Shown here: positions 1 through 64,000 of the stretch, piece after piece | Layout: each line of letters begins with the position of its first letter | How positions within the stretch are numbered: the first letter of the stretch is position 1 | Source: Sphingosinithalassobacter sp. CS137 | Lineage (GTDB): Bacteria; Pseudomonadota; Alphaproteobacteria; Sphingomonadales; Sphingomonadaceae | Assembly: GCF_014334115.1 (NCBI RefSeq) | Contig: NZ_CP060494.1 | Coordinates: forward strand, 2,448,501 to 2,512,500 | Length of the DNA: 64,000 bases | Direction of reading: 5' to 3' | The notes under the pieces: model-generated | Seen by the model: only the letters and a program-made list of their open reading frames with translations | What the model was told of the DNA's origin: nothing | Databases searched by the model: none | Translations under genes and position numbers: made by a program

Positions 1-201
1 CGCGACGGCGAGGCCGTGACGGCGGAAACCTGGGTTTCGGAGCCGCCGCGCGGCGCGCGGTTCGACCGACACATGCGGTTCACCGCGGAGGACGGCAAGG
101 TGAAGGTCGAGGCGAAGACGACCTGGGCGCTTCTCGATCGTGCGACCGGGCGGCTGATGCGCGTCCGCGACGACATCGCCGCGCCGTTTCTGAAGGACTG
201 A
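1..201 (+). CDS. Acyl-CoA thioesterase-like protein (4HBT hotdog), C-terminal part
   Basis: The reading frame is open from the left edge of the window and ends at the TGA at 199-201, so only the last 66 or so residues are present. The visible part (ETWV, RFDRHMRF, then TTWALLDRATGRLMRV) matches the late beta strands of hotdog-fold 4HBT thioesterases, where a strand ending in 'D..TGR..R' is common. Such enzymes hydrolyse acyl-CoA thioesters in the cytoplasm. The catalytic N-terminal half lies outside the window, so substrate cannot be judged. It ends 22 bases before the stop of the convergent ppc gene. Confidence 0.6.
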   Translation, partial: RDGEAVTAETWVSEPPRGARFDRHMRFTAEDGKVKVEAKTTWALLDRATGRLMRVRDDIAAPFLKD

Positions 202-223
202 CGCGCCAGCGGCGGCCGACGCT

Positions 224-2899
<2,676 letters not shown>

Positions 2900-3008
2900 G
2901 GCGCCTTTGCTGCATTGCGGTACTGGCCCGGTCAACCGGTGATCGGGACGATTGCGGAACCGATGGAGGCGTTCATTCTTTCCCTAAGGAAAAGGAGACC
3001 CGTTTTTC

Positions 3009-4571
3009 ATGAGCTTAGCATCGCATCTTTCCCTGTCGTCGCTCCTGCTTGCTGCCGCTTCAATCGCCGCGCCAGCCGCGACCTTGGCGTCCGAGGCCGC
3101 TCCACCGGCGCACCAAGCGGCGCAGGAGCGCGGGATCGATGCGTTTTATGCGGAACGAGGCGGCCAGCCCTTCTGGTTCGGCCAGCGCGGTGCAGGGCGG
3201 CATGCAGGGGTACTGTTGGAGCGCCTCTCCAATGCCGCGAGCGAGGGACTTGATCCGGCAGACTATGATCCGCAGCAGCTGGCGGAGGCGATCCGCGACG
3301 CCGAGGCGCAACGCACCGATTGGCGCGCTGTGGAGCGGCGCCTGTCGCAGACGATGGTGCGGTATCTGAGCGATCTGCGCTACGGCCGGGTCGAGAACAA
3401 GATCGACTTCACCGAGCCCGGCATGGCTCCCGAGCCACCGGCCCCCGCGGACGTGCTGGCGTCGGCTGCATCGGCGAGCAGCTTCGAGCAATGGTTCGCG
3501 CAGCAGCATCGGCTGAACCCGGTCTATGACGGCCTGCGCGACGCGCTGGCGCAGGTGCGCAACGGCAACGGAGCAGACGCGCAGCCGCTGATCGGCGAGG
3601 GCGACTTACTCCGCCAGGGCGACCGGAGCCCGCGCGTCGAGAGGTTGCGCGAGCGGCTCGGCCTTCCCGTGCCGCAGAGCGGCGCCGATCGCTACGATTC
3701 GCAAGTCGCCGCTGCCGTCGAGTCGTTTCAGCGGGAGCATGGGCTGAGCGCGGATGGCGTGCTCGGGCCGAACACGCGCGCGATGCTCAACCAGCCGCCG
3801 GGAGAGCAGGAGCGCACGCTGATCGCCAACATGGAGCGTGCCCGCTGGCTGCCGGATGCGCTCGGCGACCGCTATGTGATGGTCAATATCCCGGGATACA
3901 CGGTGCGCATGTATGAAGGCGATCGGGCGGTGCAGGAAATGGCCGTGGTCGTCGGCACCGAATATGATCGCACGCCGCTGATGGCGGATCGCATGGAATA
4001 TCTCGAGATCAATCCCTACTGGAACATCCCCAATTCGATCACCAGCGAAGAGATCGCGCCAGCGGTTCGCGCGAACGGCGTCGGCTATCTGCGAAGCCGC
4101 AACATGGAAGTGGTCCGCAGCTTCACCCCGAGTGCCGATGCGCTCAGCCCGAGCGCAATGAATTGGGCGAGCGCCGCGGCGGGCGATCCCAATCTCCTCG
4201 TGCGCCAGCGGCCGGGGCCCGACAATGCGCTGGGCCGCATCAAGTTCATGTTCCCCAACCCGCATGCCATCTATCTGCATGATACGCCGGCGGACCAGCT
4301 GTTCGAGAATTCCAGCCGGTCGGAAAGCCATGGCTGTGTCCGGGTCGAGCGGCCGATCGATCTAGCGATGTGGGCGCTTACCCAGGACGGCTGGGATCGC
4401 GCGCGACTGCGCCAGGCGATCGATTCGGGCGACAATCAGCAGGTCCAGCTGCAACGGGAAATCCCGGTGTATCTGACCTATTTCACTGCATGGCCGCAGC
4501 CTGACGGGAGCATCAGCTATCGCCCGGACATCTATGACCGGGACTCTGCGCTGATCTCCGAGCTCGGCTGA
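3009..4571 (+). CDS. L,D-transpeptidase (YcbB-type, YkuD catalytic domain)
   Basis: Periplasmic enzyme expected to form 3-3 cross-links in peptidoglycan. The 520-residue product starts with a signal peptide (cleavage likely near ALAS-EA, residue 28), followed by a scaffold region, a peptidoglycan-binding domain around residues 205-260 (SFQREHGLSADGVLGPNTRAML), and a YkuD domain with the catalytic SHGCVRVE motif at about residues 440-447 (Cys443). Domain order and length match the large YcbB/LdtD class rather than the small ErfK class. AAAAGGAG lies 11 bases before the ATG. The next two genes are also cell-wall proteins of the RlpA family, on the other strand. Confidence 0.93.
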   Translation: MSLASHLSLSSLLLAAASIAAPAATLASEAAPPAHQAAQERGIDAFYAERGGQPFWFGQRGAGRHAGVLLERLSNAASEGLDPADYDPQQLAEAIRDAEAQRTDWRAVERRLSQTMVRYLSDLRYGRVENKIDFTEPGMAPEPPAPADVLASAASASSFEQWFAQQHRLNPVYDGLRDALAQVRNGNGADAQPLIGEGDLLRQGDRSPRVERLRERLGLPVPQSGADRYDSQVAAAVESFQREHGLSADGVLGPNTRAMLNQPPGEQERTLIANMERARWLPDALGDRYVMVNIPGYTVRMYEGDRAVQEMAVVVGTEYDRTPLMADRMEYLEINPYWNIPNSITSEEIAPAVRANGVGYLRSRNMEVVRSFTPSADALSPSAMNWASAAAGDPNLLVRQRPGPDNALGRIKFMFPNPHAIYLHDTPADQLFENSSRSESHGCVRVERPIDLAMWALTQDGWDRARLRQAIDSGDNQQVQLQREIPVYLTYFTAWPQPDGSISYRPDIYDRDSALISELG

Positions 4572-4608
4572 GGCGGGGCGCCGGGGGTTGGCACTCCCGC
4601 ACCCGTCT

Positions 4609-5025
4609 TCAGCGGTCGACCAGAGCGAGCGTCACCGGGGCGATGCCGCGCCGGATGAGGCCAAGCTCGGCGGCCGCGGCATAGGAGAGGTCAATCACGC
4701 GCCCCGGACGGAAGGGGCCGCGATCGTTGATCCGCACGGTCACGCTACGCCCTGTCGCAGGATCGGTGACGCGTACGATCGTTCCGAAGGGAAGCGTGCG
4801 GTGCGCTGCGGTCATTGCCCCGGGATCATAACGTTCTCCGCTCGCCGTCGGGCGTCCGGCATATTCGTCGCCATAATAGCTGGCGACGCCGTCGTTCAGG
4901 GCCGCAGGAGGCGCGGCGCCCATGCGCGGGCCGGGCACTGCCGAGCAGGCGGAGAGCGCCGCCGCGCCTGCGATCGCGAACAGCGCGCCTGCTGTCCGTG
5001 ACGGTGAAGAATCACGTTGCCGCAT
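4609..5025 (-). CDS. RlpA-like septal-ring lipoprotein (copy 1)
   Basis: 138-residue secreted lipoprotein: signal peptide ending in a lipobox (LSAC, Cys at about residue 27), then one double-psi beta-barrel domain with the RlpA signature ([21 protein letters not shown], then [31 protein letters not shown]). Family members cleave naked glycan strands or bind septal peptidoglycan. No C-terminal SPOR domain is present, so septal targeting would have to occur another way. It lies directly downstream of a second RlpA-like gene (41 bases apart, same strand), with which it probably forms a two-gene unit. Confidence 0.88.
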
Positions 5026-5066
5026 TCCGCGGCGTTAGCACGACCCGGTTGCGGAAGCGTGAAGCA

Positions 5067-5501
5067 TCAGCTCTGCGCGCTTTCGACGCCCGCTTCCTCG
5101 ACGAGCCTGAGTTCGACGTGACCGACGCCGCGCCGGATCAGGCCGAGCTCCTCTGCGGCTGCACGGGAGAGATCGACCACACGGCCGGCAAGATGCGGGC
5201 CACGGTCGTTGATCCGCACTACGACACTTCGACCATTGGCGGGATCGGTGACGCGGACGCGGGCGCCGAAGGGCAGCGTGCGATGCGCCGCGGTCAGTTC
5301 GCGCGGGTCATAACGTTCGCCATTTGCGGTCCGCCCGCCGGCGAAGCGATCGGCGTAGTAGCTCGCCTGGCCGGCATCGACCGGCGGCGCCTCGCTGGTT
5401 GTCGCGACGGAGGACCCGGTTTCGTCGCGTGCCGCGGCAGGAGCGGCAAGCGCGATGCACGCGGTGAGCACCAGCAATCGCCCGAAACGAACCGTCGCCA
5501 T
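5067..5501 (-). CDS. RlpA-like double-psi beta-barrel protein (copy 2)
   Basis: 144-residue paralogue of the neighbouring gene. It has an ordinary signal peptide (cleavage after about residue 24, APAAA-RDE) rather than a lipobox, then a single DPBB domain with the same core motifs ([39 protein letters not shown]). It is therefore expected to be soluble in the periplasm, whereas copy 1 is membrane anchored. No SPOR domain. The pair presumably arose by tandem duplication followed by divergence of the export signal. It starts about 265 bases from the stop of gyrB. Confidence 0.88.
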   Translation of the reverse strand: MATVRFGRLLVLTACIALAAPAAARDETGSSVATTSEAPPVDAGQASYYADRFAGGRTANGERYDPRELTAAHRTLPFGARVRVTDPANGRSVVVRINDRGPHLAGRVVDLSRAAAEELGLIRRGVGHVELRLVEEAGVESAQS

Positions 5502-5765
5502 GAAAGCCCCGTCTTCTGCCTCGGCGAGGCGGTGCCTCGTTATGCCGAGCGGCGCAATCCGCGGGCGTTTCGAGCTGCGCCCGGCGGTGGCGAAGCGGCG
5601 ACGGATCGCTTGCGCCGTGTCGCAGACGTTTCGAGCGGCGCCGTCTGCGGCACGGCGAGCCGAGCGAGATCGCGAGATCGGGCGGAGTGCGGCTGCGCCC
5701 GACGCTGCCGAGTCGCGCGCCGATGCCGCGCCCGTTCTAGGCCGACGGGCGGCAGAGGTACTCGC

Positions 5766-8366
<2,601 letters not shown>

Positions 8367-8467
8367 CTAACATTAAGTTGCGCAAAACAAGAGGTTCATT
8401 CACCTGTAATTTTGCAGCCGCTACGCAACCGGGGCCATTTCGGCTGTGAAATGAAAGGGGACAGACG

Positions 8468-9370
8468 ATGATGATCAGAACAACACTCGCAGCAATGCTG
8501 CTCGTCGGCACAGTGACGCCTGCGCTGGCGCAGAATGTCGGCGCCGACCCGAACTATGGCGAGCGTTCGCTGTCTTCCGGCTTCACGCCCGATCCTTTCA
8601 CGGTGCGGATGACGTCGGGCGGATCGGTCTCCGCCAGCAATGCCGCTGGCGGCTGCTCGGGCTATATCACCGATGCTCCGGACCTGCGGCTCCGCTTCGA
8701 CGCCGGGAGCCTGCCGCTGATCATCTCGACTCAGTCGCAGGACGACGTCACGCTGGTGGTCAACGCGCCCGACGGCCGATGGTATTGCGACGACGACAGC
8801 GGCGACGGTCTCAATGCGCTCGTCCGCTTCAATTCGCCGCGCTCGGGCCGCTACGAGATCTGGGTCGGCTCGTACGACGAGGATGTACGGTCCTCGACCA
8901 CGCTGCAAATCTCGGAGCTCGAGAGCGACGGCAGGCGGCAGGATGCGCGGAGCGGCGACCGGCCCGATGTCGGCGCCGACCCGAACTATCGCGAAATCTC
9001 GCTGGAGAGCGGCTTCCTGCCGGACCCCTACACGCTTTCGCTTCGGGCGGGAGGCAGTCTCTCTGCGGACGTCATTTCCGGGTGCCGGGGGTACGTCACG
9101 CAGGCGCCCGACGTGCGGCTGCGGTACACGAACGACGACATGGGCGACATGCCGCTGATCGTTTCCGTCGATTCGTCCTCGGACACCACGCTGATGGTGA
9201 ACGCACCCGACGGGAATTGGTATTGCGACGACGATGGTGGGGAAGGCAGCAACCCCAGCGTGCGGTTCGACAGTCCCTTGGAGGGGCGTTACGAGATCTG
9301 GGTCGGCACCTATAGCTCGGGTTCGACACAGCAGGCGACGCTCCACATCTCGGAACTCGAGAGTCAGTGA
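8468..9370 (+). CDS. Secreted protein of two tandem WYCDDD repeats, function unknown
   Basis: 300-residue protein with a signal peptide (cleavage after ALA, residue 21) followed by two homologous repeats, roughly residues 22-156 and 167-300. Each repeat has the same series of landmarks: VGADPNY, SGF.PDP.T, a single Cys in GGCSGY or SGCRGY, a beta-rich middle, NAPDG.WYCDDD, then SGRYEIWVG.Y and a final ISELES. The two cysteines per repeat probably form a disulfide. Related beta-sandwich proteins in alphaproteobacteria are sometimes labelled peptidase S1, but no His-Asp-Ser protease motif is visible here and I do not assign an activity. The acidic DDD cluster may bind a cation. AAAGGGGA precedes the ATG. 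It is preceded by an unusually AT-rich upstream region shared divergently with gyrB. Confidence 0.8.
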   Translation: MMIRTTLAAMLLVGTVTPALAQNVGADPNYGERSLSSGFTPDPFTVRMTSGGSVSASNAAGGCSGYITDAPDLRLRFDAGSLPLIISTQSQDDVTLVVNAPDGRWYCDDDSGDGLNALVRFNSPRSGRYEIWVGSYDEDVRSSTTLQISELESDGRRQDARSGDRPDVGADPNYREISLESGFLPDPYTLSLRAGGSLSADVISGCRGYVTQAPDVRLRYTNDDMGDMPLIVSVDSSSDTTLMVNAPDGNWYCDDDGGEGSNPSVRFDSPLEGRYEIWVGTYSSGSTQQATLHISELESQ

Positions 9371-9443
9371 CGCTTCGGCTCCGGATGGCGCGTGCCGTCC
9401 GGAGCCTCTCACCTGCCGCGATGCGGCCTGCGGCTCGCCCCCA

Positions 9444-10235
9444 TCAGGGGCCGCTGGCGTTGCCGATCCTTGCGTCGCCGCTGCCGACATTCTGTTCCAT
9501 CGCCGAGTCCTCGGGGCCGAACGCCACGCTCTCTTCCTCCGGGGCATCGGGCGTCAGGCTGACGATGCCATCGGCGATCAGCCGCGCCGTATCGCCCGAA
9601 GCAGGGCCGAATTCGCCCCAGACGAACACGCGCTCGCCGGCCTCGATCCTCTGATAGCCTTCCTCGTCGAGCGGGTCGTAGCTCATCCGCGAGGTATCGA
9701 CCGTGAAGCGGGCGTTGTCGGTGCCCATCACGAAAGCCCGGCCGTCGATCTCGCGCACGCGGCCAGTGAAATTCACGTTCGTGGCCCCCGCGGCGGTTCC
9801 GAGCCTGCTGAGGCCGAAATCCTCCTCGTCGGCGCCCGCGGCGAAGAAAGTGGTGTTGAGATCTTCGACGAACACGCTGCGCGCTTCGATGCTGCGGCTG
9901 GTGAGGAAGCTGCCGTCGACCAGTCCGGTCACGATCACGCGGTCGCCGGGATTGATGAGAGTCGCTTCACCAAAACTGTCCCAGTCGTCGACTTCGACGG
10001 TGATTTCCCCGCTGCCGTAATCCAGCAGCAATTGCGAGGGAGTCGTCGAGATGACGGTTCCGTCGAGCGTCACGCGATCGCGCGGAAAGCTCGTCGCGAG
10101 CTCGGTCGCGTCGGGCCCGGTGGGCGTGGGCTCGGGCGCGACCACTTCGTCAAGGATCGGCTCGGGCTCGGTTTCGCCGCAGGCGCCCAGGGAAAGGGCG
10201 AACATCGCGGCGGCGGCAGGCAGAATTCTCGGCAT
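9444..10235 (-). CDS. Predicted lipoprotein with OB-like (DUF5666-like) repeats
   Basis: 263 residues with a lipoprotein signal (LSLGAC, Cys at about residue 19) followed by an acidic, proline-containing linker and several short beta-rich units. Each unit has the pattern of small OB-fold domains: 'VTLDGTVISTTPSQLLLDYGSG.ITVEVDDW', 'GDRVIVTGLVD', 'NFTGRVREIDGRAFVMGTDN'. Similar units occur in DUF5666 proteins, whose role is unknown. A strong GGAGGAG lies just before the ATG. The gene lies downstream of the EF-hand gene (58 bases, same strand), with a hairpin in the gap. Expected to face the periplasm; no enzyme motif is visible. Confidence 0.7.
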   Translation of the reverse strand: MPRILPAAAAMFALSLGACGETEPEPILDEVVAPEPTPTGPDATELATSFPRDRVTLDGTVISTTPSQLLLDYGSGEITVEVDDWDSFGEATLINPGDRVIVTGLVDGSFLTSRSIEARSVFVEDLNTTFFAAGADEEDFGLSRLGTAAGATNVNFTGRVREIDGRAFVMGTDNARFTVDTSRMSYDPLDEEGYQRIEAGERVFVWGEFGPASGDTARLIADGIVSLTPDAPEEESVAFGPEDSAMEQNVGSGDARIGNASGP

Positions 10236-10259
10236 CGATCTCCTCCTCGCGAACGAAAC

Positions 10260-10284
10260 CGGGGAACGGCAGTGCCGTTCCCCG
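10260..10284 (-). terminator. Hairpin in the gap after the EF-hand gene
   Basis: A perfect 12-base inverted repeat around a single central base (arm CGGGGAACGGCA), giving a stable stem-loop directly after the stop codon of the EF-hand gene. There is no real T-run after it on the minus strand (GGTTTCGTT follows), so it may be a weak terminator, an attenuator before the lipoprotein gene, or an RNA 3-prime end stabiliser. Confidence 0.4.
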
Positions 10285-10293
10285 ATCCATGTG

Positions 10294-11055
10294 TCAGTTC
10301 ACGGTGTAGAGGCGGTCGACGACCTGGGGATCCTCGATCACGCGCGCCTGCGCGTCCTGGAGAAATTCCTCGCCCCGTGTGCTCAGCAACAGCGAGCTGC
10401 CTTCGCGGAACAGAAGAATGTCATCGAGCGGAACGCCGACGTTGTCGCGCTCCATATCCGTGGGCTGGTAGATCGGCCGACCCTCGAGGTCGATCATTGC
10501 ATAATAGCGATTCGCATCTTCAGTGCGGACGATCCGGGAAATCTTGCCGACCTCTTCCCGATTCATGTTGTAGACCGAGCGGCCTTCAAAAACATCGGTA
10601 TCGACCGGAGTGACGGTGAGATAATAGGTGACCGTCACATATTCGGGGCTCCAGTCCCAATATTCGTCGGCAGCCGTCCCCTGGGTGGCGGCGTTCCCCG
10701 TCGCATTTGACATGGCGACCACATAGGCGCCGGTTCCGACATTCGCGAACTCGGTCAGCGAAATGCTGCCGTTATTGTCTCGATCGAGCGTCTGAAAGCT
10801 CAGATCGATCACCGAATCGCGTTCGGCGTCCATGTCGCCGCGATAGTTGCGCACCCAGCGGGAATCGACGGTGTTCATCCGCAGAGCGCGGAATTCGGCG
10901 CGCGACAGCCGGTCATTGTTGTTCCGGTCGGCTACGTTGAACCAGACGGCCCGGTCTTCGATGCTGGCGCCCTGCGGGGCGTCTATGTTCTGGGCGGCGG
11001 CGGGTGCGGCGGCGAGCATGGTCGCGCTCGCGGCGGCAAGCAGATGCTTCTTCAT
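10294..11055 (-). CDS. Secreted EF-hand calcium-binding protein
   Basis: 253 residues with a clear signal peptide (AAAPAAAQN, cleavage near residue 22). Two EF-hand loops follow: DRNNNDRLSRAE near residue 48 and the canonical DRDNNGSISLTE near residue 94. The first loop has Asp instead of Gly at loop position 6, so it may bind calcium more weakly. The C-terminal half (VDTDVFEGRSVYNMNREEVGKISRIVR then YYAMIDLEGRPIYQPTDMERDNVGVPLDDIL) resembles a PRC-barrel-like fold by eye. A GAAAGGAG ribosome site lies before the ATG. Role unknown; probably a periplasmic calcium-responsive protein. It is upstream of, and probably co-transcribed with, the OB-like lipoprotein gene. Confidence 0.78.
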   Translation of the reverse strand: MKKHLLAAASATMLAAAPAAAQNIDAPQGASIEDRAVWFNVADRNNNDRLSRAEFRALRMNTVDSRWVRNYRGDMDAERDSVIDLSFQTLDRDNNGSISLTEFANVGTGAYVVAMSNATGNAATQGTAADEYWDWSPEYVTVTYYLTVTPVDTDVFEGRSVYNMNREEVGKISRIVRTEDANRYYAMIDLEGRPIYQPTDMERDNVGVPLDDILLFREGSSLLLSTRGEEFLQDAQARVIEDPQVVDRLYTVN

Positions 11056-11192
11056 GCGAGGCTCCTTTCGGTGTTGGTTGCAGTTGCGGGGCCGCGCTTG
11101 GGCGCGGCCGCTCCGTTCATCGAATCAATGGATGAGCCGCCGCGTCCGTTCCGATTTTTCCGGAGATTGCCGTCGCCGGCGCGGGAAGACCA

Positions 11193-12800
11193 TCAGCCGC
11201 CGCCGGGTCCCTTGTGCTCGACGGTGGGCCCGCGTGGCTGCTGCTGCCCGCCGCGGGGGGATTGCGTCCAGTCGATGCGATACAGATCGAACCGCCGGTC
11301 GGTGAGGTTGCGCACCGTGCCCTCGGCCCGTGCCCAGGTGAGGTCGGCAAGGTTCACGTCGGCGATCGTCAGCGTTTCGATATTCTCGCTGGCCTCTGCC
11401 GCGATTCCGTCGCGTGCGAAGGGAAAGTCGCACGGTGTGAGGATGCAGCTCTGGGCGTATTGGATGTCCATGTTCTCGACGCCGGGCAGATTGCCGACAT
11501 TGCCCGACATGACGACGAAACACTGATTCTCGATCGCCCGCGCCTGTGCGCAATAGCGCACGCGCATATAGCCCTGGCGATTGTCGGTGCAGAAGGGGAC
11601 GAAGATGATCCGCGCGCCCTCGTCGACCAGTCGGCGGGCGAGTTCGGGGAACTCGCTGTCGTAGCAGATGAGCACGCCGATCGGACCGATGTCGGTCTGA
11701 ATCACTTCGACTGCGTCGCCGCCCTTGATCTTCCACCAATAGGCTTCGTTGGGTGTCGGGTGGATCTTCTCCTGCGCATGGATCGATCCGTCGCGCAGGC
11801 AGACATAGGCGACGTTCTGGATGTCGCCGTCGTCGGTGCGGGTGGGATGCGATCCGCCGACGATGTTGATGTTGTAGCTCAGCGCCAGCCGGCTGAGCGC
11901 CGCGACCAGCGGCTTGCGATGATCGGTCAGCTTGTCGATCGCCTCCATCGGCGTCAGCCCCTTGCGCTCGAACGAGAGCAGGCTGAGCGAGAACAGCTCG
12001 GGAAAGACGATGAAGTCGCACTGATAGCTCGATGCGACATCGACGAAATACTCGACGTTGCGGACGAACTCGTCGAAATCCTCCACCGGCCGGGCCTGAA
12101 GCTGGCACGTCGCCAGGCGCACGCTTTCGATGTCGCGCGGCACCCGATGCTGCGGCGGCTCGTCCGGATCGACATAGGGATTGCGCCACACCATGTGCGC
12201 GGCATGGGTGCCCGATGCCTTGTCCTCGGGCAGATAATCGTGAAGCACCCCGATCGGCGTGAAGCCGTTGGCGAGCTGGAAGCCGATCACCGGATCGCGC
12301 AGCTTCCCGTCGACCACCTGCTGCAGATAATCGTCCGGGCTCTCGACCTTGCGGATCGAGCGCCGATAGTTCGGCATGCGCCCGCCGAAGACGATTCCCT
12401 TCAGCTCCAGCCGCTCGACCAGCGCGCGGCGCGCCTCGTACAGCCGCTTGCCGATGCGCAGGCCGCGCTGGCGCGAATCGACTGCCATCTCATAGCCGTA
12501 GAGCCAGTCGCCGGTCGGATCGTGCCGGCTGCCGAAGCCGTTGCCGGTGATCGATTCCCAGTCGTGCGGCGCCAGCGCCACTTCCTCGTCGATCCGGCTC
12601 GCGGCGCAATAGCCGACGACGCGGCCGTTATAGAGCGCGACGAACTGGCCCTCGGGAAAGTTGTTGATTTGCCCCCGGACCATACCGGGCGTGTAGTTCT
12701 CGATTCCCGTATAGACCCGGCCGATCAGCGACAGGATCCCGGGGATGTCTTCAGTCGTGGCGCTGCGGACTTCCAGTTTGGCGGGCGTTCTGCGGCTCAT
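11193..12800 (-). CDS. GNAT acetyltransferase fused to a nitrilase-family amidohydrolase
   Basis: 535-residue two-domain protein. Residues 1-190 form a GNAT domain (LEVRSATTEDIPGILSLIGRVY at the start, DSRQRGLRIGKRLYEARR as the acetyl-CoA loop). Residues 225-520 form a carbon-nitrogen hydrolase domain with the catalytic triad visible: Glu in VFPELFSL, Lys in EKIHPTPNE, Cys in LICYDSEFPE. This fusion is a recognised conserved family whose substrate is not established. Two ATGs are adjacent; GGGAG lies 5 bases before the second (12800), which gives MSRRTPAKLEV. Longer starts upstream have no ribosome site. The C-terminus is Gln/Gly/Pro rich. It stands alone on the minus strand. Confidence 0.9.
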   Translation of the reverse strand: MSRRTPAKLEVRSATTEDIPGILSLIGRVYTGIENYTPGMVRGQINNFPEGQFVALYNGRVVGYCAASRIDEEVALAPHDWESITGNGFGSRHDPTGDWLYGYEMAVDSRQRGLRIGKRLYEARRALVERLELKGIVFGGRMPNYRRSIRKVESPDDYLQQVVDGKLRDPVIGFQLANGFTPIGVLHDYLPEDKASGTHAAHMVWRNPYVDPDEPPQHRVPRDIESVRLATCQLQARPVEDFDEFVRNVEYFVDVASSYQCDFIVFPELFSLSLLSFERKGLTPMEAIDKLTDHRKPLVAALSRLALSYNINIVGGSHPTRTDDGDIQNVAYVCLRDGSIHAQEKIHPTPNEAYWWKIKGGDAVEVIQTDIGPIGVLICYDSEFPELARRLVDEGARIIFVPFCTDNRQGYMRVRYCAQARAIENQCFVVMSGNVGNLPGVENMDIQYAQSCILTPCDFPFARDGIAAEASENIETLTIADVNLADLTWARAEGTVRNLTDRRFDLYRIDWTQSPRGGQQQPRGPTVEHKGPGGG

Positions 12801-12829
12801 CATTGCTCCCGGTGTGGTGTGCCCCATGA

Positions 12830-13042
12830 ACGCGCTCTGCCGGAACCGGTTCAGCCGCGAAACCATCTTGTGGCTGCTCCAGGGGTACCGCGCAGCTCCT
12901 GATCCGGCTTGGCAACACCGAATGGCGCAACGCGTCCGCTGCCGGGGCGATACTCGCGCCGCTGCGGGATGCAATCGCGCGCCAGTGCCTGGCGCCGGGC
13001 GACCACGCCGCGCTGATGGGTGAGCTGACGCTCGCCGCCTGA
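12830..13042 (+). pseudogene. Possible degenerate fragment of a small protein gene
   Basis: In the gap between the GNAT-nitrilase gene and recF, one plus-strand frame without any ATG, GTG or TTG start reads into a protein-like sequence (LLIRLGNTEWRNASAAG, then LAPLRDAIARQ, ending MGELTLAA). The frame is open from 12830 to the TGA at 13040-13042. Amphipathic pattern and residue mix look more like a real protein end than the shadow frames nearby, but I recognise no family. It could be a gene remnant that lost its start, or chance. Confidence 0.2.
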
Positions 13043-13085
13043 GGGGCAGACGCGCGACCGGACCCGAGGAAACCGGCCGCGTGCC

Positions 13086-14156
13086 TCATTTTGCCCGGAT
13101 CACTCCGTCGGCGACTTCGAACCGGGTCACGCGATCGGGCACCGCATCGAACAGTGCCGCTTCGGTACCGGTCATCCACACCTGGCCGCGGCCGGCCAGT
13201 CGCTCGAACAGAGCGGTGCGGCGTAGCGGATCGAGATGCGCCGCCACTTCGTCGAGCAGCAGGGTCGGGGCGCGGCCGGTGCGGTCGGCCACCAGCTCGG
13301 CATGGGCGAGCACGAGCCCCAGCAGCAGCGCCTTTTGTTCGCCGGTCGAGCACAGTTGCGCCGGCTGCGCCTTGGCGCAGTGGGTGACCAGCAGGTCCGC
13401 ACGGTGGGGTCCGGCAAGCGTCCGGCCGGCCGCGGCATCGCGCTGGCGCCCTTCGGCGAGCGTCCGCGCGAGCGACGCGGCATCGCCTTCCCAGCCGTCG
13501 AGTTCCAGTGCCGCCCGCGCGAACGGGCCTTCCGGCGCGGCGGCAAGCCGATCGCCCAATGCGGCGACCGTGTCGCGTCGCGCCTGATCCACCGCCGTGC
13601 CATGCTCGGCCATGCGCGCCTCGAGCGCGCTGAGCCAGCTCCGGTCGGGTGCCGCGTCCTCTGCGAGGATGCGATTGCGCTCGCGCATGGCGGCTTCGTA
13701 GCGCGACGTCTGGCGCGCATGGCCGGGCACCAGCGCCAGAGTGAGCCGGTCGAGGAACCGCCGCCGCTCGCCCGCGGCCTCGACGAACAGCCGGTCCATC
13801 GCGGGCGTGAGCCAAAGCACTGTCAGTCGCTCGGCGAGCGCGGTGGCGGGTGCGAAGGCGCCGTTGATCCGGACGACTCTGCGCTCGGGTGCGGACGGCT
13901 GGGTTCCGGTGCCGATCTCCACGTCGCCGTCGACCACCGCCGCCACGCCGAAACCGCCGCTGCCGCCCTGCCGCGCCATCTCGCTCAGCGCCGCCCGGCG
14001 GAGCCCCCGGCCGGGCGCGAGCAGCGACAGCGCCTCCAGCACATTGGTCTTGCCGGCACCATTGTCTCCGGTCAGCAGGACGAAACCGGGCCCGGGCACG
14101 AGCACGGCATCGGCGTGATTGCGGAAATCGCTGAGCACCAGGCGAGTGAGGGCCAT
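13086..14156 (-). CDS. recF: DNA replication and repair protein RecF
   Basis: 356-residue SMC-like ATPase that loads RecA at single-strand gaps with RecO and RecR. Walker A is GDNGAGKT at residues 30-37, the ABC signature is [11 protein letters not shown], and Walker B is [12 protein letters not shown]. Length matches the family (about 360). It starts with the usual '[12 protein letters not shown]' N-terminus. Classical order is dnaN, recF, gyrB; here dnaN lies 2.3 kb upstream with COQ4 and a plus-strand regulator unit in between. Confidence 0.96.
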
Positions 14157-14269
14157 GGCTTCCCCTAGGACACGGACTTGCCCGGGTACAACGGCTGCGC
14201 GCCGGCGCCTGCCGATCCGCGGCGCCCGCCAACCGGCGCGTGGCGCTTCGAAGGCGCCGCGGCCGCCGA

Positions 14270-15022
14270 TCAGAGTGCGGAGATGCCGGCTTCCGCCAAA
14301 CGTGCCTGGGCCGCCCGATAGCGGACGGGCTCCGCAATGTTCAGCCGCTGCCGCGCCGCTTCGAGCGGCTCGTGCAGCAGCGCCTCATAATCCTCGCCGT
14401 GCAGCCATGCCGCGCGCCTGCCGTGGCGATAGCCCTCGCGGATCGCTCGGACGACTGCGGTGTCGCCGGTGACGCGAAGGCTCTTGAGTCCGCCGCCGGC
14501 GGCGATAAACGCCCAGCCGAGCCCGCCTGTCTGGGCATGGCTGAAGGCGACCAGGCACAGCTCGCCGAGATGTTCGTCGGCCTTGTAGCCGGTCAGCACG
14601 TGCCAGATGTCGTGAATGTCGCGCTCGCGGCGGCCCATCCAGGCATAGGGATGCTCGATATCGCCGTCCTGAAACGCGCCCTCGGCGCGGCTGACTTCGG
14701 CAAGTCCCTGCGCGGTATAGCCGGTCGCGTCCAGAAAGGCGCGATAGGCGGCGCCGACGCTTCCCGCAGGCAGCGAGTCGATGAAGCTGCGATCCGACAG
14801 GCGTTCGGCCAGTTCCAACCGGCGATAGGCGAGGCGCCCGCCGTGCGGCAGCGTCAGCAGCTTGCAATAGTTCTTCTGAGTGACGTCGCCGTTCAGCGCG
14901 CGCATGATGCGGAACACCTGTGTCGTGTCGTCGCCATTCGCGAGCAGGCGGCGCAGTGCTCCCAGCGCAGTGCCCCACTCACGCTTCATCGGGATGCCGG
15001 GATTGATCGGCTGAGTCGCCAT
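14270..15022 (-). CDS. COQ4-family ubiquinone biosynthesis protein
   Basis: 250-residue member of the COQ4 family, which in ubiquinone synthesis supports C1 decarboxylation/hydroxylation steps at the membrane. The metal-binding [10 protein letters not shown] motif with a following conserved Glu (HLGE) is present near residues 135-150. I chose the ATG at 15022 because GAGG lies 9 bases before it and it gives the compact N-terminus [16 protein letters not shown]; a start 19 codons upstream would run through the palindromic operator at 15037-15056. Some alphaproteobacterial COQ4-like genes serve accessory roles, so the pathway assignment is by family only. Confidence 0.85.
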
Positions 15023-15036
15023 GCTTCGCCTCGCTG

Positions 15037-15056
15037 TATTGACAATGATGTTAATA
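15037..15056. promoter_or_regulatory. Palindromic operator upstream of COQ4-family gene
   Basis: TATTGACA - ATGA - TGTTAATA: two 8-base arms, inverted, with one mismatch, centred 25 bases before the COQ4-family start codon. The size, spacing and TTGACA/TGTTAA half-sites resemble operators of TetR-type repressors. TTGACA also looks like a -35 box, but no -10 follows it at the right distance on either strand. No regulator gene of that type is in the window, so this would be a site for a distant regulator. Confidence 0.45.
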
Positions 15057-15154
15057 GGCGACTTCGGCGAAAGCTTCAATAACGCAGGCGGTTTACTGGA
15101 CAGGCCTCGCCGCTCGGACTAGCGGCCGCATTCACGACAGGAGCCTTCCAAAAC

Positions 15155-15514
15155 ATGGGTTCATCGCTTTTCTGGAGGGCTGCCTTCGCTGCCGCGTTTT
15201 GCTTTGCGGTGATCATGGCGAGCCTTCCCCATCCTCCCGCGCTGCCTGGTGAACCGCAGGACAAGCTCCAGCACATCGCGGTATTTGCGGTGTTGACGTT
15301 GCTCGCCACGCTGGGCTGGCCGCGGCAACGCGCGTGGCGGATCGCGCTCGCCCTGTCGCTGGTCGGTGCCGCGATCGAGCTCATCCAGATGATCCCGGCG
15401 CTGCATCGCGACGCCGAGTTCGCCGACTGGGTGGCCGACACCGCCGCGATCCTCGTCACGCTGCTGCTGATGCAAGGATGGCGGCGCATAAGCGCCGGTG
15501 TCCAGAGCTCTTGA
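15155..15514 (+). CDS. VanZ-like small membrane protein
   Basis: 119-residue protein with about four hydrophobic segments. The motif DKLQHIAVFAVLTLLATLGWP followed by 'AIELIQMIPALHRDAEFADWVADTAAILV' is the VanZ-like pattern (a DK..H...F region, then E..Q near a polar loop with D..D). Function of these proteins is unknown outside the teicoplanin-resistance example; here it is probably an inner-membrane protein with a housekeeping or envelope role. Its last codons overlap the first of three operator-like repeats that lead to the next gene. Confidence 0.7.
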   Translation: MGSSLFWRAAFAAAFCFAVIMASLPHPPALPGEPQDKLQHIAVFAVLTLLATLGWPRQRAWRIALALSLVGAAIELIQMIPALHRDAEFADWVADTAAILVTLLLMQGWRRISAGVQSS

Positions 15515-15567
15515 CAAAGACCGCGAATCAGTCAAGAACTCTTGTCATTAAGACCAGAGCTCTTGAC
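15502..15567 (+). promoter_or_regulatory. Three-site operator array before the XRE regulator
   Basis: Three copies of an element with core CTCTTG: CCAGAGCTCTTGAC at 15502-15515, GTCAAGAACTCTTGTC at 15531-15546, and CCAGAGCTCTTGAC at 15554-15567. Copies 1 and 3 are identical over 14 bases; copy 2 is a near-palindrome (CAAGA..TCTTG). The cores are 31 and 21 bases apart, close to three and two helical turns, so all three sites would lie on one face of the DNA. This suggests cooperative binding, most simply autoregulation by the XRE protein encoded 30 bases downstream. The first copy lies inside the end of the VanZ-like gene. Confidence 0.55.
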
Positions 15568-15596
15568 GCGGTCGTTGAGATACGGAGCGCCCAGCC

Positions 15597-15809
15597 GTGA
15601 AGAACCGTTTGCGGATCCTGCGTGCCGAACGCGGGATGAGCCAGGGCGTCCTGGCGCAGCGGCTTGGCGTGTCCCGCCAGACGATCAACGCGGTCGAGAC
15701 CGACAAATATGACCCCAGCCTGCCGCTCGCTCTGCGGATGGCGAAACTGTTCGGAGTGCCTGTCGATGCGATCTTCCTTGATGACTGGGAGCCACCCCAT
15801 GACGCCTGA
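15597..15809 (+). CDS. XRE-family (Cro/C1-type) transcriptional regulator
   Basis: 70-residue protein made of little more than one helix-turn-helix domain: NRLRILRAERGMSQGVLAQRLGVSRQTINAVETDKYDPSLPLALRMAKLFGVPVDAIF. It starts with GTG; GGAG lies about 10 bases upstream. This short form belongs to the YozG/compact XRE group often paired with a membrane protein gene, as here: the next gene starts inside its last codons (11-base overlap), indicating translational coupling. It is likely to bind the three-site array just upstream and control its own operon. Confidence 0.88.
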   Translation: MKNRLRILRAERGMSQGVLAQRLGVSRQTINAVETDKYDPSLPLALRMAKLFGVPVDAIFLDDWEPPHDA

Positions 15810-16452
15810 CGCCTCCTCCCGGGCCGGCCGCCGCCTGCTCAAGAATTTCGCTCTCGGGCTGCCTGCGGGGGCGTTGATCGGATTTCTGCTGGCCCGGTTC
15901 GACCTGATCGAGTGGATCGAGAGCTGGAGGGCCGAGAATGTGGCGGCGCTGGTGCTCGCCGCAATGCTGGCGTTCACTGCGCTGGTCATCGCCTGGGCGA
16001 CAACCTGCGAGAAGCGGATGCGACGGCTCGCCGGACCTCGCGATCCGGCCGAGCCGCTCGACGCTGGTGTGATCTCGTCCGCGCGCAGCCAGGCCGGGCT
16101 GCTTCTGGTGGCCGCGGCGACGCTGGTGATACCGCCCGTCGCGGAGGAACTGGGTTGGGCGATCAGTCTGCGGCAGGCAGCGATGGTGGCGATCGTCCTG
16201 CTTACGCTGTTCTGCGCCTGGCAGAGCTGGCGAGTCTACCGGCTCGGGGATGAGCTCATGCGGGCGGCGATCGTCAGTTCCGCCGCCGTGGCCTATTTCG
16301 CCGGATCGACGTTTGTCTTTGTCTGGGCATGCGCGGTGAAGCTGGGACTGCTGCCGGAAATCGGCAGCTGGACGATCGTGCTGGTGCTCACCTGCGTGTC
16401 GCTGGTCTGCTCGACGGTCGTGCAGCTTCGCCGAGGATTGGTGCCCGACTGA
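15799..16452 (+). CDS. Membrane protein coupled to the XRE regulator
   Basis: 217-residue protein with about six hydrophobic segments in three pairs (around residues 15-30, 45-65, 90-112, 120-142, 155-175 and 185-207) and a charged cytosolic loop between the first pair and the second (CEKRMRRLAGPRDPAEP). No enzymatic motif is visible. ATG at 15799 has GGGAG seven bases upstream and overlaps the regulator gene by 11 bases. Pairs of a compact XRE regulator and a polytopic membrane protein are common in sphingomonads and other bacteria; the membrane protein may sense a signal or be the regulated product. Function unknown. Confidence 0.72.
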   Translation: MTPDASSRAGRRLLKNFALGLPAGALIGFLLARFDLIEWIESWRAENVAALVLAAMLAFTALVIAWATTCEKRMRRLAGPRDPAEPLDAGVISSARSQAGLLLVAAATLVIPPVAEELGWAISLRQAAMVAIVLLTLFCAWQSWRVYRLGDELMRAAIVSSAAVAYFAGSTFVFVWACAVKLGLLPEIGSWTIVLVLTCVSLVCSTVVQLRRGLVPD

Positions 16453-16460
16453 CTCTGGAA

Positions 16461-16496
16461 GGGGAGCGCCCGGCGAGCGCTTGCCGGGCGCTCCCC
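16461..16496. terminator. Terminator hairpin between convergent genes
   Basis: Perfect 14-base stem (GGGGAGCGCCCGGC and its complement) with an 8-base loop, filling the 45-base gap between the stop codons of the XRE-coupled membrane protein gene and dnaN. It can serve both strands. There is no long T-run, only CCCCTC after it. Confidence 0.6.
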
Positions 16497-16497
16497 C

Positions 16498-17610
16498 TCA
16501 AACCCGCATCGGCATCAGCACGTACAGCGCGGGCGACTTGTCGTTCTCGCGGATCAGAGTGGGCGCCGAGGCGTCGGCGAGATGGACCTCTACCGTATCC
16601 CCTTCGATCTGGCCGAGAATGTCCATCAGATAGCGGCTGTTGAAGCCGATCTCGAACGGCGATGCGGCATAGTCGCCGGGGACTTCCTCGGCGGCGGCGC
16701 CATTTTCCGGGCTGGTGACCGAAAGCACGACCTTGTCGCGCTCAAGCGCCATCTTCACGGCGCGGGTTTTCTCGGTGGCGATCGTCGAGACGCGATCGAC
16801 GCCTGCCATCAGCGCCTTGGGATCGAGCTTGAGCAGCTTGTCGTTCCCCGTCGGGATGACGCGGCTGTAATCGGGGAAGGTGCCGTCGATCAGCTTGGAC
16901 GTGAGGATCGCCTGCCCGAGATCGAACCGGATCTTCGATCCCGAAAGCGAGACGCCCACCGACCCGTCGACATCCTCGAGCAGCTTGCGCAGTTCGGCCA
17001 CGCATTTGCGCGGCACGATCACGTCGGGCATCGCTTCGGCGCCGTCGGGGCGGGCGACGGTGACGCGCGCCAGCCGGTGCCCGTCGGTCGCGGCCGCGCG
17101 CAGCAGCGGAGTCGCGTCGTCGGAGACGTGGAAGAAGATGCCGTTCAGATAGTAGCGGGTCTCTTCGGTCGAGATGGCGAAGCGCGTCTTGTCGATGATC
17201 TGCTTCAGGATCTCGGCCGATAGTTCGAAGGTCGTCGGCAGTTCGCCCTCGGCGATCACCGGAAAATCGTCGCGCGGCAGTGTCGCCAGGCTGAACTTGG
17301 CGCGGCCGGCAGTCACGTGGATGCGCCCTTCGGCGGCGGAGAGCTCGACCTGCGCGCCCTCCGGCAGCTTGCGGACGATATCGAACAGCGTGTGCGCCGA
17401 GACGGTGATCGCGCCGGGCTGATCGACCGCGGCAGGAATGGTTTCGTCGATCTGCAAATCGAGGTCGGTCGCCATCAGCCGCATCGCGCCCGAGGCCTGC
17501 GCCTCGATCAGCACGTTGGACAAAATGGGTATCGTGTTGCGCCGCTCGACCACCGACTGGACGTGGGAGAGCCCCCTCAAGAGCGTTGCACGTTCGATCG
17601 TCGCCTTCAT
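16498..17610 (-). CDS. dnaN: DNA polymerase III subunit beta (sliding clamp)
   Basis: 370-residue ring-forming processivity clamp of the replicative polymerase. The three repeated clamp domains are recognisable: the N-terminus 'MKATIERATLLRGLSHVQSVVERRNTIPILSNVLIEA', the middle region with RYYLNGIFFH and DGHRLA, and the C-terminal YLMDIL..I.GDTVEVHLADASAP followed by the final ALYVLMPMRV. Length is normal. No dnaA or cluster of DnaA boxes is visible next to it, so the window gives no evidence for an origin here. Confidence 0.97.
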   Translation of the reverse strand: MKATIERATLLRGLSHVQSVVERRNTIPILSNVLIEAQASGAMRLMATDLDLQIDETIPAAVDQPGAITVSAHTLFDIVRKLPEGAQVELSAAEGRIHVTAGRAKFSLATLPRDDFPVIAEGELPTTFELSAEILKQIIDKTRFAISTEETRYYLNGIFFHVSDDATPLLRAAATDGHRLARVTVARPDGAEAMPDVIVPRKCVAELRKLLEDVDGSVGVSLSGSKIRFDLGQAILTSKLIDGTFPDYSRVIPTGNDKLLKLDPKALMAGVDRVSTIATEKTRAVKMALERDKVVLSVTSPENGAAAEEVPGDYAASPFEIGFNSRYLMDILGQIEGDTVEVHLADASAPTLIRENDKSPALYVLMPMRV

Positions 17611-17700
17611 TTCACAACCCCCGGGCCGCCGCCCTCAAACCCCCACCAAGCACCTTCGTTCGCGGCCGGTGGCAATGCGCCGTTCAGCATCTCTAGCGCG

Positions 17701-17729
17701 AAAAAGGGCCGGAGCAAGCGCTCCGGCCC
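17701..17729 (-). terminator. Rho-independent terminator of the outer-membrane protein gene
   Basis: On the minus strand a 10-base perfect stem (GGGCCGGAGC / GCTCCGGCCC) with a four-base loop is followed directly by TTTTT, 32 bases after the stop of the outer-membrane protein gene. Confidence 0.85.
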
Positions 17730-17760
17730 TTCCTGCTCCGCAAAATTGCGGAAACGTGCC

Positions 17761-18420
17761 TCAGAAGCGGAAGCCGACGCCCGCAACGACCTGGTGCCGG
17801 TCCGTATCGACTTCGAACGCGCTCGTGGTCGAGCCGTCGAAGAACTCGAAATCGGCTTCGGTGTAGTTCGAGTAGCGATACTCGAGCTTCGCGAAGGTAT
17901 TGGTGCCGAAGGTCCGCTCCACACCCGCGCCGACGCGCCAGCCGTCCAGCTCGAAATTCTCGTCGAGTTCGGTCGTGCCGTCGGTGGCGAGCACGTTCAG
18001 TCGTGCATTCGTATAGCCGCCCTTGGCGTAGAGCAGCGTGCCCGGGGCGACGATGCCGCCGATGCGGACGCCGGCATAGATGTCGCGGTCGGTCGCTACT
18101 TCGCCGTAGCCGAAGTAGCTGGGGTCGGTGCTGTCCATCTCGACCTTGCCGGTCGAATCGGTCAGCTCGACCTCGGCACCGGCGACGACGCCGCCGAGAT
18201 TGAAGTCGTAGCCGGCCTCGATGCCATAGAGGAAGCCGTCGACGGTCTGATCGTCGCCGTCGAGATCTGAATCCTCGGTGCTGCCGGGGCGGATGCCGTC
18301 ATAGCCGCCGAGCACGCTGATCCGCGGACCGGTGAAAGTCGGATCATAGGACTGGGCCGCGGCGGGAGCGGCAAGCGCCGTGGTGCTGACGAGCGCGGCG
18401 GCGAGAATTGCGTTACGCAT
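17761..18420 (-). CDS. Outer-membrane beta-barrel protein (OmpA/porin-like family)
   Basis: 219 residues: signal peptide (TTALAAPAAAQS, cleavage near residue 23), then an eight-stranded barrel pattern with alternating hydrophobic residues, opening with GPRISVLGGYDGI and ending in the classical aromatic C-terminus (RHQVVAGVGFRF). The segments 'GIEAGYDFNLGGVVAGAEVELTDS', 'GVRIGGIVAPGTLLYAKGGYTNARL' and 'WRVGAGVERTFGTNTFAKLEYRYSNY' match the Omp25/OmpW-like opacity porin group. Probably a structural outer-membrane protein. GGAG lies 8 bases before the ATG, a strong terminator follows the gene, and the upstream region holds an 11-base inverted repeat and a possible leader ORF, which suggests regulated or abundant expression. 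Confidence 0.85.
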   Translation of the reverse strand: MRNAILAAALVSTTALAAPAAAQSYDPTFTGPRISVLGGYDGIRPGSTEDSDLDGDDQTVDGFLYGIEAGYDFNLGGVVAGAEVELTDSTGKVEMDSTDPSYFGYGEVATDRDIYAGVRIGGIVAPGTLLYAKGGYTNARLNVLATDGTTELDENFELDGWRVGAGVERTFGTNTFAKLEYRYSNYTEADFEFFDGSTTSAFEVDTDRHQVVAGVGFRF

Positions 18421-18504
18421 GTACGGTACTCCAAAGAAAACGCGTTACGGTACTGGCTCGCGAAAAATTGCGAGCGGGGCGATGAATCGTTTGCGGGCGG
18501 CGGA

Positions 18505-18554
18505 TGTTGCATGAACGCCAGATAAACGATGGAATCCGTTGCTTTCATGCAACA
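18505..18554. promoter_or_regulatory. Inverted repeat upstream of the outer-membrane protein gene
   Basis: TGTTGCATGAA at 18505-18515 and its exact complement TTCATGCAACA at 18544-18554, 28 bases apart, located 85-134 bases before the outer-membrane protein start codon. It could be a two-site operator or the base of an RNA stem in the leader. The whole gap 18421-18789 otherwise holds only the short ORF at 18579-18647. Confidence 0.45.
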
Positions 18555-18578
18555 CATGCGCGCCCGGTGATCGGCTCC

Positions 18579-18647
18579 TCAGCGAGCCGTTGCGGCCTCT
18601 CCGGCGGCAGTCGTGCCGCGCCGCGCGGTGAGAAGGTGCATGCCCAT
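18579..18647 (-). CDS. Possible 22-residue leader peptide or microprotein
   Basis: Short frame MGMHLLTARRGTTAAGEAATAR ending in TGA, preceded by GGGAG eight bases before its ATG (a second in-frame ATG is two codons later). It lies on the same strand as the outer-membrane protein gene, 159 bases upstream, before the inverted repeat. Good ribosome site and isolated position support translation; no family is recognised. It may be a leader peptide controlling the downstream gene or a free microprotein, or chance. Confidence 0.3.
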   Translation of the reverse strand: MGMHLLTARRGTTAAGEAATAR

Positions 18648-18789
18648 TTTCGTACTCCCTGTGGACTGTCATTGCGGACCTGAACGGCCGCTGCTGTGCT
18701 ACTCGCCTGAGTCACCTGTTTGTTTCCTGAACGAAACGAGGCAGAAAAAAGGCGTTGCTATCGGCAGCGAGCCTGGAGACTAGAGGGGC

Positions 18790-19443
18790 ATGACTGATGC
18801 CGCCGCTCGCAAAGGCCGTGACTTCATCGCCCGCCACGGCGAAACCGTGTTCAATGCCGCGCGCCGGATGCAGGGGGACCACGTCCATACGCCGCTCACC
18901 CGTGCGGGATTCGAGCAGGCGAACGCGATGGGGGCCGCGCTGCGCAACCTGCTGGGCGTGCGGCCCGCGATCACGCTCTGGGCTTCGCCTGCCGGCAGGG
19001 CGCTGCAGACACTCGCGGTGATCGCCGAGCATCTCGAGCTCGACTGGCACGGGGCGCGTACCGACTCGCGACTCGTGGAGATCGGCATGGGCGCGTGGAG
19101 CGGACGCTATTATGCCGATCTGGCGCAGGAGAGCGGCAGCGTGCTCGATCCCGAGCACAATCTCTACGTCCGCCAGCCGCCAGGGGGCGAATGGTATGAT
19201 GCGATCGCGGCGCGAGTCGGCGCCTGGGCCGCGGATACGGCGGATGATCCGGGCGATCGGCTGGTCATCATGCACGGCATGTCGAGCCGTGTGCTGCGGG
19301 GAGTGCTCACCGGAGCGGATGTGTTGCCGCGTTTCGCTGCGCCGGTCGCGCCCGATCTGCCGCAGGGCTCGATCGTGCGAATCGAGGCTGGCGTGGAAAC
19401 CGTGGCCCACCTCGGCGGCGGGCGAGGCGGCGTGCCAGCGTGA
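18790..19443 (+). CDS. Histidine phosphatase family protein (phosphoglycerate mutase-like)
   Basis: 217 residues with the catalytic RHGE motif at the N-terminus (FIARHGETVFNAARRMQG, His near residue 15), a second catalytic region around SPAGRALQTL, the acid residue in RLVEIGMGAWSGR, and the closing His in VIMHGMSSRVLRG. Enzymes of this family transfer or hydrolyse phosphate through a phosphohistidine; whether this one is a mutase or a broad phosphatase cannot be told. Cytoplasmic, no signal peptide. Its stop codon overlaps the start of the next gene (TGATG), so the two are translationally coupled. Confidence 0.88.
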   Translation: MTDAAARKGRDFIARHGETVFNAARRMQGDHVHTPLTRAGFEQANAMGAALRNLLGVRPAITLWASPAGRALQTLAVIAEHLELDWHGARTDSRLVEIGMGAWSGRYYADLAQESGSVLDPEHNLYVRQPPGGEWYDAIAARVGAWAADTADDPGDRLVIMHGMSSRVLRGVLTGADVLPRFAAPVAPDLPQGSIVRIEAGVETVAHLGGGRGGVPA

Positions 19444-19922
19444 TGCTGTCTCTGCTGCTGGGGGGCGCGATTGCGCTCCAGGCTGTCCCGCAAGGGCGTG
19501 AAGCGTTGGGCGTGTTCGAGAGCTGGGGCGCATTTCGTGATCCCTCGCCGCTGCGCTGTTTTGCGATTGCCGAGCCGGTGCGCAGCCGCGCGCGCGATCC
19601 CCGTCCCTTCGCCAGCATCGCCAACTGGCCGGGCGAGGGCGTCCGAAACCAGCTCCACATTCGTCTCAGCCGACAGCGCCATCCGCGCGCGCAAGTGACG
19701 CTTTCGGTTGGCGAGCGGCGATTCGAACTCGTCTCGGGCGAGCGGGACGCCTGGGCGCCGGACCCGCGGACCGACGCAGCGATCGTCTCCGCGATGCGCG
19801 GGGCGCGCAGCATGAGCGTCGAATCGACCGGGATGAACGGCCGCCCGTTCGTCGACGTCTATGCGCTGCAGGGCGCCGCCACTGCGATCGACGCGGCGGC
19901 TCTGGGGTGCGTGGGCCGCTGA
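19443..19922 (+). CDS. IalB-like exported protein
   Basis: 159 residues with an N-terminal signal peptide (MLSLLLGGAIALQAVPQG). The motif 'GVFESWGAFRDPSPLRCFAIAEP' followed by 'RHPRAQVTLSVGERRFELVSGERDAWAP' is the invasion-associated locus B (IalB) pattern, in which a W..F/C..I core is followed by small beta strands. The single Cys pair is conserved (RCFAIAEP and ALGCVGR). IalB proteins are common in free-living alphaproteobacteria, so the name does not imply virulence. ATG overlaps the stop of the phosphatase gene by one base, indicating coupling between a cytoplasmic phosphatase and a periplasmic protein. Confidence 0.68.
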   Translation: MLSLLLGGAIALQAVPQGREALGVFESWGAFRDPSPLRCFAIAEPVRSRARDPRPFASIANWPGEGVRNQLHIRLSRQRHPRAQVTLSVGERRFELVSGERDAWAPDPRTDAAIVSAMRGARSMSVESTGMNGRPFVDVYALQGAATAIDAAALGCVGR

Positions 19923-19982
19923 CTTCCCGCAGCCGCCGGTCGGGGAGTGGAATTTCGCCCGGGAATCGCCTATATGCCGCCG

Positions 19983-21191
19983 ATGCAAACAGCGCAGCCG
20001 CTTTCGATGCCCATCCCGGGGCACATTGATCCCGTGCCCGTTCCGCGTGCGCCCGCTGCCCGCGCGGATGGTCGAGTCGATCTGATCGGTCTTTCGAAGG
20101 ATGGTCTTCGCGAAGCGCTGAGCGCCGCCGGCATGGAGCCGAAGCAGGCGAAGCTGCGCGCGAAGCAGCTCTGGCACTGGATCTACAATCGCGGCGCCAC
20201 CGAATTCGCGGCGATGACCGATATCGCCAAGGCGCAGCACCCCTGGCTGGCCGAGCGGTTCGTGATCGGCCGTCCCGAGGTGATCGAGGCGCAGGTCTCG
20301 ACCGACGGAACGCGCAAGTGGCTGCTGCGCTCGCCCGATGGCCAGGATTACGAGATGGTGTTCATCCCCGATGCGGACCGGGGAACGCTGTGCGTGTCGA
20401 GCCAGGTGGGCTGCACGCTCAATTGCCGTTTCTGCCACACCGGAACGATGCGGCTGGTGCGGAACCTCACTGCCGGTGAGATCGTGGGTCAGGTGATGCT
20501 GGCGCGCGATTCGCTCGGCGAATGGCCGAGCCAGCCCGAGGGGCGGATGCTGACCAACATCGTCATGATGGGGATGGGCGAGCCGCTCTATAACTTCGAC
20601 AACGTCCGCGACGCGCTCAAGCTGGTGATGGATGGCGACGGACTGGCGCTCTCCAAGCGCCGGATTACGCTGTCGACCAGCGGCGTCGTGCCGATGATGG
20701 CACGCTGCGGCGAGGAAATCGGAGTCAACCTAGCCGTGTCGCTGCATGCCGTGACCAAGGAAGTGCGCGACGAGATCGTCCCCCTCAATCGCAAATACGG
20801 CATCGAGGAACTGTTGCAGGCCTGCGCCGACTATCCGGGCGCGAACAATGCGCGGCGGATCACCTTCGAATATGTCATGCTGAAGGACAAGAACGACAGC
20901 GACGCCGACGCGCGCGAGCTCGTTCGGCTGATCCGCAAGTACAAGCTGCCCGCCAAGGTGAACCTCATCCCGTTCAATCCCTGGCCCGGCGCACCCTATG
21001 ACACTTCGACTCCCGAGCGGATCCGCTCCTTCTCGAACATCGTGTTCGAAGCGGGCATTTCCGCTCCGGTGCGGACGCCGCGCGGCCGGGACATCGACGC
21101 CGCCTGCGGCCAGCTGAAGACCGCGGCGGAGAAGAAGTCGCGCGCCGAGCTCGACCGGCTGGCCGAAGAAAAGCAGGTGGCGCTCGGATAG
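19983..21191 (+). CDS. rlmN: Dual-specificity 23S rRNA/tRNA adenine-C2 methyltransferase
   Basis: Radical-SAM enzyme methylating A2503 of 23S rRNA and A37 of some tRNAs. The cluster motif C.NCRFCHTG is at the centre (near residue 145), followed by [12 protein letters not shown] and the C-terminal region with [15 protein letters not shown] that holds the methyl-carrying cysteine. About 402 residues, slightly longer than E. coli RlmN because of a proline-rich N-terminus. Start is uncertain: ATGs at 19974 and 19983 and a GTG at 19947 are all in frame; GGGA lies 9 bases before 19974. Confidence 0.95.
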
Positions 21192-21243
21192 GGGTGGCGA
21201 TCGTTCCGCCTTCTCTCACGCCGCAGCGGAAGGAGGCAATCGC

Positions 21244-21615
21244 GTGCGCGGACGTGTGAAACGCAAGGCGGCGCTTGCTGCGCTCGACGTCGCCGCGCGG
21301 CCCGCGGAGCCGCAAATGTGCACGCTGTGCGACCGGCCACTCGGAGCCCGTGTCGAGTGGCACCATGCGGTTCCGAAGAGCGAGGGCGGCCGCGAGACCG
21401 TTCCGCTTCATCCGATCTGCCACCGCACGGTCCATGCCGCCCTTACCAATTCCGAGCTGGCCGCGCTGTGCAGCGACGGCGCGCTCGACGCGGTGCGAGG
21501 TCATCCCGAGGTGGCGCGCTTCCTGCGCTGGGTGGCGGACAAGCCGCGCGACTTCCATGCACCGACCCGTCGAAGCCGGACACGCGACGAGGGCTGGGCG
21601 TGGCGAAAGCGATAG
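21244..21615 (+). CDS. Small HNH-type protein
   Basis: 123 residues with a compact HNH/zinc arrangement: CTLCDRPL, then RVEWHHAVPKSEGGRETVPLHPICHRTVHA. The His-His pair, the following Asn-equivalent position and the C..CH..H cluster suggest a beta-beta-alpha metal nuclease fold with a structural zinc. Starts with GTG, with GGAGG 8 bases upstream. The N-terminus is basic (RGRVKRKAALAAL). It follows rlmN at 52 bases on the same strand. Such single-domain HNH proteins are common outside mobile elements and their role is unknown. Confidence 0.72.
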   Translation: MRGRVKRKAALAALDVAARPAEPQMCTLCDRPLGARVEWHHAVPKSEGGRETVPLHPICHRTVHAALTNSELAALCSDGALDAVRGHPEVARFLRWVADKPRDFHAPTRRSRTRDEGWAWRKR

Positions 21616-21678
21616 CGCGGGCTCGATCCGGGGGCAGCTTCGCACGTGCGCGCACGCCCAGAGCCGAAGCCGCCAACA

Positions 21679-21710
21679 AAAAGGGCCGGAGGCTTGCGCC
21701 CCCGGCCCCT
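21679..21710 (-). terminator. Rho-independent terminator of groES-groEL
   Basis: On the minus strand, an 11-pair stem (GGGCCGG-G-GGC / GCC-T-CCGGCCC, one G-U pair) closed by a GCAA tetraloop is followed by TTTTTG, 25 bases after the groEL stop codon. Confidence 0.85.
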
Positions 21711-21734
21711 CTTTCGCGTGATGCGCAGCGGGAC

Positions 21735-23502
<1,768 letters not shown>

Positions 23503-23511
23503 GCGGCGAAA

Positions 23512-23802
23512 TCAGCCCTCGACGATGCCGAGGATGTCGCTTTCCTTCATGATCAGCAGGTCTTCGCCGTTCACCTTCACTTCGGTGCCCGACCACTTGC
23601 CGAACAGGATGCGATCGCCGGCCTTCACGTCGAGCGGCGTGACCTTGCCGTCGTCGGCCTTGGCACCCGCACCGGCGGCGACGACTTCGCCTTCCTGCGG
23701 CTTTTCCTTGGCGGTGTCGGGAATGATGATGCCGCCGGCAGTCTTCTCTTCGGCTTCGACGCGGCGAACGAGCACGCGATCGTGCAGCGGACGAAAGTTC
23801 AT
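23512..23802 (-). CDS. groS: Co-chaperonin GroES
   Basis: 96-residue heptameric lid of the GroEL chamber. Recognised by [21 protein letters not shown], the mobile loop ([16 protein letters not shown]) and the final ESDILGIVE. The upstream TTG extension is ignored: ATG at 23802 gives the normal N-terminus, and AGAGGG lies about 11 bases before it. First gene of the groES-groEL operon with a perfect CIRCE operator 33 bases upstream. Confidence 0.98.
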
Positions 23803-23834
23803 GCGCCTGATCCCTCTTGTTGCGGTTGTGAGTC

Positions 23835-23861
23835 TTAGCACTCAGCTGACCCGAGTGCTAA
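23835..23861. promoter_or_regulatory. CIRCE operator (HrcA-binding) of groES-groEL
   Basis: TTAGCACTC - nine bases - GAGTGCTAA, an exact match to the CIRCE consensus, located 33-59 bases before the groES start codon. HrcA repressor binds this element and is released on heat shock. hrcA itself is not in the window. Confidence 0.96.
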
Positions 23862-24006
23862 CGCTCCGGATATGCGTGCGACCCCTGCGACCGTCAAGGG
23901 GGCGAAAGGGGCGAAATCATCTGTATTGTGCGGCTAATACGGACGTTTACTCGCCCTCGCGCGTGCAGTAGGCAGCGGGGCAGCATTTCGCAGAGGAATC
24001 GGCACC

Positions 24007-25902
24007 GTGAAGCTCGTCAAAGGCGCCTGGAAGATATTGGTGGCGATCAAGGACGGGCTCGTCCTGATCTTCATGCTCCTGTTCTTCTCCACGCTGTTCG
24101 CGCTGCTTTCAGCCCGGCCGAATGTGGCGGCGATCCACGATGGGGCACTGGTGATGGCGCTGGACGGCGCCCTCGTCGAGCAGCCCGAGGCGCCCGATCC
24201 GCTGGCGGGACTCGGCGGGCCTGGAGAGATTCTGAAACAGCATCGGGTGCGCGACGTGGTGCGGGCACTGGACGCGGCGCAGGACGACGGACGCGTGACG
24301 GCGGTCGTCCTCGATCTCGATCGCTTCACCGGCGGCTATCCGGCCGCCGTCGAGGAAGTCTCGGACGCGGTTGCGCGGCTGCGCGCCAGCGGCAAGCCGG
24401 TGCTCGCCTATGCCACTGCTTACACCGATGACGCGTATCTGGTGGCAGCGAGCGCGAGCGAGGTCTGGGTCCACCCGATGGGGGGAACGCTGTTCGCGGG
24501 CCCGGGCGGATCGACGCTTTATTACAAGGGGCTGCTCGACTGGCTGGGCGTGAACATGCACGTCTATCGCGTCGGCACTTACAAGTCGGCAGTCGAACCC
24601 TATACGCGCACCGAGATGTCGCCGGCGGCGCGTGAGGCGAACGAAGCGCTTTACGGCGGCATCCTGGCCCAGTGGCGCGATTCCGTGAGCAGGGCGCGTC
24701 CGAAGGCGCGCATCGCCGAATTCCTCGCCCGGCCGGCCGAGGTGGTCACCGGCGCGCAAGGCGATGTCTCGCAAGCGAACCTCGATTACGGGCTGGTCGA
24801 CAAGACGGGTGATCGGCTGGCGTTCGGGCGTCGGGTCGCCGAACTGGTCGGAGCGCCGTCGGATGCTGCCGCGGGAAATTTCCATGCGATCGCAATGCGC
24901 GACTGGCTGGAGGCGAACCCGGTCGACGAGGCGGGTGACGCGATCGGAATCATCACCGTTGCCGGCGAGATCATCGATGGCGAGGCGGGGCCGGGCACGG
25001 CGGGCGGCGACACGGTTTCCAGGCTGCTGCTCAAGGGCCTGGCCGAGCACCGCCTGCGCGCGTTGGTGGTCCGGATCGACTCGCCCGGCGGGTCGGCGCT
25101 CGCTTCCGAGCAGATTCGCCAGGCCGTGCTCCACGCCAAGGCACAGGGACTGCCGGTGGTCGTTTCGATGGGCTCGGTCGCGGCGAGCGGCGGCTATTGG
25201 ATCGCGACGGCAGGCGACGTGATCTTTGCCGAGCCGAACACGATCACGGGCTCGATCGGCATTTTCGGCCTGTTGCCCACGTTCGAGAACACGCTCGAGA
25301 AGATCGGCGTCACCACCAGCAGCGTGCGCACCACACCGCTTGCGGGTCAGCCCGATTTGCTCGCCGGCACCAATGAAGCGACCAACACGATCCTCCAGTC
25401 AGTGATCGAAAATGGCTATCGCCGGTTCATCGGACTGGTCGCCGAGGCGCGCAACATGCCGATCGAACGAGTCGATGCGATCGCTCAGGGCCGGGTCTGG
25501 CTGGGCGGCACCGCGCGACAGCTCGGGCTGGTCGACCGGTTCGGCGATCTCGACGCCGCGATCGAGGAAGCCGCGCGCCGCGCCGAAATCGAGCCCGAGG
25601 ATGCATATCCCGTCTATCTCGAGGAGCCGCCGAGCGAATGGCTGCAATTCCTGGCAAGTCTCACGCGGGAGGAGGATCAGGACGAGTGGATTGATTCCCC
25701 CAGCGGCGCCGATCTCGCGGCGCGCATCGCCGCCGATCGCCGCACGGTGCTGACGCAGGCACTTGCCGACGCCGAGCGGGTCGGCCGCGGTGCGGCGATG
25801 CAGGCGCGCTGCATCGAATGTGCGGCACTGGGGCCGATGGCCTCTGGCCGGGAAACCGAGCCGAGCCTGGTGCGGATGCTGTTCTCGCGTTTGCTGCGAT
25901 GA
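24007..25902 (+). CDS. sppA: Signal peptide peptidase SppA, 67K type
   Basis: 631-residue inner-membrane serine protease that degrades cleaved signal peptides. One N-terminal membrane segment (residues 15-35, LVLIFMLLFFSTLFALL), then two tandem peptidase S49 domains as in E. coli SppA. The catalytic Lys is in VGTYKSAVEPYTR (Lys193, first half) and the Ser in VAASGGYWIA (Ser394, second half), which fits the split Lys-Ser dyad of the long form. It starts with GTG; GAGG lies ten bases upstream. Its stop overlaps the start of the next gene (ATGA). Confidence 0.95.
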   Translation: MKLVKGAWKILVAIKDGLVLIFMLLFFSTLFALLSARPNVAAIHDGALVMALDGALVEQPEAPDPLAGLGGPGEILKQHRVRDVVRALDAAQDDGRVTAVVLDLDRFTGGYPAAVEEVSDAVARLRASGKPVLAYATAYTDDAYLVAASASEVWVHPMGGTLFAGPGGSTLYYKGLLDWLGVNMHVYRVGTYKSAVEPYTRTEMSPAAREANEALYGGILAQWRDSVSRARPKARIAEFLARPAEVVTGAQGDVSQANLDYGLVDKTGDRLAFGRRVAELVGAPSDAAAGNFHAIAMRDWLEANPVDEAGDAIGIITVAGEIIDGEAGPGTAGGDTVSRLLLKGLAEHRLRALVVRIDSPGGSALASEQIRQAVLHAKAQGLPVVVSMGSVAASGGYWIATAGDVIFAEPNTITGSIGIFGLLPTFENTLEKIGVTTSSVRTTPLAGQPDLLAGTNEATNTILQSVIENGYRRFIGLVAEARNMPIERVDAIAQGRVWLGGTARQLGLVDRFGDLDAAIEEAARRAEIEPEDAYPVYLEEPPSEWLQFLASLTREEDQDEWIDSPSGADLAARIAADRRTVLTQALADAERVGRGAAMQARCIECAALGPMASGRETEPSLVRMLFSRLLR

Positions 25903-26462
25903 TCGACATTCGCGCCGCGGCAGCGGGAGATTCGGCCGCGATCGCGGCGATCTACGCGCCGCACGTGATCGCCGGGACCGTCTCGTTCGAAACCGACCCG
26001 CCGGACGCGCGCGCGATGCGCAAGCGGATCGAAGCAAGCGGCGGCCTCTATCCCTGGCTGGTCATGACAGATGGGGAAGCGGGCGACCAGCCGGTGGTCG
26101 GCTATGCCTATGCCACTAGGTTCCGCGACCGCCCCGCCTACCGCCATGTCGTCGAGACGTCGATCTATATCGCGGGCCCGGCGCAGCGGCGCGGTGCGGG
26201 TCGGCTGCTCTACGAGGCGCTGATCGACACGCTGCGCGCCCAGGGCTTCACGCAAGCAATCGGTGCGATCGCGCTGCCGAACGATGCCTCGATCCGCGTA
26301 CACGAGGCAGTCGGGTTTCGACGCGCCGGCGTGCTGCGCGAAGTCGGCTACAAGCATGGCCAGTGGATCGACGTCGGCTTCTGGCAATGCGAGCTCAACG
26401 CACCGACGATTCCGCCTGCCGAGCCCCGACCCTTCAGCGAAGTGGGACTGGCGCGCCTATAG
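25899..26462 (+). CDS. GNAT N-acetyltransferase, phosphinothricin acetyltransferase-like
   Basis: 187-residue acetyltransferase. The N-terminus IRAAAAGDSAAIAAIYAPHVIAGTVSFETDPPDA and the acetyl-CoA site YIAGPAQRRGAGRLLYEALI, plus VGFRRAGVLREVGYKHGQWIDVGFWQ near the end, match the Pat/Bar/YncA-type group (GNAT acting on small amines such as phosphinothricin or methionine sulfone). True substrate unknown. ATG at 25899 overlaps the sppA stop by four bases, so the two are translationally coupled. Confidence 0.86.
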   Translation: MIDIRAAAAGDSAAIAAIYAPHVIAGTVSFETDPPDARAMRKRIEASGGLYPWLVMTDGEAGDQPVVGYAYATRFRDRPAYRHVVETSIYIAGPAQRRGAGRLLYEALIDTLRAQGFTQAIGAIALPNDASIRVHEAVGFRRAGVLREVGYKHGQWIDVGFWQCELNAPTIPPAEPRPFSEVGLARL

Positions 26463-26531
26463 CGGATCGCGTGCCGGAATCTGACAATCGCTTGGGGCAA
26501 GGAGGCCGAGCCGGACGCGTGATTCCCCGGC

Positions 26532-27164
26532 TCAGCGCTTCCCCCGGTAGGACGGCAGCGCCAGCTTCCACTGGATCGCCGCCGCGCGCAGCGAGAAACC
26601 AGCAGCTGCGGCGATCAGGCCCGCGGCGAACGGGCGCAGATCGGTGAACGACAGCGCGACATATGTTGCCGAGGCGAGCGCGGCCGCAGTCACGTAGAGT
26701 TCGGGCCGCATCAGAATCGATGGTTCTCCGGCCATCATGTCGCGAATGATACCGCCCGCGCAGGCCGTTACCACGCCCATCACCATCGCCGGCACCGGCG
26801 GGATGCCGAAGCCGAGCGACTTCGCCGCGCCGAAAACGGCATAGGCGGCAAGACCCATCGCATCGAGCCAGTCGAATCCCTTGCCATGCCAAAGGCGCTC
26901 GGGCGTGATCCAGATGACTAGTGCCGCGCCGAGGCAGATCGCGGCGACGGTTCGATCATGGACCCAGAAGACCGGGGCTCCGATCAGCAAATCGCGGATC
27001 GTGCCGCCGCCCACCCCCGTCACGAGTGCGAAAAAGGCGGCAGTGACGAAGGTTTGCCCGCGCATCGCCGCCGCGAGCGCACCGGTCGCCGCGAACACGG
27101 CGATGCCGAAAAGATCAAGCCAGGGAAGGATCGGGCCGATATGGCCTGGGACGGGATATTCCAT
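26532..27164 (-). CDS. Trimeric intracellular cation channel-type membrane protein (UPF0126)
   Basis: 210-residue protein of seven hydrophobic segments built from two similar halves, each carrying the family motif: GVGGGTIRDLLIG in the first half and CAGGIIRDMMAG in the second. This duplicated GGG.IRD pattern defines the YadS/TRIC family, for which bacterial members form monovalent-cation channels. The ATG at 27164 gives MEYPVPGHIGPILPWLDLFGIAVFAATGALAA; longer upstream extensions lack membrane-protein character. Divergent from the DUF1275 gene, 87 bases away. Confidence 0.9.
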   Translation of the reverse strand: MEYPVPGHIGPILPWLDLFGIAVFAATGALAAAMRGQTFVTAAFFALVTGVGGGTIRDLLIGAPVFWVHDRTVAAICLGAALVIWITPERLWHGKGFDWLDAMGLAAYAVFGAAKSLGFGIPPVPAMVMGVVTACAGGIIRDMMAGEPSILMRPELYVTAAALASATYVALSFTDLRPFAAGLIAAAAGFSLRAAAIQWKLALPSYRGKR

Positions 27165-27251
27165 GGCCGATCGCCATAGAGCGCGCGGCGGGCGCGGGAA
27201 AGCGGTGGCTCGGGGGTGGAACCCGCACGCGCGCTGGTCCATTAGGCGCGC

Positions 27252-27953
27252 ATGCAACGGACCGACCCGCAATTCGTCGCGCTGGCCATCGCCCTGGCTG
27301 CGCTCGCCGGCTTCGTCGATGCACTTGCCTATACGACGCTCGGCGGCTTTTTCGCATCGTTCATGAGCGGCAACTCGACTCGGCTCGGCGTGGGCCTCGG
27401 CAGTGGCGTGACGACCGATGCAGTCACCGCCGGGGCGCTGATCCTTTCCTTTGTCGCGGGCGTGATCGTGGCGAGCGTGCTCGTACGCGCCTTTGCCCGC
27501 CACGCTATGTCGGCGGTGATGGCCGCCGTCACGCTGCTGTTGCTACTCGCCGCGCTGCTCGCGCTGGTGATGCCGGGGCCGTTGGTGCTGCTGCTGCTGG
27601 CCGCGGCGATGGGCGCGGAGAACGGCGTCTTCAACCGCGAGGGCGAAGTCTCGCTCGGGCTGACCTACATGACCGGAACGCTGGTGCGCATGGGGCAGAA
27701 GCTCGCGATGGCGCTGATGGGAGACAAGGATCGCTGGGGCTGGATCCCCTGGCTGCTGCTCTGGACCGGCTTCACGTCGGGCGTGGTCGCCGGGGCGGTG
27801 CTGCACGACGATTATGCCTGGCACGCGCTGTGGTTCGCCGCGGGGGCGGCCGCGCTGCTGACGGTAATCGTCTATGGCATCACGCGACCGGCCAAGTCCG
27901 CGCGCGAGGCGTTCCACGAAACCGGCCCGGACGGGAGCAGCGACGTGGCATGA
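27252..27953 (+). CDS. DUF1275 (YoaK-type) membrane protein
   Basis: 233 residues with about six membrane segments. The opening 'LAALAGFVDALAYTTLGGFFASFMSGNSTRLGVGL' is the signature of DUF1275/YoaK proteins, which are predicted transporters of unknown substrate. GAENGVFNREGEVSLGLTYMTGTLVRMGQ in the middle is also conserved. No ribosome site is obvious upstream of the ATG. It ends 36 bases from the stop of the convergent lpdA gene. Confidence 0.88.
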   Translation: MQRTDPQFVALAIALAALAGFVDALAYTTLGGFFASFMSGNSTRLGVGLGSGVTTDAVTAGALILSFVAGVIVASVLVRAFARHAMSAVMAAVTLLLLLAALLALVMPGPLVLLLLAAAMGAENGVFNREGEVSLGLTYMTGTLVRMGQKLAMALMGDKDRWGWIPWLLLWTGFTSGVVAGAVLHDDYAWHALWFAAGAAALLTVIVYGITRPAKSAREAFHETGPDGSSDVA

Positions 27954-27960
27954 CGGCGGG

Positions 27961-27982
27961 GCGGCCGGCGACTGCCGGCCGC
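27961..27982. terminator. Terminator hairpin between DUF1275 gene and lpdA
   Basis: Perfect nine-base stem GCGGCCGGC / GCCGGCCGC with a four-base loop in the 36-base gap between convergent genes. No T-run; it may act on either strand. Confidence 0.55.
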
Positions 27983-27989
27983 CGGTCCT

Positions 27990-29381
27990 TCAGACGTGGA
28001 TGGGTTTCCCCTGCACGGCCATTGCGGCTTCCTTGATCGCCTCGCTGTGCGTCGGGTGCGCGTGGCAGGTATAGGCGATGTCCTCGCTCGTCGCGCCGAA
28101 TTCCATCGCCTGGGTCGCCTGCGCGATCATCGTGCCGGCGACCGAAGTGATGATCCATACACCGAGCACGCGGTCCGACTTCGCATCGGCGATCACCTTC
28201 ACGAAGCCCTCGGGCTCGTGATTGGTCTTGGCGCGGCTGTTGCCCGCCATCGGGAACTTGCCGACCTTGATCTCGCCCTTCTCCTTCGCCGTTTCCTCGG
28301 TGAGGCCGACGCCGGCGATCTCGGGCCAGGTATAGACGACGCTGGGGATCAGATCGTGGTTCACGATGCCGGTCTGGCCGGCGATGTTCTCGGCGACGGC
28401 GATGCCTTCGTCCTCGGCCTTGTGCGCGAGCATCGGGCCGGGGATCACGTCGCCGATCGCCCAGACTCCATCCACCTTGGTGCGGAAGCTGTGATCGGTC
28501 TCGATCTGGCCGCGCTGGTTCAGCTCCAGGCCGATCTTGTCGAGGCCCAGCCCGTCGGTGTTCGGCTTGCGGCCGATCGAGACGAGCACGACATCGGCTT
28601 CGATCTGCTCGGCGTCGCCGCCCTTGGCGGGCTCCACGCTGACGGTCGCCTTGCCGCCGTTCACGGTCACGCCGGTCACCTTGGTGCCGGTCTTGAAGGC
28701 GATGCCCTGCTTCTTGAAGATCTTCGCCGCTTCCTTGCGCACGTCGCCGTCGAAGCCGGGGAGGATCTGGTCGAGATATTCGACCACGGTGACTTCGGCG
28801 CCCAGCCGGCGCCAGACGCTGCCGAGCTCGAGCCCGATCACGCCGCCACCGATGACGACCATCTTGCCAGGCACCTTGGGCAGTTCGAGCGCGCCCGTGC
28901 TGTCGACCACCACCTTCTGGTCGATCTCGACGCCGGGGAGCGGCGTCACCGACGATCCGGTGGCGATGACGATGTTCTTCGCGGTGACCTCTTCGCCGTT
29001 CACGGTGACGCTGTGCGCGTCCTCGAAGCTGGCGCGGCCCTTGAGCCAGGTGACCTTGTTCTTCTTGAACAGGAATTCGATGCCGCCGGTCAGGCCCTTC
29101 ACCGCGTCGAGCCGCTGGCCGTGCATCGCCTCGAGATCGAGCTCGGGCGTGACCTTGATGCCCATCTTGGCCATCGCGCCGTTCGCCGCCGCGTCGAAAT
29201 ATTCGCTCGCGTGGAGCATCGCCTTCGACGGGATGCACCCGACGTTGAGGCAGGTGCCGCCCAGCGTTTCGCGGCTCTCCGCGCACGCGGTCTTGAGGCC
29301 CAGCTGCGCCGCGCGGATCGCCGCGACATAGCCGCCGGGGCCGGCACCGATCACCAGCACGTCATAGTCGTATTCAGCCAT
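27990..29381 (-). CDS. lpdA: Dihydrolipoyl dehydrogenase (E3)
   Basis: 463-residue flavoprotein that reoxidises the lipoyl group of the 2-oxoglutarate dehydrogenase complex. FAD motif VLVIGAGPGGYVAAIRAAQLG at the N-terminus, redox-active GGTCLNVGCIPSKAML (two Cys separated by four residues), NAD motif VVIGGGVIGLELGSVWRRLGA, and the C-terminal CHAHPTHSEA with the catalytic His. ATG at 29381 has GGAG six bases upstream. Last gene of the sucA-odhB-lpdA stretch; a small lipoprotein gene separates it from odhB. Confidence 0.97.
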   Translation of the reverse strand: MAEYDYDVLVIGAGPGGYVAAIRAAQLGLKTACAESRETLGGTCLNVGCIPSKAMLHASEYFDAAANGAMAKMGIKVTPELDLEAMHGQRLDAVKGLTGGIEFLFKKNKVTWLKGRASFEDAHSVTVNGEEVTAKNIVIATGSSVTPLPGVEIDQKVVVDSTGALELPKVPGKMVVIGGGVIGLELGSVWRRLGAEVTVVEYLDQILPGFDGDVRKEAAKIFKKQGIAFKTGTKVTGVTVNGGKATVSVEPAKGGDAEQIEADVVLVSIGRKPNTDGLGLDKIGLELNQRGQIETDHSFRTKVDGVWAIGDVIPGPMLAHKAEDEGIAVAENIAGQTGIVNHDLIPSVVYTWPEIAGVGLTEETAKEKGEIKVGKFPMAGNSRAKTNHEPEGFVKVIADAKSDRVLGVWIITSVAGTMIAQATQAMEFGATSEDIAYTCHAHPTHSEAIKEAAMAVQGKPIHV

Positions 29382-29414
29382 TGTGTACTCCACGGGCCAG
29401 CGTAGCCCTTCCAG

Positions 29415-29831
29415 TTAGCGTCCGGTCTGGCTGGACATCCAGACAGGTAGTTGGCCGCGCACATCGGCGACAGTTTCGATGACTACATGCGGTCGACCAT
29501 CGTCCATGATGTAGTCACTGCGGCCAAGAACTCGAGCCGAGTAGAAGGCAATTTCCCAATCGTCGCGAACGATGCCATTTGCCGTCAGCTTTGCCAGGTC
29601 CACGTCTGTCGGCAGCGCCGCCGGCACTCCCCGGACATCGCAACCGGGCGCGTACATCATCCACCCTTGCGCCTGCTCCAATATGACAGTGCCAATGAAC
29701 CCCTGTCTCGCAGACAGTTCCTCATCGGACCAACAATTGCCCAACTCTACGGGAGGCGGCCGCGTCGCACATGCCGAGAGGGCAACTTGGCCCACCAAGA
29801 GCAAGCAAAGCCGGGCAGGCTTCCTAGGCAC
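29415..29831 (-). CDS. Small lipoprotein of unknown function inserted between odhB and lpdA
   Basis: 138 residues with a lipoprotein signal (LVGQVALSAC, Cys at about residue 21). Contains CW near residue 33 and PGCDV near residue 63. I recognise no family. It starts with GTG, nine bases after the odhB stop, without a visible ribosome site, and is separated from lpdA by 33 bases, so it must be read on the same message. Its base composition is visibly more AT-rich than odhB and lpdA, with codons rare in the neighbours, which suggests acquisition. An envelope lipoprotein within a central-metabolism operon is odd. Confidence 0.62.
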   Translation of the reverse strand: MPRKPARLCLLLVGQVALSACATRPPPVELGNCWSDEELSARQGFIGTVILEQAQGWMMYAPGCDVRGVPAALPTDVDLAKLTANGIVRDDWEIAFYSARVLGRSDYIMDDGRPHVVIETVADVRGQLPVWMSSQTGR

Positions 29832-29840
29832 TGCGGCACA

Positions 29841-31109
29841 TCACAGGTCAATCAGCAGCCGCGTGGGATCCTCGATCGCGTTCTTGAGCGCGACCAGGAA
29901 CGTCACTGCCTCGCGGCCATCGACGATGCGGTGATCGTAGCTGAGCGCGAGATACATCATGGGGCGCACCACCACCTGCCCGTCACGAACCACCGCGCGA
30001 TCCTCGATGCGGTGCAGGCCGAGCACCGCCGACTGCGGCGGGTTGATGATCGGCGTGGACATCAGCGAGCCGAACACGCCGCCGTTCGAGATGGTGAAGG
30101 TGCCGCCCTTCATCTCGTCCATCTTGAGGCTGCCATCCTTGGCGCGCTTGCCGAAGTCGCCGATGGTGCGCTCGATCTGCGCGACGCTCATCTGGTCTGC
30201 CGAGCGGATCACCGGCACGACCAGGCCCTGCGGCGCGGAGACCGCGACCGAGATGTCGGCATAGTCGTGATAGACGATCTCGTCGCCCTGGATCTGGGCG
30301 TTGACGGCCGGAACGTCCTTCAGCGCCTGGCAGGCGGCCTTCACGAAGAAGCCCATGAAGCCGAGGCGGACGCCGTGCTTCTTCTCGAACAGGTCCTTGT
30401 ACTTCGTGCGCGCCTCGATCACTGCCGTCATGTCGACGTCGTTGAAGGTGGTGAGGAGCGCGGCGGTGTCCTGTGCTTCCTTCAGCCGCTTGGCGATCGT
30501 CTGGCGCAGCCGCGTCATCCGCACGCGTTCCTCGCGACGCTCGCCACCACCGGCCGATGCGGTGGCGGGCGCTGCCGCGGGAGCAGGGCTCGGCGCGGGA
30601 GCGGGTGCGCCCTTTCCGGCCGCAGCCGCTTCGACGTCTTCCTTGGTCAACCGGCCGTCCTTGCCGGTTCCCTGGATGGTCGAAGGATCCACGCCATGTT
30701 CGAGGATCGCGCGGCGCACCGAAGGCGACAACGCCGCTGCATCGACCTCCTGCGCGCGCTCGCGGGGCTGTTCGCCGGGTCCGGGGCCGGTGCCCTGCTT
30801 GGCTTCGGCGGACTGATCCGCGTTGCCGCGCGTCTCGCCGGCCGCCGGCGCGGCCGCCGCGGGCGCGCCGCTGCCGGCCTCGACACTGGCGATCACTGCG
30901 CCGACTTCGACGGTGTCACCCGGCTGGACCTGGTGCGCGCCCATCGTGCCCGCGACCGGCGACGGCACCTCGACCGACACCTTGTCGGTCTCGAGGCTCG
31001 CGATCGGCTCGTCGGCCGCCACCGGATCGCCCGGCTGCTTCAGCCACTCGCCGAGCGTCGCTTCGGTGATCGATTCGCCCAGTGTGGGCACCTTCACATC
31101 GGTTGCCAT
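29841..31109 (-). CDS. odhB: Dihydrolipoyllysine-residue succinyltransferase (E2 of 2-oxoglutarate dehydrogenase)
   Basis: 422-residue core of the complex. One N-terminal lipoyl domain with the lipoylated Lys in [10 protein letters not shown], a long Ala/Pro linker, the peripheral-subunit-binding domain ([32 protein letters not shown]), and the catalytic domain ending in [17 protein letters not shown] with the active His. The VEVPSP lipoyl context is of the succinyl (SucB) rather than acetyl (AceF) kind. 29 bases downstream of sucA. Confidence 0.96.
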
Positions 31110-31138
31110 GTCTCTGTCAGCTCCGGTTCGGCAAAAGC

Positions 31139-34069
31139 CTAGTTGGTCGTCCGGCGATATTCTTCGCGCACGCTGTGGCCCAGCGCGTCGGCGACGAGCG
31201 CCGCCTGCTCGAGTTGGTGACGCTTCATCAGGCCGGTCGCAGGCGAGGCTGCGGCGGCACGGCCCGCGTAGCGCGGGCGAGTGGTCTTGCAGCCCGCATC
31301 TATCAGCGATGCTTCGATCAGCGGCTCGATGAACGACCAGCCGCCGTTGTTTTTCGGCTCTTCCTGGGCCCAGACCACATCCTCGAGCGCCGTCATGCGC
31401 TTGAGCCGCACCGTCAGCGGCTCGCCGGGGAAGGGATAGAGCTGCTCGATGCGGACGATCTGCGTGTCGGTATCGCCCGCAGCGTCGCGCGCTTCGATCA
31501 GGTCATAGGCGACCTTGCCCGAGCAGAGCACCAGCCGCTTCGTCTTTGCATCCTGGGCGCCGTTGGTATCCGACAGGATACGCATGAAGTGACTCTGGCC
31601 CTGGAACTCGTCCGCAGTCGAGACCGCCATCTTGTGCCGCAGCAGCGACTTGGGCGTCATGACGACCAGAGGCTTGCGGAAGTTGCGATGCATCTGGCGG
31701 CGCAGCAGGTGGAAGTAGTTCGCCGGCGTGGTGCAATTCGCGACCTGGATATTGTCCTGCGCGCAGAGCTGGAGGAAGCGCTCCAGCCGCGCCGAGCTGT
31801 GCTCGGGACCCTGGCCCTCATAGCCGTGCGGCAGCAGCATCACGAGCCCGTTGGCGCGCAGCCACTTGGCCTCGCCCGATGCGATGAACTGGTCGATCAT
31901 GATCTGCGCGCCGTTGGCGAAATCGCCGAACTGCGCTTCCCAGAGCACCAGAGTCTTCGGATCGGCAAGGGCATAGCCATATTCGAAGCCGAGCACGCCA
32001 TATTCCGACAGCGGACTATCGAGCACTTCGAACCGCCCGTGCGGAATCTCGTTCAGCGGGACGTATTTGCGTTCCTCGGCCTGATCGACCCACACGGCAT
32101 GCCGCTGACTGAAGGTTCCGCGGCCGGAATCCTGGCCCGAAAGGCGCACGCCATAGCCTTCGGAAAGCAGTGAGCCGAACGCCAGCGCTTCGCCGGTCGC
32201 CCAGTCGAAGCCTTCGCCCGATTTGAACATCTGGCGCTTGGCATCGAGCACGCGCCCCAGCGTCTTGTGGATGGCAAGCCCCTCGGGAACTTCCGTGAGC
32301 GTGCGGCCGAGCGAATCGAACAGCTTGCGATCGATTCCGGTCTCGACATTACGCCGCGTGTGTTCGGCATCGATGGGCGCCGACAGGCCCGTCCAGCGGC
32401 CGGCGAACCAGTCCGCCTTGTTGGGCAGATAGCTTTTGCCCGCCTCGAACGCATCATCGAGCAGGGACGTGAACTGTTCGACCTTTTCCGTGACGAAGCC
32501 CTCGTCGATCACGCCTTCCGCAACCAGCCGCTTGGCATAGATCTCGCTCACCGGCGGGTGCTGCTTGATCGCGGCATACATCAGCGGCTGGGTAAAGCTC
32601 GGCTCGTCTCCTTCATTGTGGCCGAAGCGGCGGTAGCACCACATGTCGATCACGATATCGCGCTTGAACTGCTGGCGATATTCGATCGCCAGCTTGCAGG
32701 CGAAGGTCACGGCTTCGGGATCGTCGCCGTTCACATGAAGGATCGGCGCCTGGACTCCCTTCGCCACGTCCGAGGGATAGGGCGAGGAGCGCGCGAATTG
32801 CGGGCTCGTGGTGAAGCCGATCTGATTGTTGATGACGAAATGGATGCAGCCGCCGGTGTTGTAGCCGCGTACACCCGAGAAGCCGAGGCATTCCCAGACG
32901 ACGCCCTGACCGGCGAAGGCCGCGTCGCCGTGAATCAGCACCGGCAGCACCTGCGCATGTTCGCCGAGATCGCTGCGGAAGGTCTGCAGCGCGCGCGTCT
33001 TGCCGAGCACGACGGGATCGACGGCCTCGAGGTGCGACGGGTTGGCGACGAGCGACATGTGAACGCTGACGCCGTCGAACTCGCGGTCGGTGCTGGTGCC
33101 CAGATGATATTTGACGTCGCCGGACCCGCCGACATCCTCGGGATTGGACGATCCGCCGGCGAATTCATGGAAGATCGCCCGATAGGGCTTGGCCATCACA
33201 TTCGCGAGCACGTTGAGCCGGCCGCGGTGCGCCATGCCGTACACGATTTCGCGCACGCCGGTCTGGCCGCCATATTTGATGACCGCCTCGAGCGCCGGGA
33301 TCATCGATTCGCCGCCGTCGAGGCCGAAGCGCTTGGTGCCGACATATTTGCGGCCCAGGAACTTCTCCCACTGCTCGGCCTCGATCACTTTCGAGAGGAT
33401 CGCGCGCTTCCCGTCGACGGTGAAGTGGATCGCCTTGTCGCGACCCTCCATCCGCTCCTGGAGGAAGCGCCGCTCCTCGACGTCGGCGATGTGCATATAT
33501 TCGAGGCCGACGTTGCCGCAGTAATTCGCGCGCAGGACGTTCACCAACTCGCGCAGGGTTGCCGTCTCGAAACCCAGCGCGCCGCCGAGATAGACCGGAC
33601 GATCGACTTCGCTGTCGGGGAAGCCGTGATATTCGGTCTTGAGATCTTCGGGCAGGTCACGGCGGGACAGGCCGAGCGGATCGAGATTGGCGGCGAGATG
33701 CCCACGCACCCGATAGGTGCGGATCAGCATCATCGCGCGGATCGAGTCTCCGGCCGCCTTGGCGATTGCATCGGCGGAAGGCGCGACTGCGGAAGCCGCT
33801 GCCGGCGGCTTGCCGCCCTTCGCGGGCCTGGGGGCGGGTTCCATCTGCGTCGGATCGAGCGCCGCGGTGAGCGCATCGGTATCGGATAGCGGCCAGTTGG
33901 CGCGTTGCCAGCTGGGCCCCGACGCGGTGCTCTCCAGCCCCTCGAACCAGTCGCGCCAGCCGGCTTCCACCGAGCCGGGATCGCTCTTGTAGCGCTTGTA
34001 CAGGGTCTCGACGAAGGCGGGGCTCACGCCGCCAGCGATTTCGTCGAAGTCCAGGCCCTCATAGCCCAT
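31139..34069 (-). CDS. sucA: 2-Oxoglutarate dehydrogenase E1 component
   Basis: 976-residue thiamine-diphosphate enzyme that decarboxylates 2-oxoglutarate and passes succinyl to the odhB product. [41 protein letters not shown] holds the cofactor motif; [21 protein letters not shown] is the conserved E1 C-terminal region. ATG at 34069 ([16 protein letters not shown]) is preferred over a TTG four codons upstream. It follows sucD; the gap contains a dispersed hairpin repeat. A single polypeptide carries all E1 domains, as expected. Confidence 0.98.
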
Positions 34070-34084
34070 GTGCAATTCCAACCG

Positions 34085-34157
34085 TCCGTTCGTCCCGAGC
34101 GACGTCGAGGGACGAGTGCGCGCCCCAGCGTGTCTCGACTTCGCTCGACACCAACGG
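34085..34157. repeat. Dispersed hairpin repeat in the sucD-sucA gap
   Basis: Two linked stem-loops: TCGTCCC...GGGACGA (34090-34115) and a GTGTC-TCGA...TCGA-CAC unit (34130-34152) ending in CCAACGGGG. I recognise this paired design (TTCGTCCCGAGC and GTGTCTCGACTTCGCTCG) as a dispersed intergenic repeat common in sphingomonad genomes; this is recollection, not a search. It fills most of the 111-base gap between sucD and sucA. Confidence 0.55.
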
Positions 34158-34180
34158 GGGAGTGGGGCGCTTGCTCCGTG

Positions 34181-35065
34181 TTATCCCTTGAGCACCTCGA
34201 CGAGCGTGGTGCCGAGCTCGCTCGGGCTGTCCGCAACACGGATTCCCGCTTCCTCCATCGCCGCGATCTTGTCCTCGGCGCCGCCCTGGCCGCCCGACAC
34301 GATCGCGCCCGCGTGGCCCATGCGGCGGCCCGGAGGCGCCGTGCGGCCCGCAATGAAGCCCGCCATCGGCTTCTTGCGACCGCGCTTCGCCTCGTCCTTC
34401 AGGAACTGCGCGGCTTCTTCTTCGGCGCTGCCGCCGATTTCGCCGATCATGATGATCGACTTGGTCTCGTCGTCGGCCAGGAACATCTCGAGCACGTCGA
34501 TGAAGTTCGTGCCGTTCACCGGATCGCCGCCGATGCCGACGGCGGTCGTCTGGCCGAGGCCCGCGTTGGTCGTCTGGAACACGGCTTCATAGGTAAGCGT
34601 GCCCGAGCGCGAAACAACGCCCACCGACCCCTTGGAGAAGATGCTGCCGGGCATGATGCCGATCTTGCACTCGCCGGGGGTCAGCACGCCGGGGCAGTTC
34701 GGACCGATCAGCCGCGATTTGCTGCCCGAAAGCGCGCGCTTCACCTTCACCATGTCGAGCACCGGAATGCCCTCGGTGATCGTTACGATCAGCGGCACTT
34801 CGGCGTCGATCGCCTCGAGAATCGAATCCGCCGCAAAGGGGGGCGGAACGTAGATCACGCTGGCAGTCGCTCCGGTCTTCTCGACGGCTTCGGCGACGGT
34901 GTTGAACACCGGCAGGCCGATATGCTCGGTGCCGCCCTTACCGGGGGTGACGCCGCCCACCATCTGAGTGCCATATTCCAGCGCCTGTTTGGTGTGGAAG
35001 GTGCCGGTTTCGCCGGTCATCCCCTGTGTGATGACCTTGGTGTTCTTGTCGACGAGGATGCTCAT
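34181..35065 (-). CDS. sucD: Succinate-CoA ligase subunit alpha
   Basis: 294-residue CoA-binding subunit. [45 protein letters not shown] at the start and the phosphohistidine region [14 protein letters not shown] near the end are diagnostic. The partner sucC, which usually stands directly before sucD, is absent here: the gap to mdh is only about 100 bases and holds a REP pair. The beta subunit must therefore be encoded elsewhere. Same strand and likely same message as mdh, sucA, odhB and lpdA. Confidence 0.97.
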
Positions 35066-35078
35066 CAGGGTTCCTTTT

Positions 35079-35162
35079 CGTCATCCCGGCACGGGCCGCC
35101 GGGAACCTCTATTGGATGGATGCGCGCTGCGGCGCGCGATCCCGGGCCAGGCCGGGACGACC
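35079..35162. repeat. Inverted pair of REP-like hairpins between mdh and sucD
   Basis: Outward-facing heads CGTCATCCCGGC (35079-35090, plus strand) and GGTCGTCCCGGC (35151-35162, minus strand), each followed by a short stem (TCCCGGC/GCCGGGA at 35084-35104; TCCCGG/CCGGGA at 35140-35157). Same layout as the pair between groES and groEL, sharing the head consensus sGTCRYCCCkGC. It occupies the whole gap where sucC would be expected. Confidence 0.65.
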
Positions 35163-35166
35163 GAAG

Positions 35167-36258
<1,092 letters not shown>

Positions 36259-36264
36259 TTATCT

Positions 36265-36281
36265 TTGCAACTCATTCGCAA
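36265..36281. promoter_or_regulatory. Fur-like palindromic site upstream of mdh
   Basis: TTGCAACTCATTCGCAA: arms TTGC.A and T.GCAA around an AT-rich centre, within an AT-rich stretch about 140 bases before mdh. The pattern resembles Fur/Irr-family boxes of alphaproteobacteria, which have ATG/CAT-centred TTGC..GCAA palindromes. The arms are not fully symmetric, so this is only a candidate. Confidence 0.3.
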
Positions 36282-36341
36282 GAGCAATAAACCATCGGAA
36301 CCCTTGGGTCGCGCTGCGCCGAGCGTGCGGGTGCAGGTGGT

Positions 36342-37223
36342 TCACTCGAGCGGCGGCGGCGCACCCATCGAGGGCGGCGGGGTTGCGGCGCTGGGTTTCA
36401 GCCACACGCGCCCGCGGGCAAGATCAAGCGTCACGGCCCAGTCGCGCAGGAACGGCATCCCGAGATTCCCGTCGATCACGAGTTCGGGGGTGAACATCAC
36501 GCCGCGCGCTTCGACGCCCTCGGCAATCGGAAATGCGCCCCGCTGCGGGCCAGGCGCCGCAGGGTCGAGCCCCAGCGCAGCAGCATAGGGTTTGGAGACG
36601 AGAATGGTGCCGCCGTTGCCACTGTCCAGCTCCATCGCCAGCGAGCCCCGCGCGCTGGGCACGTCGATATACACCGCCAAGGCCCGACCACCTACTTCGC
36701 GCGCGAGCCGCGCCGGCAACTCGATCGCACCGGAGACGCGTTCGGCCAGGCTTTCCGGCGTCTCGATGATGAGAGACAGCGCAGCGAAATCGATCGTGAT
36801 GGTCTGCCCGTCGAAGACGTCGAGCGCCAGCAACCCGTCGATCGGAGCGGCGTCGACGGCCATCAAGGACGTGGCATCGAGCACGCCCGCCACTGGCGCC
36901 TCGAGCCTGACGCCGTCCCACTCGATCGCAACGCGCTCGCAGCGGGGAAGCGTCAGGCGATCACCGGTCATGCGATGCCCGACGAGCGCTCCCCAAGGCT
37001 CGCACCCGGCAGCGCGCGCAATCTCGGGGGCGAGCACCGAGATGCCGCCCGCGGTATCGAACACCAGGAGCCGCTCGACACCGTCCAGCCGAACACGTGC
37101 CGCGACTCCCTTGCGATAGGGCTCGAGGCGCAGGACCTGTGGCTCGGCGACGGTGGGTTGCGGTTGCGCCAGCGACGGCGTGGCGAGAAGCGTCAGAAAA
37201 AGCGAAGCGAGGAAAAGGCGCAT
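36342..37223 (-). CDS. Exported retropepsin-like aspartyl protease
   Basis: 293 residues with a signal peptide (MRLFLASLFLTLLATPSLAQ, cleavage near residue 19). Two similar halves: the first has VFDTAGGISVLAPEIARAAG (a DTG-like site reading DTAG), the second MELDSGNGGTILVSKPYAAALGLD (DSGNGG). This two-lobed design resembles pepsin-like folds assembled within one chain, as in other bacterial periplasmic aspartyl-protease-like proteins. The first site has Ala in place of Gly after DT, so activity is uncertain. Ends in a Pro-rich tail. Upstream neighbour zapE is 46 bases away on the same strand. Confidence 0.75.
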   Translation of the reverse strand: MRLFLASLFLTLLATPSLAQPQPTVAEPQVLRLEPYRKGVAARVRLDGVERLLVFDTAGGISVLAPEIARAAGCEPWGALVGHRMTGDRLTLPRCERVAIEWDGVRLEAPVAGVLDATSLMAVDAAPIDGLLALDVFDGQTITIDFAALSLIIETPESLAERVSGAIELPARLAREVGGRALAVYIDVPSARGSLAMELDSGNGGTILVSKPYAAALGLDPAAPGPQRGAFPIAEGVEARGVMFTPELVIDGNLGMPFLRDWAVTLDLARGRVWLKPSAATPPPSMGAPPPLE

Positions 37224-37269
37224 GGACTGTCTCCGATCCGCCTATGACTACATTTGTAGTCGGCCCAAT

Positions 37270-38385
37270 TCAAGCCGCCCCGTGCCCCTGCGCCAGATAG
37301 GAGTCCGATGTCATCTCGTGCAGCCGGCTCACCGTGCGCTGGAACTCGAAGGCACCGTCGCCGGCTCGATAGAGTTGCTCCGGCTCGGCGTCGGCTGCAG
37401 CGAGCAGCTTCACCTTGTGCTCGTATAGTGCGTCGATGAGGGTGACGAAGCGGGCTGCCTCATTGCGGTTTTCGGGCCCCAGCTGCGGGATGCCCACCAG
37501 AATGACCGTGTGGAAGCGCCGGGCGATCGCCAGGTAATCGGCAGCGCCGCGCGGTTCGCCGCACAGCCGCTTGAACGAGAAGACCGCAACGCCCTTCAGG
37601 CATTTCGGCACGTGGAGCAGGCGCCCGCCCTGGACTTCGATTTCCCCGGAGGGGACATGCTCGCGATCCTCCACCGGATAGTCGGTGAGACGGAAAAAAG
37701 CTGATGAGAGCTTTCGCGTCGATTCTGGGCCGTTCGGCACCAGCCAGGTATCCATCGGCCCCAGCCGGTCGAGCCGATAATCCACCGGACCGTTGAGCGC
37801 CAGCACGTCCATCCTCGCTTCGATCAGCTCGATGAAGGGCACGAACAGCTGGCGGTTGATGCCATGTTTGTAGAGGTCGTGCGGCGGCCGGTTCGACGTG
37901 GCGACGACAGTGACATCGTGGCCCATCAGCTCGGTGAAGAGCCGCGAGAGGATCATCGCGTCCGCCGGATTGTTGACCACCATTTCGTCAAAGGCGAGCA
38001 GCCGCACATCGGCGGCGAGCGCGGCAGCGACTCGCTCGACCGGCTTGTCGGCCGCACGTTTGCGCTCCTCATTGAGGCGCGCATGCACATCGAGCATGAA
38101 TTCATGGAAATGGACGCGGCGCTTGCGCTTCACTGCGACACAGTCGGTGAACAGATCCATCAGCATCGATTTGCCGCGGCCGACATCGCCCCACAGATAG
38201 ACGCCGCGTGGGGGTTCGCCCTTGCTCCCGCCGGTAAGCCGCCACAGGATGCTGCCCTTGCGCGGGCCGCGCTCGAGTTCGTGGGCGAGGGCATCGAGTC
38301 GGTGCGCGGCGACGGCCTGCTCGGCGTCGGGGCGGAGCTCGCCGGTGGCGATCAGGGCTTCATAGCGCTCGAGGACGCGGGTCAT
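37270..38385 (-). CDS. zapE: Cell division protein ZapE (AFG1-like ATPase)
   Basis: 371-residue AAA-type ATPase that binds FtsZ and is needed for division under stress; the mitochondrial relative AFG1 helps remove respiratory subunits. Walker A GDVGRGKSMLMDLF near residue 66, Walker B RLLAFDEMVV near 130, sensor VVATSNRPPHDLYKHGINR. The position next to sdhB and close to the respiratory genes is common in alphaproteobacteria. PaaI-type thioesterase gene ends 25 bases upstream. Confidence 0.93.
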   Translation of the reverse strand: MTRVLERYEALIATGELRPDAEQAVAAHRLDALAHELERGPRKGSILWRLTGGSKGEPPRGVYLWGDVGRGKSMLMDLFTDCVAVKRKRRVHFHEFMLDVHARLNEERKRAADKPVERVAAALAADVRLLAFDEMVVNNPADAMILSRLFTELMGHDVTVVATSNRPPHDLYKHGINRQLFVPFIELIEARMDVLALNGPVDYRLDRLGPMDTWLVPNGPESTRKLSSAFFRLTDYPVEDREHVPSGEIEVQGGRLLHVPKCLKGVAVFSFKRLCGEPRGAADYLAIARRFHTVILVGIPQLGPENRNEAARFVTLIDALYEHKVKLLAAADAEPEQLYRAGDGAFEFQRTVSRLHEMTSDSYLAQGHGAA

Positions 38386-38410
38386 TCCGGTTGCCGATCT
38401 GGCGCGTGCA

Positions 38411-38866
38411 TCACGAGGGCTTGCGCGACGGCTTGCGGATCAGCGCCGAAAAGCTCGCCACGCTCTCTTCGCCCTGGACGACGAGACCTCGCAGGAAAAG
38501 GAAGCGGCCGGTCTCGCGAGTCAGCTCGACGCGAGCCTCGACGACATGCTCGATGGGTGCGCCGGCGAGGAAATGCGTGGTCAGATCGACCGTCGAGGCG
38601 GGACCGCTTTCCAGCACGTCGAGCCCGCGCGCCGCCGCGAACAGGCAGATGTCGAGAAAGCCGAGCAGCGCGCCGCCATGGACATGGCCGCGAAGATTGG
38701 CGTGCCGTTCCTCCGCCTGCCAGCGAACCCGAGCGACACCTTCTTCGACGCGGACGCGCACCGGGCCGATGAAGCTGTTGAACAGCGACGACGCGGGAAG
38801 TTCCCACCGCTTCCAGCCCGGTGCGTCGGGATCGTCCTCGTAGCGGAAGCTGAACGGCTCGGTCAT
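38411..38866 (-). CDS. PaaI-family hotdog thioesterase
   Basis: 151 residues, single hotdog domain. HGGALLGFLDICLFAAARG carries the typical HGG motif with the conserved Asp of the catalytic helix, followed by STVDLTTHFLAGAPIEHVVEARVELTRETGRFLFLRGLV. Family members hydrolyse acyl- or aryl-CoA. ATG at 38866 (MTEPFSFRYEDDPDAPGW) is preferred to the GTG/TTG extensions. It lies between sdhB (43 bases upstream) and zapE. Confidence 0.85.
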   Translation of the reverse strand: MTEPFSFRYEDDPDAPGWKRWELPASSLFNSFIGPVRVRVEEGVARVRWQAEERHANLRGHVHGGALLGFLDICLFAAARGLDVLESGPASTVDLTTHFLAGAPIEHVVEARVELTRETGRFLFLRGLVVQGEESVASFSALIRKPSRKPS

Positions 38867-38909
38867 GGCGCAGCCGTTCGCCACACGCGAACCACGCAGG
38901 CTGCCAAGA

Positions 38910-39692
38910 TCAAAGCGCCCGCTCGGCTTCCAGCTTCTTGATCTCGGCGATCGCCTTGGCGGGGTTGAGGCCCTTGGGGCAGACGTTCGCGCAGTTCATG
39001 ATCGTGTGGCAGCGATAGAGGCGGAACGGATCCTCGAGCGCGTCGAGCCGCTCGCCGGTCATCTCGTCGCGGCTGTCGGCGAGCCAGCGATAGGCCTGGA
39101 GCAGGATCGCCGGTCCGAGGAAACGGTCGGAGTTCCACCAGTAGCTGGGGCAGGCGGTCGAGCAGCAGGCGCACAGGATGCACTCGTACAGTCCGTCCAG
39201 CTTCTCGCGCTGTTCGGGGCTCTGCAGCCGCTCCTTGCCCGACGGCGTGGTCGAAACCGTCTTCAGCCAGGGCTGGATCGAGGCGTATTGCGCATAGAAA
39301 TGGGTGAAATCGGGGACGAGATCCTTGATCACTTCCATGTGCGGCAGCGGCGTGATGCGGATCTCGCCGGAAATGTCCTCGATTGCGGTAGTGCAGGCAA
39401 GGCCGTTCTTGCCGTCCATGTTCATCGAACAGGAGCCGCAGATGCCTTCGCGGCACGAGCGGCGGAAGGTGAGGCTCGGATCCTGGTCCGACTTGATCTT
39501 GATGAGCGCGTCCAGAACCATCGGGCCGCAATCGTCGAGATCGACGTGAAACGTGTCGTATCGCGGGTTTGCGCCGCTGTCGGGATCGTAGCGGTAGATC
39601 TTGAACTTCTTGATCCGGCCGCCGGTGGTCGGCCCGTCGAACTTCTTGCCTGCCTTGATCTTGCTGTTCTTGGGCAGGAAAAAATCGGCCAT
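38910..39692 (-). CDS. sdhB: Succinate dehydrogenase iron-sulfur subunit
   Basis: 260-residue electron-transfer subunit of complex [23 protein letters not shown] binds the 2Fe-2S centre; [16 protein letters not shown] and [17 protein letters not shown] bind the 4Fe-4S and 3Fe-4S centres. ATG at 39692 gives [18 protein letters not shown]. Unusually, the gene is not adjacent to sdhA: a 2.2-kb protease cassette with its own terminators lies between them, so sdhB probably has its own promoter. Confidence 0.97.
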
Positions 39693-39711
39693 GATGCGTC
39701 CCGTTGCTGAT

Positions 39712-39733
39712 GGGCGCCGCATGGGCGGCGCCC
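39712..39733. other. Stem-loop in the sdhB leader
   Basis: Perfect nine-base stem GGGCGCCGC / GCGGCGCCC with a short loop, 20 bases before the sdhB start codon. It could affect translation of sdhB or mark the 5-prime end of its message. Confidence 0.35.
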
Positions 39734-39775
39734 GGATTCACATGGCCGATACATGAGCGCGGCATCAGTTTCAAA

Positions 39776-39808
39776 CAAGGAGCGACAGTTGCGCGCTATC
39801 GCTCCTTG
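39776..39808 (-). terminator. Candidate terminator of the protease cassette
   Basis: On the minus strand a ten-base stem CAAGGAGCGA / TCGCTCCTTG with a 13-base loop is followed by TTTGAAACT. It lies 61 bases beyond the stop of the 53-residue membrane peptide and before sdhB, so it would end the protease-cassette message. Confidence 0.5.
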
Positions 39809-39869
39809 CCCTGTCCCTGTCCGTCGGCGTTCCGCCCCCATTCGAGGTTGCGCGCGAATGATGTGCCGC

Positions 39870-40031
39870 TCAGGTTCGATGAAGCAGGATCAGCGCGAGC
39901 ATCGCCGACGCCCCCGCGACGAATCCTGCCGCATGAGCGGCCTTTCTCGTGCGTGAGGAAACCGGCGCACGCAGGGCCTCGCGAAAACCCGCGCGCAGCT
40001 GTGCCGACCGGGACGGCGGATCACGCTCCAC
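39870..40031 (-). CDS. 53-residue membrane peptide of the protease cassette
   Basis: GTG start preceded by AAAAGGAG five bases away, 12 bases after the stop of the ClpP-like gene, so clearly the third gene of the cassette. The first 30 residues are basic (MERDPPSRSAQLRAG, then SSRTRKAAHA), the last 20 form one membrane segment (AGFVAGASAMLALILL), giving an N-in single-pass peptide ending HRT. No family is recognised. It may anchor, inhibit or be a substrate of the neighbouring proteases. Confidence 0.65.
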   Translation of the reverse strand: MERDPPSRSAQLRAGFREALRAPVSSRTRKAAHAAGFVAGASAMLALILLHRT

Positions 40032-40043
40032 ACCAACTCCTTT

Positions 40044-40997
40044 TCAGATCACGTCGAGCACGAGACCCTTTTCGCGCGCTTCCTCTGCCGAGATGTACCA
40101 GTTCTCCGGCGCACGGCTGCGCACTTCGTCGAAATCGATCTTCGATCCGCGCACCAGATCGCGGAACCCCTCTTCCTCGATTCGCACGCTGTGCTCGATC
40201 TCGTGGAGCTTGGCGCGGAGCGTCGCGGTGAGCGTCTTGAGCGGGCCCGACAGGTTGATCGTGCTCGTCATGACCCGCTCGTGGATCATGATCCGGGTGC
40301 CCTTGGTGAGGAAGCGCTTCTCGACCGGGAAGGCGGCCATGAAGGTCGCACCCGCCGAATAGACCGCGACCTTGCCGAGGAACAGGATCTCGCGCCCGCT
40401 ATATTCGCGCAGCAGCCGCACTTCGTCGCCCATCAGCCGCGCCACTTCGGGATCGCCGCCCAGCGTGGAGATGGCGATCACCAGCGTGCCCTCGTCGGGT
40501 GCCGCCTGCAGCTGCTCGCGAAAGCTGCCGTACATGGCGTGATCGACCGTTCCCGAGAGATGGATGTGCGGCTCGGCGAGCAGTGGATACTCGCGGGCGC
40601 GGCTGTCTTCGCCGGCTTCCTGTCCGGCGGCGGGAGCGGGGGACGGCGGGGGCGTGCCGCCGGAGGGTGCGGGCGTCTGATCCGTGTTCATGGCAGTCGC
40701 AACTGCTCCTGTGCGGGAGAGTTCCAGGGAAGCGGCCGGGGAAGGCGGCTGTGCGGCAAGCGCTTCGGGTGGGCGGGTGCGCTCGACCGCACGGCGCTCC
40801 GCACGGCGCTCCTCGCGCCGTTGCAGCATTCGCCGGACCACGAACGCGAAGCCGACCGCGATCAGCAGCGCGAGCCCGGCCTGGACGAAGCGGTTGCGCA
40901 ATCCGCCGGGCAGCGCGCGCCGCATCGCCGCCGGGACGGTGCGTTCGAGATCGCCGGGGATCAACCGTGCGACGAGCGATTGCTGCTGCTCCGCCAT
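40044..40997 (-). CDS. Membrane-anchored ClpP-like protease or pseudoprotease
   Basis: 317 residues: one membrane segment (residues 39-55), a highly basic stretch (RRMLQRREERRAERRAVERTR), a Pro/Ala-rich linker to about residue 135, then a ClpP-fold domain. Ser214 in VAVYSAGATFM and His239 in TRIMIHERV align with ClpP Ser97 and His122; the third residue, Asp171 before 'RFLSA' in ClpP, aligns by eye with Asn299 in ENWYISAEEAREKGLV. Oxyanion-type GGD is at 180-182. So two triad residues remain and the third is changed. ATG at 40997 has GAGG upstream, nine bases after the peptidase C13 stop, indicating an operon. An ATG at residue 103 would give a soluble form, but its ribosome site is poorly spaced. 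Confidence 0.78.
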   Translation of the reverse strand: MAEQQQSLVARLIPGDLERTVPAAMRRALPGGLRNRFVQAGLALLIAVGFAFVVRRMLQRREERRAERRAVERTRPPEALAAQPPSPAASLELSRTGAVATAMNTDQTPAPSGGTPPPSPAPAAGQEAGEDSRAREYPLLAEPHIHLSGTVDHAMYGSFREQLQAAPDEGTLVIAISTLGGDPEVARLMGDEVRLLREYSGREILFLGKVAVYSAGATFMAAFPVEKRFLTKGTRIMIHERVMTSTINLSGPLKTLTATLRAKLHEIEHSVRIEEEGFRDLVRGSKIDFDEVRSRAPENWYISAEEAREKGLVLDVI

Positions 40998-41006
40998 GCC
41001 GCCGCC

Positions 41007-42023
41007 TCAGTGTCCGGCCGCCGCGGGCAGCGATTCGATTGCCGGGCGGCCGACCGGTTCGCTCGCGGCGGGAGGCATGCGGGCTTCGAGTGGAGCGAGC
41101 CAGGCGGCGACGCCGCTGCCGATGCTCAGCTGGGGCTTCGACGCTTCGAGACCGGCGTCGGCCTCCCATTGCGCGATCGTGCGCCGGGCGGTCTCGGCGG
41201 CTTCGCCGAGCGGCCGGGGTTCGCGCAATGCGCGGTTGATCGCCGCGTCGCCGAAGAAGGTCCAGTCATTTTCGGCCAGGCAGCCGAACGACGGGCGCTG
41301 CGACGAGGCGGCGGTGAGGATCGCAGTCGTGTCGCTCGCCAGCGCGGGGACGAAGATGCCCGAATAGCAGGCGCTGAGGATCAGCAGCCGGTTGCGGATG
41401 CCGAGCTCGTCGAGCAGCGCCCGGAGCCGCAACGGCGACACGAAGCCATAGCCCTGGTCGCCATCGTGATAGGCTAGGCCGAAGCGCGCGCCATGGCTGG
41501 TGGTGTAGAGGACCAGCACGTCCTCGGCCGGGTCCATGCGCTCGGCAATGGTGGCGAGCGCCAGCGCCAGTGCCTGGGGCGTGCCCATCGGCAGCGCGTC
41601 GGCGGTGCGCCCGTCGCTGCCGGCGAGCAACACCGTGCGCCCTTCGGCGTCGTACCGCCGGGCGAGCACGCGCGCCGCCTCGCGCGCCTCGCGCCCGAAC
41701 ACGGGATCGCTGTCGAGCCCGGCGACGAGGACATAGGCGTCGACCGTGCCGCGCCGCTGAGGCGCGACCGCGGCGAGCGCGGAGTCGAGCCGCCGATGCT
41801 GATCGAGCAGCCATTGCGCCGAGCGCCCGCGCTCGAAGTGCGGCCCGGCATCGACACTCGCCTGGATTTCGGTTCGGCTGCCCTCCGCGAGCAGCCTGGG
41901 CCAGTCGAGCCGGTGCTCGGGCGCGGCCTGGGCGCCGGCGGGCGGAGCGGGCTGGGCCGCCACGGGAAACTGGAGCGCGAGCAGCGCCACCGGCGCCGCC
42001 ATCCATCCGATCAGCCGTCGCAT
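41007..42023 (-). CDS. Peptidase C13 (legumain/caspase-like) family protein, exported
   Basis: 338 residues with a signal peptide (MRRLIGWMAAPVALLALQFPVAAQ). Catalytic pair of clan CD is visible: His177 in VLYTTSHGARFGL and Cys219 in LLILSACYSGIF, separated by the expected distance. A second conserved block AENDWTFFGDAAINRAL follows. C13-type bacterial proteins are found in many proteobacteria, function mostly unknown. ATG at 42023 has GGGGGG seven bases upstream; longer starts have none. First gene of the cassette; translated just before the ClpP-like gene. Confidence 0.82.
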   Translation of the reverse strand: MRRLIGWMAAPVALLALQFPVAAQPAPPAGAQAAPEHRLDWPRLLAEGSRTEIQASVDAGPHFERGRSAQWLLDQHRRLDSALAAVAPQRRGTVDAYVLVAGLDSDPVFGREAREAARVLARRYDAEGRTVLLAGSDGRTADALPMGTPQALALALATIAERMDPAEDVLVLYTTSHGARFGLAYHDGDQGYGFVSPLRLRALLDELGIRNRLLILSACYSGIFVPALASDTTAILTAASSQRPSFGCLAENDWTFFGDAAINRALREPRPLGEAAETARRTIAQWEADAGLEASKPQLSIGSGVAAWLAPLEARMPPAASEPVGRPAIESLPAAAGH

Positions 42024-42374
42024 CGCGCAGCCCCCCTGTGCCGAGTCCCCGGGAAGCTGGAGTGTTGCGCTGACGCCCGCCGAGTCAAGCGGCGCGCGGA
42101 TCGGCGGGCGCTCGATTCGGGACCGGCACTCGGCGGCAGGCAAACCCGCGGTTTTCCGTCGAAGGTCGCACTAAAGTCGCACCTCAACGCGCGCGTGCGA
42201 GGGACGGAGCAGGAAGCAGCGGTGCGGCGGGGGAAGGGAAGAGGCGCAGAGTGGGCCACGTGCGAAGCTTGGCACAAATCGGTAGCTGTAGGACAGCGCC
42301 GACTTCGCGGCGGAGCGGAATCGACCGAAGCCGCCCGTCTGCGATCCTGCCTTCCAACCCTCTGGCCGCCAATG
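42024..42374. other. Gap without genes upstream of the protease cassette
   Basis: About 350 bases between the sdhA terminator and the C13 peptidase start. The open frames inside it have no protein-like pattern or ribosome site. It must hold the cassette's promoter, but no convincing -35/-10 pair is visible. The long gap contrasts with the tight spacing elsewhere in the block. Confidence 0.6.
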
Positions 42375-42406
42375 AAAAGGGGCGCGAAGCCGTGCCTCGC
42401 GCCCCC
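42375..42406 (-). terminator. Rho-independent terminator after sdhA
   Basis: Minus strand: nine-base stem GGGGCGCGA / TCGCGCCCC with a nine-base loop, followed by TTTT, 24 bases after the sdhA stop. It separates sdhCDA from the protease cassette. Confidence 0.78.
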
Positions 42407-42429
42407 GGATTTCCGCCGCTGACGCAGCC

Positions 42430-44232
42430 TCAGTACACCCGCTTCTTCGGCTCGATATACTCAACGTCGTCGGTCAGCGTGTATTCGTGGACCGGGCGAT
42501 AGTCGATCGCGGTGGTGCCGCTCTTGCCGCCCCAGCCGTCGAACGTCGCGATCGTGTGCTTCATCCAGTTGGCGTCGTCGCGTTCGGGGAAGTCCTCGTG
42601 CATGTGCGCACCGCGGCTTTCCTTGCGGTTTTCGGCCGAGCGGATCGTCACCAGCGCCTGGGCGAGCAGATTGTCGAGCTCGAGCGTTTCGACCAGATCG
42701 GTGTTCCAGATCAGGCTGCGGTCGGTGACGTGGACGTCCTGCATCCGCGCATAGACCTGTTCCATCAGCGTGACGCCTTCGCTGAGCAGCGCCGAATCGC
42801 GGAAGACGGCGGCGTGGCGCTGCATCGTCTTCTGCATGTCGGCGCGGATCGCCGCGGTGGGCGAGCCGCCACTGGCGTTGCGGAAGCCGTCGAGCCGCGT
42901 GAGCGCGACTTCCTCCGAGCCCTTGGGCAGCGCATCGTGCGCGGTGCCGGGCTTCAGCGTCTCCTTGAGGCGCAGGCCGGTCGCACGGCCGAACACAACG
43001 AGGTCGATCAGCGAGTTCGAGCCGAGGCGATTGGCGCCATGGACCGAGACGCACGCGGCTTCGCCGACCGCGAACAGGCCGGGGACAATTGCGTCGGGGT
43101 TGCCGTCGCGCGGGGCGACGACTTCGCCGTGATAATTCGTCGGGATGCCGCCCATATTGTAGTGAACGGTCGGCACCACCGGCAGCGGCTGGCGCGTCAG
43201 ATCGACGCCGGCGAAGATCTTGCCGGTTTCGGTGATGCCGGGCAGGCGCTCGGCCAGGATCTTGGGATCGATGTGGTTCAAGTGAAGGAAGATATGATCC
43301 TTCTCCTTGCCCACGCCGCGGCCTTCGCGGATTTCCATCGCCATCGAGCGCGAGACGACGTCGCGGCTGGCGAGATCCTTGGCCGAGGGGGCATAGCGCT
43401 CCATGAAGCGCTCGCCCTCGGAATTGGTGAGATAGCCGCCCTCGCCGCGGGCGCCTTCGGTGATGAGCACGCCCGCGCCGTAGATGCCGGTGGGGTGGAA
43501 CTGGACGAACTCCATGTCCTGGAGCGGCAGGCCGGCGCGCAGCACCATGGCGTTGCCGTCACCGGTGCAGGTGTGCGCCGAGGTGGCCGAATGATAGACG
43601 CGGCCGTAGCCGCCGGTCGCGAGGACGACGGCGTGGCTGCGGAAGCGGTGGATCGATCCGTCCTCGAGGCACAGCGCGATCACGCCGCGGCACGCGCCGT
43701 TTTCCATGATCAGATCGAGCGCGAAATATTCGATGAAGAAGTCCGCGTCATACTTCAGGCTCTGCTGGTAGAGCGCGTGGAGCATCGCGTGGCCGGTGCG
43801 ATCGGCGGCGGCGCAGGTGCGCTGCACCGGCGGGCCGGCGCCCATGTTCTGCATGTGGCCGCCGAACGGACGCTGATAGATCGTCCCGTTCTCGTTGCGG
43901 CTGAACGGCACGCCGGCGTGCTCGAGCTCATAGACCGCCTGAGGCGCCTCGCGGCAGAGATATTCGATCGCGTCCTGGTCGCCCAGCCAGTCGGAGCCCT
44001 TGACCGTGTCGTACATGTGCCACGACCAGTGATCGGGCGTGTTGTTGCCCAGCGAGGCGGCGATGCCGCCCTGCGCCGCCACGGTGTGGCTGCGGGTGGG
44101 GAACACCTTGGTGATGCACGCGGTCTTGAGGCCGGCCTCGGCGCTGCCCATGGTCGCGCGCAGGCCCGATCCGCCCGCGCCCACCACGACCGTGTCGTAG
44201 GTGTGGTCGATGATCTTGTACGCTTCGGGCAT
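42430..44232 (-). CDS. sdhA: Succinate dehydrogenase flavoprotein subunit
   Basis: 600-residue catalytic subunit of complex II with covalent [15 protein letters not shown] is the dinucleotide motif, [17 protein letters not shown] carries the FAD-linked His, and [21 protein letters not shown] and [22 protein letters not shown] complete the active site. Start codon overlaps the sdhD stop by one base. Followed by a strong terminator rather than by sdhB. Confidence 0.98.
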
Positions 44233-44621
44233 CAGGCGACGGCTCCGGCCGTGAAGGCGATCTTGAGGATCGAGAAGATCGCGAGCGCCGCGGCTGCGAT
44301 CACGAAGAAGTTGAGCGCGACCATCAGCACGATCCGCGTCGCATCGTGCTGATAATCCTCGATCACCACCTGGAGGCCCAGGCGGAAGTGATAGAAGGTG
44401 CTGACGATCAGCAGGATCATCGGCACCGCCGCGAACGGCTGTGCCAGCCAGGCGGAAAGCGTGATCCAGCTATAATCCGGCAGCATCAGGATCGACGCGA
44501 GGAACCACAGCATCAGCAGCAGGTTCGACCCCGCGGTGAGCCGCTGGTGCCACCAGTGGCCGGTGCCTTCGTGCGACGCGCCGAGGCCGCGGACGCGGCC
44601 GATGCTCGTTCCGTCACCCAT
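44232..44621 (-). CDS. sdhD: Succinate dehydrogenase membrane anchor subunit
   Basis: 129 residues, three membrane segments (around 30-50, 58-80 and 95-120). The motif [19 protein letters not shown] at the start of the first segment and [18 protein letters not shown] with haem-ligand and quinone-site residues are typical of the alphaproteobacterial SdhD. Overlaps sdhC by eight bases and sdhA by one, so the three are translationally coupled. Confidence 0.95.
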
Positions 44622-45039
44622 CGATCATCTTCTCCAGGAGCACGATCCAGAAGGCCACCGTCAGCGTCACCGAGGCGACGAAGGTGAGCAGGGCCGTCAG
44701 CTTGTTGGACTTGAGTTCGAAATTGGCGCCCTGATCGAGGAACAGGTGGCGCACGCCCGAGGCCATGTGCTGGAAGAAGGACAGGGTCAAGCCGATGCCG
44801 ACGACATAGCCGATGACGTTGAGCCCACCCGATTCGACCGTGAAGACGTCGCGGAAGCCGGCATAGACGGCTTCGCCGCTCGCCAGCGCGACCAGCCACC
44901 AGACGAGCAGGAGCGTGCCGACGGTGGCCATGCCGCTGCCGGTGACGCGGTGAACGATCGAGACCGCCATGTGCGGCCCCCACTTCCAGATGCCGAGATG
45001 CGGCGAGAGCGGACGCGAGGGTTTGGGGGCGTGAGCCAA
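44614..45039 (-). CDS. sdhC: Succinate dehydrogenase cytochrome b556 subunit
   Basis: 141 residues with three membrane segments. [41 protein letters not shown] holds the conserved SIxHRxTG motif that binds haem and ubiquinone; [17 protein letters not shown] carries the second conserved His. First gene of sdhCDA. The region upstream (45040-45208) is shared divergently with the first chemoreceptor gene. Confidence 0.95.
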
Positions 45040-45208
45040 ATCCGGGTTCCTTTCGGGTCGACGCGCCTACTTAGACGGCAGGCGAGCGGATGCAAGCCGG
45101 ATCGGCGCCTCGCTGGATAACGCGGCCTTAACCAGTGCGCGCCTAGGCCGTGTCGTGGCGCCGCATGCGTTCCGGCGAATGCCGCGCCTTCTGGGAGACC
45201 GACGTTCC

Positions 45209-46579
45209 GTGACCAAGATGCCCGCTTCAAAGGACCTGCCGCCCGCCGGCACGATGAGCAGCCGGATCGATATCCGCGCGCGGCTGCGCGTGTTCGACTT
45301 CGATGGATCGCTGATCACGCGCGCGCGCGACGTGTGGGAGGTGCTGGAGCCCGAGATCCGCGACGTTTCCGAAGCCTATTGGCAGCAATGGCTGCGCTGC
45401 TTCGCCGACCAGCGCGACTGGGCGCCGCACGAAACCGAGAAGATGATCGAGCTGGGCAGCGTCTTCCTGCGCCATCGCTTCCTCGACACATCGGGTGCGG
45501 CATGGATCGAATCGATCGAACGGTCGGTCGCCGCCGCCTATGCCGAGGACGTGCCGCCGATGGCGCTGCTTTCGATGATCAACGCCAGCGATCGCGCCGC
45601 GCTCGAGATCCTGATGCGGCGGATGGAAGCGGGCGAACCGGAGCTGCTTCAGCGAATCGACACGCTGATGCGCCTCTCCGCGCTGGAGAGCGACATCACC
45701 GTCGAGATCTACAACATGTATCGCGAGCACAGCGCGCAGGTGGCGCGGGACCGGCTCGCGTCCGAATTCCGCGATTCAATCGGGCTGACGGTGGAGCGCG
45801 CCTCGCGCGAAGGCGATGCGCTGCGCGAGCAGGCAGTGCACACCTCCGCCTCTGCACGCGGGATGCTGGGCAAGACCAGCGAAGTGGCGGCGGCGGCGGA
45901 ACAGTCGGCGGTGGCGATGCGCGAGGCGGCGCAGACCGCGGCGGGGCTGATCCGCGCGATCGAGGATGCGCGCGGCGAAGTCGAGGCGGCCGCCGAGATC
46001 GCGACGCGGGCGGCCGGGCAGGCGGGCGAGGCGGTCGGCATGTCCGAGACGCTGAGCGACCACGCCAAGTCGATCGAATCGATCCTGGGGCTGATCCGCG
46101 ACATCGCCGGACAGACCAATTTGCTGGCGCTCAACGCGACGATCGAAGCGGCGCGAGCCGGCGACGCCGGCCGCGGCTTCGCCGTGGTCGCGCAGGAAGT
46201 GAAGAGCCTCGCCAGTCAGACGGCGCGCGCCACCGATGACATCGCGGCGAAGATCGCGGCAATCCAGTCGGCGACCAAATCGACGGTCGACAAGAACGCG
46301 TCGATCCGGACAACCGTTTCGGAAGTGCAGGAGAGCGCATTGCGCATCCGCACGGCAATGGAAGTGCAGGCGCAGACGGTGACCGCAATCACCGCGGCGG
46401 TCGACGAGACCGCGCTTGCAGCGGATTCGATGTCGGCGACGATCGGCGCGATTCGCGAGGATACTGAATCGGTCGCCAGCGAGATCGACCGAGTGGGCCA
46501 GGGCTTCGCCACGCTCGACGGACAACTCGGCAGCCTGAAGGGCAGCGCGGGCGACTTCGTCGCGAAGGTGGCCGCCTGA
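45209..46579 (+). CDS. Soluble methyl-accepting chemotaxis-like protein with globin-type sensor (copy 1)
   Basis: About 456 residues, no membrane segment and no HAMP domain. The N-terminal 170 residues are all-helical with the pattern of a protoglobin sensor ([22 protein letters not shown], then [19 protein letters not shown], whose His could be the haem ligand by position). The C-terminal half is a signalling coil with the hairpin tip [38 protein letters not shown] that binds CheA/CheW. The start is uncertain: GTG at 45209 has GGGAG 11 bases before it, ATGs at 45218 and 45254 are alternatives. Followed by a paralogue 16 bases later. No che or flagellar genes are in the window. Confidence 0.82.
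45861..46460 (+). repeat. Near-identical signalling-domain segment, copy 1
   Basis: About 600 bases of the first receptor gene are repeated without any insertion or deletion at 47245-47844 (constant offset 1384 bases). Long tracts are identical, including most synonymous positions (for example GGATGCTGGGCAAGACCAGC and the stretch around ATTTGCTGGCGCTCAACG). The flanking sensor-coding halves are only distantly alike. Confidence 0.9.
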
Positions 46580-46595
46580 ACGGAGAGGAACGGAC

Positions 46596-47963
46596 ATGGC
46601 ACGCCAGAGCTATCAGCTGGGGCGCTGGAGCGGCGACAGCCGCGCGCACGAGGCGCATCTGCGCGATTATGACTGGGACGGACGGCTCAGCGCCGGTTGC
46701 GCGGAGATCGCCGAGCTTCTGCACGGCCATTATGGAGACATCGCCAGCAGCTTCTGGAGACATTATCTTTCGCTGCCGATGACCGCGCGCGTGAAGAGCT
46801 GGTTCGACGAAGCGCGGCTGGCGGAGCAGATCGCCGACAGCTCGCGCTACACCAAGGCGAAATTCGAAAAGCCCTATGCACCCGAATGGGCGGAAATCGC
46901 ATCGCGCCACGCCGAGATGACGCATCGCGCGCGGGTGCCGCTCGCGGCGATCCTCGCCGCCTTCGCCGCCGCCCACAGCCGCACCGTCAATCTGCTCGCG
47001 GAGAAACTGCCCGACGATCCGGTGCGGCTCGCCCGGCTGTGCGACGTGGTCCAGCGACTCGCGATGGCCGAGGCCGATCTGATGGCCTCGCATCTGGGCA
47101 AGCGCGACGCCGACCAGGCTGACGAGGAACGGCGGCAGCGCTCGGGGGAGTTCCGCGCGAGCATCGCCGAATCGATCGAAGGGACGACCGGGCTGGGGAA
47201 ACGCATCCGAGTGCAGGCACAGGGCGCTTCGGCTTCGGCTCAGGGGATGCTGGGCAAGACCAGCGAAGTCGCGGCGGCGGCGGAACAGTCGGCGGTGGCG
47301 ATGCGCGAGGCGGCGCAAACCGCGGCCGGGCTGATCCGCGCGATCGAGGATGCGCGCGGCGAAGTCGAAGCGGCCGCCGAAATCGCGACGCGGGCGGCCG
47401 GGCAGGCGACCGAAGCGGTCGGCATGTCCGAAACGCTGAGCGACCACGCCAAATCGATCGAATCGATCCTGGGGCTGATCCGCGACATCGCGGGGCAGAC
47501 CAATTTGCTGGCGCTCAACGCGACGATCGAAGCGGCGCGAGCCGGCGACGCCGGCCGCGGCTTCGCGGTGGTGGCACAGGAAGTGAAGAGCCTCGCCAGT
47601 CAGACGGCGCGCGCGACCGACGACATCGCGGCCCAGATCGCGGCGATCCAGTCGGCGACAAAGTCGACGGTCGACACCAATGCGTCGATCCGCTCGACCG
47701 TCCACGAGGTGCAGGAAAGCGCCGACCGGATCCGGGCGGCAATGGAAATGCAGGCGCAGACCGTGACCGCCATCACTGCCGCCGTCGACGAGACCGCGCT
47801 GGCGGCGGATTCGATGTCCGACACGATCGGCGCGATCCGCGAGGACACCAAGAACGTGACCGGCGAGATCGATATGCTGCAGCGCGAGTTCGCCGAAGTG
47901 GACGACCGGCTGACTCGACTGCGCGAAGCGGCGGAGAGTTTCTCGAACTCGGTCGCGGCCTGA
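46596..47963 (+). CDS. Soluble methyl-accepting chemotaxis-like protein with globin-type sensor (copy 2)
   Basis: 455 residues, no membrane segment. The N-terminal sensor (residues 20-175) is helical and globin-like in layout ([26 protein letters not shown], then [27 protein letters not shown]) but distinct from copy 1. The signalling half is almost identical to copy 1 down to the DNA level. The two diverge again at the extreme C-terminus (here [26 protein letters not shown]). GAGAGGAACGG lies before the ATG, and the gap to copy 1 is 16 bases, so both are made from one message. The pair may sense two different ligands and share one output. Confidence 0.85.
47245..47844 (+). repeat. Near-identical signalling-domain segment, copy 2
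   Basis: Counterpart of 45861-46460 in the second receptor gene. The boundary is sharp at the 5-prime side (GGGATGCTGGGCAAG) and gradual on the 3-prime side after GAGGAYAC. This pattern fits gene conversion or a recent partial duplication limited to the output domain. Confidence 0.9.
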
Positions 47964-48001
47964 GCCTCGCATCGCGCGCCCGCACCCGCTAGGGGTGGCG
48001 C

Positions 48002-48706
48002 ATGTCCGACACTCACATCCTGCTGACCGGCAGCAGCCGCGGCATCGGCGCCGCCATCGCGACCGCGCTGAAAGAGCGTAGCGTTCGCCTGATCGGCCAT
48101 GGCACACGAAGCGGCGTGCCCGCCGATTTCACCGATCCGGCCGCGCCGCAGGCGCTGTGGCGCACGGCGCTCGACACGCTCGACGGGCGCATCGACGTGC
48201 TGGTGAACAACGCCGGGATCTTCGAGGCGACTCCGCTCGACATCGAGCACGACGACTGGGTCGCTTCCTGGGAGCGCACGATGCGCGTCAACCTGACCGC
48301 TTCGGCCGAGCTGTGCCGGCTGGCGGTGCGCCACTGGCAGGCCGAAGGGCGCCCCGGCCGGATCGTGAACATCGCCAGCCGCGCCGCCTATCGCGGCGAC
48401 AGCCCGGCGCACTGGCATTATGCCGCTTCGAAGGCGGGGATGGTGGCGATGACCAAGACGATCGCGCGCGGATATGCGGGGCGGGGCATCCTCGCCTTCG
48501 CGATCTGCCCTGGCTTCACCATGACCGGCATGGCCGAGGATTATGTCGAGAGCCGCGGCGGGCCGAAGCTGCTGGCGGACATTCCGCTCGGGCGCGTCGC
48601 CGATCCGGCCGAAGTGGCCGAAGTCGCGCGTTTCTGCGCACTCGACGCGCCGCCGTCGATGACCGGCGCGGTGCTCGACGTGAATGGGGCGAGCTATGTC
48701 CGCTGA
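48002..48706 (+). CDS. Short-chain dehydrogenase/reductase, FabG-like
   Basis: 234 residues, classical SDR: TGSSRGIGAAIA (NAD(P) motif), LVNNAGIFE, catalytic Ser in NIASRAAYRG and Tyr/Lys in YAASKAGMVAMTK, and the FabG-like end MTGAVLDVNGASYVR. Probably an NADPH-dependent oxidoreductase acting on a 3-oxo or hydroxy substrate. It ends 12 bases before prmA on the same strand. Substrate unknown. Confidence 0.9.
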   Translation: MSDTHILLTGSSRGIGAAIATALKERSVRLIGHGTRSGVPADFTDPAAPQALWRTALDTLDGRIDVLVNNAGIFEATPLDIEHDDWVASWERTMRVNLTASAELCRLAVRHWQAEGRPGRIVNIASRAAYRGDSPAHWHYAASKAGMVAMTKTIARGYAGRGILAFAICPGFTMTGMAEDYVESRGGPKLLADIPLGRVADPAEVAEVARFCALDAPPSMTGAVLDVNGASYVR

Positions 48707-48718
48707 GGGGCGCGGCGC

Positions 48719-49696
48719 ATGACGAGCTGGAAGATCACGCTGCCGTGCACGCGGGCCGAAGCCGAAGCGGTGGGGCTCGACGACGAGGCGCTGGCGATGC
48801 TCGATCCGCTGCCGGTGCTGATGACGCGCGAGCGCGTGCCGGACGATCCCGAGGCCTGGCAGCTCGACGCCTATTTCGACGGCGAGCCGGACGCGCAGAC
48901 CGTGGCGGCGCTGCAGGCGCTGGTGCCGAGCGCGAAGGGAATGCCGCTTCCCTCGATCGAGCAGGTTCCCGACGAGGATTGGCTGACGCTGAGCCAGCAG
49001 GGGCTGGAGCCGGTGCATGCCGGCCGCTTCTATGTCCATACCAGCACCAACAAGGGCGATGTGCCGCCGGGCAAGCGCGCCTTCCGGATCGAGGCGAGCC
49101 GCGCCTTCGGCACCGGACAGCATGAGACGACCACCGGCTGCCTGTTGATGCTCGACCGGCTGAAGCGACGCGGCACCCGGGTGCAGAATCTGCTCGACCT
49201 GGGCACCGGCACGGGATTGCTCGCCTTTGCGGCGATGCACCTGTGGCCGCAGGCCTATGCGACCGCATCCGATATCGACCCGATGGCGGTCGAGGTGACG
49301 CGCGAGAACGCGCTCGCGAACGATGTTCGGCTGGGCGAGGGCGCGGGCGCATTGGCGCTGGCGGCGGCAGCGGGGCTCGATCATCCGGCGCTGGTCGGGC
49401 GCGCGCCCTATGACCTGATCATCGCGAACGTGCTGGCCGGGCCGCTGATCGAGCTGGCGCCGACGGTGGGCATGGCGCTCGCCGACGGCGGCTCGCTGGT
49501 GCTGGCGGGGCTGCTCGACGGGCAGGCCGAGCGCGTCGCCCGTGCCTATCGGCGGCAGGGGCTGCGGCTGGCCGGCCGAATCGATCGTGGCGAATGGCCG
49601 ACGCTGCATCTGCGCAAGCGACCGCGCCACGGCGCGGCGCGCGTGACGCGCCTGGCGGCGGGCGCCGGCGAGAGCCCCGGCTACGGCAGCTGGTAG
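48719..49696 (+). CDS. prmA: Ribosomal protein L11 methyltransferase
   Basis: 325-residue SAM-dependent enzyme that trimethylates ribosomal protein L11. GTGQHETTTGCLLMLDRL precedes the SAM motif LDLGTGTGLLAFAAM; DIDPMAVEVTRENA and IIANVLAGPLIELAP are the conserved motifs after it. N-terminal domain is shorter and more divergent than in E. coli, as usual in alphaproteobacteria. Converges with phhA four bases downstream of its stop. Confidence 0.93.
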   Translation: MTSWKITLPCTRAEAEAVGLDDEALAMLDPLPVLMTRERVPDDPEAWQLDAYFDGEPDAQTVAALQALVPSAKGMPLPSIEQVPDEDWLTLSQQGLEPVHAGRFYVHTSTNKGDVPPGKRAFRIEASRAFGTGQHETTTGCLLMLDRLKRRGTRVQNLLDLGTGTGLLAFAAMHLWPQAYATASDIDPMAVEVTRENALANDVRLGEGAGALALAAAAGLDHPALVGRAPYDLIIANVLAGPLIELAPTVGMALADGGSLVLAGLLDGQAERVARAYRRQGLRLAGRIDRGEWPTLHLRKRPRHGAARVTRLAAGAGESPGYGSW

Positions 49697-49700
49697 GCGG

Positions 49701-50597
49701 TCAGGCCGGCTCCGCCCGCGCCTTCGCTTCCGCCGCCTTGCGCCGGGCATATTCCTGGGAGCCGTGGGTGATCACATCGTCGTCGGCGAGGATCGTGGCG
49801 ATCGGAATGTCGGGCAGCGGCAGGATCTTTTCGTAGAGCGGCGCGAAATCGGTTTCGACCGTGATCCGAAGCAGCTCGTCGAAGCTGGGAATGACGAAAT
49901 AGTTCTGCTGGAAATCGTCGATCCGATAGTCGGTGCGCATGACGCGCGGCAAATCGAAGCGGATGCGATTGGGGCTGTCGCTTTCGAGCGAGAAGCGGCT
50001 TTCGGCCGGGCTCGACACGATGCCCGCGCCATAGATGCGCAGATCCTCGTCCTCCTCGATCAGGCCGAATTCGACCGTGTACCAATAGAGCCGGCCGAGC
50101 TGCTTGAGCGCGCCGAGCTCGAGCGCACGCAGGCCGCCGCGGCCATAGGCCTCCAGATAGTCGGCGAAGCGCGGATCGGCGAGCAGCGGGACATGGCCGA
50201 ACACGTCGTGGAAGACGTCGGGCTCCTGGATATAGTCGAGCTGGTCGGGACGGCGGATGAAATTGCCCGCCACGAACCGCCGGTTCGCCATGTGATCGAA
50301 GAAGACTTCGTCGGGGACGAGGCCGGGAACGGCGACCACCTGCCAGCCGGTGAGCTTCATCAGCCGTTCCGACAATTCCTCGAAATCGGGAATGCCCGCT
50401 TCGGAAAGGCGCAGCGCATCGAGCCCCTTCAGATAGGCCTTGCTCGCGCGGCCGGGGAGCAGCTTCACCTGGCGCTCGAACAGCGTGTCCCAGGTGGCAT
50501 GTTCCTCGGCAGTGTAGTTTTCCCAGCCCTGCGGGATCGTCCAGTCGGCGGCGGCGCCCTCCGGGGGGCGGTCCAGTACATGCGTATCGTTTGCCAT
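49701..50597 (-). CDS. phhA: Phenylalanine 4-monooxygenase
   Basis: 298-residue non-haem iron, tetrahydropterin-dependent enzyme converting phenylalanine to tyrosine. Iron ligands are in VFHDVFGHVPLLAD (two His) and the following Glu of WYTVEFGLIEE; the start (WTIPQGWENYTAEEHATWDTLFERQ) is typical of the bacterial monodomain form. Divergent from the TIGR02117 gene, with only about 40 bases between start codons. Confidence 0.95.
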   Translation of the reverse strand: MANDTHVLDRPPEGAAADWTIPQGWENYTAEEHATWDTLFERQVKLLPGRASKAYLKGLDALRLSEAGIPDFEELSERLMKLTGWQVVAVPGLVPDEVFFDHMANRRFVAGNFIRRPDQLDYIQEPDVFHDVFGHVPLLADPRFADYLEAYGRGGLRALELGALKQLGRLYWYTVEFGLIEEDEDLRIYGAGIVSSPAESRFSLESDSPNRIRFDLPRVMRTDYRIDDFQQNYFVIPSFDELLRITVETDFAPLYEKILPLPDIPIATILADDDVITHGSQEYARRKAAEAKARAEPA

Positions 50598-50637
50598 GGC
50601 GATAGCATATCATGGCTGCCCTATGTGGGGAAATGAC

Positions 50638-51315
50638 GTGCGGATGGTGGCGCGCAGGATCATGCGCGGCGTTGCGTGGCTGGTGCTGGCGGCGGCGGCG
50701 CTGGTCGCGGCCTATGGCGTCGCGGCGCTCGCGGGGACGCTGATCCCCGCCAATCCAGGCTGGGACGAGCCCGAGCGCGGAATCCGCATCTATATCGAGG
50801 ACAATGGCGTCCACACCGGCATCGTGCTTCCCAAGCGCGCCGCGGGCGTGACATGGGACGATCTGGTGCAGCCGGGCGATATCGCCGACCCGCGTTATGC
50901 CGCGGCCGAATGGCTCGCCTTCGGTTGGGGCGACCGCAACTTCTACGTCAACACGCCGAGCTGGGCCGATCTCGATCCGCTGATTGCGATCGGGGCGCTC
51001 GTCGGGACCGACGATACGGTGCTGCTGGTCGAGCATATCGGCGAACCGCGGCGGTCGGAAGGCGTGCGATCGATCCTGCTGCGGCCCGAGGAATATCGGC
51101 GGCTGGCGGCGTTCATCCGCGCGACCTTCGATCGCGACGGACCAGCGGTGATCCGCGGCTATGGGCCGCACGACGCCTTCTATCCCGCGAACGGAAGCTA
51201 TAGCGGCGTGGTGACGTGCAACGAATGGGTGGGACGCGCGCTGCGCACGGCGGGGGTACGGATGGGCGCCTGGACGCCGCTCGCCGCGTCGGTGATGTTC
51301 TGGGCGCGGCAGTGA
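50638..51315 (+). CDS. TIGR02117-family (DUF2459) membrane-anchored protein
   Basis: 225 residues with one N-terminal membrane segment (AWLVLAAAALVAAYGVAALAG), then a domain with RGIRIYIEDNGVHTGIVLP, EWLAFGWGDRNFYVNTPSW and SYSGVVTCNEWVGRALRTAG, all characteristic of TIGR02117/DUF2459. The NGVHTG His and the TCNEW Cys recall papain-like NlpC/P60 arrangements, but activity is unproven. GTG at 50638 has GGGGA six bases upstream and is preferred to the ATG two codons later. Overlaps the start of the next gene (GTGA). Confidence 0.87.
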   Translation: MRMVARRIMRGVAWLVLAAAALVAAYGVAALAGTLIPANPGWDEPERGIRIYIEDNGVHTGIVLPKRAAGVTWDDLVQPGDIADPRYAAAEWLAFGWGDRNFYVNTPSWADLDPLIAIGALVGTDDTVLLVEHIGEPRRSEGVRSILLRPEEYRRLAAFIRATFDRDGPAVIRGYGPHDAFYPANGSYSGVVTCNEWVGRALRTAGVRMGAWTPLAASVMFWARQ

Positions 51316-52010
51316 CGCACGGGCCGCCGGCGACTCGCCTGCTGCTCGCCGAGCCGGTCCGCGCATTGGGCACGCTGGCGAAGCTGGCGCGGCGCTGGCC
51401 CGAACTGCAGGCCGCGCCGCGCGGCGACGGGCGCCCGCTGCTGCTGCTGCCGGGGCTGTTCAACGGCGACGGTGCGATGTTCGTGATGCGGCGCTATCTG
51501 AGCGCGCTCGGCTATCGCGCCGTCGGCTGGGAGCTCGGGCGCAATTTCGGGCCGCGTGCGATCGGGCCGCAGGGTGAGCGGCTGCTGGCGCGAGTGGAGA
51601 CGGTCGCGCGCGAGGCGGGCGCTCCGGTGACGCTGATCGGCGTATCGCTGGGCGGGATCATGGCGCGGATCGCCGCGCATCGGCAGCCGGGGCTGGTGCG
51701 CGAGGTCGTCACGGTCAGCGCTCCCTTCGCCGGGTCTCCGACCGCGACCAATGTGTGGCGCGTCTATCAGTGGCTGAGCGGCGAGCGAATCGACGATCCG
51801 GTGGTGGCGGCGCTGCTCGCCGAGGCCGCCGCGCCGCTGCCGGTGCCGGCGAGTGCGATCTGGAGCCGCAGCGACGGGCTTGTGAACGGGCGCGCCTGTC
51901 ACACTCCGAACTGCCGGGCGATCGAAGTCGAGAGCGGGCATTTGTGGGTGCAGATGCACCCGCAGGTGCTGCGCGCGATCGCGGAGGTGCTGGGCGGGGC
52001 GCCCGGCTAG
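51312..52010 (+). CDS. Alpha/beta-hydrolase
   Basis: 232-residue hydrolase. 'GRPLLLLPGLFNGDGAMFVMRRYLSALGYRAVGWELGRN' is the start of the fold, VTLIGVSLGGIMARI carries the nucleophile Ser in a GxSxGG elbow, and VESGHLWVQMHP holds the closing His. The SDG near ASAIWSRSDGLVNG likely gives the acid. Related to lipase/esterase-like proteins acting on lipid substrates. GTG at 51312 overlaps the previous stop, so it is coupled to the TIGR02117 gene. Confidence 0.85.
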   Translation: MTHGPPATRLLLAEPVRALGTLAKLARRWPELQAAPRGDGRPLLLLPGLFNGDGAMFVMRRYLSALGYRAVGWELGRNFGPRAIGPQGERLLARVETVAREAGAPVTLIGVSLGGIMARIAAHRQPGLVREVVTVSAPFAGSPTATNVWRVYQWLSGERIDDPVVAALLAEAAAPLPVPASAIWSRSDGLVNGRACHTPNCRAIEVESGHLWVQMHPQVLRAIAEVLGGAPG

Positions 52011-52011
52011 C

Positions 52012-52278
52012 TCAGTCGCAGTCGCGGCGGCGCTCGCGTTCGCAGCGCTCGCGCTCCTCGCGTTCCTGTGCACGGTGCTCGCGGCCTTCGCGCGCTTCCT
52101 GCTCGCGGACCCGGCGGCCATAGTTGCGGTCCGATTCCTCCTGGCTCGTCGTGGTCCAGTCGACCACCTGCGAGCCGGCGCGCACCGGCAGAGTCGCCAC
52201 ATCCCACGCCGCCTTGGCGACGCAGCCCCCGCTCGCGAGCGGCAGCGCCAGCAGCACGGGAATTATCAGTTTGCGCAT
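52012..52278 (-). CDS. Small lipoprotein with highly charged tail
   Basis: 88 residues with a lipobox (LALPLASGGC, Cys at residue 19). WDVATLPVRAGSQVVDWTTTSQEESDRNYGRR follows, then a nearly pure Arg/Glu tail (REQEAREGREHRAQER) ending in two Cys (ERCERERRRDCD). The tail would be helical and charged. Similar small charged lipoproteins occur in sphingomonads with unknown role. Divergent end-to-end with the hydrolase gene (two bases apart) and nine bases after the GDPD gene end region on the minus strand. Confidence 0.68.
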   Translation of the reverse strand: MRKLIIPVLLALPLASGGCVAKAAWDVATLPVRAGSQVVDWTTTSQEESDRNYGRRVREQEAREGREHRAQEREERERCERERRRDCD

Positions 52279-52287
52279 CGAAAGCTC

Positions 52288-53373
52288 CTATCGCGCCGGC
52301 GCCGCAGCGCGTGCCCGGACACCCTGATACGGAAAATCCGTGAAGAAACCATCGACGCCGAGTTCGAGGAAACGCGCGATCTCCGCCTGAAGATCGCCGT
52401 GCGCGGCGGGATCGGAACCGCTGCGCAGCGGCGCGGGCAGGAACAGATTCTCGGCGCGGAAGGTCCAGGGATGGACTTCGAGCCCGGCGGCATGCGCATG
52501 ATCGACGAACGCGGTGGGCGCATCCCATTCGGGGAGGATCAGCGCCTTTTCCGGGCCGACTCCATCGGCATAGGCGGCAATGGCGCGCAGCCCCTCGGGC
52601 GTGGCCATCGCGGCATAGCTGGCGGCGGGATCGTCCGCCGGGCCGCCCGCGCGCGCCATCAGCTGGACCAGTCGGACCCCGGTGACCCGGTCGAGCGCGA
52701 CGAGATTGCCGACTTCGAACGACTGGATGAACACCGGCGCATCGGCGCGGTCCCAGCCGGCGTCGCGCAGCACGGCGAGCAGCTTCTCCTCGAGCGGCAG
52801 GCCGATGCGCGCGAAATAGCTCGGGTGCTTGGTTTCGGGATAGACGCCGATCGTGCGGCCGAGCTCGGCCGAACGGCGCTGCGCCAGCGCGACGACTTCG
52901 GCGAACGTCGGGATCACGGCCTGACCGTCATAAGCGGTGTTGCCGGTGCGGAGCTGGGGCAGCCGCTCGCGGGCGCGCAGTGTGCGCAGCTCGGCGAGCG
53001 TGAAATCCTCGGTGAACCAGCCGGTCTGGGGCGTGCCGTCGATTTCCTTCGTCGTGCGCCGGTCGGCGAATTCGGGATGATCGGCGACATCGGTGGTGTC
53101 GGCGATATTGTTCTCGTGCCGCGCGACCAGCACGCCGTCCCTGGTCGCGACCAGATCGGGCTCGATGAAGTCGGCGCCCTGATCGATCGCCAGTTCATAG
53201 GCGAGCAGCGTGTGCTCGGGCCGCTCGCCGCTCGCGCCGCGATGGGCGATGACGAGGGGGCGCTGGTCGGGCATGGTCGCAGTCATCGGCCGCTCCTGCA
53301 CGCTCTGGCACCCCGATGCCAGCAACACCGCCAGCCCGGCGACCGCCAGCCGCGACACGATCGATCTCGCCAT
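52288..53373 (-). CDS. Glycerophosphodiester phosphodiesterase, lipoprotein
   Basis: 361 residues. Lipoprotein signal (VAGLAVLLASGC, Cys about residue 22) followed by a GDPD TIM barrel: VIAHRGASGERPEHTLLAY with the two catalytic positions, FIEPDLVATRDGVLVARHEN with the metal-binding Glu-Asp and general-acid His, and EVHPWTFRAEN and GVDGFFTDFPY at the end. Cleaves glycerophosphodiesters to glycerol-3-phosphate and alcohol in the periplasm. GGAGG lies five bases before the ATG at 53373; the frame stays open far upstream but has no protein-like pattern there. Confidence 0.93.
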   Translation of the reverse strand: MARSIVSRLAVAGLAVLLASGCQSVQERPMTATMPDQRPLVIAHRGASGERPEHTLLAYELAIDQGADFIEPDLVATRDGVLVARHENNIADTTDVADHPEFADRRTTKEIDGTPQTGWFTEDFTLAELRTLRARERLPQLRTGNTAYDGQAVIPTFAEVVALAQRRSAELGRTIGVYPETKHPSYFARIGLPLEEKLLAVLRDAGWDRADAPVFIQSFEVGNLVALDRVTGVRLVQLMARAGGPADDPAASYAAMATPEGLRAIAAYADGVGPEKALILPEWDAPTAFVDHAHAAGLEVHPWTFRAENLFLPAPLRSGSDPAAHGDLQAEIARFLELGVDGFFTDFPYQGVRARAAAPAR

Positions 53374-53436
53374 TCCGTCCTCCACCCGATAGCAGGGGCG
53401 GCAGTAGCCGCGGTGGATGACGGAAACGAGGCAGTC

Positions 53437-54351
53437 TTGGCAGAAAACGACAGCGTCCTTGCCGCCGCCCGCGACTGGGCGGGCGCGCCCATGGCGCTGG
53501 CGACGGTGGTTTCGACCTGGGGATCGGCGCCGCGGCCGAGGGGAAGCCACCTGCTGGTCCACGCCGACGGCCGGTTCGAGGGATCGGTGTCGGGCGGCTG
53601 CGTCGAAGGCGACATCCTCCAGACCGCCGCCGAAGTGATCGCCGGCGCACCGGCGGTGGTGAAGCGCTATGGCGTCGCCGATGCCGATGCCTGGGAAGTC
53701 GGGCTGCCCTGCGGCGGCGAGATCGCGGTGCTCGTGCAGCCGGTTTCGCCGACGGGCTTTCCCCCCGCGCTGTTCGACGACATCGCGCGGGCGCGCGCGG
53801 CCGGACAGGCGTTCGAGGTGGCGACCGACCTCGCCAGCGGGCGCAGCGCGGCAGGCAGCGAAGGCGCATTCGTCAACCGCTATGCGCCGCCGCGCCGGCT
53901 GCTGATCGTCGGAGCCGTGCAGATCGCGCAGGCGCTGGCCGGACTGGCGCGCGAACTCGGCATCCGCACCGTCGTGATCGATCCGCGCGGCCGGTTCCTC
54001 ACGCGCGAGCGGTTTCCGGGCGCGGAGCTCGACGATCGCTGGCCCGACGAGGCAGTCGCCGCGCTGGCGCCCGATCCGGCGACGGCGGTCGTCACGCTGA
54101 GCCACGATCCGAAGATCGACGATGCCGCGCTGATCGCGGCGCTGGCCGCGCCCGCCGGCTATGTCGCCGCGCTGGGATCGCGCAAAAGCCATGCCGCGCG
54201 GCTCGAACGGCTCGCGGCGGCCGGCGTGGCGCAGGACGATCTCGCGCGAGTCGAGGGGCCGGCGGGGCTTGCGCTCGGCGCGATCGGCCCGGCCGAGATC
54301 GCGCTTTCGATCGCCGCGTCGATGGTGAAGCGCTTTCGTGATCCGCGCTGA
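53437..54351 (+). CDS. XdhC/CoxI-family protein
   Basis: About 304 residues with the XdhC N-terminal domain (ALATVVSTWGSAPRPRGSHLLVHADGRFEGSVSGGCVEGDI, LPCGGEIAVLVQPV) and the C-terminal Rossmann domain (RLLIVGAVQIAQALAGLAREL). Such proteins bind molybdenum cofactor and insert it into xanthine-dehydrogenase-type enzymes; no such enzyme gene is in this window. The frame is open upstream; TTG at 53437 (GAGG five bases before) gives MAENDSVLAAARDWAGAPM, GTG at 53413 is an alternative. Its end overlaps the next gene. Confidence 0.88.
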   Translation: MAENDSVLAAARDWAGAPMALATVVSTWGSAPRPRGSHLLVHADGRFEGSVSGGCVEGDILQTAAEVIAGAPAVVKRYGVADADAWEVGLPCGGEIAVLVQPVSPTGFPPALFDDIARARAAGQAFEVATDLASGRSAAGSEGAFVNRYAPPRRLLIVGAVQIAQALAGLARELGIRTVVIDPRGRFLTRERFPGAELDDRWPDEAVAALAPDPATAVVTLSHDPKIDDAALIAALAAPAGYVAALGSRKSHAARLERLAAAGVAQDDLARVEGPAGLALGAIGPAEIALSIAASMVKRFRDPR

Positions 54352-54910
54352 GAGCGTCGCGCTGGTGCTGCTCGCGGCGGGGCGCTCGCGGCGGTTCGGC
54401 GACGGCGACAAGCTGGCGCATCCGCTGGGCGGCACGCCGCTGGCGCTGCACGTCGTGGAGGCGCTGGCGCCGATGCCGTTCGGCGCGCGGATCGCAGTCG
54501 TTTCCGACACGAAGGTCGATTTCGCGGCGCGGGGCTTCAGCGTCGTGCGCAATGCTGCGCCCGAGGCAGGGCAGGCGCGCTCGCTGGCGCTGGGCGTGGC
54601 GGCGGCGCGCGCGGCGGGCGCCGAGGCGGTGCTGGTCGCGCTCGCCGACATGCCGCGCGTGACGCGCCATCATGTGCTGCGGATGCTGGACGAGGCGCGC
54701 GGAAGCGGCACGCTTCTGGCGTCGAGCGAAGGCGATGCGCCGCGCCCGCCCGCGCTGTTCGGCCGCGATCATTTCGATGCGCTCGAAGCGCTGGAGGGGG
54801 ATCGGGGGGCACGCGACCTGATCCGCCGCGGCCGGCTGCTGCTGACCCCGCCCGGCACGCTGATCGACGTCGATACGCCCGAGGACCTGGCGCAGCTGCC
54901 CCATGTCTGA
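54338..54910 (+). CDS. MobA-like molybdenum-cofactor nucleotidyltransferase
   Basis: 190 residues. LVLLAAGRSRRFGDGDKLAHPLGGTPLALHVVEAL is the nucleotidyltransferase P-loop-like motif, AVLVALADMPRVTRHHVLRML the acidic metal site, and DVDTPEDLAQL the C-terminal motif. Most similar by eye to MocA/CoxI-linked cytidylyltransferases that add CMP to molybdopterin. GTG at 54338 lies 14 bases inside the xdhC end, so the two are coupled and fit a common role in molybdoenzyme maturation. Confidence 0.84.
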   Translation: MIRAESVALVLLAAGRSRRFGDGDKLAHPLGGTPLALHVVEALAPMPFGARIAVVSDTKVDFAARGFSVVRNAAPEAGQARSLALGVAAARAAGAEAVLVALADMPRVTRHHVLRMLDEARGSGTLLASSEGDAPRPPALFGRDHFDALEALEGDRGARDLIRRGRLLLTPPGTLIDVDTPEDLAQLPHV

Positions 54911-55763
54911 CGCGGCGCTGGCCGTCGTGCTCGGGCTCTGCTCGGCAGTGACGCTGGCGTTCGCCAACCTCGCGGTGAAGATGGGCACCGACATTCTGGT
55001 CGGCCGCGCGATCCTTTCGGCGAGCGCGGCGCTGCTGATCCTCCCCGCCGCCTTCTTCGTCGCGCCGCCCGATGCGGCGACATGGCAGGCGCTGGCGCGC
55101 GCGATACCGGCGCACCTCCTCTACCAATTCTGCCTCGTCCAGGCGATGCAGCGCGGCGATCTGTCGCTGGTATTCCCGATCATGCGCGGCGGCGCGCCGT
55201 TGCTGACCGCGATCGCCGGAGTGGCGCTGCTCGGCGAGCATCTGAGCCTTGCCGGCTGGGCGGGGCTGGTGCTCGCGACCGGAGCGGTCGCGCGGTTCGT
55301 GCGCCCCACAGGCGGAGACTCGCTCGCGCAGCATCCCGATGCGGCGGCGATCCTGTGGGCGCTCGGCACGGGGGTGGGCGTCGCGCTGTACAATATCGCC
55401 GATGCGCATGGCGTGCGCACTGCGCCGCAGCCGGCGACCTATATCGTCTGGCTGTTCCTGCTCGACTGGATCGGTGTGTCGATCGCGGCGCTGGCACTGC
55501 GGCGGCGGGCATTGGGTGCGGCGATTGCGACCAAATGGCGTTACGGCGTGACGGCGGGGGCGCTGTCGATCCTGTCGTTCGGCGCCGCGCTCTATGCGAT
55601 GTCGCTGATCGAGGCGGCGAAGGTCTCCGCACTGCGCGAAACGGCAGTGGTATGGGCGGCGCTGTTCGGCAGCCGGTTCCTCGCTGAAGGCTTCGGCGGG
55701 CGGCGGCTGGCGGCGGCGCTGGTGCTCGCCGCCGGGCTGGTGCTGCTGCAGATCGCCGGCTGA
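54903..55763 (+). CDS. EamA/DMT-family transporter
   Basis: 286 residues, about ten membrane segments from two homologous EamA halves. FPIMRGGAPLLTAIAGVALLGEHLSLAGWAGL and ALRETAVVWAALFGSRFLAEGFGGRRLAAALVL carry the usual P/G-rich DMT motifs. Substrate unknown. ATG at 54903 overlaps the previous gene by eight bases, so it is coupled to the molybdenum-cofactor genes, which may hint at its substrate or be chance. Confidence 0.86.
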   Translation: MSDAALAVVLGLCSAVTLAFANLAVKMGTDILVGRAILSASAALLILPAAFFVAPPDAATWQALARAIPAHLLYQFCLVQAMQRGDLSLVFPIMRGGAPLLTAIAGVALLGEHLSLAGWAGLVLATGAVARFVRPTGGDSLAQHPDAAAILWALGTGVGVALYNIADAHGVRTAPQPATYIVWLFLLDWIGVSIAALALRRRALGAAIATKWRYGVTAGALSILSFGAALYAMSLIEAAKVSALRETAVVWAALFGSRFLAEGFGGRRLAAALVLAAGLVLLQIAG

Positions 55764-55776
55764 GCGGCGACCCTCC

Positions 55777-56985
55777 CTATTCGTGGCGGAGCGCGTCGAT
55801 CGGATTGAGCCGCGCCGCGCGCCGCGCCGGGAAATAGCCGAACACCACGCCGATCAGCGCCGAGATGGCGAAGCTGAGGATGTTGATCGTCGGATCGAAG
55901 ACGAACGGCAGGTCGAGCACGTTCGACAGCCCCCAGGAGGCGAAGAAGGCGATCACGATGCCGATCAGCCCGCCCAGGCACGACAGCGCGACCGCTTCGA
56001 CGAGGAACTGGAGCAGCACTTCCTTGCCGAGCGCGCCGATCGCGAGCCGGATGCCGATCTCGCGCGTGCGCTCGGTGACCGACACCAGCATGATGTTCAT
56101 GATACCGATGCCGCCGACGAGCAGGCTGACCGCGGCGATGGCCGCGACGAACATCGTCATCTGCTGCGTCTGCTGGGTGAGCGTGGCCGAGAATTGCGCG
56201 GTATCGAAGATGCGGAAATTATCGGGCTGGCCGGGAGCGAGCCGTCGCCGCTCGCGCATCAGCTCGGTGATCGACTGCTGCACGGCCGCGGTGTCGAAGC
56301 CTTCCTCGACGGCGACGATGATCGCGCGAACCTGCTGGTTGCCGGTGAAGCGGCGCTGCACCGCCTTGATCGGCATGACGACCGTGTTGTTGGGATCGCC
56401 GCCGAACCCTGCCGCGTCCTTTTCCTCGAGCACGCCGACGACTTCGCAGCTGACGCTGCCCAGCCGGAAGCGTTCGCCCACGGCGGAGGGCACGTCCTGG
56501 AACAGCGTGTTCTTCAGCTCGCTGCCGATCACGCAGACCGCCTTGCCTGCGCTTTCCTCGGCCGGCGTGAAGCTGCGGCCATCGGCGACGGTCAGATTCT
56601 CGGCCGCGAAATATTCGTTGCTCGTGCCCGTGATCGTCGTCTGCCAGTTCTGCGCGTTGCGCACGGCCAGCGCGGAGGACGAAGCCTGCCCCGCGACCGA
56701 GGAGACGCCGCCGATCTGTTCGCGGATCGCAGTGATGTCGTCCTGCTCGAACTGCGGCGGCGGCGCTCCGCCGCCACGACCCAGGCCCGAGCTGGGGAAG
56801 ATGGTGAGCGTGTTCGTGCCCAGCGAGCTGATCGATTCCTGCACCGAGGCCGAAATGCCGTTGCCCAGCGTGACCATGGTGATCACGGCGAAAACGCCGA
56901 TGATGATCCCGAGCGTCGTCAGGAACGAGCGCATCAGATGGCGGCGAATCTCGCGCAGCGACAGGATGAGCGTGGTGAAGAACAT
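55777..56985 (-). CDS. MacB-type ABC transporter permease
   Basis: 402-residue FtsX/MacB-like permease: an N-terminal membrane segment (LTTLGIIIGVFAVITMVTLGNG), a large periplasmic domain (about residues 45-280), and three C-terminal membrane segments (AAIAAVSLLVGGIGIMNIMLVSVTERTREIGIRLAIGA is the conserved motif), ending in PARRAARLNPIDALRHE. Unlike canonical MacB, the ATPase is a separate protein encoded just upstream with a shared boundary (stop and start adjacent). Part of the pump operon running from 60522 to 55777. Confidence 0.93.
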   Translation of the reverse strand: MFFTTLILSLREIRRHLMRSFLTTLGIIIGVFAVITMVTLGNGISASVQESISSLGTNTLTIFPSSGLGRGGGAPPPQFEQDDITAIREQIGGVSSVAGQASSSALAVRNAQNWQTTITGTSNEYFAAENLTVADGRSFTPAEESAGKAVCVIGSELKNTLFQDVPSAVGERFRLGSVSCEVVGVLEEKDAAGFGGDPNNTVVMPIKAVQRRFTGNQQVRAIIVAVEEGFDTAAVQQSITELMRERRRLAPGQPDNFRIFDTAQFSATLTQQTQQMTMFVAAIAAVSLLVGGIGIMNIMLVSVTERTREIGIRLAIGALGKEVLLQFLVEAVALSCLGGLIGIVIAFFASWGLSNVLDLPFVFDPTINILSFAISALIGVVFGYFPARRAARLNPIDALRHE

Positions 56986-57708
56986 TCAGCGCGCCTCGGC
57001 GTGGGCCGGCGCGCGGCCGGGCGTGCGCTCGACCCGCTCGACCAGACCGTCCTTGAAATGGACGATGGTGCGCGCGAATTCGGCCATCTCGGGCTCGTGC
57101 GTGACCATCAGCACGGTGATGCCGCTGTCGCGATTGAGCCCGGAGAGCAGCTCCATGATCTCCACCGAACGTTCGCTGTCGAGATTGCCGGTCGGCTCGT
57201 CGGCGAGCAGCACATCGGGCTCGGTGACGATCGCGCGGGCGATCGCGACGCGCTGCTGCTGACCGCCCGACAGCTCGGCGGGAGTGTGATCGGCCCAGGG
57301 CGCGAGCCCCACCTTGTCGAGCGCGGCCATCGCCATGCGGTTGCGCTCCGCGCGGCTCTCGCCGCGATAGATGAGCGGGAGCTCGACATTCTCCAGCGCG
57401 CTGGTGCGGGCGAGCAGATTGAAGCCCTGGAACACGAAGCCGAGATAGCGGCGGCGAAGCAGCGCGCGCTGGTCGCGGCCAAGCCGTTCGACGCTGACGC
57501 CGCGGAAGCGGTAGGATCCACCGGTCGGCACGTCCAGGCAGCCGAGGATGTTCATCGTCGTCGACTTGCCCGAACCCGAGGCTCCCATCACCGCCACGAA
57601 GTCACCGCGCTCGATCTCGAGATCGACTCCCTTCAGCGCCTGAAAGGCAGTCGGCCCCTCGCCGAAGGTCTTGGTGACCCGATCGAGCCGGATCAGCGGC
57701 TCAGCCAT
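56986..57708 (-). CDS. MacB-type ABC transporter ATPase
   Basis: 240 residues: Walker A GASGSGKSTTMNILGCLD near residue 41, signature LSGGQQQRVAIARAIV, Walker B VLLADEPTGNLDSE. This is the LolD/MacB-subgroup ATPase with the usual MNILGCLD and LDSERS features. It follows the adaptor gene with an eight-base overlap and precedes the permease without a gap. Together with the outer-membrane factor and adaptor it makes up a tripartite efflux system. Confidence 0.95.
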   Translation of the reverse strand: MAEPLIRLDRVTKTFGEGPTAFQALKGVDLEIERGDFVAVMGASGSGKSTTMNILGCLDVPTGGSYRFRGVSVERLGRDQRALLRRRYLGFVFQGFNLLARTSALENVELPLIYRGESRAERNRMAMAALDKVGLAPWADHTPAELSGGQQQRVAIARAIVTEPDVLLADEPTGNLDSERSVEIMELLSGLNRDSGITVLMVTHEPEMAEFARTIVHFKDGLVERVERTPGRAPAHAEAR

Positions 57709-59035
57709 TCGGATCTTCCGCCGCCGCCGCCGCTGCGCCCGAACGGACGCCGACGATCACTTGCATCCCGGCGCGCAGTTCCTCGCCGCGCACTTCGGTG
57801 CGGCTGCCGTCGCTGGCGCCGGTCACGACCTGCACCGGCTGCGGCTGTCCGTCCTCTCCGAGAACGTAGATGGTCTGGCGGCTGCCCTCGCCGATGCCCT
57901 TCTGCTGCTCGGCCTGATCGGGGCCGAACTGCATCTTGAAGCCGCCGCTCTTGGCTTCGCCGCCGCCCGCGGCGGGCGGGGTGAAGCGCAACGCGCCGTT
58001 CGGAACCAGCAGTGCCTGCTCGCGCTCGTCGACGTTGATCGTCGCGGTGGCCGTCATGCCCGGGCGGAGGATGCCGTCCGGATTCGCGACGCTCAACGTC
58101 GCGGCATAGGAGACGACCTGCGACCCGGTCGCGCTCGAGGCGGTGCTGCTGGTCGCGCTCTGCGCGGACAGATTGGAGCCGAGATCGACTCGCTCGATCG
58201 TCGCGGGGAAGGTGCGGCCGGGGAAGGCGTCGACGGTGAAGGTGGCGCGCTGGCCCTCCTTCACTTCGCCGACGTCCGCCTCGTCGATCGCGACCTGCAG
58301 TTCCATCGTGGTGAGGTCTTCGGCGATCACGAACAGAGTCGGCGTGTTGAACGACGCGGCAACGGTCTGGCCCTCGTCGATCTGGCGCGCAAGGACGACG
58401 CCGTTCACCGGCGAACGGATGATCGCCTTGTAGCGCTGAGTCTGGTTCGAAGAGAGCGAGGCGCGCGCGGAGACGACATTCGCCTGCGCCGCGCGCAAAT
58501 TGGCGCGCGCGCGCGCGACCGCCGCCTCCGCCGCCTGCATCTCGGTGTCCGACGGGACGCGCCCGCCGGAGAGCCGTTCGACCTCCTGGAGCCGGGCGAG
58601 CTGGGCCTGCGCCTCTTCGAGCGTCGCCTGCGCCTGCGCCACTTGCGCGATATTGGCGTTGAGGCTCGCCTGGCTCTGAGTGATGGCATCATCGAGCCGC
58701 GACGTATCGAGCACTGCGAGCGGCTGGCCGCGCGTCACCCGATCATTCACTTCGACGAGCACGCGCTCGACGAGGCCCGACAGTTCGGATCCGACCTGCA
58801 CCTGGTTGGTCGGCGCGAGCTTGCCGGTCGCCGAGACCGTGACGTTGAGCGTGCCGCGCGTGACCTCCGCTGTGGCGTAGCTGGGCGGCGGCGCGGGCGC
58901 GAAACAGCGCGACAGCAGCAGCCCGAGCACCACTACAACGGCGCCGACGATGATCCATTTGAGATAGCGCCGCCACCACGGACGCTTCTTCGCGCCGAGG
59001 AACTCGTCGAGATTTTCGTCGTGCGGGTCGGCCAT
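57701..59035 (-). CDS. Efflux periplasmic adaptor (MacA-type)
   Basis: 444 residues. N-terminal inner-membrane anchor (YLKWIIVGAVVVVLGLLLSRCF near residue 25), then beta-barrel/lipoyl/coiled-coil layout: QVGSELSGLVERVLVEVNDRVTRGQPL, a long helical hairpin with repeated AQA/LARAQ pattern around residues 120-215, and the returning LVNGVVLARQIDEGQTVAASFNTPTLFVIAEDL. Belongs to the RND/MacA adaptor family. Start and stop overlap its neighbours by one to eight bases. Confidence 0.94.
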   Translation of the reverse strand: MADPHDENLDEFLGAKKRPWWRRYLKWIIVGAVVVVLGLLLSRCFAPAPPPSYATAEVTRGTLNVTVSATGKLAPTNQVQVGSELSGLVERVLVEVNDRVTRGQPLAVLDTSRLDDAITQSQASLNANIAQVAQAQATLEEAQAQLARLQEVERLSGGRVPSDTEMQAAEAAVARARANLRAAQANVVSARASLSSNQTQRYKAIIRSPVNGVVLARQIDEGQTVAASFNTPTLFVIAEDLTTMELQVAIDEADVGEVKEGQRATFTVDAFPGRTFPATIERVDLGSNLSAQSATSSTASSATGSQVVSYAATLSVANPDGILRPGMTATATINVDEREQALLVPNGALRFTPPAAGGGEAKSGGFKMQFGPDQAEQQKGIGEGSRQTIYVLGEDGQPQPVQVVTGASDGSRTEVRGEELRAGMQVIVGVRSGAAAAAAEDPNG

Positions 59036-60522
59036 CAGCGGTCCTGACTGGTTGGGGGAGGAGGCGGCAGTTCCTCCGGCGCCACGGGAACGACGCCGGC
59101 ATCCCAGCCGCCGCCCATCGCGAGATAGAGCTGGACGAGCGCGGTCGCCTGATCGGCGCGCGCCTGGGCGAGGCTGTTGCCGGCCGAGAGCAGCTGCGCT
59201 TCGGCCTGGTTGAGTGTGAAGAAGTCGGTCAGGCCGGTGCGATACTGGCTGCGCGAGAGAATCGCGGTATTCTCCGCCGCTTCGAGCGCGATGCGGAACT
59301 GGCGCTCGCGCTCCTGCGCGGTGCGCAGCGCGACCAGCGCAGTCTCCACTTCCTCGAGCGCCTGCAGAATGGTCTGGCGATAGCCGAGGAAAGCGGCCTG
59401 AGTCGCGGCCTCGGCCGAGCGGACCTGCGCGCGCGTGCGGCCGGCGTCGAAGATCGTCTGCGCGATGTTGGCGAACAGCCGGCCGGTGATCGTGTCGCCG
59501 ATCGCATCGAGCGCATCGGCGCCGCTCGTGATGCTGCCGCCGATCGCGAGCGCGGGATAGAGCTGGGCCTGGGCGACGCCGATCTGCGCCGTCGCGGCGG
59601 CGAGGCTGCGCTCGGCGCTCAGCACGTCAGGGCGCTGGCGCAGCGTCTCGGCGGGGATGCCGACCGCGACCGTCTCGGGCCCTTCGGGAATCGGCTGCTG
59701 CTCCGCAAGCTCGTCCTTGAGCGCACCGGGCGGCAGGCCGAGCAGCACCGCGAGACGCGAGACCGCCGCATTGTAGCTCGCTTCGAGCGAGGGGAGGATC
59801 GCCGCCGTCTGCGCGCGCTGGGCCCGCGCCTGTTCGGAATCGAGCGAGGAGACGAGGCCCGCCTGCACGCGGAAGCCGGCGATTTCGAGATTGTCGTCCT
59901 GAAGCAACAGCGAGCGGCGGGCATTGTCGATCTGGCGCTGGATCAGCCGGAGCTGGACATAGTTGCGCGCGATCTCCGCTTCGATCGAACGCTGCACGGT
60001 CGCCAGGTCGAAGCCGGCGGCGGCATATTGCGCGCGCGCGGCTTCAACGCTGCGGATCGTGCCGCCGAAGATCGGCACCTGATAGCTGGCGTCGGCGCCG
60101 AGCGAGAAGCTGGTGCTGCCGCCCTGGGAGAAGGAAGTGACGGTGCCGTCGGGCAGAGTGACCGTGGTCGAGCCGCCCGCGAGCGACTCGCTGCGCGAGC
60201 TGCCGGCCGACGCGGAAACCGTGGGAAACAGCGCCGCGCGGTTCTGGACCAGCGCCTCGCGCGCCTGCACCAGCCGGAACACGGCCTGGCCGATATCGAG
60301 ATTGGAGAGCAGACCGCGCTCGATCAGGCTCGCCAGCACCGGATCGTCGAAACTGGTCCACCATCGGACGACATCGGCGCGCACCGCTTCGGTGGCGGGA
60401 ACCGAATAGCTTTCGGGAACGCCGAGCTGCGAAGGCGGAACCGGGCGATAGTCCGGTCCCTGCACGCAGCCGGCGAGCGGCAGTGCGCAGAACAGCAGGA
60501 GCGTGGATCGGAACGAGGCCAT
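59035..60522 (-). CDS. NodT/OprM-type outer-membrane efflux lipoprotein
   Basis: 495 residues with a lipobox (LPLAGC, Cys at residue 19) and the outer-membrane factor tandem repeat (two halves, each with long periplasmic helices and barrel strands: LLSNLDIGQAVFRLVQAREALVQNRA and EVETALVALRTAQERERQFRIALEAAENTAILSRSQYRTGL). NodT family motif GPDYRPVPPSQLGVPESY at the start. Forms the exit duct of the MacAB-type pump encoded downstream on the same strand. The stop overlaps the adaptor start. Divergent from acs; upstream region 60523-60688 is shared. Confidence 0.95.
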   Translation of the reverse strand: MASFRSTLLLFCALPLAGCVQGPDYRPVPPSQLGVPESYSVPATEAVRADVVRWWTSFDDPVLASLIERGLLSNLDIGQAVFRLVQAREALVQNRAALFPTVSASAGSSRSESLAGGSTTVTLPDGTVTSFSQGGSTSFSLGADASYQVPIFGGTIRSVEAARAQYAAAGFDLATVQRSIEAEIARNYVQLRLIQRQIDNARRSLLLQDDNLEIAGFRVQAGLVSSLDSEQARAQRAQTAAILPSLEASYNAAVSRLAVLLGLPPGALKDELAEQQPIPEGPETVAVGIPAETLRQRPDVLSAERSLAAATAQIGVAQAQLYPALAIGGSITSGADALDAIGDTITGRLFANIAQTIFDAGRTRAQVRSAEAATQAAFLGYRQTILQALEEVETALVALRTAQERERQFRIALEAAENTAILSRSQYRTGLTDFFTLNQAEAQLLSAGNSLAQARADQATALVQLYLAMGGGWDAGVVPVAPEELPPPPPTSQDR

Positions 60523-60688
60523 GAGTGGCTTACATAGATAGTACAGCGGCTGGGTAAACCCGAAAAGTGTCGCAAACTGTATCGACGAGTCGCTTGCGGA
60601 AGTATTCCGTAGCGTTTCGCGCGGTCGCCGCTTGCATCGCCCCCCGCCGGTTCGGCATGGAGCTGGCGGATCGCATGGAGGGCCGAGA

Positions 60689-62626
60689 ATGAGCGAGAGC
60701 GTCTATCGGGTACCGGAGGAATGGGCGCGGCGCGCTAGATTCGATGCGGCGGGATACGAGACCCTTTACGGCCGCTCGATCGCCGATCCCGGCAGCTTCT
60801 GGCTCGAGCAGGCGCGGCGGCTCGACTGGATCAAGCGGCCCGAACTGGCCGGCGACTGGTCGTTCGACGAAGAGGATTTTCACATCAGCTGGTTCGCCGA
60901 TGGCAAGCTGAACGTCGCCGCCAATTGCATCGACCGCCATCTCGCCGAGCGCTCGGCCGCACCTGCGATCATCTGGGAGCCGGACGATCCCGCCGAGCCG
61001 GCCAGGCGCTACGCCTATCTCGAGCTGCACCGCGAAGTCTGCCGCTTCGCCAATGTACTCAAGGCACAGGGAGTACAGAAGGGCGATCGCGTGACGATCT
61101 ACATGCCGATGATCCCCGAGGCGGCGTTCGCGGTGCTCGCCTGCGCGCGGATCGGCGCGATCCACTCGGTGGTGTTCGGCGGTTTCTCACCCGAGGCGCT
61201 GGCGGGACGGATCACCGACTGCGACAGCGCCTTCTGCATCACCGCCGACGGGGGCCGGCGCGGCGGGAAGCGGATTCCGCTGAAGGCGAACGTCGATGCG
61301 GCCGCCGAGCGCGCGCCCGCACTGAAGACCGTGATCGTGGTGAAGGCGACTGGCGCCGACGTGCCCATGCAGACGGGCCGCGACATCTGGTACCACGAAG
61401 CGGCCGCGGAGGTTTCCGACGACTGCCCGGCCGAGCCGATGCGGGCCGAGGATCCGCTGTTCATCCTCTACACCAGCGGCTCGACCGGCAAGCCCAAGGG
61501 CGTGCTGCACACCTCCGGCGGTTACCTGCTCTGGGCCAGCCTGACCCACGAGCTGTGCTTCGACTATCGTCAGGGTGAGGTTTTCTGGTGCGCGGCCGAT
61601 ATCGGCTGGGTGACCGGTCACAGCTATATCCTCTACGGTCCGCTCGCCAACGGCGCGACGACGGTGATGTACGAAGGCGTGCCCAACTGGCCCGATGCGA
61701 GCCGCATCTGGCAGGTGGTCGACAAGCACCGGGTCAACACGCTGTTCACTGCGCCGACTGCGTTGCGTGCGCTGATGGCGGAGGGCGATGCGCCGGTGAG
61801 AGCGACGAGCCGGGCCTCGCTGCGGCTGCTCGGTACGGTGGGCGAGCCGATCAATCCCGAGGCATGGCGCTGGTATCACGAGGTAGTGGGCGAGCGCCGC
61901 TGCCCGATCATCGACACCTGGTGGCAGACCGAAACCGGCGGCGCGATGATCGCTCCGCTTCCCGGCGCGACCGACCTGAAGCCGGGCAGCGCGACCCGGC
62001 CGATGCCGGGAGTCGACCCGCAGATCGTCGATGCCGAAGGCAATGTCCTGCACGGGGCGACCGAGGGCAATCTGGTGATCGCGCGCAGCTGGCCGGGGCA
62101 GATGCGCACGGTGTGGAACGACCATGCGCGCTTCTTCGAGACCTATTTCACCACCTATCCCGGCAAGTATTTCACCAGCGACGGCTGTCGCCGGGACGAG
62201 GACGGCTATTACTGGATCACCGGCCGCGTCGATGATGTGATCAACGTTTCCGGCCATCGCATGGGGACGGCCGAAGTCGAATCCGCGCTGGTGCTGCACC
62301 CCAAGGTCGCCGAGGCCGCGGTCGTCGGCATGCCGCACGAAGTGAAGGGGCAGGGCATCTATGCCTATGTGACGCTGAACGCCGGCACCGAGGCGAGCGA
62401 GGAGCTGCGCAGCGAACTCCGCCAATGGGTGCGAACCGAGATCGGACCGGTCGCGACGCCCGACGCGGTGCAGTTCGCGCCGGGACTGCCGAAGACACGC
62501 TCGGGCAAGATCATGCGCCGCATCCTGCGCAAGATCGCCGAGGGCGACACGTCGAACCTGGGCGACACGTCGACTCTCGCCGATCCGGCGGTGGTCGACG
62601 ATCTGGTCGCGAACCGGGTGGTCTGA
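60689..62626 (+). CDS. acs: Acetyl-CoA synthetase
   Basis: 645-residue AMP-forming acyl-CoA synthetase. [15 protein letters not shown] (P-loop), [11 protein letters not shown] near the N-terminus, [10 protein letters not shown], and the acetylated/catalytic Lys in [17 protein letters not shown] are all typical of Acs; the [17 protein letters not shown] context favours acetate over propionate (PrpE). Converts acetate to acetyl-CoA for the TCA cycle. ATG at 60689 has GGAGGG six bases upstream. Divergent from the efflux operon; a CGGAA-GTA-TTCCG palindrome lies in the shared gap. Confidence 0.94.
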
Positions 62627-62670
62627 AGCGGCGGACGCAACCCGACGCGCCCGCTGTCGTTGACCCGGCG

Positions 62671-62916
62671 ATGACCGAACTGCCCGACTCCCGATCCGCC
62701 GCTTCCGGCGCGCGCGTGCGCGAAACGGGTACGCTGGTCCGTGAGACCGGCGGCTTCGTGCTGCGGTGCGACCATGGCGGGAAGCTGGCGCTGCTTCTGA
62801 GGCGCACGCCCGTCGATCAGGTCGAGAAGCGCGTTGTCCTGACGGGCAGGTTGCTGGAATGCGGGACGCTGGAGGTCGAGGCGATCGCCGATGCGGCGCA
62901 GGTTCGCGGCGGCTAG
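62671..62916 (+). CDS. Small DUF5818-like protein
   Basis: 81 residues forming one small beta-rich (OB-like) unit: GARVRETGTLVRETGGFVLRCDHGGKLALLL, then KRVVLTGRLLECGTLEVEAI. The pattern 'ETG.L....GFVLR.D.GG...L' and '..V.LTG......L.V..I' matches small DUF5818-type proteins seen in sphingomonads. Function unknown. ATG at 62671 has no strong ribosome site; the frame is open further upstream through non-protein-like sequence. Its stop overlaps the convergent nnrU gene by four bases. Confidence 0.6.
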   Translation: MTELPDSRSAASGARVRETGTLVRETGGFVLRCDHGGKLALLLRRTPVDQVEKRVVLTGRLLECGTLEVEAIADAAQVRGG

Positions 62917-63605
62917 CCCAGCCAGCGCCAGATGCCGGCTTCCCACCCGCTGAGCGGAATATGCGCCCAGGTGGCAGCGAGCCACAGTGCGAGGCCGCCC
63001 AGCGTGGCGACCGCACCCGGCCAGGCGGCGGCGGATTGCGCGCGGCCGCGGCTGATCGCGACGAACGGCCAGAAGGACGTCACGCTTTGCCAGCGCGGCC
63101 AGAATTCGGGCTGAAGGCGACGCTTCTTCGAATCCTGGAGCGCGGCGCCGACCAGCGCGAGAATCAGGATAGCCGCGGTGAGCACGAGATTGGCCGCGAT
63201 CGGAAACACCGCGGCATGCGCCAGCGCCCAAAGCGCGAAGCTCCACATCATCGGGTGCCGGGTGATCGCGAAGACGCCGCGCGGCTTCGGCACTGCTCGT
63301 GAGCGGCCCGACGGATCGGGGAGCGCGGGATTGCCGCGCAGCGAGCCGACGAACAGGACCGCGGCGAGCAGCATCACGGCGGAGACGATCGCCCAAAGCA
63401 CGTCGCCGACCGGCCAGAGCGGCGGCTGCGGCTCCACCGTCGCATAGGCATGCGCCATCCAGCCGAGGGTAGCGAACGCGACGAGCGCGTAGAGGCCAAG
63501 GAACGGCCCCTCGCCGATCCGCCCGACGATCGGCGCTCGCAGCGGGTGCGAGAGGAGGAAATGGGATCCGACGAACGCGATACTGGCGGCGATCAGCGAC
63601 TCCAT
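62913..63605 (-). CDS. NnrU-family membrane protein
   Basis: 230 residues with six or seven membrane segments. FAITRHPMMWSFALWALAH (the RHP..W..A.W...H motif) and MESLIAASIAFVGSHFLLSHPLR define NnrU, also related to isoprenylcysteine methyltransferases. In denitrifiers it is linked to nitrogen-oxide metabolism, but the family is wider. ATG at 63605 has GGAGGGGG upstream. Confidence 0.88.
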   Translation of the reverse strand: MESLIAASIAFVGSHFLLSHPLRAPIVGRIGEGPFLGLYALVAFATLGWMAHAYATVEPQPPLWPVGDVLWAIVSAVMLLAAVLFVGSLRGNPALPDPSGRSRAVPKPRGVFAITRHPMMWSFALWALAHAAVFPIAANLVLTAAILILALVGAALQDSKKRRLQPEFWPRWQSVTSFWPFVAISRGRAQSAAAWPGAVATLGGLALWLAATWAHIPLSGWEAGIWRWLG

Positions 63606-63624
63606 TTCCCCCTCCCGGTCAGGC

Positions 63625-64000
63625 TCAGTGGCGCGTGCCCCGCGTCTCTTCGTCCATGTCGGACGCATCGCCCACGCCGGCGGCGGCGGGCTCGCCCAGC
63701 TCGCGCTGGCCTTCCATCGCATGGTCGACGTCGTCGGTCAGCGTGTCGAGGTGCATCAGCTTCTTGACCAGCGGCGAGACGAGCAGGACGAGCACGCCGA
63801 CGCCGACCGCGAACCAGCCGATGTTGCTGTACACCGAGAGCGTCATCTCGCGAGTCATCTCGCCTTCCTCGCCGCCGGTCGCCGCGCCGATCATGCCGGC
63901 GACGAAATTACCGCCCGCGGTGGCGAAGAACCATGCACCCATGATGAGCCCGGCGAGCTGCGCCGGCGCGAGCCGGTTCATCGCCGAGAGGCCGACCGGC
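63625..64000 (-). CDS. POT-family peptide transporter, C-terminal part
   Basis: The frame enters from the right edge (PVGLSAMNRLAPAQLAGLIMGAWFFATAGGNFVAGMIG) and ends at 63625. SPVGLS...LAP......MG.WFL is the helix 10-11 motif of proton-coupled oligopeptide transporters (POT/PTR2, DtpT-like). One more membrane segment and a charged C-terminal tail follow. The N-terminal two-thirds is outside the window. Confidence 0.8.
   Translation of the reverse strand, partial: PVGLSAMNRLAPAQLAGLIMGAWFFATAGGNFVAGMIGAATGGEEGEMTREMTLSVYSNIGWFAVGVGVLVLLVSPLVKKLMHLDTLTDDVDHAMEGQRELGEPAAAGVGDASDMDEETRGTRH

Follow-up and report, generated by a model that had tools for sequence, protein, structure and literature searches.

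The two peptidase genes that lie between sdhA and sdhB in Sphingosinithalassobacter sp. CS137 have probably resided for long, and separately, in a slot of variable gene content that lies between sdhCDA and sdhB in the family of this bacterium, rather than forming a co-selected protease module. The DNA analysed, referred to here as the window, is a stretch of 64,000 nucleotides. The tight spacing of the genes in this single genome had suggested a cassette. However, the comparison of genomes points to two genes that are inherited separately, and because of this, and because their products probably lie on opposite sides of the membrane, they are not considered to be one protease module. The closeness of the ClpP-like gene to the sdh locus is a more interesting point than such a module.

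Layout and borders of the locus

The genes are located on the minus strand in the order sdhC-sdhD-sdhA-C13-ClpP-like-(ORF)-sdhB, as read from the window. The left border of the variable interval is sdhA (42430..44232), coding the succinate dehydrogenase flavoprotein subunit (TIGR01816, 952.9 bits, cut-off 727.35), and the right border is sdhB (38910..39722; PF13085, NF004616), coding the iron-sulfur subunit. Between them are found a C13 peptidase of 338 residues (41007..42023), a ClpP-like protein of 317 residues (40044..40997) and a 53-residue ORF of doubtful coding status (39870..40031), separated by gaps of 9 and 12 bases as had been described. This split is unusual, since sdhA and sdhB are 0.8 kb apart or less in all 24 genomes from other families of the order, and about 110 bp or less in 21. 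These distances were read from match tables, where sdhB of one genome, G045, is split by contig ends. The separation of sdhCDA from sdhB that the first-pass annotation noted is confirmed.

An intrinsic terminator with a 13-pair stem and a T-rich tail is located directly 3' of sdhA (42378..42406, minus strand; -26.8 kcal/mol, z -5.1) and, as previously claimed, is real and strong. Of 65 relatives, 23 have a terminator-like hairpin in the 110 nt that follow sdhA, compared with 0.01 in shuffled sequences; another, differently set scan gave 6 of 35 genomes. The total for 4 kb of the window, three sites against 2.1 expected from shuffles, is near chance. The hairpin upstream of sdhB (39776..39808, minus strand) is stable (-24.2 kcal/mol, z -5.2), in agreement with the earlier description, but it has no T run and was not called by the terminator scan; it is a putative terminator at most. 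None of the 26 loci with C13 has a terminator-like site after this gene, and the C13 and ClpP-like genes may share a transcript in the genus when both are present. No sigma-70-type promoter was found in 38800-42800 by a scan that is uninformative for this bacterial group.

The 53-residue ORF had been taken for the gene of a membrane peptide with its own ribosome site. The site is present, a good AAGGAG ahead of the GTG start as read from the sequence, but the status of the ORF as a gene is in doubt. No relatives were found in 40 fetched regions (E 1e-3), some of which do not span the gap between the ClpP-like gene and sdhB, or in the best-scoring 80 of 314 ClpP loci (E 1e-4). The codon score is -0.14, a value inside the range of antisense frames, where true frames have their 5th percentile at 0.11, and the third-position GC is 0.69, compared with 0.81-0.90 in the neighbouring genes.

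The two peptidases

The C13 protein matches PF01650 with 52.7 bits (cut-off 22.8). The putative catalytic residues His177 (codon 41493-41495) and Cys219 (codon 41367-41369), both on the minus strand, show no variation across the 19 aligned sequences, and the patterns His-Gly and SAC[YF]SG are present in all of the best 120 of 2290 homologues. Structural alignments, matching residues 91-332 only, assign it the caspase-like fold of the legumain type. The identity to legumain (asparaginyl endopeptidase) and to the catalytic subunit of GPI-transamidase, both of family C13, clan CD, is only about 9-19% in these alignments, and legumains were matched by the sequence profile only at E 0.05 or weaker. 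A preference for cleavage at Asn/Asp is described for the C13 family (PMC12445089). The N-terminus is signal-like; the export of this protein, like the topology of the ClpP-like protein, is a prediction from hydropathy and charge. The identity and the catalytic residues given in the first-pass annotation hold, with export as predicted, and the protein is most likely an exported legumain-fold cysteine endopeptidase of the periplasm. We infer, as regards both activity and substrate, that it would most likely trim envelope proteins there.

The second protein consists of an N-terminal membrane segment, a linker and an S14-type domain. The match to PF00574 (29.7 bits, cut-off 20.2) supports the ClpP-like fold proposed earlier, while the NCBIfam models of ATP-dependent ClpP were missed, the best being NF009205 with 36 bits against a cut-off of 228. 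The triad residues Ser214 (codon 40356-40358), His239 (40281-40283) and Asn299 (40101-40103), all on the minus strand, do not vary among the 19 ClpP-like sequences aligned. Among the matches listed, a pattern search found the Ser motif in 118 and the His motif in all of 120 homologues, and the column of the catalytic Asp of S14/ClpP, where the window protein has Asn, is occupied by Asn in 118 and by Thr in 2.

In ClpP proper, the axial N-terminal segment and an Asp-Arg pair preceding the third triad residue have functional roles. Both are absent from nine of nine short ClpP-like homologues aligned to the canonical ClpP, an alignment made without the window's own protein; in the latter, Ala-Pro-Glu precedes Asn299. 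The genome's own canonical ClpP (G000 C1:970273-970812), located beside a ClpX-like gene as judged from the translation, has the domain family and the Ser and His columns in common with the ClpP-like family. However, its third residue is Asp and not Asn, its N-terminal segment is missing from the nine homologues, and the sequence identity is only 21-26%. In the PDB, the ClpP-like profile matches 4jcq best, though weakly (E 3.7e-7, 33.1 bits); we take 4jcq and 4jcr to be ClpP1 of Listeria monocytogenes. This organism is consistent with PMC12900304, where the triad of Listeria ClpP1 is given as Ser-His-Asn, and Asn at the third position occurs in some accepted ClpPs. In the profile alignment, 4jcq has Asn at the same column as the ClpP-like family, which differs from it by an eight-residue insertion after the His and by Ala-Pro-x in place of Asp-Arg before the Asn.

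The membrane segment of the window protein is predicted by a hydropathy scan at residues 36-54 (40836..40892, minus strand), with 9 Lys/Arg in the 20 residues after it and 4 in the 20 before. Such a segment was found in 30 of 117 scored homologues, with the C-terminal flank richer in Lys/Arg in 29 of the 30, and was absent from the other 87. Three of the 120 homologues, which lack the YPLL-type motif, were left unscored, and 5 of the 87 have long N-termini (111-121 residues) in which a segment may have been missed. The description "membrane-anchored" therefore suits the window's own protein but not most of its family. The ClpP-like domain is predicted to be cytoplasmic and the C13 peptidase periplasmic.

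The best reading of the second gene is an atypical, sdh-linked ClpP homologue. As an S14 homologue that would face the cytoplasm, tethered in this genome to the inner membrane, with Ser and His kept, Asn replacing the catalytic Asp, and a family devoid of the canonical N-terminal segment and Asp-Arg pair, it is most likely a peptidase of low activity, or one dependent on assembly, near the inner membrane. Gene linkage suggests that it perhaps acts on Sdh subunits.

Inheritance of the genes and their link to sdh

Among 37 genomes of the genus, its own included, both genes are present in 17, C13 only in 4, the ClpP-like gene only in 14 and neither in 2, so that their presence is unassociated (Fisher p 0.68, kinship ignored). 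The 21 genomes counted here as having C13 exclude G033, whose match of 36% identity lies at another locus, and G007 and G027, which gave nothing beyond weak partial matches; weak secondary matches in genomes that already had a count were dropped as well. Outside the genus, 182 genomes of the order include 2 with both genes, 19 with C13 only and 9 with the ClpP-like gene only (p 0.62, kinship ignored); in the 2 genomes the genes are on different contigs, leaving no linked pair among the 182. Pooling with the genus gives 7/21/14/154 (both, C13 only, ClpP-like only, neither) and a nominal enrichment of co-occurrence (p 0.016, kinship ignored). The 14 same-genus genomes of this sample came from match listings in which not all match-less genomes are shown, and its 28 C13 genomes include four divergent partial matches (G158, G159, G213 and G229). 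Among 289 genomes sampled from the class, the window's own is the only one with both genes. In these samples the gene order is not kept outside the genus, an outcome that the first-pass annotation had named as refuting its proposal.

The tight coupling noted earlier does hold within the genus: C13 directly precedes the ClpP-like gene, adjacent and on the same strand, in 16 of the 17 genomes with both, and likewise, with short gaps, in all 26 C13-bearing loci among the best 80 of 314. This adjacency would also fit a dispensable working pair. Three apparent C13-ClpP overlaps (-634, -298 and, in G002, -638) seem to stem from errors of alignment or frame.

The ClpP-like gene tracks sdh more than it tracks C13. 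From the best-scoring 80 of 314 ClpP loci, a set which for that reason leans to close relatives, 8 with short flanks were omitted; in 71 of the remaining 72 the ClpP-like gene has sdhA, sdhB or both at a distance of no more than 6 kb, and C13 is present in 24. The sdhA-sdhB interval itself ranges from 1.4 to 5.8 kb in 22 same-genus genomes, and its varied content includes genes for CreD, DUF389, PemK/MazF-like, ParE-like and GIY-YIG proteins. In seven C13-less intervals (L083, L087, L088, L089, L092, L093 and L094), no shared gene replaces C13; they are filled by assorted, mostly small ORFs. In other genera, for which loci were fetched from 14 of 21 C13 genomes and 11 of 11 ClpP genomes, 5 of the 14 have C13 after sdhA but lack an adjacent ClpP-like gene, and 7 of the 11, in genomes that lack C13, show the ClpP-like gene and sdhA in convergent orientation. 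ZapE still neighbours sdhB in 13 of 13 genomes, in 10 of them together with a PaaI-like gene, and there is no sdhA within the 1.5 kb flanks.

Explanations of the locus

The proposal of a single envelope proteolysis or stress-response module, made up of the C13 peptidase, a serine-type partner bound to the membrane and a small membrane protein, draws on the spacing in the window, the terminator upstream and the adjacency of the two large genes described above. It is nevertheless very improbable and was abandoned: the presence of the genes is unassociated, the samples searched outside the genus contain no linked pair, the small ORF is without relatives in the loci searched and atypical in codon use, and the two peptidases occupy opposite predicted compartments, which makes a three-part envelope-proteolysis complex unlikely. 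Co-occurrence, gene order, predicted compartment and the lack of a conserved third gene thus all speak against a self-contained cassette. An anti-phage defence system was also rejected, neither protein having a PADLOC match at E 0.01.

Two further explanations can stand together with what the preferred one says about anatomy, namely separate residents in a variable slot. The gap between sdhA and sdhB might be only a tolerated insertion site, open by chance, with proteins unrelated to sdh or to each other. This may quite possibly be so, as the gap holds many unrelated genes, including those of toxin-antitoxin type, and sdhA and sdhB are far apart or on different contigs in several genomes. However, where the two are apart the ClpP-like gene mostly stays with one of them, and 7 of 11 loci from other genera have it close to sdhA. 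In the other explanation the ClpP-like protein would be a Clp-type peptidase dedicated to sdh, or a factor that checks assembly, and would handle Sdh subunits on the cytoplasmic face of the membrane, with C13 incidental. Besides the 71 of 72 loci near sdh, 40 of 61 loci with sdhB downstream (best 80 of 314) have fewer than 200 nt between the gene and sdhB, a closeness also seen in genomes without sdhA in the fetched region, and in L203, L212, L220 and L227 the gene comes next after sdhA, at about 110-180 nt. The ClpP and SdhB distances are correlated as well (rho 0.48, 33 genomes), but similar values for ZapE-SdhB (0.44) and ClpP-ZapE (0.50) are what simple vertical inheritance gives. In addition, G003 and G004, whose completeness is 100% and 99%, contain both sdhA and sdhB but gave no ClpP-like match, a terminator-like hairpin follows sdhA in the 23 of 65 loci and one stands before the ClpP-like gene in L203, L212 and L220, and there is no sdhA within about 5 kb at 4 of 11 out-of-genus ClpP loci. 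A dedicated function is accordingly judged improbable, and the gene order near sdh may simply have been inherited. Also improbable is the bolder proposal that sphingomonads have a dedicated, cytoplasm-facing Ser-His-Asn ClpP homologue, functionally belonging to succinate dehydrogenase, as a Clp-type quality-control or assembly protease that the sdh locus encodes and that is tethered beside complex II in some lineages.

Neither a C13-ClpP pair nor a ClpP-like gene at the sdh locus was recognisable in titles and abstract openings of the open-licence PMC articles listed, and a bacterial protease linked to complex II was likewise not found by title or abstract opening there. We know of no bacterial protease tied to the assembly or turnover of complex II; if the sdh link were functional, the ClpP-like protein would be one, and as a natural Ser-His-Asn relative of ClpP it would also provide a place to test the need for Asp.

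Gene layout between sdhA and sdhB

On the minus strand of the window, sdhC and sdhD stand 5' of sdhA (42430-44232) in the listed gene order, and sdhA is followed by a C13 peptidase gene (41007-42023, counted from ATG), a ClpP-like gene (40044-40997), a 53-residue open reading frame with a GTG start (39870-40031) and sdhB (38910-39722), all on the same strand. Gene order and family matches (PF01650 for C13, PF00574 for the ClpP-like protein) confirm that the two peptidase genes between sdhA and sdhB are real. Their nearest named homologues belong to Sphingomonas and Stakelama. The terminator described 3' of sdhA is indeed strong, and terminator-like hairpins occur there in 23 of 65 named relatives, versus 0.01 in shuffles, and in 6 of 35 genomes in a scan with different settings. 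The second hairpin, located before sdhB, lacks a T run, though it is stable.

The proposed small third gene has a good-looking ribosome site. However, no relatives of it were found in 40 fetched regions or in 80 named loci (the best 80 of 314), and its codon score falls short of the 5th percentile for true frames. In genomes G011 and G082, where the ClpP-like protein is similarly membrane-anchored, the ClpP-sdhB gaps of 91 and 67 nt leave no space for it. This frame may be lineage-specific, or no gene at all.

Features of the two peptidases

His177 and Cys219 of the C13 protein are invariant in the alignment of homologues, and 110 of 120 listed homologues (the best 120 of 2290) have a hydrophobic stretch within residues 1-45. 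The predicted structure (pLDDT 77.9) aligns best with legumain-type enzymes, followed by metacaspases, GPI transamidase and caspases. With fold and compartment both predicted, the protein could be a periplasmic processing endopeptidase.

Hydropathy gave no membrane segment in 87 of 117 scored ClpP-like homologues, 82 of which have a mere 6-46 residues ahead of the domain. Because the C-terminal side is richer in Lys/Arg in 29 of the 30 homologues with a segment, the domain is predicted by the positive-inside rule to face the cytoplasm.

The window's genome has one canonical ClpP, adjoining a ClpX-like gene (read from translation). Relative to it, the ClpP-like family has an insertion after the His, Asn instead of Asp as third triad residue, and a replacement of the Asp-Arg pair preceding that residue, while the canonical N-terminal segment is missing in the nine short homologues aligned. 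By pattern, the third residue is Asn in 118 and Thr in 2 of 120 listed homologues. In the PDB the profile matches 4jcq (Listeria ClpP1) best, and this structure likewise has Asn in the column of the third triad residue. A published account (PMC12900304) gives a Ser-His-Asn triad for Listeria ClpP1. The ClpP-like protein might be a cytoplasmic peptidase close to the inner membrane, with low activity or dependent on assembly.

Occurrence of the C13 and ClpP-like genes

The 37 same-genus genomes, among them that of the window, comprise 21 with a counted C13 orthologue and 31 with the ClpP-like gene: 17 have both, 4 C13 only, 14 ClpP-like only and 2 neither (p 0.68). For the 31 that are at least 95% complete the same split is 16/2/13/0 (p 0.50). 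The order sample of 196 genomes gives 7/21/14/154 (p 0.016), and 2/19/9/152 (p 0.62, n=182) when the genus is removed; kinship is ignored in all four values. In the class sample of 289 genomes, 24 have C13 matches, 6 have ClpP-like matches, and the window's genome alone has both. The two genes are gained and lost separately. The genes are real and the first-pass annotation was partly right in its description, but its envelope protease module of C13, ClpP-like protein and small peptide is unsupported; presence of the two large genes is unassociated both inside the genus and outside it.

Gene order is kept within the genus, where C13 and ClpP-like genes are neighbours in constant order in 16 of the 17 genomes having both (in the sole exception, G028, they are on different contigs), but outside it both occur in only 2 of 182 genomes, again on different contigs. 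The same order was found in 26/26 named loci with C13 (among the best 80 of 314), and no terminator-like site follows C13 in the 26 scanned. Given this adjacency, constant order and lack of a terminator-like site, the two genes may form one transcript where both persist.

Linkage to sdh and neighbouring genes

The steadier association is that of the ClpP-like gene with sdh, since sdhA and/or sdhB lie within 6 kb in 71 of 72 full-flank named loci, whereas C13 is present in 24 of these 72. In 61 named loci sdhB lies downstream of the ClpP-like gene, and in 40 of these the distance is under 200 nt; 1 of 80 loci has a terminator-like site after the ClpP-like gene (all from the best 80 of 314). In other genera this gene is convergent to sdhA, 1.6-4.0 kb off, in 7 of 11 loci, and 5 of 14 fetched C13 loci have C13 0.2-1.1 kb after sdhA. 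The protein may be related to Sdh, or its gene may hitch-hike in an open slot; the evidence is compatible with both. Distance correlations (rho: SdhB-ClpP 0.48, SdhB-ZapE 0.44, ClpP-ZapE 0.50, C13-ClpP 0.39, SdhA-SdhB 0.13) are those expected from shared inheritance of neighbours and single out no pair. Of remaining interest is an atypical ClpP homologue linked to sdh.

sdhA and sdhB fall in one fetched region in 24 same-genus genomes. They adjoin directly only in G016; besides the window, the other 22 have intervals of 1.4 to 5.8 kb with variable cargo, including CreD, DUF389, PemK/MazF-like and ParE-like toxin genes and GIY-YIG. In other families of the order sdhA and sdhB are within 0.8 kb in 24/24 genomes (read from match tables). 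In other genera of the family ZapE is beside sdhB in 13/13 genomes checked, with no sdhA within the 1.5 kb flanks. The two genes are on different contigs in G002, G017, G023, G025 and G028, which may reflect draft contig ends, and about 1.1 Mb apart on a single contig in G008; therefore sdh genes seem to have been separated repeatedly within the genus.

Some relatives have, near or directly 3' of sdhA, members of a lipoprotein-like family that carries an HExxH-type motif (locus L133, 6287-7318; intervals of L045, 11-883, and L093, 172-1047); for the L045 copy, Pfam gave no match at 0.001. In other genera (L132-L145, L161, L162) the region downstream of sdhA contains several envelope or protease genes, among them, with one Pfam example each, cyclophilin, M56/BlaR1 peptidase and neutral zinc peptidase, and, by reading, a CreD-like gene.

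In the window, the gene at 36342-37223 (minus strand), which lies 3' of zapE and 5' of the co-oriented mdh, encodes a protein with a signal-like N-terminus and an FDTAGG-like motif, presumably of a retropepsin-type aspartyl protease. Two adjoining chemotaxis-receptor-like genes (45155-46579 and 46596-47963, plus strand, read from translations) have nearly identical signalling halves and unlike N-terminal halves, a pattern that tandem duplication with gene conversion would give.
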